Assembly: GCA_016789925.1 (NCBI GenBank)
Contig: JAEUQD010000358.1
Span: 1 to 34,947 of the forward strand
DNA: 34,947 nt
Direction: 5' to 3'
From: Bryobacterales bacterium
GTDB lineage: Bacteria; Acidobacteriota; Terriglobia; Bryobacterales; Bryobacteraceae
Below are positions 1 through 34,947 of this stretch, one piece after another. Under the pieces are notes generated by a model. It had not been told where the DNA came from. It worked only from the letters and a program-made list of their open reading frames with translations, and did not search any database. Position numbers and translations under genes: made by a program. Numbering within the stretch: the stretch's first letter is position 1; each line of letters opens with the position of its first letter.

Positions 1-641
1 TCCCCGCGCGCCTTCGGGTCGTCAACCCACGCCTTGTTGATGGGCGTGACGACGGCGCCGGGGCCCACCGCGTTCACCCGAATGCCTTGACCCGCGTATT
101 CAAGCGCGAGTGATTTTGTGAGATTCTCCATGCCCCCTTTACTGATCGAGTAAGGCAGGTACTTGGGTTTGGGGATGATTTCGTGAACGCTCGAGTTGTT
201 CAGGATGACGCCGCCCCCGGGCCGCGAGAGGAAGTGCCGGATGGCCTGGCGCGCACACAGGAACGCACCGCGCAGGTTAACGCCGAGCACCCGATCGAAG
301 TCGCTCATCTCGATGTCTTCGCTCGCCGCGGGTTTCTGAATCCCCGCGTTGTTAACGAGGACGTCGACGCGGCCGAACTCCGTGGTTACCGTTTCGAACA
401 TGGAGGCGACGTCTTCTTCCCTGGCCACGTCGGCCTGCACTACGATGACTTCGGTGCCGGTAGCGCCGTTCATCCGCGCGGCTTCGCGTGCTTTTCTGCG
501 GGTCTCTTCGGCCATTTCCGGTCCCGAGCGATAGTTCACTGCCACGTTTGCGCCCTCGCGCGCAAAGCGGACCGCGATGGCTTGGCCGATACCCGAGCCC
601 GCCCCCGTGATGAGTATGTGTTTGCCTTCAAGTCTGAGCAT
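1..641 (-). CDS. SDR-family oxidoreductase, glucose 1-dehydrogenase-like (3' end beyond window)
   Basis: Reading the minus strand from an ATG at 641 gives an open frame of 213 codons that runs off the window start, so the C-terminus is missing. Classical short-chain dehydrogenase signatures are in order: the Rossmann glycine motif TGAGSGIG (residues 12-19), NNAG (97-100), a catalytic Ser at 150/151, and YSISK giving Tyr164 and Lys168. The overall pattern, including the GPG segment after the active site, resembles glucose 1-dehydrogenases that oxidise glucose with NAD(P) to gluconolactone; substrate cannot be proved from sequence. The start is supported by GGAG about 6 nt upstream. It is co-oriented with the phosphoketolase operon but about 550 bp beyond ackA, so it probably has its own promoter. 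Sure of SDR, moderately sure of glucose dehydrogenase. Confidence 0.85.
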   Translation of the reverse strand, partial: MLRLEGKHILITGAGSGIGQAIAVRFAREGANVAVNYRSGPEMAEETRRKAREAARMNGATGTEVIVVQADVAREEDVASMFETVTTEFGRVDVLVNNAGIQKPAASEDIEMSDFDRVLGVNLRGAFLCARQAIRHFLSRPGGGVILNNSSVHEIIPKPKYLPYSISKGGMENLTKSLALEYAGQGIRVNAVGPGAVVTPINKAWVDDPKARG

Positions 642-1188
642 ATGGTCTCCAGGTGGCATTTCGATTCACTCGCGAGATCCCGACATGGCGGACGGTTATT
701 CCCGGCCGTGCCCGTCCGAATAACTTGCACTCGATGCGACATATGACGGGTAGGAGACGAAGTTTCTTAAGTAACGCTTCGCAGTGCCCTCGTCTTTCCC
801 AGTCGCGAACCCACGTGAGTGTAGGGACTTCTGTAGGGACACTCCTTCAAATCTGAGCAAAAGAGGGGTCGTCCTGCCTATCGGTGTCGCCGATCATCAG
901 AAAACGTAGCTTTCCGGGCATTGCGCCGGTATGGGCACTGCAACATCATCCGCGCCGGTACGGGCACTGTCGCTCAGACGCACCGCTGTTTCCCAACCCG
1001 CGGAGAGAGCGGTATTCCATCGCTGCGTTCTCGGCGGCATTCCTTTGCGGGTCTTCGGCCTCTGCCGTGGTGTGAACAGAATGTCGACGTCAGCGCGAAG
1101 TCGCCGTTCCAGCCCGCGCATCTTGGACATGTCGGACTGGCCAGCCCGCAGCGCTACCTCCAATTGACTCGGGGCCTCATGGGCGAAA
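642..1188. other. intergenic stretch without a convincing gene
   Basis: About 550 bp between the end of ackA and the start of the SDR gene. Short open frames on both strands here show no recognisable domain and no good ribosome binding site. It should hold the promoter of the SDR gene. The only structure noticed is an imperfect 18-bp direct repeat, listed separately. Confidence 0.6.
923..969. repeat. imperfect 18-bp direct repeat
   Basis: The 18-mer at 923-940 (gcgccggtatgggcactg) recurs at 952-969 with one mismatch, a 29-bp period. It lies about 290 bp upstream of the SDR start. It could be a tandem operator or simply a local duplication. Confidence 0.6.
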
Positions 1189-2502
1189 TCACCGGACGGC
1201 AGCCCTGTCCGTCTGGCTGATGGATCCAACGCCGGCAGGGCTGTTCCTTTCCAGAAGCGCTTCCCTTAACTCAGCGCAGCGGGTGCCTGCGTCCAAGGTA
1301 ACCGGCTCAGGCTTTCCCGCGACCAGATCAAAGACGATCCTTGCTATCATCACCTCCTCATCCGTCGGTATCACATGCACCGCAACGCGGGAACCGGATC
1401 CGGAAATCAAGCCGGCGGTTTTTGTAAATTTGCTGTTGCGGGCACGATCGAGTCGAATGCCCAGGTACTGAAGTCCTTCGCATATTCCGCCGCGCGCTTC
1501 TGGCGAGTGCTCTCCAATACCTCCCGAAAAGACGAGAGTCTCGAGCCCGCCAAGCGCGGCCGTGTAAGCGCCGATCCACTTCTTGGCTTGGTAGCAGAAA
1601 AGGTCGAAGGCCTCCCGCGCAGATTCGTCATGCGCGCGGCGCGCGATCAGTTCGCGCATGTCCGAGGTTGAATTCGAGACGCCGGCCAATCCGCAACTGT
1701 GGCTGACGAATTCATCCAGTTGCTCCGGCGTCCACTTCTCGCTACGCATGAGATAGACAAGCAAACCCGGATCCAGATCGCCGGGTCGAGTGCCCATGGT
1801 CAGACCCGAAGTGGGCGTGAACGCCATGCTGGTATCCACCGGCGAGCCGTGATGCAGGGCGGTCAGGCTGGCACCCGAGCCGAGGTGTGCCAGAATCACT
1901 CGTCCATCAGCCGCTGCGCCCGCGATTCGACGCAATTCCTCCAGTAGGTAAGCATACGAAAGACCATGAAAACCAAGGCGTCGAATGCCGGCGTCAAAGT
2001 AGCGGCGGGGAATAGGCAGAATCTGCGCGACTCGCGGAAGGAGCCGGTGGAACACCGTGTCGAAGCACGCGACCTGGATGACACCAGGCAGGCGTTGCCC
2101 GAAGGCTTCGATCAGCGCAATTTCGCGGGGCAGGTGCGCAAGATCGAGCGGTTGCGTTCGGCGAAGTTCCTGGAGCAGATCGGAGGTGACGACCTGGTGC
2201 CGGTCCAGCCGCACGCCGCCGTGTACGATGCGATGCCCGATGGCCTGGAACTTTTCGTTGCCGGCCCAACCCACGATCCAGTCGATGAGGCTGTGGGCTG
2301 CCTGGCCATGATCGGATGCGCGGATGGCGACCCGATGCGTTTCCGCCTTGGACATGTCCGTCCTCACGGACAGTGTTGTGTCCGCCCGCGCGATTCCGTC
2401 AATCTGCCCCGTCAGAATGCGTTGCGGCGCATCGCTCCACGAGAAAGCCGCAAACTTAATGGTGGACGAACCTCCGTTGATCGTGAGAATGGTGTCGCCC
2501 AC
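1189..2502 (-). CDS. ackA: acetate kinase
   Basis: 437-residue ASKHA-fold kinase that would convert acetyl phosphate plus ADP to acetate plus ATP, taking the acetyl phosphate made by the phosphoketolase in the same operon. Visible signatures are the N-terminal phosphate motif NGGSSTIKF, IGHRIVHGG, the FHG active-site segment, VDTSMAFTPTSGL followed by MGTRPGDLDPG, and FSGGIGEHS near the C-terminus. It departs from textbook AckA in having FHGLSY instead of FHGTSH and NGGSST instead of N(A/S)GSSS, as in acetate/propionate kinases often linked to phosphoketolase. It starts with GTG, only 3 nt after the tal stop, so translation is probably coupled to tal. It is longer than the usual roughly 400 residues because of a C-terminal tail of about 35 residues without a known motif. 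Last gene of the operon. Confidence 0.93.
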   Translation of the reverse strand: MGDTILTINGGSSTIKFAAFSWSDAPQRILTGQIDGIARADTTLSVRTDMSKAETHRVAIRASDHGQAAHSLIDWIVGWAGNEKFQAIGHRIVHGGVRLDRHQVVTSDLLQELRRTQPLDLAHLPREIALIEAFGQRLPGVIQVACFDTVFHRLLPRVAQILPIPRRYFDAGIRRLGFHGLSYAYLLEELRRIAGAAADGRVILAHLGSGASLTALHHGSPVDTSMAFTPTSGLTMGTRPGDLDPGLLVYLMRSEKWTPEQLDEFVSHSCGLAGVSNSTSDMRELIARRAHDESAREAFDLFCYQAKKWIGAYTAALGGLETLVFSGGIGEHSPEARGGICEGLQYLGIRLDRARNSKFTKTAGLISGSGSRVAVHVIPTDEEVMIARIVFDLVAGKPEPVTLDAGTRCAELREALLERNSPAGVGSISQTDRAAVR

Positions 2503-2505
2503 GAC

Positions 2506-3477
2506 TCAACCGACCTTTGCGGCCACGTGCGACAGCGCGTACTCCTGGAGTTTGCGGGCATCGCTATGGAACTTGCGGATTCCTTCCGCCAGCTTGTCAG
2601 TAGCCATCGCATCTTCGTTGTGCATCCAGCGGAAGGTCATTTCGTCCAGGTGCAAGCGGTCCCCCGCCGACGACTTGGCTGTCGCCGCATTAAGCTGTGG
2701 TTCGACCGTTCCGTGCGTGCGCTCGAGCTGTTCCAGGATGTCCGGACTGATCGTGAGCAAGTCCGATCCCGCCAGGCGCACCACCTGATTCACGTTCCGA
2801 AAACTCGCACCCATCACCTGCGTCCTGTAATCGAATTTCTTGTAGTAGTTGTAAATCCGAGTGACGGACGCGACGCCCGGATCCTCGTGCGGCGGGATTT
2901 CCGCGCCGCCTCGTTCCTTCTTGTGCCAGTCGTAGATGCGGCCCACGAATGGCGAGATTAACGTTACCTGGGCCTCGGCGCAGGCCACCGCTTGCGCAAA
3001 GCTGAACAGCAGCGTCAGGTTGCAGTGGATGCCTTCGCGCTCGAGGCGCTCGGCCGCACGAATCCCTTCCCATGTGCTCGCGATCTTGATCAGCACGCGT
3101 TCGCGCGATATGCCGTTGGCCTCGTACAGCGACACCAACTTCCGAGCTTTTGCGATCGTTCCCTCAGTATCGAAACTCAGCCGCGCGGCAACTTCCGTCG
3201 AAACCCGGCCCGGAACCACTCTCAGGATCTCGCACCCGAAGAGCACAAACAGGCGGTCGATCAGTTCTTCGGCCATCTCCTCGTGCGTGCCGCCGCGCTG
3301 CATCGCGAGGTCCGCCGCCGCATCCACCAGCCGCCGGTAGCTTGACATTTGGGCAGCATGATAGAGAAGCGAGGGGTTGGTGGTTGCGTCTTGCGGCCGG
3401 TATTGCGAAATGACGTTGATGTCCCCGGTATCCGCAACCACTGTCGTGTATTGCTTGAGAGACTCCAGTAGCGTCAT
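2506..3477 (-). CDS. tal: transaldolase (TalB type)
   Basis: 323 residues, close to the usual TalB length. It transfers a dihydroxyacetone unit between sedoheptulose 7-phosphate/fructose 6-phosphate and erythrose 4-phosphate/glyceraldehyde 3-phosphate. The N-terminus matches TalB closely ([12 protein letters not shown], then DATTNPSLL), the Schiff-base lysine lies in [12 protein letters not shown], and the barrel continues with [12 protein letters not shown] and [17 protein letters not shown] about 6 nt before the ATG supports the start. It is fourth in the xfp-tkt-rpiB-tal-ackA operon, 27 bp after rpiB, and supplies the carbon shuffling that regenerates phosphoketolase substrates. No anomaly seen. 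Confidence 0.95.
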
Positions 3478-3504
3478 TCTAATCTCCTTGGTTTCGATCC
3501 AACT

Positions 3505-3969
3505 TCACGGTCGCGGTTGGGGCAAGGCCTTCTCCGTTTGCTCGACCTTTGCCAGCCGCCGGCGGTGCCGCTCGGCTCCGCTGAATTGCGCGTTCAGGAA
3601 ACTCTGGACGCAATCCCAGGCAACGGCGGCCCCCGTAGTCCGGCCGCCCAGGCACAACACATTCATGTTGTCGTCCTCGACGCCCTGCCGCGCCGAAAAA
3701 TTGTCGTGAATCAGCGCGGCACGGACGCCAGCGACCTTATTCGCGGCAACTGAAGCACCAACGCCGCTTCCGCAAACCAGAATGCCCCGGTCCACCTGCC
3801 CCTCCGCGACCGCGAGCGCCACCGGGATCGCAAAATCCGGGTAGTCGTCGTCGGGATCGAATACCCTGTTTCCCAAATCAGCCACATGGTGCCCCGCCTG
3901 GGTAAGCAGAGCCGCCAGTTGACTCTTCATCTCAAAGCCGCCGTGATCGGCGCCAATTGCGACTCTCAT
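3505..3969 (-). CDS. rpiB: ribose-5-phosphate isomerase B
   Basis: 154-residue RpiB/LacAB-type isomerase interconverting ribulose 5-phosphate and ribose 5-phosphate. The start MRVAIGADHGGFEMK is diagnostic, the catalytic Cys is in GILVCGSGVG, the family's HDNFSAR motif is present, and NVLCLGGRTTG follows. The last 15 or so residues, rich in Arg and Lys, are a non-conserved tail. A strong AAGGAAGGGA stretch just before the ATG supports the start. It lies 15 bp after tkt and 27 bp before tal. In this operon it would balance pentose phosphates for transketolase. Confidence 0.95.
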   Translation of the reverse strand: MRVAIGADHGGFEMKSQLAALLTQAGHHVADLGNRVFDPDDDYPDFAIPVALAVAEGQVDRGILVCGSGVGASVAANKVAGVRAALIHDNFSARQGVEDDNMNVLCLGGRTTGAAVAWDCVQSFLNAQFSGAERHRRRLAKVEQTEKALPQPRP

Positions 3970-3984
3970 CAGTTCCCTTCCTTG

Positions 3985-6084
3985 TCAGGCTGAGACACGA
4001 TGCCTCGCGATCTGGCTCTTGGCCGCGGCAACGACGTTCTCGACGCTGAAGCCGAATTTCTTCAGTAGTTGCTTGATGGGCGCCGATGCCCCGAAGCTTT
4101 CGATACAGAGGTTGTGGCCATCGCAGCCTGTGTACTTACTCCACCCGAAATCGGATGCGACCTCGACGGAGACGCGTGCCTTCACGGCAGGTGGCAGCAC
4201 GAACTCCCGGTACGCCTGATCCTGGTCGTCGAACAGTTCCCAGGAAGGCATGCTGACTACCCTGGCCCGCACCCCCTCACTTATTAATCGCTCGTAAGCT
4301 TCCACGCACAGGGAAACCTCGCTGCCTGTGCCGATCAGGATGACTTCAGGATTGTAGCCCGGAGCGTCCGCCAACACATAAGCGCCGCGCGCCAACCCCG
4401 AGGCGGGAGCATACTTCGTCCGGTCCAGAGTCGGCACGGCTTGCCGGGTGAGGATCAGCACAGCAGGCTCGTGATGCAATTGCAGAATCACTTTCCACGC
4501 CTCCCGCACTTCGTTCGCATCGCATGGCCGGATCGTGACAACGCCCGGAATCGATCGCAAGTTCGCAAGTTGCTCGATCGGCTGGTGCGTTGGACCGTCC
4601 TCTCCGACTCCGATGGAATCGTGCGTGAACACGTAAATGGCGGGCAGTTCCATCAGCGCGCTCAATCGCAAGGCGCCCCGCAGGTAATCGGCGAAGATGA
4701 GGAAGCCGGAGCCGAAGGGCCGAACCTTTACCAAGCTCATGCCGTTCAGAATGGCGCTCATGGCGTGTTCTCGGATGCCGAAGTGGAGGTTGCGCCCGGC
4801 GTAGTTGTCAGCCGAGAAGTCGTCTGCGCCCTCGAACGTAAGGCGCGTTTTCGTCGAGGGAGCGAGATCGGCGGAGCCGCCGATCAGCCACGGTATCTCT
4901 TTCGCGGCCGCGTTCAGAACTTTGGCTGAGGATTCACGCGTGGCCAGGCCCTTAGCGTCGGCGGGAAACTCCGGAAGGTGCATGTCCCACCCTTCCGGGA
5001 GCTGGCGATGCTGCATTCTGTACAGTTCATCCGCGAGTTCGGGATACTCCTTCCGGTACGCTGCAATCCGCTCGAACCAAGCGTCCCGGAGTTCCTTTCC
5101 GCATCTCCCGACGCCCCGCCGGAAGTGCTCGTAAACTCCGTCAGGCACGTAGAACTTCTTATCCTCCGGCCAGCCGTAGTTTCGCTTCGCAAGCTGAATC
5201 TCCGCCTCGCCGAGCGGTTCGCCGTGCGCACCGCTAGTGTCCTGCTTGTGTGGCGCGCCGTAGCCGATGTGGCTGTCCACAATGATCAACGTCGGACGGT
5301 CGTGCGTGTTCCGAAAGGTTCGCAACGCCCGCACAAGCATATCTAAGTCGTTCGCGTCGCCCACGTGTGTGACGTTCCAGCCGTAGGCCAGGAAGCGCGT
5401 CGCGACGTCCTCGCTGAATGCGAGCGCGGTATTGCCTTCAATGGTGATGTGGTTGTTGTCGTAAATCCAGCACAGGTTCGAAAGCCGCAGGTGCCCCGCC
5501 AGCGACGCCGCCTCGCTCGAGATGCCTTCCATCATGCAGCCGTCGCCGCAAAGCGCATACACGTCGAAGTCGAAAAGGTCGAACCCCGGTCTGTTGTAGC
5601 GCGCCGCCAGCCATTGCCGCGCAATTGCCATCCCAACGCTCGTCGCCACGCCTTGGCCTAGCGGCCCGGTAGTGGTTTCCACTCCCGACGTCCAGCGGTA
5701 CTCCGGATGTCCCGGGCAGCGGCTGTCCAACTGGCGGAACGCCTTCAGCGCCTCCAGCGGCACTGAGACTTCTCCGAGCCTCTCGTAGTCCTTGCTCACC
5801 GCGCGTACTTCGGTAAGGTGCAGGAGTGAATACAGCAGCATGGAGGCATGCCCGGCCGAGAGAACGAAGCGGTCGCGATTCGGCCACATCGGGTCGGATG
5901 GATCGAACCGAAGAAACTCCTGCCAGAGGCAGTAAACCACCGGCGCCAATGCCATGGGCGTTCCCGGATGCCCCGAATTAGCGGCCTGCACCGCATCCAT
6001 GGAGAGTGTCCGGATAGTGTTGATGCAGGTCAGATCAATCGATTGACGGACCAGCGGACCTTGTGCAATCGTCGCTGTGTTCAT
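3985..6084 (-). CDS. tkt: transketolase
   Basis: ThDP-dependent transketolase of 699 residues, moving two-carbon ketol units between xylulose 5-phosphate/fructose 6-phosphate and aldose phosphates. Motifs in order: SGHPGTPMALAP near residue 35, the ThDP/Mg motif CGDGCMMEG with DNNHITIEG, the catalytic Glu context HFGIREHAMSA, and DSIGVGEDGPTHQPIEQL. The frame is open further upstream to 6123, but that start would overlap the xfp stop; the ATG at 6084 has GGAG 6 nt upstream and gives the usual N-terminus, so it is preferred. It sits 17 bp after xfp and 15 bp before rpiB. Confidence 0.95.
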   Translation of the reverse strand: MNTATIAQGPLVRQSIDLTCINTIRTLSMDAVQAANSGHPGTPMALAPVVYCLWQEFLRFDPSDPMWPNRDRFVLSAGHASMLLYSLLHLTEVRAVSKDYERLGEVSVPLEALKAFRQLDSRCPGHPEYRWTSGVETTTGPLGQGVATSVGMAIARQWLAARYNRPGFDLFDFDVYALCGDGCMMEGISSEAASLAGHLRLSNLCWIYDNNHITIEGNTALAFSEDVATRFLAYGWNVTHVGDANDLDMLVRALRTFRNTHDRPTLIIVDSHIGYGAPHKQDTSGAHGEPLGEAEIQLAKRNYGWPEDKKFYVPDGVYEHFRRGVGRCGKELRDAWFERIAAYRKEYPELADELYRMQHRQLPEGWDMHLPEFPADAKGLATRESSAKVLNAAAKEIPWLIGGSADLAPSTKTRLTFEGADDFSADNYAGRNLHFGIREHAMSAILNGMSLVKVRPFGSGFLIFADYLRGALRLSALMELPAIYVFTHDSIGVGEDGPTHQPIEQLANLRSIPGVVTIRPCDANEVREAWKVILQLHHEPAVLILTRQAVPTLDRTKYAPASGLARGAYVLADAPGYNPEVILIGTGSEVSLCVEAYERLISEGVRARVVSMPSWELFDDQDQAYREFVLPPAVKARVSVEVASDFGWSKYTGCDGHNLCIESFGASAPIKQLLKKFGFSVENVVAAAKSQIARHRVSA

Positions 6085-6101
6085 GCAAGCTCCATCTCGT
6101 T

Positions 6102-8534
6102 TCACGCCGCCGGCCAGCGCCATCCCGTGATTTCAGGCGGATCGATGCCGTGCTGATAGGCGTAGGCGCGGCAAGCAATCTGCCGGTTGCGGAACTTCTC
6201 CTTGGCATGTCCCCCGATGCGCTGCAGCATGGGAACCCGGTCGATGGCGTCAATCGCCAGGCTGAAGCGATCGATCTCGTTGTTAATCGCCAGTTCCATC
6301 GGCGTGTTGATGTTGCCCTTCTCCTTGTAGCCACGCACATGCAGATTCTTATGGTTGGTGCGGCGGTAGGTCAGCCGGTGAATCAGCCAGGGATAGCCGT
6401 GGAAGTTGAAGATGATCGGCTTATCGGTAGTGAAAAGGGAGTCGAAGTCCCGATCGGAAAGACCGTGAGGATGTTCCTTCGTAGGCTGCAGCTTGAACAG
6501 ATTCACCAGGTTGATGTAGCGAATCTTCAGGTCGGGGAACTCGTCGCGCAGCAGGACAATGGCCGCCAATGCTTCCTGGGTCGGAATGTCGCCCGCCGAA
6601 GCCATCACCAGGTCTGGTTCGCATCCCTGGTCGTTGCACGCCCAGTCCCATATGCCGATTCCTTTCGTGCAGTGCTCGATCGCCGACGGCATGTCCAGAT
6701 ACTGGAGGTGCATTTGCTTGTCTGAAACGATGACGTTGACATAGTTCTCGCTACTCAGGCAATGGTCGGCCACCGACAACAGGCAGTTCACGTCGGGCGG
6801 CAAGTAGATACGCGTCACGGCCGCGCTCTTGTTCAAGACCACATCCAGAAAACCTGGGTCCTGGTGTGTGAAGCCATTGTGATCCTGCCTCCACACGGTT
6901 GAGGTGATTAGGATATTGAGGGAGGAAATCGGGCGACGCCACGAAAGTTGGTTGCAGATCGACAGCCATTTTGCGTGTTGATTGAACATCGAGTCTACTA
7001 CGTGAACGAATGCTTCATAGGTCGAGAAGAAACCGTTGCGCCCCGTGAGCAAATAACCTTCGAGCATGCCCTGCATGGTATGTTCGCTCAGCATCTCGAT
7101 CACCCGCCCGTCGGGGGATAACTCGCTGCCATCCCGGTCTTCCGGGAAGTAATCGGCGATCCAAAATTTCTTGGAGACCTCGTAGACAGCGTGAAGTTTG
7201 TTCGATGTATTTTCGTCCGGACTGAAGATCCGGAAATTCTTCATGTTCAGCTTCATGACGTCGCGCAGGAAGTTTCCAAGGGGCGGCACGTTTTCGGCCT
7301 CAATCGTGCCGGGGCGATCTACCTTCAGGGCGTAATCCGTGAACGAAGGCAGGCGCAAGCCCTTCTTGAGCAGTCCGCCGTTCGCATGTGGACTGGCGCT
7401 CATTCGCCGCGTGCCTGCGGGCGCCAGAGCCTTCAGTTCAGGTCGAAGTGTTCCGTTCGCGTCGAAGAGTTCCTCCGGTCGCTGATTCCGTATCCATTTC
7501 TCGAGCACAGCTAACTGTTCGGGGTTCTTCTTGACTCCCGCAAGAGGTACCTGGTGAGCGCGCCAGGATCCTTCCAGCCGGTGTCCGCCGACTTGCTCGG
7601 GCGCGCCCCATCCTTTTGGTGAGCGAAGCACAATCATGGGCCAGCGAGGTCTATCTGCCACTCCAGTCCGCCGGCATTCCTGCTGATGGCGGCGGATCTC
7701 GCCGATACAGTGTTCGACTGTGGCAGCCATTGCCTGATGCATGCTGTCCGGATCCGAACCTTCGACGAAGTATGGCGTCCAGCCATATCCTTTGAAGAGG
7801 TCCTCCAGTTCCTGGTGGCTGATGCGCGCGAGCAGGGTGGGGTTGTTGATCTTGTACCCGTTGAGATGCAGAACTGGGAGAACGGCGCCGTCGCGAATCG
7901 GATTCAGGAATTTGCTGATGTGCCACGAGGTCGCCAGCGGCCCCGTCTCGCTCTCACCGTCGCCCACCACCGCGGCCACGATCAGTTCCGGATTGTCGAA
8001 TGCCGCGCCGCAGGCATGGGACAGCACATAGCCCAACTCACCGCCTTCATGAATTGAGCCTGGCGTTTCCGGAGTGCAGTGGCTGCCGATGCCGCCTGGA
8101 AACGAAAATTGTTTGAAGAACTCGCGCATTCCGCGCTCGTCCTCGGTTTTGTCCGGGTAAACCTCCGAGTAAGTACCCTCGAGATAGACCGGCGCCAGCA
8201 CTCCAGGCGCGCCATGACCGGGCCCAGCCATGAAGATCATGTCGAGGTCGAACTTCTTGATCAGCCGGTTCAAGTGAATGTAGATGAACGACAGACCGGG
8301 GCTCGCGCCCCAGTGTCCGAGCAGCCGGTTCTTGATGTGCTCAGGTTTCAGAGGTGTAGTGAGCAGCGGATTGTCCTGGAGATAGATCATCCCAAGCGCC
8401 AGGTAATTGCAGGCCCGCCAATAGGCGTCGGTTTTCTGTAGCTCGTCCGTCGAAAGGGGAGAACCCTGGACGGTGGATCTCGCCTCGCCATAAGCGCTCA
8501 GCGAGTTGCTCAATACTTGGTCGGTTTGTATCAT
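6102..8534 (-). CDS. xfp: phosphoketolase (xylulose-5-P / fructose-6-P)
   Basis: 810-residue XFP-family ThDP enzyme that splits xylulose 5-phosphate or fructose 6-phosphate with phosphate into acetyl phosphate plus glyceraldehyde 3-phosphate or erythrose 4-phosphate. Hallmarks: [44 protein letters not shown], the ThDP motif [14 protein letters not shown] around residue 190 followed by [10 protein letters not shown], and a C-terminal domain with [14 protein letters not shown]. The frame stays open to 8909, but those 125 extra residues look unlike the family; the ATG at 8534 has AGAGGAG 5 nt upstream and gives normal length. First gene of the operon with tkt, rpiB, tal and ackA. Single versus dual substrate specificity cannot be told from sequence. 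Confidence 0.96.
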
Positions 8535-8571
8535 ACACTCCTCTTTCGATATTCGATCCATGCAAGCCACG

Positions 8572-8585
8572 TGCCAGCGCTGGCA
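8572..8585. promoter_or_regulatory. 14-bp perfect palindrome upstream of xfp
   Basis: TGCCAGCGCTGGCA is a perfect palindrome whose edge lies 37 bp upstream of the xfp ATG. The position and dyad symmetry fit an operator for a dimeric repressor or the base of a leader structure; no regulator can be named. Confidence 0.4.
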
Positions 8586-8718
8586 ATGGTCCCGGTCTCT
8601 ACGCGGCTGGCCACTGCGATTCAGTTGCGCTATCGAAGCAGCCATAGCAAGAGTTGCACGCCGCGATCCAGCTCGCAGCCACTGCGCATCAACAGGATAC
8701 GAATGCGGATCGGCACCT

Positions 8719-8748
8719 GCCGAATCAAGTGCCGAAACGTTCGCCGAA
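8719..8748. repeat. three GCCGAA repeats at exact 12-bp spacing
   Basis: GCCGAA occurs at 8719-8724, 8731-8736 and 8743-8748, each preceded by T or C. The exact 12-bp period (slightly over one helical turn) fits iterated binding sites of one protein along nearly one face of DNA, about 190-215 bp upstream of the xfp start. Confidence 0.4.
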
Positions 8749-8751
8749 GTG

Positions 8752-8772
8752 CCACTGGGCGCTTCCCAGTGG
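8752..8772. promoter_or_regulatory. inverted repeat, 8-bp arms, 5-nt loop
   Basis: CCACTGGG (8752-8759) pairs with CCCAGTGG (8765-8772) around a CGCTT loop. It starts 3 bp after the triple GCCGAA repeat. No T-run follows on either strand, so a terminator is unlikely. Confidence 0.4.
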
Positions 8773-8944
8773 AACCCAGGATCCACGATACCGGAGTCGC
8801 TGTGAAGCACTAAGTGGACGCGGTAGATAAGAAGGGGGAAGCGAAAGACTGCTCGCAAGCTTTCGTTTGGGCAGCAACGTGCTTCCCTGTTGAACGGCCC
8901 TCTCTTCACTGAATGTGAGGGAGCCTCGCTCTGAAAGGGATCCT

Positions 8945-9256
8945 ATGGAACAGAAAAGCACTTTGTCGTTGAAACTGGCGGTGATGGCGATTGCCGTCCT
9001 CCTGGGATTGGCCGCTTTAGGCGACTTATTTGAACCCCAAGCGAAGGTACAAGCGGATACCGCACGATTCGACCACGTCCAGATCGTCTCGACAACGTTC
9101 ATTCACAAAGGACAGATGGGCCTCTTGTTGCTGGATCGGCGCAATGGGAACGTCTGGTTCGTACAGATGACCTCTGACGAATCCAGACTGGTCCCCTTCA
9201 AGGACCCCGTTTTCCTGATCAGAGTGCCCTTTGAGAAGCTCGATCAGGCGCCCTAG
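8945..9256 (+). CDS. small single-pass membrane protein, function unknown
   Basis: 103 residues from the ATG at 8945, which follows an AAGGGAT stretch; an upstream in-frame ATG at 8915 is less likely. Residues about 8-28 form one hydrophobic helix (KLAVMAIAVLLGLAALGDLF), making a signal anchor or uncleaved signal. The rest is a short soluble domain that includes GLLLLDRRNGNVWFVQM, a pattern that also occurs in small uncharacterised membrane-anchored proteins. It diverges from xfp and has no downstream partner on its strand before the decayed mobile elements. Function not recognised. Confidence 0.6.
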   Translation: MEQKSTLSLKLAVMAIAVLLGLAALGDLFEPQAKVQADTARFDHVQIVSTTFIHKGQMGLLLLDRRNGNVWFVQMTSDESRLVPFKDPVFLIRVPFEKLDQAP

Positions 9257-9589
9257 CTACTTTCCATCGCAAAAATCGAACGCTTCAACAAGGCAGGCTT
9301 CCCCTTGAATACGGCGTCGCCAACCTGAGCGTAGCCTTGCGTTGCCGGAATTGTGCTGAAACGCCGACATGGATTGAATCGGTCGCGGTACCACGGGCAG
9401 GACGGGATGGAGAAATGGGTGGGTTGGGGAGTGATTGCAGATACTCTGATCACGCTGGGGGAGTGATTCCGGTCGCGGAGGTGGCGGCATGAGCAAGCAC
9501 GACCCCGCAGGAAGTGCGACGGCCACAAGGTGGGCGCAGTGCGGTCGGACTTCGGCCAATGGGGCAATTTCGAACATTCGATTTTCGCG
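9257..9589. other. non-coding stretch beside decayed transposase
   Basis: Nothing convincing is coded here. Minus-strand frames are continuations of the broken transposase frame without recognisable family sequence. The boundary of the mobile element could not be found. Confidence 0.5.
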
Positions 9590-10439
9590 CTTCCTCATGC
9601 GTTTGCACAGACTCCACCAGCAAATCGGAATCGGCAGGCTTCTGCGCGCCTTCGTGTCGCCGCCGAAGATCCGGGCCTTGGTCTGGCGGATCACCTGTTT
9701 GGTCCGCGCACTCATGGTGGCTATCTGCTGTAACAGAGGCCGCACCGCCGCTTGTTTGGACTTATTCAGTTCCGTGACCTGCTCGCGGACACGGCCGGCC
9801 TGATGGAGGATCTGCCGCGTCACCTTGAGGAGTGCTCTTTGCGCTGCTTCTCTCCTTCCGGTCCCGCACGCCGGCGGCCAGCCCGCCCACCGCCGCTTCC
9901 ACTTTCTTCATCAGCCGGGTCAACACGCGCGCCCCATCCCCCAACAAACTGCTGTCGGTCGGATAGTGAATGTTCGCTTCTACCACCGTGGTGTCCACGC
10001 GCATCCGCTGCCCCTTGACTGCCCCGGCTTGCTTGGCCATGGCCACAATTCGCTGATGGATCTGTCCACGACTTCCGGCTTGATCAGCTTGGCGATCGTG
10101 GCAATGACCTTGGCATCGGGCACGCGGGACAAGCCTACCCGCGCAAACTCCCGGCACACGATGTTGGCACGCACCTGGGTGCTCAGTTTCCTCGAAGCTC
10201 CAGTTGTTGGCGTCCTTGAGCACCAACATCCGCAGCACGACTTCCGCCGGCGTTTGCTTCCGGCCCCGCGTGCGACTTTGTCGCCACCGCTTTCCCTGGG
10301 CCTGGTAAACAGGGTCGATGAGATCCTCGTCCTCCAGGAGCCGGTCGGCCACCCGCATCCACGCGGGCCAAAGGTCGTCCACCTCACGCGTCCAGAACCC
10401 ATCGCAGAGGCTCATCTGTCCGTTGCGCCCTTGGACCAT
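9590..10439 (-). pseudogene. ISNCY-type transposase, frameshifted remnant
   Basis: The minus strand spells a transposase in pieces. An N-terminal part (from 10439, with TPAEVVLRMLVLKDANNWSF) breaks near 10190; the frame then shifts to one reading QVRANIVCREFARVGLS and VPDAKVIATIAKL, and returns to the first frame for IHQRIVAMAKQAGAV, MRVDTTVVEANIHYPTDS and LLGDGARVLTRLMKK. A third piece from about 9823 carries RQILHQAGRVREQV and TKQVIRQTKARIFGGDT. A further short match (SDLLVESVQTHEEA, about 9588-9634) is in another frame. The catalytic core after TKARIFGG is mostly deleted. VDTTVVEANIHYPTDS is characteristic of ISNCY-family transposases. Inactive. Confidence 0.8.
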
Positions 10440-10559
10440 GGCACATCGTAAAGCCAGTTAGCAAGCGGCGACCTCCCGAAGGTTGCTTTTTGCCCTTTCC
10501 GGCATGATTTGGAATCAATAACTTACAGATTCTAAAGGACATGGAGAAGACCAAGTCCC

Positions 10560-10938
10560 CCTCTCCGCACCAAGTTTCGGCCTGTAACTTCAATGAGTTA
10601 CAGGCCGATTTTCTTTGTGTGCCACAGTGCTTTTCCACGATCTTCGCGCTGTTCCCCAGCACGTCGGCGACTTCCTCGAACGTCGCACCCAACCCCAACA
10701 TCTTAGTCGCCAAAGTGTGACGGAAACGGTGTGCGTGGACGCCACTGACTTCGGACCGCCTAAACACTGCCGCCAGTGTCCGCTCGGCCCCGCCCACAAC
10801 GCACCGCCATGACATCGTCTGCTCGTTCCAGAAGAAGCACCGGTGGAGCCGAACCAGGATCTGCCCGTCATGAACCCGGTTCCGCTCGGGCGTTGCGACA
10901 TCCGAGATGGAAAGGGCAGTGTAGAACCTGCAGGACAC
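10560..10938 (-). pseudogene. tyrosine recombinase (phage-type integrase) C-terminal remnant
   Basis: The frame contains the C-terminal half of a tyrosine recombinase: HAHRFRHTLATKML (the His-x-x-Arg box), then FEEVADVLGNSAKIVEKHCG, where active enzymes have a catalytic Tyr in EKHY. Here that residue is Cys. Upstream, SISDVATPERNRVHDGQILV recalls the first arginine-box region, but the stretch between it and CFFWNEQTM is too short, suggesting an internal deletion, and the N-terminal DNA-binding domain is absent. It adjoins two other decayed mobile genes. The coordinates are approximate. Confidence 0.7.
10578..10607 (+). terminator. perfect 12-bp stem hairpin followed by T-rich tract
   Basis: CGGCCTGTAACT (10578-10589) and AGTTACAGGCCG (10596-10607) form a perfect 12-bp stem with a 6-nt loop, followed on the plus strand by ATTTTCTTT. 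This resembles a rho-independent terminator reading rightwards, but no intact plus-strand gene lies just upstream, and the site overlaps the 3' end of the integrase remnant. It could also be an end repeat of a lost element. Confidence 0.4.
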
Positions 10939-10954
10939 CGAGGTCTGTGAGGCG

Positions 10955-11270
10955 CTGCTCTACTTCGGTTGCGGGCACCGGGACAGTTTCGACACCGACA
11001 GTCTGATCGGCTTCCTCGAACAACTCAAGACGTTTTGTGGCCGGCCGCAAGGTCATTCTGGTTATGGACGCACTGCCCGCTCATCACAGCCAACTGATGA
11101 AGGACTACCTGTTCGAGCAAGGACACTGGCTGACCATCGAGTGGACGCCGGACACGCTCCCAACCTGAATCCCGCCGAATGCGCTTGGTACGACGTGAAA
11201 CGCCGTGAAATGGCCAGTCTCTGTCCAGATTGCATGGAGGAAGCCGTAGCCGGCTCCCGACGTTCCGACG
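10955..11270 (+). pseudogene. IS630-type transposase C-terminal remnant
   Basis: Three plus-strand frames together spell the C-terminal DDE region of an IS630-like transposase: DSFDTDSLIGFLEQLKTF in one frame, then KVILVMDALPAHHSQLM and DYLFEQGHWLTIEW in a second, which stops at 11168-11170, and LNPAECAWYDVKRREMASLC in the third. The D of VMDALPAHH and the E of NPAEC are the second and third catalytic positions typical of the family. At least two frameshifts and loss of the N-terminal half make it non-functional. Confidence 0.75.
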
Positions 11271-11329
11271 CGGCCTTCATCTCAATAAACTCGCAAAAAA
11301 CGCTTCGCGCTATGCCGACGGAGTCGAAG

Positions 11330-11351
11330 TCGTTTGCGTGTCGTTTGCGTG
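11330..11351. repeat. tandem 2 x 11-bp repeat
   Basis: TCGTTTGCGTG is present twice in direct tandem (11330-11340 and 11341-11351), just right of the IS630 remnant. Probably a slippage duplication. Confidence 0.6.
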
Positions 11352-11465
11352 TCGAGTCCGCGCAATCCTTCGGCATCTGCCGACATCAAGAGACGAAATC
11401 TGCCCGAGACGCGAAGAAACCAAAGCAGTTGTCCTGGCGCGTGCCGTGCTTCACTCCTTCATGAC

Positions 11466-11471
11466 AGGAGG
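11466..11471 (+). promoter_or_regulatory. perfect Shine-Dalgarno deciding a TTG start
   Basis: AGGAGG lies 5 nt before the TTG at 11477 and fixes the kinase start at that non-ATG codon. No in-frame ATG occurs before the first membrane segment except within the protein at residue 27. Confidence 0.75.
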
Positions 11472-11476
11472 TTCAC

Positions 11477-13102
11477 TTGCGACAGGTCATCCGAGCAAAC
11501 ACGTCGGGGGTGGTCCAGACGGACTCAGCGGCAAAGCACACTCTCGCGCCGCAAATGGTGGAGGCTGCGGTCTCGCGCCTTGGTTGGATCAGCCTGATCT
11601 GCGCAGCGATAATCGGGTTCGCTGTTTATCTGGAAGGCCGTCTACAGCCGGAAGTGGGCGAACTCCTCAAAGACCCCAAACTCCTGAGTGTCCTTCTGTT
11701 CGTATTGCTGGCTGCATTCGGCATCAACGCGGTGGCGCGTTATCGTTTGCTCTCCCCGCTGGCGATCCTGAACCTTGGCCTTGCCTTCGAAATCGTAGTT
11801 GCCGCAGCGATCAGCTTTTCAGAAACCGCAATGCCCAGAACCTCTGATAGCCCGGTCCTCGGCGCGTCGAAGGTCGCACTGTGGATTGGGGTGGTTGGTT
11901 TGCTGATCCCAAACAAGCCGTGGATCAAATTCGTCACCGCACTCGCCTGCGCAACCTCATGGCCCCTTGCGTATGTCTTGAGCCTCTATCTGTATGGGTA
12001 CGATCCGCTCTCGTGGAATCGGCTGGTGATCTGGATCCACTTACCGTACGTGATGGCCTTCGTGAATTACGGAATCTCCAGGCGGATGTGGCACATGGAG
12101 AACGCCGTCCAGAAGGCGCGCGAGCTCGGTTCTTACGAGTTAGTTTCAATGATCGGCACGGGCGGCATGGGGGAGGTTTGGAGAGCGCGTCATCGCATGC
12201 TCGCGCGCGATGCGGCCATCAAGGTCATCCGTGCCGACCTGATGCTGCTGCAACCGGGCTACGAGTCGGATATCACGCGAAGGCGCTTTGCACAGGAAGC
12301 GCACGCGATAGCCTCGCTCCAATCCCCCCACACCGTCTACCTCTACGATTTCGGCATATCCGAGAACGGATCTTTTTACTATGTGATGGAACTCCTCGAC
12401 GGGATCAGCCTGCAAGCTCTGGTGGACAGATTCGGACCGCTGCCGGCGTCGCGGGTCATTCACGTTCTTCGACAGGTCTGCGATTCGCTGGAGGAGGCCC
12501 ATAGACGAGGTCTCGTCCATCGCGACATCAAGCCCAACAACCTTTTCGTGTGCATGGTCGGCATCGAGTACGACTTTTTGAAAGTGCTCGACTTCGGTCT
12601 GGTGAAGAATGTATCGCGAACGGAGACCCTGCAACTGACCGCACCTGGAGTGACGGCGGGCACGCCTGCGTACATGGCTCCAGAGGTCGCGCTGGGGGAG
12701 GAATCCATTGACGGGCGGACGGATATCTACGGTCTTGGATGCGTCGCGTACTTCCTACTCACGGGTTCTCCGGTCTTTAACGAAAAGACCGCCACCGCCA
12801 CAACAATGGCCCACGTGCAGAAAACGCCGGTACCACCTTCGCGCCGAAGCGAAGTCCCTATCCCGCCGCAACTTGAAAGTCTCGTGCTACGCTGCCTCGC
12901 AAAGCGACCCGAACTACGACCGCAGTCTGCCCTGGAACTGAGCCAGTTGCTTGCGGCGATCACCGACGTGCCGGAATGGACCCAGGAGAGCGCCGAGCGA
13001 TGGTGGCAGACCTATTTGCCCGTTTCGTGCGCGTACCGCACGGCGCGCCAACCCTGGCCAGCCGGAACGGACTGGGAGCAGCAGCATGCTCAAACAATTT
13101 AG
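11477..13102 (+). CDS. membrane-integrated Ser/Thr protein kinase (PknB-like catalytic domain)
   Basis: 541 residues with a TTG start. The N-terminal 200 residues hold about six hydrophobic segments (roughly 36-52, 68-86, 91-113, 131-145, 150-172, 183-200). The Hanks-type kinase domain follows at about 220-495: glycine loop GTGGMGEV (227-234), Lys249 in AIKV, HRDIKPNN with Asp350, DFG at 372-374, and GTPAYMAPE ending at 403. All key catalytic residues are present, so it should be active on the cytoplasmic side. The usual bacterial layout is kinase first and a single TM after it; here a polytopic domain comes first, perhaps as the sensor. The 3' end overlaps the transporter gene by 17 bp, suggesting translational coupling and a joint role. 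Confidence 0.93.
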   Translation: MRQVIRANTSGVVQTDSAAKHTLAPQMVEAAVSRLGWISLICAAIIGFAVYLEGRLQPEVGELLKDPKLLSVLLFVLLAAFGINAVARYRLLSPLAILNLGLAFEIVVAAAISFSETAMPRTSDSPVLGASKVALWIGVVGLLIPNKPWIKFVTALACATSWPLAYVLSLYLYGYDPLSWNRLVIWIHLPYVMAFVNYGISRRMWHMENAVQKARELGSYELVSMIGTGGMGEVWRARHRMLARDAAIKVIRADLMLLQPGYESDITRRRFAQEAHAIASLQSPHTVYLYDFGISENGSFYYVMELLDGISLQALVDRFGPLPASRVIHVLRQVCDSLEEAHRRGLVHRDIKPNNLFVCMVGIEYDFLKVLDFGLVKNVSRTETLQLTAPGVTAGTPAYMAPEVALGEESIDGRTDIYGLGCVAYFLLTGSPVFNEKTATATTMAHVQKTPVPPSRRSEVPIPPQLESLVLRCLAKRPELRPQSALELSQLLAAITDVPEWTQESAERWWQTYLPVSCAYRTARQPWPAGTDWEQQHAQTI

Positions 13103-15338
13103 CCCAGCCACAATGACCGCCATGGCGGGAGCCGCCCTGATGATAGCCCATCAGGTCGCCGGAAAGGCGGTTCGGGACTCATTTTTTCTTTCCAACTATC
13201 CGGCATCAGAGCTGCCGAAGATGATGATGGCCGCGGCAGCAGTGACCCTGGTGATGGTCCTTCTGTTTGCGCGAGCGATGGGGCGCTTAGGGCCGCAGCG
13301 GCTGGTTCCGGCGGGTTTTCTTCTCAGCATGATCGTGCACGGAGTCGAATACCGGATGATGCCCGGCAATCCGGCGCTCTGGTCCGTCCTGGTCTACTTC
13401 CACATAGTGGCTTTTGGCGCGATCCTCCTGTCCGGGTTCTGGTCGCTCATGTCGGAGTCATTCGATCCCCGGTCAGCCAAACATTTGTTCGGGCGCATCG
13501 CGGGCGCGGGAACGTTAGGTGGAATCACGGGCGGCCTGATGGCTGAACGGATCGCCGCGGCGTTCTCGCCTAACAGCGTCCTTCTTGTCCTGGCCGTCCT
13601 CCACATGCTCTGTTGCGGCGTGCTTGGGTTCGCCCAATTTTCGACATATGGACATCCAGGCCCTGAGCCGGAAAAAGCGATCTCTCCGAAGGAGTTGTTC
13701 CGGAAGGCTCCTTATCTCGGAGCGACCGCCATTCTGGTGTTGGCCGGGACTTCTTCGGCCGCGATTCTGGACTACCTATTCAAGGCGGGCGCCGGAGCCG
13801 CGATCGGGAGGGGCGCGCCACTGCTCCGGTTCTTCGCGATTTTCTACACTTGCACCCAGATCCTCACGTTTATCAGCCAGACGTTCCTGGCCCAACGATC
13901 CCTTCAGCGGTTTGGCATAGGACGCACGATCTCGGCCCTTCCGCTCGGGGTAGGAGGCGGCGCACTAGTCACCTTGCTGGCACCCATATTCCCGGTATTC
14001 ACATTGTTCCGCCTTTTCGAATCCAGCTTGCGAGGCTCGTTTTTCCGAGCAGGTTATGAAATCCTTTACACGCCGGTTCCGGCCGCGGAGAAGCGTGCCG
14101 CCAAGACCCTGATCGATGTCGGGTGCGACCGGGCCGGTGACGCGGTCGGCAGCGGGATCGTGCAGCTCATGCTCTGGTTTGGCCCTTCGTTCATTCCGTC
14201 GGGCCTGCTGGGCGCGATCATTGGTTTGACCATCACCGGGGCCTGGGCTGCCTCGAGGCTGGACACGGCGTATTCCGGCCTTGTCAAACAGCGTCTCATC
14301 GACCGGGCCGTGGAACTCGACTTCGATGAGATTCATGACTCAACCACTCGTAGCGCGATCGCCCCGGCGCCGGCTGCTAGAGCCGTGAGCACGGCGACGT
14401 TCCCGCCAGTTCAGGCCCAAGCTCCCGACAAAGTTGTGAAGGCGGTCGCCGAGCTGCGATCCGGTGACAGGGGCCGCGTTCTTGCGGCGCTTAGCGAGAT
14501 CGACAGATTGAGCCCTGTGATAGCCGCGCAACTGGTGTCGCTGCTTGCCTGGGATGAGGTCAGCGACGCGGTACGACGCGCGCTCCAATTGGATCCATCT
14601 GCAATTACCGGGGTCCTGACAGACCACCTCACGAACCGCGAAGATGTCGAGTTTGGCATTCGGCGACGAATCCCGCGCATCCTCGCGCTTTGCGATTCAC
14701 AGTTAGCGGTTCACGGTCTCCTCGCAGGATTAGAGGATCTTCGATTCGAAGTCCGATTCCAGTGCTCGCGCGCCTTGGACTCCTTGCTTCAGCGCAGGCC
14801 GGACCTCAAGGTCCCGGCTGAGGCCGTCTATGCCGCAGTCGAGCGGGAATTCCATGTCGCGCGCCCGATTCGAGACTCTCGCCGGCTGCTGGATACACGA
14901 GACGGGTCCGACCCCAATGCATTTCTCGATGAGATACTCCAGGAACGCGCGGATCAAACGTTGGAGCACATCTTCTCCCTTATCGCTTCAGTGCTGCCGC
15001 GAGAAGCGGTGAAGATCGCGTTTCGGGCCCTACATACCGACGATCCCGCGCTGCGGGGTTTAGCGGTCGAATATTTGGATAGCGTTCTACCGGACCATGT
15101 GAGAGAAGGCTTATGGGCGCTGACCGATACCAAGCCTCCGGCCCATGCGCAGGATTCCATCCAAGACCTGCTCGGCGAGTTGCTTTGCGCGCACGAATCG
15201 CTCTTATTGAAGATGAATGGCGGAAAGGCGCCCGAACGGCCGCAAGAAGATGTGCCGAGTCCGGCAGATGCCGACAGCGGATGCCGGCCTCTGCGTCACG
15301 ACGGGATCGCTGATCCGCAGCCAAACAGGCAGGTTTGA
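13086..15338 (+). CDS. ATP/ADP-translocase-like (NTT/MFS-like) transporter with HEAT-like C-terminal domain
   Basis: 750 residues from the ATG at 13086, preceded by GGGAG. The frame is open back to 12951 but that part overlaps the kinase and is unlike a transporter. The first 420 or so residues are polytopic, about 10-12 membrane helices, with patterns of the nucleotide-transporter/MFS-like superfamily (QVAGKAVRDSFFLSNY near the start, AKHLFGRIAGAGTLGG, and YTPVPAAEKRAAKTLIDVG). The C-terminal 300 residues are soluble, with helical repeats such as VRRALQLD and VRFQCSRALDSLL that resemble HEAT repeats. The substrate is unknown; nucleotide exchange is only one possibility for free-living bacteria. 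Overlap with the kinase gene suggests the pair acts together. Confidence 0.8.
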   Translation: MLKQFSPATMTAMAGAALMIAHQVAGKAVRDSFFLSNYPASELPKMMMAAAAVTLVMVLLFARAMGRLGPQRLVPAGFLLSMIVHGVEYRMMPGNPALWSVLVYFHIVAFGAILLSGFWSLMSESFDPRSAKHLFGRIAGAGTLGGITGGLMAERIAAAFSPNSVLLVLAVLHMLCCGVLGFAQFSTYGHPGPEPEKAISPKELFRKAPYLGATAILVLAGTSSAAILDYLFKAGAGAAIGRGAPLLRFFAIFYTCTQILTFISQTFLAQRSLQRFGIGRTISALPLGVGGGALVTLLAPIFPVFTLFRLFESSLRGSFFRAGYEILYTPVPAAEKRAAKTLIDVGCDRAGDAVGSGIVQLMLWFGPSFIPSGLLGAIIGLTITGAWAASRLDTAYSGLVKQRLIDRAVELDFDEIHDSTTRSAIAPAPAARAVSTATFPPVQAQAPDKVVKAVAELRSGDRGRVLAALSEIDRLSPVIAAQLVSLLAWDEVSDAVRRALQLDPSAITGVLTDHLTNREDVEFGIRRRIPRILALCDSQLAVHGLLAGLEDLRFEVRFQCSRALDSLLQRRPDLKVPAEAVYAAVEREFHVARPIRDSRRLLDTRDGSDPNAFLDEILQERADQTLEHIFSLIASVLPREAVKIAFRALHTDDPALRGLAVEYLDSVLPDHVREGLWALTDTKPPAHAQDSIQDLLGELLCAHESLLLKMNGGKAPERPQEDVPSPADADSGCRPLRHDGIADPQPNRQV

Positions 15339-15491
15339 GCGTGGGTCGATTCAAAAACAGCCACGCCGCAACGGAATCGAGCCTGGCAGATTTGTCTTGC
15401 CGCGAACGGCCGGATGGAATTCGGATTGCACTTCAGCAGTTGAGCACACCTTAATTCAAGGAACGAACTCGATGCTCTCGCTCAGAACAGG

Positions 15492-15896
15492 ATGAAGCCA
15501 ATGCTACCAAAAAGAATATGTGACCTTGGTATCCTTAAAGTTTTCAATCGCTTCAAGTCGCAAGTGTCCCAACTCCTGCGGCAGATTTCGACACCGAATG
15601 TCGAAGAGGGAGTGTACCTCGATCTCGTACCTGAGGGTACGCAGCTCATCGTGGAGACTGTAAACCACCGGTATCTGCTTGAAGCTCGCGATGGATGTCA
15701 CGCACTGCTGAGTGGCCACCCAGAGCTCTGCCCCGAGCCCGTGTGCGGCAAGTTGTACGGTTCGAGATCGAGAACAGCCGCGATGATGCCCGGATTCATC
15801 GGACCGGGCCTTTGTCTTGTACTCCTGCATCCGAGTGGGCGCTTCATTCGTACATCGCACGTTCGCGAGGTTCGGAAGGTCAATTCGGCTCATTAG
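15492..15896 (+). CDS. hypothetical protein
   Basis: 134 residues (131 if the ATG at 15501 is used, which has AGG about 8 nt upstream). No signal peptide or membrane segment. A compact C-terminal region carries VPEGTQLIVETVNHRYLLE, a Cys-containing GHPELCPEPVCGKLYG and FIGPGLCLVLLHPSGRFI with the ending RTSHVREVRKV. I recognise this only as a pattern seen in small uncharacterised bacterial proteins; no function is known to me. It lies 150 bp after the transporter and 9 bp before the TetR gene and may be co-transcribed with the latter. Confidence 0.65.
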   Translation: MKPMLPKRICDLGILKVFNRFKSQVSQLLRQISTPNVEEGVYLDLVPEGTQLIVETVNHRYLLEARDGCHALLSGHPELCPEPVCGKLYGSRSRTAAMMPGFIGPGLCLVLLHPSGRFIRTSHVREVRKVNSAH

Positions 15897-15905
15897 GCGC
15901 TTCAG

Positions 15906-16652
15906 ATGGGAAGGCGACGTGCAGTAGTCATGGCAGGTATGAATCACACGAATGGCTGGACCGAGCCGGTCGGCACACCGGAACACGCCGCCGTTGAACG
16001 GCGCGTCACCCGTCTCTCCAGGGTCGACCGGCGTGAGCGGCTGCTCGAGACCGCGGCAGGGGAATTTGCATGTACAGGCCTGCGAGGGACGACTACCGCG
16101 GCCCTCGCGGAGCGAGCCGGCATTTCGGAGCCCGTTTTGTACATCCACTTCGAGAACAAGGACCGGCTGTTCAAAGAAGCTGTGGAACGGGGCATCGAGA
16201 AGCGGCTTCGACTGCTGGAAGCGAAGCTCGCAGGACTCAGTGACAACACTTTGGTTGACCTTGTGAAAAGCATGGCGGAGGCGACGGTGGCTGTCTGTAT
16301 ACCCGACGCCACGAATGCAGTGCTGACCGCCTGGGCGCTACTCGAGTCTCCCGAGGATGCTGTCGAGCTTCATCGAAAAGAAGTCGGCAGCGTGTGCCTG
16401 CTCTGGGAGCGGCGGCTTGCCGAGTGCATTCCAGCCCCCCGGTCACGTGGTCTCTTCTATATGCGCGTCGTACCTTACGCCGTACAAGCGTGCATCGCAT
16501 ACGGCTTTTGGCTGGCAGCTCTGCGGCACAGCCCCGCAACTGCGGCGCCACTCGGCCATGAGTTCGCCGAAGGGATCGCTCTGGTAGCAGTCACGCAGGT
16601 GACAGCCGGAGTCCAGCGAAAGGGCTTGCCGTGTTCGACAAATCCTCAATGA
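15906..16652 (+). CDS. TetR/AcrR-family transcriptional regulator
   Basis: 248 residues with a TetR N-terminal DNA-binding domain: RERLLETAAGEFACTGLRGT, then the helix-turn-helix TTAALAERAGISEPVLYIHF and ENKDRLFKEAVE. The C-terminal ligand-binding part is variable and helical, so the ligand cannot be read. Start choice is uncertain: ATG at 15906 (weak AGG about 10 nt upstream), 15930 or 15939 are all in frame, and the first 35 residues lie outside the domain. TetR repressors often control nearby efflux pumps; an RND operon begins 3.5 kb downstream, but the connection is speculative. Confidence 0.9.
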   Translation: MGRRRAVVMAGMNHTNGWTEPVGTPEHAAVERRVTRLSRVDRRERLLETAAGEFACTGLRGTTTAALAERAGISEPVLYIHFENKDRLFKEAVERGIEKRLRLLEAKLAGLSDNTLVDLVKSMAEATVAVCIPDATNAVLTAWALLESPEDAVELHRKEVGSVCLLWERRLAECIPAPRSRGLFYMRVVPYAVQACIAYGFWLAALRHSPATAAPLGHEFAEGIALVAVTQVTAGVQRKGLPCSTNPQ

Positions 16653-16905
16653 TTATGCCTGTCAGAACAAGGAACCGGAAACGCGGGCGGCAGTGGCTAT
16701 CGGAAGTGGTTTTTCTCGCGATTACGACGGGTCCGTGGGTTGCTTTGGTATGGCTGTACTGGCCCCGCTCCTGACGGCCGGCACCCGTCTTGTGCGGAGA
16801 CAGATCTCATCGACGCGGGATCACTGCGGCGGGCCGGCGCGAGTTCTTTTTGCGATGGACGCAACCAGGCGATTGATCACAGTCCGGGACGGAAGGAGGT
16901 TTGAA
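16653..16905. other. spacer before DUF2934 gene with strong Shine-Dalgarno
   Basis: No gene is convincing in these 253 bp; an in-frame upstream extension of the next gene to 16693 has no family support. AAGGAGGT at 16893-16900, 5 nt before ATG 16906, is a near-perfect ribosome binding site and decides the start of the DUF2934 gene. Confidence 0.65.
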
Positions 16906-17139
16906 ATGGCAAAACGACGCCCAAAGAGTTTGACAGAAGAGGGGGTTGGTCCAGATTCGTCCGGAGCAACGGCACTGGCGAGCAATCAAGATGAACGAGG
17001 GGAGATAGCGCGACTGGCATACCAGTTTTGGATCGAGCGCGGATGTCCGATGGAAACTCCTGAAGAGGATTGGTTCCGCGCCGAGGTGGAAGTCAGGTCG
17101 CGAGGTTCGGAACGGCGACAGCCCGCCGACAGTGACTGA
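16906..17139 (+). CDS. DUF2934-domain small protein
   Basis: 77 residues starting at the ATG that follows AAGGAGGT. The C-terminal half matches the DUF2934 pattern: a helix beginning IARLAYQFWIERGCP followed by ETPEEDWFRAEVEV. The N-terminal part is basic (MAKRRPKS) and low in complexity. DUF2934 proteins are common in Acidobacteriota and Proteobacteria, often beside stress genes, with no known biochemical role. It converges with the sigma-54 activator gene, 36 bp away. Confidence 0.8.
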   Translation: MAKRRPKSLTEEGVGPDSSGATALASNQDERGEIARLAYQFWIERGCPMETPEEDWFRAEVEVRSRGSERRQPADSD

Positions 17140-17175
17140 CCTTCACTGCAGAAGTCGGGATCCGGAACGACGTGC

Positions 17176-19383
17176 TCAACGATACTGGCGCGCGATGCCG
17201 TATTTCCGCATGCGGGATTGAAGGGTCGTTCGTTTTAGGCCCAGACGAGCGGCCGCGCCGGTCGGGCCGCCGACCTGCCCCTTGGCTTCCTCCAGCGCTT
17301 TGATGATCCGCTCCCGCTCGGCGTGGTGGGACGTTCTTGAAACGCGACTGTGCAGCGAAGCCGGCGAAGACTTCTCCATTAGCTCGGGCATTGCGACATG
17401 GAGCGTGCTCCCGCCCGTCAGAATAACTGATCGCTCGATCAGGTTCTGCAGTTCGCGAATGTTGCCCGGCCAGTCGTACCGCGTCAGCGCCTCCAGCGCA
17501 GATGTCGGAATGGTGTCGATATTGCGGCCCAACCGGTGTGCGTATTTCTGAACGAAATAGCGCGTCAGCAAGGGAATGTCGTCGCGACGCTCCCGGAGTG
17601 GAGGCACATGCAAAGGGAAGACGTGCAGCCTGTAGTACAGGTCTGCGCGAAATCTAGCTTCATCGACCATCGCCTTGAGATCGCGATTGGTTGCGGCCAC
17701 GAACCGAACGTCCGTTCGGATGGTACGATTGCCGCCAACCCTCTCAAATTCCTGGTCCTGGATTGCGCGGAGCAGCTTCGGCTGGAGTTCGAGGGGCATC
17801 TCCCCGATCTCATCAAGGAAGAGCGTACCCTGGTGGGCCAGCTCGAATCGTCCAATCTTTTGCGCAAAGGCTCCGGTGAACGAGCCCTTCTCGTGTCCAA
17901 ATAGCTCGCTTTCCAGGAGGCTGGAGGGAATCGCGGCGCAGTTCACCTTGATGAAGCTGCCCTTCTTACGGCTGCTCAACTCATGGATTGCCCGGGCGAC
18001 GAGTTCCTTTCCCGTTCCGGTTTCCCCCAGTATGAGGACGGTTGAATCTGTCGGCGCAACGATCTGAACGCTCTTTAAGACAGATTGAAAGGCCGGTCCT
18101 TCACCGACCATGTTCCCAATGTTGTGGTCGAGGCGGATCTCATCTTCGAGGTAGAGCTTCTCCGTAGCGAGCCGCTCCTTCATTTCCGCCAGCTCGCCGT
18201 AGGTGAGTGAATTCTCGACCGCGATGGCGATCTGGCATGCGACTTGCGCAAGAAACTGGACGTCGGCGGCAGGCCATGGGTCATCGGTGGTGCGAACGAG
18301 CGCCAACGTCCCCAGGGCGCGTTCTCGAGAGATCAAAGGGACCGAGCAAATGGATTTGCATCCCAGCGTCACAAAGCGCCGAAAAACCGGGGACGGATAG
18401 CGGTCCATATCGGAGTCGTAAGCGACGACCGGCTTCCCGGTGGCGAGCACCTCGCCCGCGGGCGTATCCTCAGGATCAAAGGGGACCTTGAATTCTTCAA
18501 AGAGCTGGGAACACGTGGAATGCAGCGCGTAGGGATCCTGGTTGCCGGTCTTTTCGTTGCACAACGTCAGCAAGGCGTAATCATGGCGGATCACCCTCGA
18601 GAGTTGGTCTGAGATCGCAGAGAACAACTCGTCGGGCACCAACTTCGACACAAGTGCGTTGGAGATGTCGAACACCGTTCGCAAGCGGTCCCGCTCTCGC
18701 ACGACCGTCTGCTTAGCAAGGAAGGCCTCGACGGCGACTGCAAACTCACTTGCGACGCGCTCCAAGAAGGCGATTTCGGCCGGGCTGGGATCGAGTGGCG
18801 TCACGGAACTGAACCCGAACGCGCCCAGACGGCTCTCGCCGGCGGTCAGGGGAACAAGAATGAGGGTGTTAATCCCGAACTCCCGGCGAGCGCGGACGAC
18901 GAACTGCGGCCACCGGGTTTCAGAGTCAAGGCGCAAGATGATTAGCGGCTCCTGGTTCTGCCATACCCAGCCCGCCGGATCCTCGTCGACCGGCATCCGA
19001 AGACTAGCGATAGCGGGGTTTCCAGGTGCATTCAAGATGTGCCCACGCATGACGTTCTCAGTCGGATCGTGAAGAATCAGCCCGAGATGGTCAAAACTGA
19101 CAACTCGGCCAAGAGACTCGGCTACGCCGGTGAGCAGGGCGTCGAGGTCGGTTCGGCCTGCGATTGATCGCGAGAGCGCCAGAACAGCCCCATAGATTTC
19201 GCCAGAGGATGCTCCCACAGCCTCGATCATGACGAACTCCGGCTCCTGATGACGGCATACGCGCCAGGAGGCCATGCTCCGTGAAATACCTTGCACCAGT
19301 GTTTCTTCAGCGTAGACCAGAATGACCTGTTCACAAATTCCCTCTCTTCCGCCTGGCGTTATGCTGGCAAACGCAGTGCCCAT
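17176..19383 (-). CDS. sigma-54-dependent activator, GAF-GAF-AAA+-Fis HTH (FhlA-like)
   Basis: 735 residues from the ATG at 19383 (a further-upstream start at 19575 would overlap the STAS gene). Two GAF-type sensor regions (about 60-210 and 230-395), an AAA+ domain (about 425-655) with Walker A GETGTGKE, the sigma-54 contact loop as GSFTGA, Walker B GTLFLDEIGEMPL, an arginine-finger region FRADLYYRLHVFPL, and WPGNIRELQN. The C-terminus carries a Fis-type helix-turn-helix (GAAARLGLKRTTLQSRMRKYGI). It should remodel sigma-54 RNA polymerase in response to a small ligand or redox signal sensed by GAF. It follows the STAS gene on the same strand and diverges from the RND operon, its best candidate target. 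Confidence 0.95.
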   Translation of the reverse strand: MGTAFASITPGGREGICEQVILVYAEETLVQGISRSMASWRVCRHQEPEFVMIEAVGASSGEIYGAVLALSRSIAGRTDLDALLTGVAESLGRVVSFDHLGLILHDPTENVMRGHILNAPGNPAIASLRMPVDEDPAGWVWQNQEPLIILRLDSETRWPQFVVRARREFGINTLILVPLTAGESRLGAFGFSSVTPLDPSPAEIAFLERVASEFAVAVEAFLAKQTVVRERDRLRTVFDISNALVSKLVPDELFSAISDQLSRVIRHDYALLTLCNEKTGNQDPYALHSTCSQLFEEFKVPFDPEDTPAGEVLATGKPVVAYDSDMDRYPSPVFRRFVTLGCKSICSVPLISRERALGTLALVRTTDDPWPAADVQFLAQVACQIAIAVENSLTYGELAEMKERLATEKLYLEDEIRLDHNIGNMVGEGPAFQSVLKSVQIVAPTDSTVLILGETGTGKELVARAIHELSSRKKGSFIKVNCAAIPSSLLESELFGHEKGSFTGAFAQKIGRFELAHQGTLFLDEIGEMPLELQPKLLRAIQDQEFERVGGNRTIRTDVRFVAATNRDLKAMVDEARFRADLYYRLHVFPLHVPPLRERRDDIPLLTRYFVQKYAHRLGRNIDTIPTSALEALTRYDWPGNIRELQNLIERSVILTGGSTLHVAMPELMEKSSPASLHSRVSRTSHHAERERIIKALEEAKGQVGGPTGAAARLGLKRTTLQSRMRKYGIARQYR

Positions 19384-19401
19384 TCCACACCCCTGTGGAA
19401 T
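19382..19401. promoter_or_regulatory. inverted repeat overlapping the activator start codon
   Basis: ATTCCACA (19382-19389) and TGTGGAAT (19394-19401) form perfect 8-bp arms around CCCC. The structure covers the start codon and the ribosome-binding region of the sigma-54 activator, so it could limit its translation. Confidence 0.45.
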
Positions 19402-19428
19402 CAAGGAGTTGCAGGATCGCCTCTTCGG

Positions 19429-19450
19429 CACTTCGTCATGTGACGAAGTG
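19429..19450. promoter_or_regulatory. 22-bp palindrome (10-bp arms) upstream of the activator
   Basis: CACTTCGTCA and TGACGAAGTG are perfect arms around a TG centre. It lies in the 109-bp gap between the STAS stop and the activator start, 46 bp before the latter. No T-run follows on the minus strand, so an operator (perhaps autoregulatory) is more likely than a terminator. Confidence 0.5.
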
Positions 19451-19492
19451 AAGTGCCGACACAGAAATGAACGGTACCGGACCTGCGCGAAC

Positions 19493-19816
19493 TCAGGAGC
19501 GTTTTCTGGTGCGGGCGGCGCCGAGGTTTCGCCCGATGGAAAGGTGCGGTCCTTCCCGGCCGATCTCCTCGACAATATAAGAACTGTAGACTCCGGAGGC
19601 GCTCAATTGAACGCCCCTCCCAGCCAGACGAGACAGGAGCGAGCGACCCTGTTCGTCAATATGGGAAACGTCGCGCAAAAAGAGATGAACCGGTCTCCCC
19701 TGAGCCATCGCCTGATGGCTGCACGTCTCGACCGCGTCAACGCAGTCGTCCACAAGATGGCCATCCACGGTGATCCTAATCGCGTTAGGTTCGTCAGCCG
19801 TCAATATCCGAATCAT
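19493..19816 (-). CDS. STAS-domain protein (anti-sigma-antagonist-like)
   Basis: 107 residues from the ATG at 19816, preceded by AGAGGA; the frame is open to 19882 but that part lacks family character. The chain fits one STAS domain: AIRITVDGHLVDD, then VHLFLRDVSHIDEQGRSLL and LSRLAGRGVQLSASG. In SpoIIAA/RsbV the loop reads D-S-(S/T)-G with a phosphorylatable Ser; here it is D-E-Q-G, so the usual switch residue is missing and an acidic one takes its place. No anti-sigma kinase gene is nearby. It precedes the sigma-54 activator on the same strand by 109 bp and diverges from the efflux operon. Confidence 0.75.
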   Translation of the reverse strand: MIRILTADEPNAIRITVDGHLVDDCVDAVETCSHQAMAQGRPVHLFLRDVSHIDEQGRSLLSRLAGRGVQLSASGVYSSYIVEEIGREGPHLSIGRNLGAARTRKRS

Positions 19817-20135
19817 TTCAGATCCTCTCACTCTGAAACGATGCACATGCAACTCCAACGCTGAGAGACGCTTCTTAAGCACTTACAGCCACTGGTGACG
19901 CCGACTCTCGGCAAACGCTATGGCAGGCGCCGATTCGTCCCGGATGCACGCCGCCTGAACAGCTCCCCGTGGTCCGGTGAAAGCGAATTTCGGCGGTTCG
20001 GCACCTGGGATCGGCAGGCGCCGAATGTGCCGAGGCTTCTTCCTGCCGCTGCGGCGACAAGTGCTTGATTCCGTGTGGCCCGGCAAACGGCATGCTGGGT
20101 GCACCTCGTCGCAGCGCGCCATGAAGGTAACACCA
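19817..20135. promoter_or_regulatory. divergent promoter region of STAS/activator and RND efflux operon
   Basis: 319 bp between the divergent starts at 19816 and 20136. It should hold promoters for both directions. I found no -24/-12 sigma-54 promoter with correct spacing; the nearest candidate near 20076 (TGGCCC...GC) is off by one base. Confidence 0.5.
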
Positions 20136-21500
20136 ATGAGTAGAAAGCCGCAACGATACAGTCGAACTATCCGATGCACCTTGCTCCTGGGATCGCTCGC
20201 GCTGGCCGCGCCAGCACAGGAGTCGACATCTTCCCCGGAAATACTCACGGTCGATCAGGCAGTCCGCCACGCACTTGAGAAGAATCCTTCGCTGCGGACG
20301 GCGGAACTCGACGTTGAAAAAGCCGGGGACGATCTGTCCGCATTTCGCACTCGCCGGCTTCCTTCGATGAAGTGGAGTGTGCTCGGCGGGCAACTGCTCA
20401 CAAAACCAACGGTTAACTTCGACCGCGGCGTCTTCGGCACATATCCCGGTGTCGGTCCCATCCCGGGAGAGGACACCAAAGTAAACATCCCTCGTAAGCC
20501 CACTGCATTCGTGTTTGGCCAGATCCTTCAGCCGCTAAGCCAGCAATACCGGCTCGGCCTTGGAGTAAAGATGCTCGATCTGGGACGGCAGTTCGAAGCG
20601 GCCAAGCTGGCTGAACGCCGCGCCGCCGTCGCGGAGCAGGTACGCAAAACCTACTACCGGTTGATCGAGACACAGAGCGCACTCGAGAGCGTGGAGAAGT
20701 CGCTTCCACTTTACCGGGAAACGGTACGACTCGCCACGGTTGGACTCAAGTTGGAGACCGTTCTGCCAAGCCAACGGTTGAAAGCGGAGGCAGAAAACGC
20801 AAAGGTGGAACTCGAAGCGCTCAAGCTGCGCAATCCCATGGCTACGCAGATGGAGGCGCTCAATGAGCTCATGGGACGGCCCGTGAATACGCCGCTCCAG
20901 ACGGTAGGCGTTGAGCAGATCGCCGATGAAAGGATCGAGCCCGATGAAGCTATTCAGAAGGCCCTGGCCCAACGTCCGGAGGTGCGGCAGGCGAGCCTCC
21001 GAATCCAGCAAGCCGATCTGGATGTGCGGGTCAAGAAGTCCGAATACATCCCTGATATCAGCCTTGCGCTGACTTACGGCTCGGCCTTCAACTTTCAAAA
21101 CGCTCTGCCGCAGAACGTGGCAACTGCTGGCATGTACCTCGAATGGGAAGTGTTCGACTGGGGCCGGAAGAAGCAAGAGATGAGCGCCAAGCGTCGAATT
21201 GCCTCGCAGGCGCGGGTTGCCGAGGAAGCTCTCGACCGGCGGATCCGAGTTGAGGTCGGACAGGCAATCCGGCAGATGACCGAGGCCGCTCAACGGGTGA
21301 GAGTCAGTACGTTGACGCAGCGGGCCGCCCGCGAGGGACTGCGCGAACAGCAGTCAGCCTTCGGCCGTGAGGCTGTGCTCTTGAAGGACGTTCTGCAGGC
21401 ACAAACAGTTCTGGCGGCAGCGGACGACGAACACCGTCGCGCGCTGGCCGCTTATTGGTCCGCTAGGGCCGAATTGAAGCGAGTTTTGGGGGAACAATGA
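20136..21500 (+). CDS. TolC-family outer-membrane efflux channel
   Basis: 454 residues from the ATG at 20136 (AAGGT upstream); another in-frame ATG is at 20121. A signal peptide (CTLLLGSLALAAPAQ) is followed by EILTVDQAVRHALEKNPSL, the standard TolC N-terminal pattern, and long amphipathic helices rich in Ala, Glu and Arg. Two OEP-like repeats are apparent (one beginning near ALEKNPSLRTAELDV, the other near ALAQRPEVRQASLRI). As a trimer it would form the outer-membrane duct of the tripartite pump encoded by the next two genes. The stop overlaps the next start in ATGA. Confidence 0.92.
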   Translation: MSRKPQRYSRTIRCTLLLGSLALAAPAQESTSSPEILTVDQAVRHALEKNPSLRTAELDVEKAGDDLSAFRTRRLPSMKWSVLGGQLLTKPTVNFDRGVFGTYPGVGPIPGEDTKVNIPRKPTAFVFGQILQPLSQQYRLGLGVKMLDLGRQFEAAKLAERRAAVAEQVRKTYYRLIETQSALESVEKSLPLYRETVRLATVGLKLETVLPSQRLKAEAENAKVELEALKLRNPMATQMEALNELMGRPVNTPLQTVGVEQIADERIEPDEAIQKALAQRPEVRQASLRIQQADLDVRVKKSEYIPDISLALTYGSAFNFQNALPQNVATAGMYLEWEVFDWGRKKQEMSAKRRIASQARVAEEALDRRIRVEVGQAIRQMTEAAQRVRVSTLTQRAAREGLREQQSAFGREAVLLKDVLQAQTVLAAADDEHRRALAAYWSARAELKRVLGEQ

Positions 21501-22699
21501 AAACATACACACATTTTTACGCCGCGATCCTGGCCGGGGGGGTGCTCGTCCTTAGCGGGTGCACGGACGGAAGATCAGACGTGCAAGCCGCGGTGGCCAT
21601 ACCTGTGCAGACGGCCGTGGTCGAAGAAATAACGGTGGACACGGCCACTCACTACTCGGCGACGATTGAACCGGACACCACCGTGGAGATGGCGTTCAAA
21701 GTGGATGGCTATGTGGACGCGCTCCTCAAGGTTGGCGGCCGCAGTGTGCAGGTAGGCGACTTTGTTGCGAAAGGGGCCGTGCTTGCGCGCGTCCGCCAGA
21801 GCGACTACCGGGCCGGCCTCGATGCATCGCGCGCGCAAGCACTGCAAGCCGATGAAGGGCTCAAGGTGGCCACGTGGCAGTTGTCGCAAGTGGAGGCGAT
21901 CTACACGAAGGCTTCGCTCGACGCTGAGCGGGCAACGGCTCTCTACCAGGAGAAAGCTCTCACCAAACCGGACTTAGACGCCGCACGGGCGCAACTGGAT
22001 TCCACCCGCGCCCAGGTGGAGGCCGCTCGGAAGAACGTGGAAGTGCAGCGCAATCTGTTGGAGAGCGCCAAAGCACGGGAGCGATCATCCACCATCACGT
22101 TCGACGACACCGCGTTGGTGGCGCCCATGTCGGCGATCGTACTGGAGAAGCGGGTCGAGCAGGGCACTCTAGTCGGCCGTGGTTCGCCTGTCTTCCGGCT
22201 AGGCGACGTCAACACGGTCCGTATGGCATTCGGCGTTCCGGACACGCTTGTATCCAGAATGGCGCTAGGCGCTATCCTCACGGTCCACGTAGACGCGTTT
22301 CCGGAAAACTCGTTTCAGGGCCGTATCCGGGAGATCGGTGCGGCAGCGGATCCGGCGACGCGCCTGTATCGAGTGGAGGTGGCGATTCCGAACGTAAGGC
22401 AGCAACTAAAAACCGGCATGATGGGCAAGGTCGCGGTTCCGGGAACTCAGGCGGCCTCGCTGCTGCCCGCGGTTCCGGCTACCGCACTGCTGCGGTCACC
22501 TTCGGATCCCAATGCCGCCTCTGTTTTCGTTGTCGAGGGCGGATCGGCAAAGACGCTGGCACGCCTTCGGACCATCCGTCTCGGACAGTTCGCCGGTTCC
22601 CGCGTCACTGTGCTCGCCGGCCTGAAGAAAGGGGAGCCAGTCGTGACGGGCGGGAAGCAGAACCTTGTAGATGGCGCTCTGATCCGCATCGCGGAATGA
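21497..22699 (+). CDS. RND efflux periplasmic adaptor (membrane fusion protein), lipoprotein
   Basis: 400 residues. A type II signal with lipobox LSGC gives lipidation at Cys22. The barrel-sandwich hybrid (lipoyl-like) halves are visible at VEMAFKVDGYVDALLKVGGR with VGDFVAKGAVLARV, and later TALVAPMSAIVLEKRVEQGT-like sequence; between them lies an alpha-helical hairpin rich in Ala and Gln. A beta-barrel domain (VRMAFGVPDTLVSRM) and a membrane-proximal domain follow. It bridges the TolC-type channel and the RND pump. Translation is probably coupled to the channel gene by the 4-bp ATGA overlap; the pump gene begins 10 bp after it. Confidence 0.93.
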   Translation: MKTYTHFYAAILAGGVLVLSGCTDGRSDVQAAVAIPVQTAVVEEITVDTATHYSATIEPDTTVEMAFKVDGYVDALLKVGGRSVQVGDFVAKGAVLARVRQSDYRAGLDASRAQALQADEGLKVATWQLSQVEAIYTKASLDAERATALYQEKALTKPDLDAARAQLDSTRAQVEAARKNVEVQRNLLESAKARERSSTITFDDTALVAPMSAIVLEKRVEQGTLVGRGSPVFRLGDVNTVRMAFGVPDTLVSRMALGAILTVHVDAFPENSFQGRIREIGAAADPATRLYRVEVAIPNVRQQLKTGMMGKVAVPGTQAASLLPAVPATALLRSPSDPNAASVFVVEGGSAKTLARLRTIRLGQFAGSRVTVLAGLKKGEPVVTGGKQNLVDGALIRIAE

Positions 22700-22709
22700 A
22701 AGAACACAC

Positions 22710-25700
22710 ATGGCACACATAACAGATCAGGAATTGATTGCACGCAGCCGGTCGAGCGCGCGCTACGTCATCAACCATCCGCAAGTCGCTTTTGTCGGCC
22801 TGGCAGCGGTTGTTGCGTGGGGTATATTCGGCTACCTGAAGATGCCACAGCGCAAGGACCCAGACATTCAGGTCCGGCAATGCATGATCGTGACCCCGTG
22901 GCCGGGAGTCCAGGCGGCACGGGTCGAGCAGTTGATCACCAGGAAAATCGAACGCCAGGTTGGGCTGAATGCCCGTATCGATGAGATCAAGTCGATTTCA
23001 CGAAACGGCCTCTCTGTTGTGTTCGGAGAGGTACAGGAGAAGGGCAACTTCGACGTGCTGAAGGAGTTCGATGACTTGAAGGGCAAACTGGATGGGATTC
23101 GGGACTTGCCAGACGGATCCGGTCCGATCTACTTCGTCAAGGATTTTGGCGATACGGCGGCGCTCATGCTGACGGTGGCGTCGCCACGAGTTGGCGCAGA
23201 CGAGATCACGTGGCGTGCGGCTGAGATTCGCAAGGCGATTGAGGATGCCCGGCGCGGGTTGCCAGGTGGCCGAGCGGCAGTTGTGCTGGCCCATCCGGCC
23301 GGCATGGATCCCGAATTACTCCGAAGACTGGCGGAGTTGCTGCGCCTGTCCTGGGTGAGTCGCAAGATCGGGGAACGAATACAGATTCTTCAGGGTTCGG
23401 GCTTTATCGCGCTGGATCTCGCCACTACCCGTTCCGAAGAAGATCTGCGCAACGAACTGCTGCATTTTGCGGAGGAGAACATAAGAAGCGACCAGGTCCA
23501 TCCTGACTTGTGGGTCCCCATCATCGTGCGCGACCCCGCGGACACGGCGCGGCTGCTGGCTTCCGTGGCCGGCGACAAATACAGCTACCGGGAGATGGAT
23601 AATTTCACCGACGTCATCGAACGACAGTTAAAGCTCATTCCTTTAGTGAGCAAGGTGGAACGCGCGGGCGTACTGGATGAGCGTGTGTATCTCACGTATT
23701 CCCAGAACCGTCTCGCCGCCTATGGACTCTCCCCCGTCGCCTTCCTGCAGGCGCTGCGACAGCGAAACGTCACGGCCGCGGGCGGCGAAGTTAACGCCGG
23801 AGGAAGGAACATCGCGATTATCCCCGCGGGCGAGTTTCGCTCCGCTGACGAAATCGGAAGTGTCGCCGTCGGAACGGCGCCCGGGGGCGCTCCGATCTAT
23901 CTCCGCGATGTCGCGGAAATACAACGCGAATATGAGAGCCCCGCGCAGTACTTGAACCACTATATACGTCGATCTGCCGGTGGAGACTGGGTGTCTACAC
24001 GCGCCATCACGCTGTCTGTTCAGATGCGCAAAGGCGAGCAGATCGGAGTGTTCGGCAAGCTGGTCGACGAACGAATGGAGCAAGTGAAACGGCTACTGCC
24101 CGCCGACCTGGTTTTGGCCAGAACGTCGGATCAGCCGCGGCAGGTGACGGAGAACATCGACCTTTTCATGATGAGCCTCTGGGAGGCGATTCTGCTCGTC
24201 GTCGTGGTCTCGTGGCTCGGGTTCTGGAGCTGGCGTTCCGCAATTCTCATGGCGCTAGCCATTCCAATTACGCTCGCGCTGACGTTTGGCATGATGTACG
24301 TCCTTGGAATCGATTTGCAGCAGGTTTCCATCGCCTCGTTAATCATCGCGCTCGGGCTTCTGGTGGACGTTCCGGTAGTTTCCGGCGACGCCATAGAGCG
24401 CTCGATGGGCAAAGGACACAAGAAACCTGTTGCCGCGTGGCTGGGACCGACGAAGTTGTTCACGACGATGATGTATGCAACGATCACAAACATCGTCGCT
24501 TATCTGCCGTTCCTGATGTTGACGGGAGACACCGGCAAATTCATGTATAGCTTGCCGATCGTGATCACGTGTTCCCTGATTGCGGCACAGATCGTGGCGA
24601 TGACGTTCGTACCCCTGATCAGCCGCTATCTGCTCAAGCCCAAAGCGGAGGTTCCCATTGAGCAGCAAAGAACGACGGGCTACGGCAAATGGTATTGGAA
24701 GATCGGCTCCTGGGCCATCGCTCATCGAAAACTCTGTGCCCTTGGATCGCTCAGCGTACTGGTCGTCGGGTTCCTGTTCTTGCAGCAATTGCCGCAGCAG
24801 TTCTTTCCGAAGGATCTGCAATACCTGTCGTACGTGGACGTCTGGCTGCCCGAGGATGCTCCTTTGGAGGCGACGGCGCAGGCCAGCCGAAAGGCGGAGC
24901 GCATTATCCGGGAGGTAACGGAAGAATACGGCCGCGAGCACAAGAAGCCGGACGGCGTCCTTAAGTCTCTCACTACGTTCGTGGGCGGAGGTGGGCCCCG
25001 GTTCTGGCTTTCAGCGACTCCGGAAGCCCGGCAGGCGAATTATGCACAAATCGTGGTCGAAGTCGCCGACAAGCACGACACGAACCACCTGGTAGGCCCA
25101 TGGCAATCCGCGCTTTCGGCCGGCGTTCCTGAGGCACGCCTCGACGTGCGCCAACTGGAGACCGGTAAGCCCATCGGAATACCGGTTCAAATCCGCCTGA
25201 TGGGCGACGACATTCCTACGCTGCGGGCGGAAGCCGAACGTTTGAAGGCGGTCTTCCGGGAAGTTCCGTTCGCGTTGCGCATCCGTGACGACTGGGGTGT
25301 CGACAGTTTGCAGACGGTCTTCACGCTGGATCAGGACCGCGCCGCCGCGGCCGGAGTCACGGCACAAGACCTGGAGGCAAGCACCGCTGTCGCCGTTGAC
25401 GGATTCCCGGTAACGACATACCGGGAGGGGGACAAGCAACTGCCCGTGGTGGCTCGCATGCGGATGGATGAACGGAATGTGCTGTCGCGGCTCGACGATC
25501 TATACGTTTACTCGTCGCAGGATGCGCGACGCGTGCCGCTCAGACAGGTAGCTACTGTTGAGCACAAGTTCGAACCGGCCCGGCTCCGCCGTTTCAACCA
25601 GTTCCTGACGGTGACGGTGTCGTGCTTTCCGGCGCCGGGGCGGCTCCCTTCGGAGGTCCTGGTCGCCGCCTCCGCTGGACTTGAGGAATTCACGCGCACC

Positions 25701-26309
25701 CTGGCGCCGGGAGTGAGGATGGAGATTGCAGGAGAGCACAAGGAGCAGGTGAACGGATTTGAGGAACTGACGGCGGTGCTCGCAATATCCATCCTGCTGA
25801 TATACGTAGCTTTGGTGGTGCAGTTCAAGAGCGCCATCAAGCCGGTCCTGGTCTTCGCTGCCATCCCTTACGGCATGACGGGCGCGGTTGCTTCCTTGTG
25901 GCTGATGGGCGCGCCGTTCGGATTCATGGCCTTTCTTGGAGTTGTCTCGCTGGTTGGCGTTATTGTCAGTCACATCATTGTGCTGTTTGACTTCATCGAA
26001 GAGCGACGGGAGCACGGGGCGCCGCTCGAGCAGGCACTGCTCGACGCGGGAATTCAGCGGCTGCGCCCGGTGATGATCACTGTTGCGGCTACCGTTCTGG
26101 CTCTCTTCCCGTTGGCGAGCCACGGCGGCCCCTTGTGGGAGCCGCTCTGCTACGCCCAGATTGGCGGGTTGAGTATTGCGACGTTCATCACGTTGGGGCT
26201 GGTACCTGTGTTGTACGCGATTGCCGTAAAGGACCTGCAATGGATCGCCTGGAGCAGTTCGGCTGATCATGCGGTCTCAGTGGGCCCCGAGATGGTGGCT
26301 GAGGTATGA
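22710..26309 (+). CDS. RND-family efflux pump permease (AcrB/D/F superfamily)
   Basis: 1199 residues, about 150 longer than typical AcrB-type pumps. The N-terminus (FVGLAAVVAWGIFGYLKMP, then DPDIQVRQCMIVTPWPG) is standard. The extra length lies in the first porter half (about residues 185-280, around RKIGERIQILQGSGFIALDL and HPDLWVPIIVRDP). Transmembrane helix 4 reads LGLLVDVPVVSGDAIER: Asp553 aligns with AcrB Asp407, but the next position, Asp408 in AcrB, is Val554. Helix 10-11 reads GVVSLVGVIVSHIIVLFDFIEE. Family-typical sequences often read LVDDPVV here, so proton coupling may be altered. Substrate unknown. Third gene of the efflux operon. Confidence 0.94.
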   Translation: MAHITDQELIARSRSSARYVINHPQVAFVGLAAVVAWGIFGYLKMPQRKDPDIQVRQCMIVTPWPGVQAARVEQLITRKIERQVGLNARIDEIKSISRNGLSVVFGEVQEKGNFDVLKEFDDLKGKLDGIRDLPDGSGPIYFVKDFGDTAALMLTVASPRVGADEITWRAAEIRKAIEDARRGLPGGRAAVVLAHPAGMDPELLRRLAELLRLSWVSRKIGERIQILQGSGFIALDLATTRSEEDLRNELLHFAEENIRSDQVHPDLWVPIIVRDPADTARLLASVAGDKYSYREMDNFTDVIERQLKLIPLVSKVERAGVLDERVYLTYSQNRLAAYGLSPVAFLQALRQRNVTAAGGEVNAGGRNIAIIPAGEFRSADEIGSVAVGTAPGGAPIYLRDVAEIQREYESPAQYLNHYIRRSAGGDWVSTRAITLSVQMRKGEQIGVFGKLVDERMEQVKRLLPADLVLARTSDQPRQVTENIDLFMMSLWEAILLVVVVSWLGFWSWRSAILMALAIPITLALTFGMMYVLGIDLQQVSIASLIIALGLLVDVPVVSGDAIERSMGKGHKKPVAAWLGPTKLFTTMMYATITNIVAYLPFLMLTGDTGKFMYSLPIVITCSLIAAQIVAMTFVPLISRYLLKPKAEVPIEQQRTTGYGKWYWKIGSWAIAHRKLCALGSLSVLVVGFLFLQQLPQQFFPKDLQYLSYVDVWLPEDAPLEATAQASRKAERIIREVTEEYGREHKKPDGVLKSLTTFVGGGGPRFWLSATPEARQANYAQIVVEVADKHDTNHLVGPWQSALSAGVPEARLDVRQLETGKPIGIPVQIRLMGDDIPTLRAEAERLKAVFREVPFALRIRDDWGVDSLQTVFTLDQDRAAAAGVTAQDLEASTAVAVDGFPVTTYREGDKQLPVVARMRMDERNVLSRLDDLYVYSSQDARRVPLRQVATVEHKFEPARLRRFNQFLTVTVSCFPAPGRLPSEVLVAASAGLEEFTRTLAPGVRMEIAGEHKEQVNGFEELTAVLAISILLIYVALVVQFKSAIKPVLVFAAIPYGMTGAVASLWLMGAPFGFMAFLGVVSLVGVIVSHIIVLFDFIEERREHGAPLEQALLDAGIQRLRPVMITVAATVLALFPLASHGGPLWEPLCYAQIGGLSIATFITLGLVPVLYAIAVKDLQWIAWSSSADHAVSVGPEMVAEV

Positions 26310-26524
26310 AGCGCGTGGAAGGCAAATGGCGAGGTCGTCTGCTGCCATCGGCACATGGCGAATACCTTCAGCAATCTTCGGACGTAACCGCTTCAAAAGT
26401 GTGCACTTACGGTGTAGCGCTTTTGGCTGCCGACATGCACTTTAAGCGGGTGCAATCGAGTGGTGGAAGCGCGACGGTCGGGTCCAATCGATGGCGCGCA
26501 GTCGGCCTACAGAGCGAGGAAATC

Positions 26525-26905
26525 ATGACAGATCAGATCGACTTCTTGAAAGCAGCGCTTCGGAAAAAGCAGTCCGAACTGGCGCGCGGAATTCGTTCGC
26601 ATAGCGCTGAACTGAGTGTCGGCGAGGGCGAGCACGATGTACTGGATCAGATGCAGAACATGATCAGACGGGATGAATCGGTCGCGTTCCTGGATGTGCT
26701 GACCCGCACCCTGGCGGATGTGGATGCTTCACTGCTGGCGATGAACGAAGGTTCGTACGGCATGTGCGCCGACTGTGGCGAGCCGATCGCCACCAAACGC
26801 TTGTTGGCGATCCCTTGGGCCTCGCACTGTATCCGCTGTCAGGAAGCGATCGATCATGGCAATCACGGATACGCGGCGGTCCCTCGTTGGGACGAGGCGG
26901 CCTAG
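26525..26905 (+). CDS. DksA/TraR-family C4 zinc-finger protein
   Basis: 126 residues from the ATG at 26525 (GAGGA upstream). A predicted N-terminal helical hairpin (LKAALRKKQSELARGI to LADVDASLLAMNEGSYG) is followed by a four-cysteine zinc finger with Cys81, Cys84, Cys102 and Cys105 in MCADCGEPIAT and HCIRCQEA. DksA-type proteins enter the RNA-polymerase secondary channel and alter transcription with ppGpp; whether this short form does so is unknown, and the acidic DxxDxA tip of DksA is not evident. The frame is open upstream to 26306, overlapping the RND stop by ATGA, but those 73 residues look non-coding. It lies 43 bp before the glucan phosphorylase gene. Confidence 0.88.
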   Translation: MTDQIDFLKAALRKKQSELARGIRSHSAELSVGEGEHDVLDQMQNMIRRDESVAFLDVLTRTLADVDASLLAMNEGSYGMCADCGEPIATKRLLAIPWASHCIRCQEAIDHGNHGYAAVPRWDEAA

Positions 26906-26948
26906 CCGCATTGTCCTGGGCAAAGAACGATTGAATTAAAGGACTTCT

Positions 26949-28694
26949 ATGACATCGCTAAACGACTCGAGAGTGGCCTATTTCTCCATGGAGATCGCGC
27001 TCAATCCGGCCATGCCGACGTACTCAGGCGGACTCGGCATCCTGGCCGGCGACACACTGCGCTCCGCCGCGGATCTTGGAGTCCACATGGTGGCTGTTTC
27101 GCTACTACACCGGAAGGGCTACTTCCGGCAGCATGTGGACGAATATGGCAACCAGTTTGAAGAGTCCGCGCCGTGGGCGCCGGAACAGTTCCTGGAACCG
27201 ATGAAGCCCGTGGTCACGGTATCGATCGCCGGACGCGAAGTCCGCGTCAGGGCGTGGCGCTACCTGATTGAGGGAATCACCGGCCATATCGTGCCGGTTT
27301 ATCTCCTGGACACATCCTTTCCGGAGAACACTGCCTGGGACCAGACGCTCACTGACAATCTCTACGGAGGGGACAATTACTACAGGCTGTGTCAGGAAGC
27401 GATTCTCGGCATCGGCGGCGCCCAGATATTGCCGAAGCTTGGCCACCATCACATCGGCAGTTATCATATGAACGAAGGCCATTCGGCCCTGTTGGGTGTC
27501 GCGCTTGTCGAGCAGCGCCTCGGCGCGCACCAGCTCCGGTCGGCCACCGACGAGGATATTCTCGCGGCCAGGCACAAGATTGTCTTCACAACCCATACGC
27601 CGGTCCCCGCGGGACATGACCAGTTCACCTTGGACATGGTTCGCGAGGTCTTGGGTGAGGACCGGGCATGGGCGGTGGAGCGCACCGGCGCGTGTCCGGA
27701 TGGGTCACTGAATATGACCCTGCTTGCGCTCTTCTCGTCGCGCTACATCAATGGCGTCGCGATGCGTCACGGCGAAGTGTCGCGGAGTATGTTCCCGCAA
27801 TATCCGATCCGCGCGATCACGAACGGCGTCCACGCCACGACCTGGACGACTGCTCCGTTCCGTCAACTCTACGATCAGCACATCCCGGAGTGGAGGCGCG
27901 ACAACCTGTACCTCAGGTACGCCCTCGGCATTCCGCTCGAAGAGATCCGCGAGGCGCACCGGGAAGCGAAAAGAGCGCTCGTCTGTGAGGTTCATCGCCG
28001 GACAGGGCAGGTTTTGGACCCGAGCGTGATGACCATAGGCTTCGCACGAAGGGCGGCAACCTACAAACGAGGAGACTTGATCTTTCGTGACCGCGACCGT
28101 CTGCGATGGATCGCGCACACTGTCGGAGGTCTGCAGATCGTTTTCGGCGGAAAGGCGCATCCCCGCGATGGAGGCGGCAAGGAACTGATCCGGAGAATCG
28201 CGGATCACGCACAATCGCTCCACGGCCAGATAAAGGTCGTCTACGTGGAAGACTTCGATTGGCAGTGGGCGCCTCTCCTCTACAGCGGCGTGGATCTCTG
28301 GCTGAACACTCCGAAGCGCCCGCAAGAAGCCTCGGGCACCAGCGGCATGAAGGCCGCTCTGAACGGAGTGCCGAGCCTCAGCATCCTTGACGGTTGGTGG
28401 ATCGAAGGGTGCCTGGAGGGCGTTACCGGTTGGGGCTTCGGCGACCACACTGCGGATGTCGACGATGAAGCGTATGAAGCGGGATCCCTCTATCACAAGC
28501 TGGAGCGTGTCATTGTGCCGATGTTCTATTCCAACCCCGATGCATATACTCGCGTGATGCGCGGCGCGATCGCAGCCAATGGTTCGTTCTTCAATACGCA
28601 TCGCATGGTGTTGCAATACCTGGACAACGCCTGGTTCCGCGACGAAGCGCAAGAGTCCGCAGAACAGATATCCGCGGAGGTCCGGACGGCCTGA
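26949..28694 (+). CDS. glgP: alpha-glucan (glycogen/maltodextrin) phosphorylase, GT35
   Basis: 581 residues, the short bacterial/archaeal form of the family. It would release glucose 1-phosphate from alpha-1,4-glucan by phosphorolysis with PLP. Visible motifs: AYFSMEIALNPAMPTYSGGL at the N-terminus, LYGGDNYYRLCQE, HMNEGHSALLGV, FTTHTPVPAGHDQF, GKAHPRDGGGKELI, and the PLP-binding region EASGTSGMKAALNG with its Lys, then LSILDGWWIEG. AAAGGA 7 nt before the ATG supports the start. Downstream of the DksA-like gene and upstream of a hypothetical gene in apparent operon order. It could provide hexose phosphate for the phosphoketolase cycle encoded 18 kb away. Confidence 0.94.
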   Translation: MTSLNDSRVAYFSMEIALNPAMPTYSGGLGILAGDTLRSAADLGVHMVAVSLLHRKGYFRQHVDEYGNQFEESAPWAPEQFLEPMKPVVTVSIAGREVRVRAWRYLIEGITGHIVPVYLLDTSFPENTAWDQTLTDNLYGGDNYYRLCQEAILGIGGAQILPKLGHHHIGSYHMNEGHSALLGVALVEQRLGAHQLRSATDEDILAARHKIVFTTHTPVPAGHDQFTLDMVREVLGEDRAWAVERTGACPDGSLNMTLLALFSSRYINGVAMRHGEVSRSMFPQYPIRAITNGVHATTWTTAPFRQLYDQHIPEWRRDNLYLRYALGIPLEEIREAHREAKRALVCEVHRRTGQVLDPSVMTIGFARRAATYKRGDLIFRDRDRLRWIAHTVGGLQIVFGGKAHPRDGGGKELIRRIADHAQSLHGQIKVVYVEDFDWQWAPLLYSGVDLWLNTPKRPQEASGTSGMKAALNGVPSLSILDGWWIEGCLEGVTGWGFGDHTADVDDEAYEAGSLYHKLERVIVPMFYSNPDAYTRVMRGAIAANGSFFNTHRMVLQYLDNAWFRDEAQESAEQISAEVRTA

Positions 28695-28759
28695 GGGCTG
28701 AGAAGGGCAAATGACCTAAATGCGGCGGCTGCGGAACGCCGGCAAGGAGGAATTCTGAG

Positions 28760-29209
28760 ATGCCTTACGATATTCGCTCGTTGGTTAAGGAACATCACGC
28801 GTTCTACGAGGTATTGCCATACTATGTCGTGATCGATGAAAGGAGCGAAGGGCGCCCGGCGGCGACTGCTAAGGTTCATGCCGGTTATGACATCGATATC
28901 TACGGCGAAAGAACCAAGTCCGATGCGTCGTGGACGCCCTCGCCGGAAAAGTATGCTCTGAGTTACGCCGCACTAAAGAAGATAGCGGAAAGGGTCTCGC
29001 AGCATGCCAACGGTTCCTGCTCGCTCCAGGTGATTCCGTCTCCTTCGACCGTCGTCTTCGATTTCCGGGATCACGGGAAGATGGAAGCAACGCTCCGGCT
29101 CAGAATCTCACACGGGCGGGGTCTCGACAAACCTGCCGGCCAGCCGGAACAAAGCGCGCTTGAGGAAGTCGCACAAGAACTCAAGAGCATGGGTTTTGCG
29201 CGGCGATGA
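28760..29209 (+). CDS. hypothetical protein, 149 aa
   Basis: Starts with a strong AAGGAGG 11 nt before the ATG. No signal peptide or membrane helix, so probably cytoplasmic. The sequence reads SLVKEHHAFYEVLPYYVVID early, then AGYDIDIYGER, SCSLQVIPSPSTVVFDF in the middle, and a helical C-terminus LEEVAQELKSMGF. I recognise it only as an uncharacterised family that can occur beside carbohydrate and stress genes. It lies 65 bp after glgP and 7 bp before the protease gene, so it is probably part of the same transcription unit. Confidence 0.75.
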   Translation: MPYDIRSLVKEHHAFYEVLPYYVVIDERSEGRPAATAKVHAGYDIDIYGERTKSDASWTPSPEKYALSYAALKKIAERVSQHANGSCSLQVIPSPSTVVFDFRDHGKMEATLRLRISHGRGLDKPAGQPEQSALEEVAQELKSMGFARR

Positions 29210-29216
29210 CCGGCCA

Positions 29217-30659
29217 ATGGAGAAGTCGAAAAGCGGTGTATGCGACTGGCTTAGTATGAAAACACTTAATGTGCTCTTTGTGATCGTGCTCAGCGCCGCA
29301 CTGGCGGCAGAAGAGATTCCACTTAAAGGGGGGCTCTCCGCGCGCGGCTTGAATGAGGCGCTCGTCGGGGTAGCGGAACGGGTTACGCCGGCCGTTGCCA
29401 TGGTGATCGTGGAGGGGTATCAGCAGGTGGCGCACAACCCGGGCGGCGCAAACACTTTTGGCATGCGACGGGCCGGCGGATCCGGTGTGATTGTCAGTGC
29501 CGATGGCTACATCGTCACCAACGCTCACGTCGTCACCGGCAGTACGAGAATTCAGGTGCAGCTTTCATCGAACCGCGCCGGGGCGGGTCGAAGCGTCGTG
29601 CGGCCGCCAGGACCTCTAATGACGGCGCGGCTGATTGGGCTCGACGCCGAAACCGACCTCGCACTCCTCAAAGTGGATGCCAACGGTTTGCCGTTTCTCG
29701 AACTGGCGGACTCCGATACCGTCCGGCAGGGGCAACTGGTGGTCGCGGTGGGCAGTCCCGGCGGCCTCGAGAGTTCCATGAGCATGGGTGTAATCAGCGC
29801 GGTCGCGAGGCAGCTTCAACCCGACGACCGCGTCGCGTATCTCCAGACGGACGCGCCCATCAATCCTGGCAACAGTGGTGGAGCGCTGGTGGATATCGAG
29901 GGACGCTTCGTCGGTATCAACACGATGATTCTCACGCAGTCAGGCGGCAGCGAAGGTCTCGGGTTTGCCGTTCCGAGCAACATCGTGCGGTTTGTGATCG
30001 ATCAGATGCGGCGAAACGGCTTCGTGTTGAGAGGCGAGATCGGGGCCGAAGCCCAGACGGTGACAACGGGACTAGCCGCGGCGCTGGGCCTGCCGCGCGA
30101 CAGCGGCGTGGTCCTTGCGGACGTGCTGCCCGGAGGACCCGCCGACGCCGCCGGCTTGAAGATCGGCGACATCGTGCTGTCGCTCAACGGCAAGCCGATG
30201 GAGAACGCCCGGCAGTTTCACGTGAACCTGTACCGGCACGGCGTCTCGAGTAGCGTGACCTTACAGATCCTGCGTGGCGCCGATACTATCGAGAAGAAGG
30301 TAGTCGTATTGGCGCGCTCGAACAGCCCGGAGCGCTTTGCATCCTGGGTAAACGAACGCCAGCATCTGGTGCCTCGGCTCTCGGTCCTGGTGTTACCCAT
30401 TGACGGGTCGATTGCCGAACTCTTGGGGGGAGCGCCGCGCCGCTCGTATGGCATCCTTGTCGCCCGGCTCGCTATGACAACCAACGGTCCGAGCGGTGAT
30501 CTGCTGCCGGGCGACATCATCTACGATGTCAACAATAAGCCGGTATCCACAATGCGCGAACTGCGCGCGGTTGTCGATATGCAGAAGGATAACGAGCCCG
30601 TCGTGCTCCAGGTGGAACGCGCGGGAAGGATCCGCTACGTCGAGATGCGGCTAGATTAG
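29217..30659 (+). CDS. HtrA/DegP-like trypsin-type serine protease with two PDZ domains
   Basis: 480 residues from ATG 29217; an in-frame ATG at 29256 (467 residues) would put the signal peptide first, and neither has a strong ribosome binding site. MKTLNVLFVIVLSAALAAEE is a signal peptide or anchor. The protease domain has the full triad: His104 in TNAHVV, Asp147 in AETDLALLKVD and Ser220 in NPGNSGGALVD. PDZ1 (about 275-355) includes GGPADAAGLKIGDIVLSLNG; PDZ2 (about 395-475) includes LLPGDIIYDVNNKPVS. Periplasmic envelope quality control is the expected role. It follows the hypothetical gene by 7 bp. Confidence 0.93.
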   Translation: MEKSKSGVCDWLSMKTLNVLFVIVLSAALAAEEIPLKGGLSARGLNEALVGVAERVTPAVAMVIVEGYQQVAHNPGGANTFGMRRAGGSGVIVSADGYIVTNAHVVTGSTRIQVQLSSNRAGAGRSVVRPPGPLMTARLIGLDAETDLALLKVDANGLPFLELADSDTVRQGQLVVAVGSPGGLESSMSMGVISAVARQLQPDDRVAYLQTDAPINPGNSGGALVDIEGRFVGINTMILTQSGGSEGLGFAVPSNIVRFVIDQMRRNGFVLRGEIGAEAQTVTTGLAAALGLPRDSGVVLADVLPGGPADAAGLKIGDIVLSLNGKPMENARQFHVNLYRHGVSSSVTLQILRGADTIEKKVVVLARSNSPERFASWVNERQHLVPRLSVLVLPIDGSIAELLGGAPRRSYGILVARLAMTTNGPSGDLLPGDIIYDVNNKPVSTMRELRAVVDMQKDNEPVVLQVERAGRIRYVEMRLD

Positions 30660-30799
30660 CATTTACCGCTTTGCCCAGCCAAACGTAAGACAGGCCAGGC
30701 CCGCGAAGACCAGCGCGGCGTAAGGATACCTTGCCCGCCACGCGTTTCTGCGCCGACTCTGTCACTAATAACTCGGATTTCTAGAAACAAAGGAAAGCT

Positions 30800-32203
30800 A
30801 TGGTCATACGTCGAACAGTTTCACTTCGTAATTGGTGTCTATGCGCAGCCTTACTAATGGCCGCGTCGAGCCTTCTACCTCAAGCAGCGGTAGCCCAAGG
30901 GCCGCCCGACATGATCGCGCCACCCGACATCAAAGACAGGTACATTATCAGTTTCCTTCCCGGCATTACTGGAACGGAACGGGCGGAAGCCGCGCGCCTC
31001 GCCGGGGCTGTGCCACTCGTCGATCTCGGACTCATAAGCGCCGTGTCGGTCCGAATTCCGGACATCAACATCCTGACCGCGCTGCAAGGGCTTCCAGGGG
31101 TCGTTAAGGTTGTGCCGGACCGGAGGATTTTCGCGCTTCAGACAGACCCGGTCAAGGGCAATGGTGGAGGCTCCGGCCTCACCGGTGCAAGGAACATTGG
31201 AAGCTTTGACACATCGGAAACCGTTCCCGCGGGCGTCAAGCGCGTCGGCGAGCCAACGACGGGCGCAGAAGGAGCCGGCGTCGGCATTATGATCGGGGAC
31301 ACGGGCATTGACTGGGCGCACCCGGATCTTATGGTCGCTTCGGATCGATTCGATGCGTTCGGAGGCTCCTGTATCGACATGCATGGCCACGGGACTCATG
31401 TGGCCGGCACGGTGGCTGCCCTGAAAAACGACATCGGCGTAGTGGGTGTTGCGCCAGGAGCGACGCTCTACTGCGGCAAAGTGCTCGCCGACAACGGCTC
31501 CGGCAGCGACTCGAACATCATCGAACTCCTTCAATGGGTGGTCAACAAGAACGCCGAGGGGGTGAACCCGCGGATTCTGGTTGTCAACCTCAGCCTGGGC
31601 CGCGAAAAAGTGGACGGCGACATGGACGGACCATTGCGTGAAGCGATCCAGGCCGCCTACAAGACCGGCGTGACCATAATCGTGGCAGCCGGCAATGATG
31701 CGTCCGTTGAGGTGAAGGACCAGGCGCCGTCCGGTTTCCCCGAGGTGATTGCCGTCGCAAGCACCACCGCCGAAGAGGGCTACTCCAGCGGGTGTCCATT
31801 TATCGACGGGAGAATTGCCGCCGGGACGGCTTCGTACTTCACGACCGATGGCGCCTTCGACTCCGAGACCGGCATAGGAGTGACGATCTCGGCTCCTGGC
31901 GGCACTCGGGAGAACGTCAATCTCTTCTGCCGGATCAGTTGCGAAGGGATCCTCTCAACAGCCGTGGGTGGCGGGACGACCCGGAGCGTCGGGGGTTCCG
32001 CCGCCTGCGGCACGAGCATGGCCGCGCCACACGTCGCCGGACTGGTTGCCCGCATGATCGAAGCAGGGATCTCCGGGCCTGAGATCATCCGCACCCGGCT
32101 ACGCGCGAATGCGATTGGCCAAGGGAGCGAACCACTCGACTCCCCCGGCGCAGCCTACACCCACGACGGCGAGCGCGAGGGCATAGCCGTCTGGCGACCT
32201 TAA
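30800..32203 (+). CDS. secreted subtilisin-like (S8) serine protease
   Basis: 467 residues, with AAAGGAAAG before the ATG. The signal peptide ends near AAVAQG (30-34). Residues about 45-112 (DRYIISFLPGITGTERAEA to LPGVVKVVPDRRIFAL) resemble an inhibitor-I9-type propeptide, followed by the catalytic domain: Asp167 in IGDTGIDWAHPDL, His197 in MHGHGTHVAG, oxyanion Asn299 in VAAGND and Ser406 in GTSMAAPHVAG. All catalytic residues are present, so it should be an active secreted endopeptidase. Several Cys residues in the mature domain may form disulfides. 140 bp after the HtrA-like gene, with possibly its own promoter. Confidence 0.94.
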   Translation: MVIRRTVSLRNWCLCAALLMAASSLLPQAAVAQGPPDMIAPPDIKDRYIISFLPGITGTERAEAARLAGAVPLVDLGLISAVSVRIPDINILTALQGLPGVVKVVPDRRIFALQTDPVKGNGGGSGLTGARNIGSFDTSETVPAGVKRVGEPTTGAEGAGVGIMIGDTGIDWAHPDLMVASDRFDAFGGSCIDMHGHGTHVAGTVAALKNDIGVVGVAPGATLYCGKVLADNGSGSDSNIIELLQWVVNKNAEGVNPRILVVNLSLGREKVDGDMDGPLREAIQAAYKTGVTIIVAAGNDASVEVKDQAPSGFPEVIAVASTTAEEGYSSGCPFIDGRIAAGTASYFTTDGAFDSETGIGVTISAPGGTRENVNLFCRISCEGILSTAVGGGTTRSVGGSAACGTSMAAPHVAGLVARMIEAGISGPEIIRTRLRANAIGQGSEPLDSPGAAYTHDGEREGIAVWRP

Positions 32204-32244
32204 TATCAACATCTTCCGTTTTGACAGAAAGGAGAACTATAAGG

Positions 32245-32784
32245 ATGAGACACATTAATCTGGCGATCCTCGTGAGTCTCGGCGTTGCCGCCTTCGCGCA
32301 GGAGGTGCACTTCGACTACGATCGTTCGGCAAACTTCGGCGCGTACAAGACCTATCAGTGGGTCGATTACAGAGAAGTGCCGGTTGGCGACCAGATCCTG
32401 GATCAGGACATCAAGCGCGCCGTGGACGCGCAACTCGCCGGCAAGGGTTTGCGACGGGTCGAGAGCGGCGGCGACCTCCTTGTCGGCTACCAGGCAGGGA
32501 TCTCACAGGAGAAGGAGTTTAATAGCTTGGGTGGATGGGGTGGCCCCGGTGGTTGGGGCGGCCCGTGGGGCAATTGGGGCAACACTCGGGTGACCTCGTC
32601 GACTATCGATGTCGGCAAGTTGGTGATTGGGCTGTTCGACCCAGCCTCCAAGCACCTCGTCTGGCGTGGCTCGGCATCCAAGACGCTCGACATCAAGAAG
32701 GATCCCGACAAGAACTACCGCAATCTCGAGAAAGCGATGGCCAAGCTTTTCAGGAACTATCCGCCACGCGGGCGCAAAAACTGA
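32245..32784 (+). CDS. DUF4136-domain secreted protein
   Basis: 179 residues from the ATG at 32245, preceded by AAAGGAGAA about 9 nt away; a TTG at 32221 is in frame but the ATG gives a clean signal peptide (HINLAILVSLGVAAFAQ). The DUF4136 pattern is visible: VHFDYDRSANFGAYKTYQWV, IKRAVDAQLAGKGLRRVE and the closing region with IKKDPDKNYRNLEKAMAKLF. A Gly/Trp-rich stretch (GGWGGPGGWGGPWGNWGN) interrupts the domain around residues 97-115. Many family members are lipoproteins; no lipobox is visible here. Function unknown. It lies 41 bp after the subtilase gene. Confidence 0.88.
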   Translation: MRHINLAILVSLGVAAFAQEVHFDYDRSANFGAYKTYQWVDYREVPVGDQILDQDIKRAVDAQLAGKGLRRVESGGDLLVGYQAGISQEKEFNSLGGWGGPGGWGGPWGNWGNTRVTSSTIDVGKLVIGLFDPASKHLVWRGSASKTLDIKKDPDKNYRNLEKAMAKLFRNYPPRGRKN

Positions 32785-32821
32785 TCTGCGGTCCGAGTGA
32801 AGGCCGCCCGCAAGGCGTGCT

Positions 32822-33890
32822 TCAGAACCGGATCTTCAAGCCCAACTGGTATACGCGAGGCGTAAACGCCGTGGTCGATTTTCCGAAAGCCGCGCCAGGT
32901 CCAGTGTGAGCGTTGTCTGCGCATTGCCGGTGGCTGGATTACCGAGATTCACGCGACTAAACGCGTTGAAGGCATCCAGGCGCAGTAACGCAGTGATTCT
33001 TTCGGTAGCAACCAAGGTTTTCGCCAGCGAGAGATCGGTCTGTGCGAATCCAGGCCTGGGAATCGTGTTGCGGCCAAGGTTGCCGTCCCTTCCCGGTGCC
33101 GGAGCCGTAAAGTCGGAGACCTTGGGAATGCCGGTCTGATAATCCCGCCGTTTCCAACCTGGCGTCTTGACGCCAGGTCCCGGCGCGTTAGGCCGATCCT
33201 GCTGAGCCGTGTCGTCGGCATTGTGGTCGCCCCGCGGAAAGGAGCCGAAGATCGTTACCGTGTTAGGAGTTCCGGCCTGTAAGATCGCAAAGCCGGATAA
33301 TTGCCAGCCGCCAAACAAGGAACGCTGCCAGCTCTGCCGCGGGCCTCGGAAGAAGGGAAGTTCCCAGAGCGCGAAGATGACCAGCTTGTGCCCTGCGTCG
33401 AAGCCGGCAAGTCCCTTTTCGCCGGCCCGGCTGTAGGCATTCTGCCAGGCGGCATAATCGAAGCTCTGGTCGGTGTCGTCGATTGCCTTGCCGAAAGCAT
33501 AAGCGGCCTGCAGGTTGTATCCCGCACTGAAGGCTCGTCTTAAAAGCCGTACCGAAGTTCCGACCGAGACTGACAGCGAGGTTCCCTCTGCTGGTAGGGT
33601 CCCAGGCGAATCCCAGGCGGGGAGCGAAATTCAGCATGTCCGTCGGAAACAACTCGTCGACATACTCCAGTCTTGTGCTCGCCAGACGCTCCGTGTAAGT
33701 GTTGCCGGGGCCGAACTGGAGGTTACGAAGCCGTTCGGAGCGGCAGGCCTGGCTGCCGTAGCGATCGTACCTGAGGCCAATATTTAAGGTGAGCTTCCGG
33801 TTCCTTTCCAATCGTCGTTGATGAACAGAGCCCACTCGGTGTTTTCGGACCCTATGAAACTGGTTACGGGCTCTCCGGTTAATGGAGAAC
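32822..33890 (-). pseudogene. TonB-dependent receptor (Oar-like), decayed C-terminal barrel
   Basis: Broken minus-strand frames spell the end of a large Oar-type receptor: FIGSENTEWALFINDDWK near 33860-33805, then in another frame KLTLNIGLRYDRYGS and MLNFAPRLGFAWDP, then in a third AGYNLQAAYAFGKAIDDTDQ, FDAGHKLVIFALWELPFF and LFGGWQLSGFAILQAGTPN. A last frameshift restores the C-terminal strand, FGKSTTAFTPRVYQLGLKIRF, with the stop at 32822-32824. The terminal Phe is the usual outer-membrane insertion signal. At least three frameshifts, plus an internal gap between RLGFAWDP and the later strands, and no N-terminal plug. It converges with the DUF4136 gene. Confidence 0.8.
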
Positions 33891-34041
33891 TTGTCGATGA
33901 CCTACCAAGGGCGGCGCGCCCACCTGCACATCCGACGTCGGCCGGACCTCACCATCGAGGATCGCGGTGGAGTTCTCCTTCAATACCCCCGCCTGGCGGA
34001 TGATTCGAGTCAGGATGGTTGTCGGAATCGCCATCAACGAA

Positions 34042-34119
34042 AACCTCCAGCGCGGTATCGCCGCGGCTACGGAAGAAGACGCGGAGAGCGGCCAGAATGG
34101 AGAGGGCGAGTGGGACCAC
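34042..34119 (-). pseudogene. 26-codon remnant of a transposase/integrase N-terminus
   Basis: From a GTG at 34119 the minus strand reads LALSILAALRVFFRSRGDTA followed by LEV, which resembles the N-terminus of a family of integrase-core transposases found in Acidobacteriota (where similar sequence continues with an ILALRQQ-type stretch). The match stops abruptly after LEV. Too short to function; the rest of 33891-34221 shows nothing convincing. Confidence 0.5.
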
Positions 34120-34170
34120 GAACTCACCCCTGTAACTTGGTTCGACGGGCGCACAGGCCGCCAGCGCCAG

Positions 34171-34185
34171 TCCGCAAATTGCGGA
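34171..34185. repeat. short perfect inverted repeat (7-bp arms)
   Basis: TCCGCAA and TTGCGGA flank a single A, located 37 bp after the stop of the ORF at 34222. No T-run follows on the minus strand, so it is a weak terminator candidate at best. Confidence 0.35.
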
Positions 34186-34221
34186 TCTCACAGATTCACG
34201 GAGTATTGACTAAACAGATCC

Positions 34222-34947
34222 TCAGATTACGGGAATCGTGTTCGCGGCCTGGCTCTTGATGCGGCTTTCGTCGCGTAGACGGACAATGTCGCCGTCCGGG
34301 ACGGCCCAGTTCCCTGTCACCGTAGACCGGGCCGCGATGAAGGCGGCCAGCGTGCCGGTGTTGGCGGCGATGAAGCCGTTGGAGGCGATGGATTCCGAGA
34401 CCGCGGTGGTGTAATTCACGCCGCCGTCAAACTGGTTGTTGGTGACAAACAGGGAAGTGAAGATGCCGTCGATGGCGGCCGCGCCGCCGGTGGTGCTGGC
34501 AATCTGGCGCAGACGTTCCGCGATCGCTGCGCCGATGGTCAAGCGATCGAGGCGGTTGGAGACCACTTTGCAGGATGCGCCGGTGCCGTTGAACTGGACC
34601 GTGCCCTGCGCCAGGCGGGGGCGGAGGCGACCCAATTCCTCGTCGGTGAGTTCCGGGGGTTTGGGTAGTCCGTAGAGCGAGACGGTACCGTCGATCACGT
34701 TGCTTTCGAGGAACACATCCGGTCGCGCGTCGGCGACCATCAGTGCGATGGCTGGCGTGGCGGCTGCCGCGGCGGCGTAGATGTTCTGGAACAACAGCAC
34801 CATCTGCGACTCCGTAACCTGAGGCAGGGACCGGAAGAGGTTGTCGTAGGCTTCTGTCTCGGCCGGTGTCAGTTCCGGACGCGCGGCGGCGAGCGAACTG
34901 CGCAACGGGACGGCAAAGTTCTGTTGCACGGCCTGTGGGCCGGGCGC
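34222..34947 (-). CDS. unrecognised protein, 5' end beyond window
   Basis: The minus-strand frame is open from the right window edge to a TGA at 34222-34224, giving at least 242 residues. The beginning of the gene is outside the window; a GTG at 34929 is possible but not required. The sequence is rich in Ala and Leu, with NIYAAAAAATPAIALMVAD, an ELTPAETEAYDNLF segment and the ending KSQAANTIPVI. No domain is recognised; the small-residue, beta-prone C-terminal half could be extracytoplasmic, but no signal sequence is visible because the start is missing. The base composition is like its neighbours. Confidence 0.5.
   Translation of the reverse strand, partial: APGPQAVQQNFAVPLRSSLAAARPELTPAETEAYDNLFRSLPQVTESQMVLLFQNIYAAAAAATPAIALMVADARPDVFLESNVIDGTVSLYGLPKPPELTDEELGRLRPRLAQGTVQFNGTGASCKVVSNRLDRLTIGAAIAERLRQIASTTGGAAAIDGIFTSLFVTNNQFDGGVNYTTAVSESIASNGFIAANTGTLAAFIAARSTVTGNWAVPDGDIVRLRDESRIKSQAANTIPVI

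Follow-up and report, generated by a model that had tools for sequence, protein, structure and literature searches.

An NTT-HEAT transporter-like gene and its conserved six-helix Ser/Thr kinase neighbour in Acidobacteriota

Proteins in which an NTT membrane domain is joined to a C-terminal array of HEAT repeats (NTT-HEAT), and others of the NTT-HEAT-cNBD form, have already been published. These fusions are widespread in free-living bacteria and have no known function; in some of them the next gene downstream encodes a cyclic-nucleotide-binding protein (Major, Embley and Williams 2017, PMC5381601). In AtNTT1, a plastid ATP/ADP translocase, residues K155, E245, E385 and K527 are needed for ATP transport (PMC10654386, PMC4256464). 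A polytopic kinase with an MFS-fold membrane partner and an MFS-fold paralogue occurs in the UhpB/UhpC/UhpT system, in which UhpC activates UhpB (PMC4790336).

The pair of genes described here lies in a window of 34,947 nucleotides, on contig C64 of a Bryobacterales draft genome (6.9 Mb). It consists of a gene for a six-helix Hanks-type kinase overlapping the gene for an NTT-HEAT. The latter shares the NTT membrane domain and C-terminal HEAT array of the published fusions, but its Acidobacteriota subfamily scores weakly against TLC/TIGR00769. Its partner is a polytopic Ser/Thr kinase, encoded upstream or downstream, whereas no kinase partner appears in the passages of PMC5381601 consulted. The first-pass annotation had suggested a possible undescribed membrane sensor unit, with the kinase either phosphorylating the transporter or being controlled by it. 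The word undescribed stands for the kinase partnership, of which no report was found in the open-licence literature (one elsewhere is possible), but not for the NTT-HEAT half; the fusion, its breadth and its unknown function were already published, and the new part is the partnership.

The kinase and NTT-HEAT genes of the window

The features of the locus, all on the forward (+) strand, are as follows.

11466..11471, +: Shine-Dalgarno AGGAGG of the kinase gene, an exact match, spaced 5 nt from the TTG start
11477..13102, +: polytopic Hanks-type Ser/Thr kinase gene, 541 aa (Pkinase E=1e-41; K249, HRD and DFG intact; AF2 pLDDT 84)
11549..12127, +: six-transmembrane N-terminal domain of the kinase, residues 25-217 (AF2 helices; without Pfam match)
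12128..12961, +: kinase catalytic domain, about residues 218-495, PknB-like fold (Pfam; Foldseek to M. tuberculosis PknB, TMt 0.90)
13086..13102, +: 17-bp gene overlap (transporter ATG at 13086, kinase stop at 13102)
13086..15338, +: NTT-HEAT transporter-like gene, 750 aa (weak TLC/MFS Pfam; AtNTT1 profile E=1e-18; Foldseek top AtNTT1, CpNTT1)
13104..14354, +: 12-helix NTT/MFS membrane domain, residues 7-423 (AF2; residue mapping onto AtNTT1)
14430..15218, +: cytosolic HEAT-like repeat tail, residues 449-711 (AF2 pLDDT mostly >90; alphaRep/HEAT profile matches)

The kinase is read from the TTG at 11477, a start residue shared by 2 homologues; the 14-mer comprising AGGAGG and this start was found in 0/100 shuffles. 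For the transporter, a start at 12951, which gives a long ORF, was rejected as an over-extension since homologues align from about 13086. The 17-bp overlap noted in the first-pass annotation (13086-13102) is thus retained. Debris resembling transposase or integrase genes, as judged by eye only, is present at about 9760-11230, just upstream of the pair.

The earlier description of a Hanks-type kinase preceded by about six membrane segments is borne out. Pfam places the Pkinase match at residues 220-483 (E=1e-41), and the motifs AAIK, HRDIKPNN, DFG and APE, which mark a Hanks-type Ser/Thr kinase, are all present. An AlphaFold model built on 40 relatives (mean pLDDT 84) has six membrane helices, at residues 25-56, 67-89, 94-117, 132-143, 148-173 and 180-217, with the kinase domain straight after. 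By hydropathy (threshold 1.25), all 40 family members have 4-6 hydrophobic segments before the kinase domain and none after it, so the kinase domain should face the cytosol. For the six-helix domain, neither Pfam nor the Foldseek hits listed gave a match. Its mean identity among relatives is 34%, against 57% for the kinase domain, and by this measure the membrane domain is the faster evolving of the two.

In catalytic fold and motifs the protein resembles PknB-type Hanks kinases (37% identity to PknB in the Foldseek match). It differs from them in the six transmembrane helices that precede the kinase domain, and in having no PASTA domain and, by hydropathy, no C-terminal transmembrane segment; the PASTA kinase model NF033483 (PknB/Stk1) gives 239 bits against a cut-off of 450. 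The first-pass annotation had considered the order of membrane segments followed by kinase unusual. This was not upheld, as two further kinases of the six-helix family occur in the same genome and others across the phylum. The novelty does not lie in this layout, since six-helix kinases without an NTT neighbour are found in the same phylum and the same genome.

The second gene had been described as encoding a nucleotide-transporter/MFS-like protein with a HEAT-like tail, and profile, fold prediction and Foldseek (best match AtNTT1) agree. Its Pfam matches (MFS, TLC) are weak, TLC scoring 16 bits where the cut-off is 21, but AtNTT1 (9j3j, E=1e-18) and chlamydial NTT1 are both recovered with a subfamily profile. 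The AlphaFold model (pLDDT 87) contains 12 membrane helices and a helical repeat array at residues 449-711. The five best Foldseek matches are all NTTs, among them AtNTT1 (9j3m/9j3l/9j3j) and C. pneumoniae NTT1, and the tail matches designed HEAT-like alphaRep proteins; Pfam HEAT gives no hit in the window protein itself. The protein therefore has the features of the NTT-HEAT family, an NTT/TLC membrane domain and C-terminal HEAT repeats.

Compared with the plastid and chlamydial ATP/ADP translocases (AtNTT1, CpNTT1; PF03219), the NTT-HEATs share the fold (Foldseek E about 1e-8 to 1e-6) but add the HEAT tail and have 15-17% identity. To locate the AtNTT1 positions, chain and precursor numbering were taken to differ by a constant 84, which puts E245, E385 and K527 on Glu, Glu and Lys. 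The equivalent of E385 is D in 47/47 NTT-HEATs, whereas that of E245 is an uncharged residue, mostly V/A/S/T, and that of K527 is D in 42/47. K155 falls outside the alignment; the invariant R30 may be its equivalent. The four charged residues of an ATP/ADP-exchanging NTT are thus not all found in NTT-HEATs, and with E245 and K527 replaced an ordinary ATP/ADP exchanger is a disfavoured identity. Other charged residues of the membrane domain are invariant (R30, D31, E124, D229, K336, R337, K340 and D344), and the ligand, judged from these residues, is therefore still likely to be charged.

Adjacency and inheritance of the pair

GTDB contigs were scanned with an alignment of the transporter, giving 65 loci, and loci from relatives were added. 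A six-helix kinase gene lies directly upstream and on the same strand at 25 non-redundant NTT-HEAT loci, with gaps mostly of -4 to +45 bp. One such pair is that of Edaphobacter aggregans DSM 19364 (L091), a cultivable member of the phylum. The NTT clade that holds the window comprises 28 rows (SH-aLRT 99), of which 24 have the kinase upstream, that is, 24 of the 26 loci with readable upstream DNA, 4-bp overlaps being frequent. The other four are two loci which end at a contig end, one with the kinase 5.6 kb downstream (L066) and one without a kinase (L082). Rare co-occurrence in other genomes, named in the first-pass annotation as the outcome that would speak against coupling of the two genes, was thus not seen. 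In a second Acidobacteriota clade of NTT-HEATs the six-helix kinase is directly downstream in 5/6, followed in 3 of those 5 by a single-domain NTT; the linkage has therefore survived a change of gene order.

A reciprocal search of 297 genomes of the phylum with the kinase membrane domain found a close match in 8, and in 7 of these an NTT-HEAT gene adjoins it; in the eighth (G255), the contigs of the kinase and of the transporter both end at that point. When the same genomes were searched from the transporter, roughly half of the loci of the near subfamily had a kinase next to the transporter gene. The catalytic K, HRD and DFG are retained in nearly all linked kinases, which form one clade of 24 (SH-aLRT 100). 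The distance matrices of the kinase and the NTT-HEAT are correlated (r=0.88; 0/5000 permutations, with no species-tree control). This shows that the two genes are inherited together and does not show that an interface has coevolved.

Chance adjacency of two common gene types was considered because the genome contains 59 kinase hits and mobile-element-like debris lies upstream of the pair. From those 59 hits in 6.9 Mb, however, a kinase directly upstream would be expected by chance at roughly 1% or less, and the near-constant upstream position within the clade, the mirrored trees and the second linked arrangement have already refuted this explanation, which is now vanishingly improbable. The pair has been kept together through long evolution in soil and freshwater Acidobacteria.

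The nearest relative of the window transporter is from 'Candidatus Sulfopaludibacter' (71% identity), and searches among genomic relatives return Acidobacteriota, Bryobacterales included. The window transporter is 56-61% identical to L059, L060 and L061, which are from another family, against 46-50% to G005 and G012 from its own. Both trees, that of the kinase and that of the transporter, place the window pair nearer to the pairs of the other family than to those of its own, a position which fits either joint transfer of the two genes or old paralogy.

The linkage is not a property of all NTT-HEATs. In the loci examined, no kinase of the six-helix family adjoins the longer, distant NTT-HEATs (about 900-1000 aa), although one of them (L051) has a non-family kinase. 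Other NTT-HEATs of the window's genome and family lack a kinase and overlap a different gene in the coupled position, one for an FAA hydrolase in G000:C515 and G001 and one for an MscS channel in G032. A linker motif, D-x-T-T-x-S/T, was considered as a kinase-specific phosphosite and rejected: it is present in the window protein and in kinase-less Gammaproteobacteria, but missing from many paired NTT-HEATs.

A possible membrane regulatory unit

The two genes are tightly coupled in either order and are co-inherited, and the kinase domain, predicted to be cytosolic, would lie beside a HEAT platform; the simplest reading of the pair is a membrane regulatory unit. The two genes would encode one inner-membrane unit in which the HEAT tail docks the cytosolic kinase, which in turn acts on the NTT-HEAT or on a protein bound to it, a proposal given about an even chance of being correct. 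Within it we infer the physical contact, the phosphorylation, the direction of control and the substrate. The six-helix kinase and the NTT-HEAT would be translated together and remain together. On the cytosolic side the kinase domain would neighbour the HEAT tail, a platform for docking and regulation. Control over the kinase would most likely come from the NTT domain, from a signal reaching the kinase's own membrane domain, or from both. The kinase would phosphorylate the cytosolic part of the NTT-HEAT, or a protein bound there, and this would determine how active an NTT-type transporter is, its substrate being nucleotide-like or another phosphorylated anion.

Some observations run against a single unit. 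NTT-HEATs of the same genomes have MscS or FAA hydrolase in the coupled position, the occurrence of the D-x-T-T linker motif does not follow that of the kinase, and the membrane domain of the kinase matches nothing known. The neighbouring gene probably encodes the target or trigger of this kinase, in a phylum where orphan kinases are very numerous. A partner kinase beside NTT-HEATs across much of Acidobacteriota also provides a concrete, testable handle on these widespread proteins.

The surrounding gene block in relatives

Downstream of the pair in relatives, often on the opposite strand, are genes for a single-domain NTT (NTT2), a protein of about 530 aa with an apparent signal peptide (X), a protein of the Omp85 superfamily (Y, PF01103) and a calcineurin-like phosphoesterase (Z). 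The block is context and not part of the finding on the pair.

NTT2 bears on the main rival explanation, a transceptor similar to the Uhp system, in which the NTT-HEAT would sense an external nucleotide or phosphorylated metabolite and switch the kinase on, with NTT2 as the transporter. The layout matches UhpB/UhpC/UhpT; NTT2 adjoins the pair in many relatives, where the order NTT-HEAT, kinase, NTT2 also occurs; and the uncharged E245 position and the change of K527 to D in most NTT-HEATs are in keeping with a sensor. The likeness is one of layout alone, since the kinase here is a Ser/Thr and not a histidine kinase, no response regulator was seen, a HEAT tail is present and the families are unrelated. 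Moreover, NTT2 mostly has no K527 either, the invariant charged residues of the NTT-HEAT membrane domain fit a working transporter, and the window has no NTT2 nearby, the single-domain NTT of its genome being on another contig. A transceptor is accordingly considered possible but the less probable, and control by the kinase of the NTT-HEAT or its bound partners is favoured.

The block as a whole raises a further explanation, that the two genes belong to one regulon (for example for phosphate or nucleotide stress) and are adjacent for expression, with no direct contact between their products. Gene linkage can arise from shared expression alone, and a block with NTT2, an Omp85 barrel, an exported protein and a phosphoesterase resembles a pathway cluster. 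Yet it is these two genes in particular that are tightly coupled in translation, whichever comes first, and the surrounding block varies; neither in the window nor in its nearest relative (L062) is the retained pair flanked by Omp85 or exported-protein genes. Co-expression without contact is thus rated unlikely.

A broader proposal, quite improbable at present, keeps the kinase in control of a larger assembly. The pair would be the cytosolic control part of a wider Acidobacteriota envelope system, in which NTTs carry a nucleotide through the inner membrane to supply an exported, HipA-like X acting with the Omp85 protein and the phosphoesterase, so that phosphorylation outside the cytoplasm would be governed by the six-helix kinase. 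A parallel in eukaryotes would be the supply of ATP to kinases of the secretory pathway. If NTTs do supply nucleotides outside the cytoplasm here, this would bear on the question whether kinase chemistry takes place in the bacterial periplasm.

X itself, of which the minus-strand gene at 10788-12440 of L040 is an example, has the conserved motifs VKFDP, HDDSRxxNxLD and DFGSTLG. HipA_2 matches 13 of 36 members weakly (best E 0.0036), and a deep profile of X gave nothing significant against solved structures; a kinase-like fold is plausible from the sequences. X occurs in 49 of the 297 genomes, and an NTT hit is found in 41 of these 49 against 49 of the 248 others (odds ratio 21, uncorrected for relatedness). 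X and Y are absent from the window itself, and the X-Y pair of its genome lies at the end of another contig, C747.

Partners of the NTT-HEAT gene

The genome containing the window, a 6.9-Mb draft (G000), has 59 Pkinase matches, and the bacterium is very kinase-rich. Other NTT-HEAT genes overlap an MscS-channel gene rather than a kinase gene in genome G032 (locus L041:6649-7572), and an FAA-hydrolase gene, again not a kinase gene, in contig C515 of G000 and in genome G001 (loci L042, L043); because these genes replace the kinase, the coupled partner of NTT-HEAT is exchangeable. At three gammaproteobacterial loci (L107, L114, L116) a ~420-aa single-domain NTT gene lies immediately 5' of, and co-oriented with, the NTT-HEAT gene, forming a kinase-free tandem whose two NTTs may work jointly.

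DNA flanking the pair

Directly 5' of the pair, window 9257-11230 looks like degraded mobile-element debris, with fragments resembling transposase and integrase.

10384-10938: weak Phage_integrase match
around 11020-11200: broken IS-type reading frame
15492-15896: 134-aa ORF between the transporter and TetR regulator genes; no Pfam match

The ~530-aa family

Three members share conserved motifs (VKFDP, HDDSRxxNxLD and DFGSTLG) and an apparent signal peptide.

L040:10788-12440, minus strand
L066:10449-12038, plus strand
L233 (contig C747 of G000):10750-12405

Pfam returned nothing significant for these members, HipA_2 matches being weak only; their sequences suggest a possible exported, kinase-fold family. 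In Acidobacteriota the gene adjoins an Omp85-superfamily barrel gene, with NTT genes close by.
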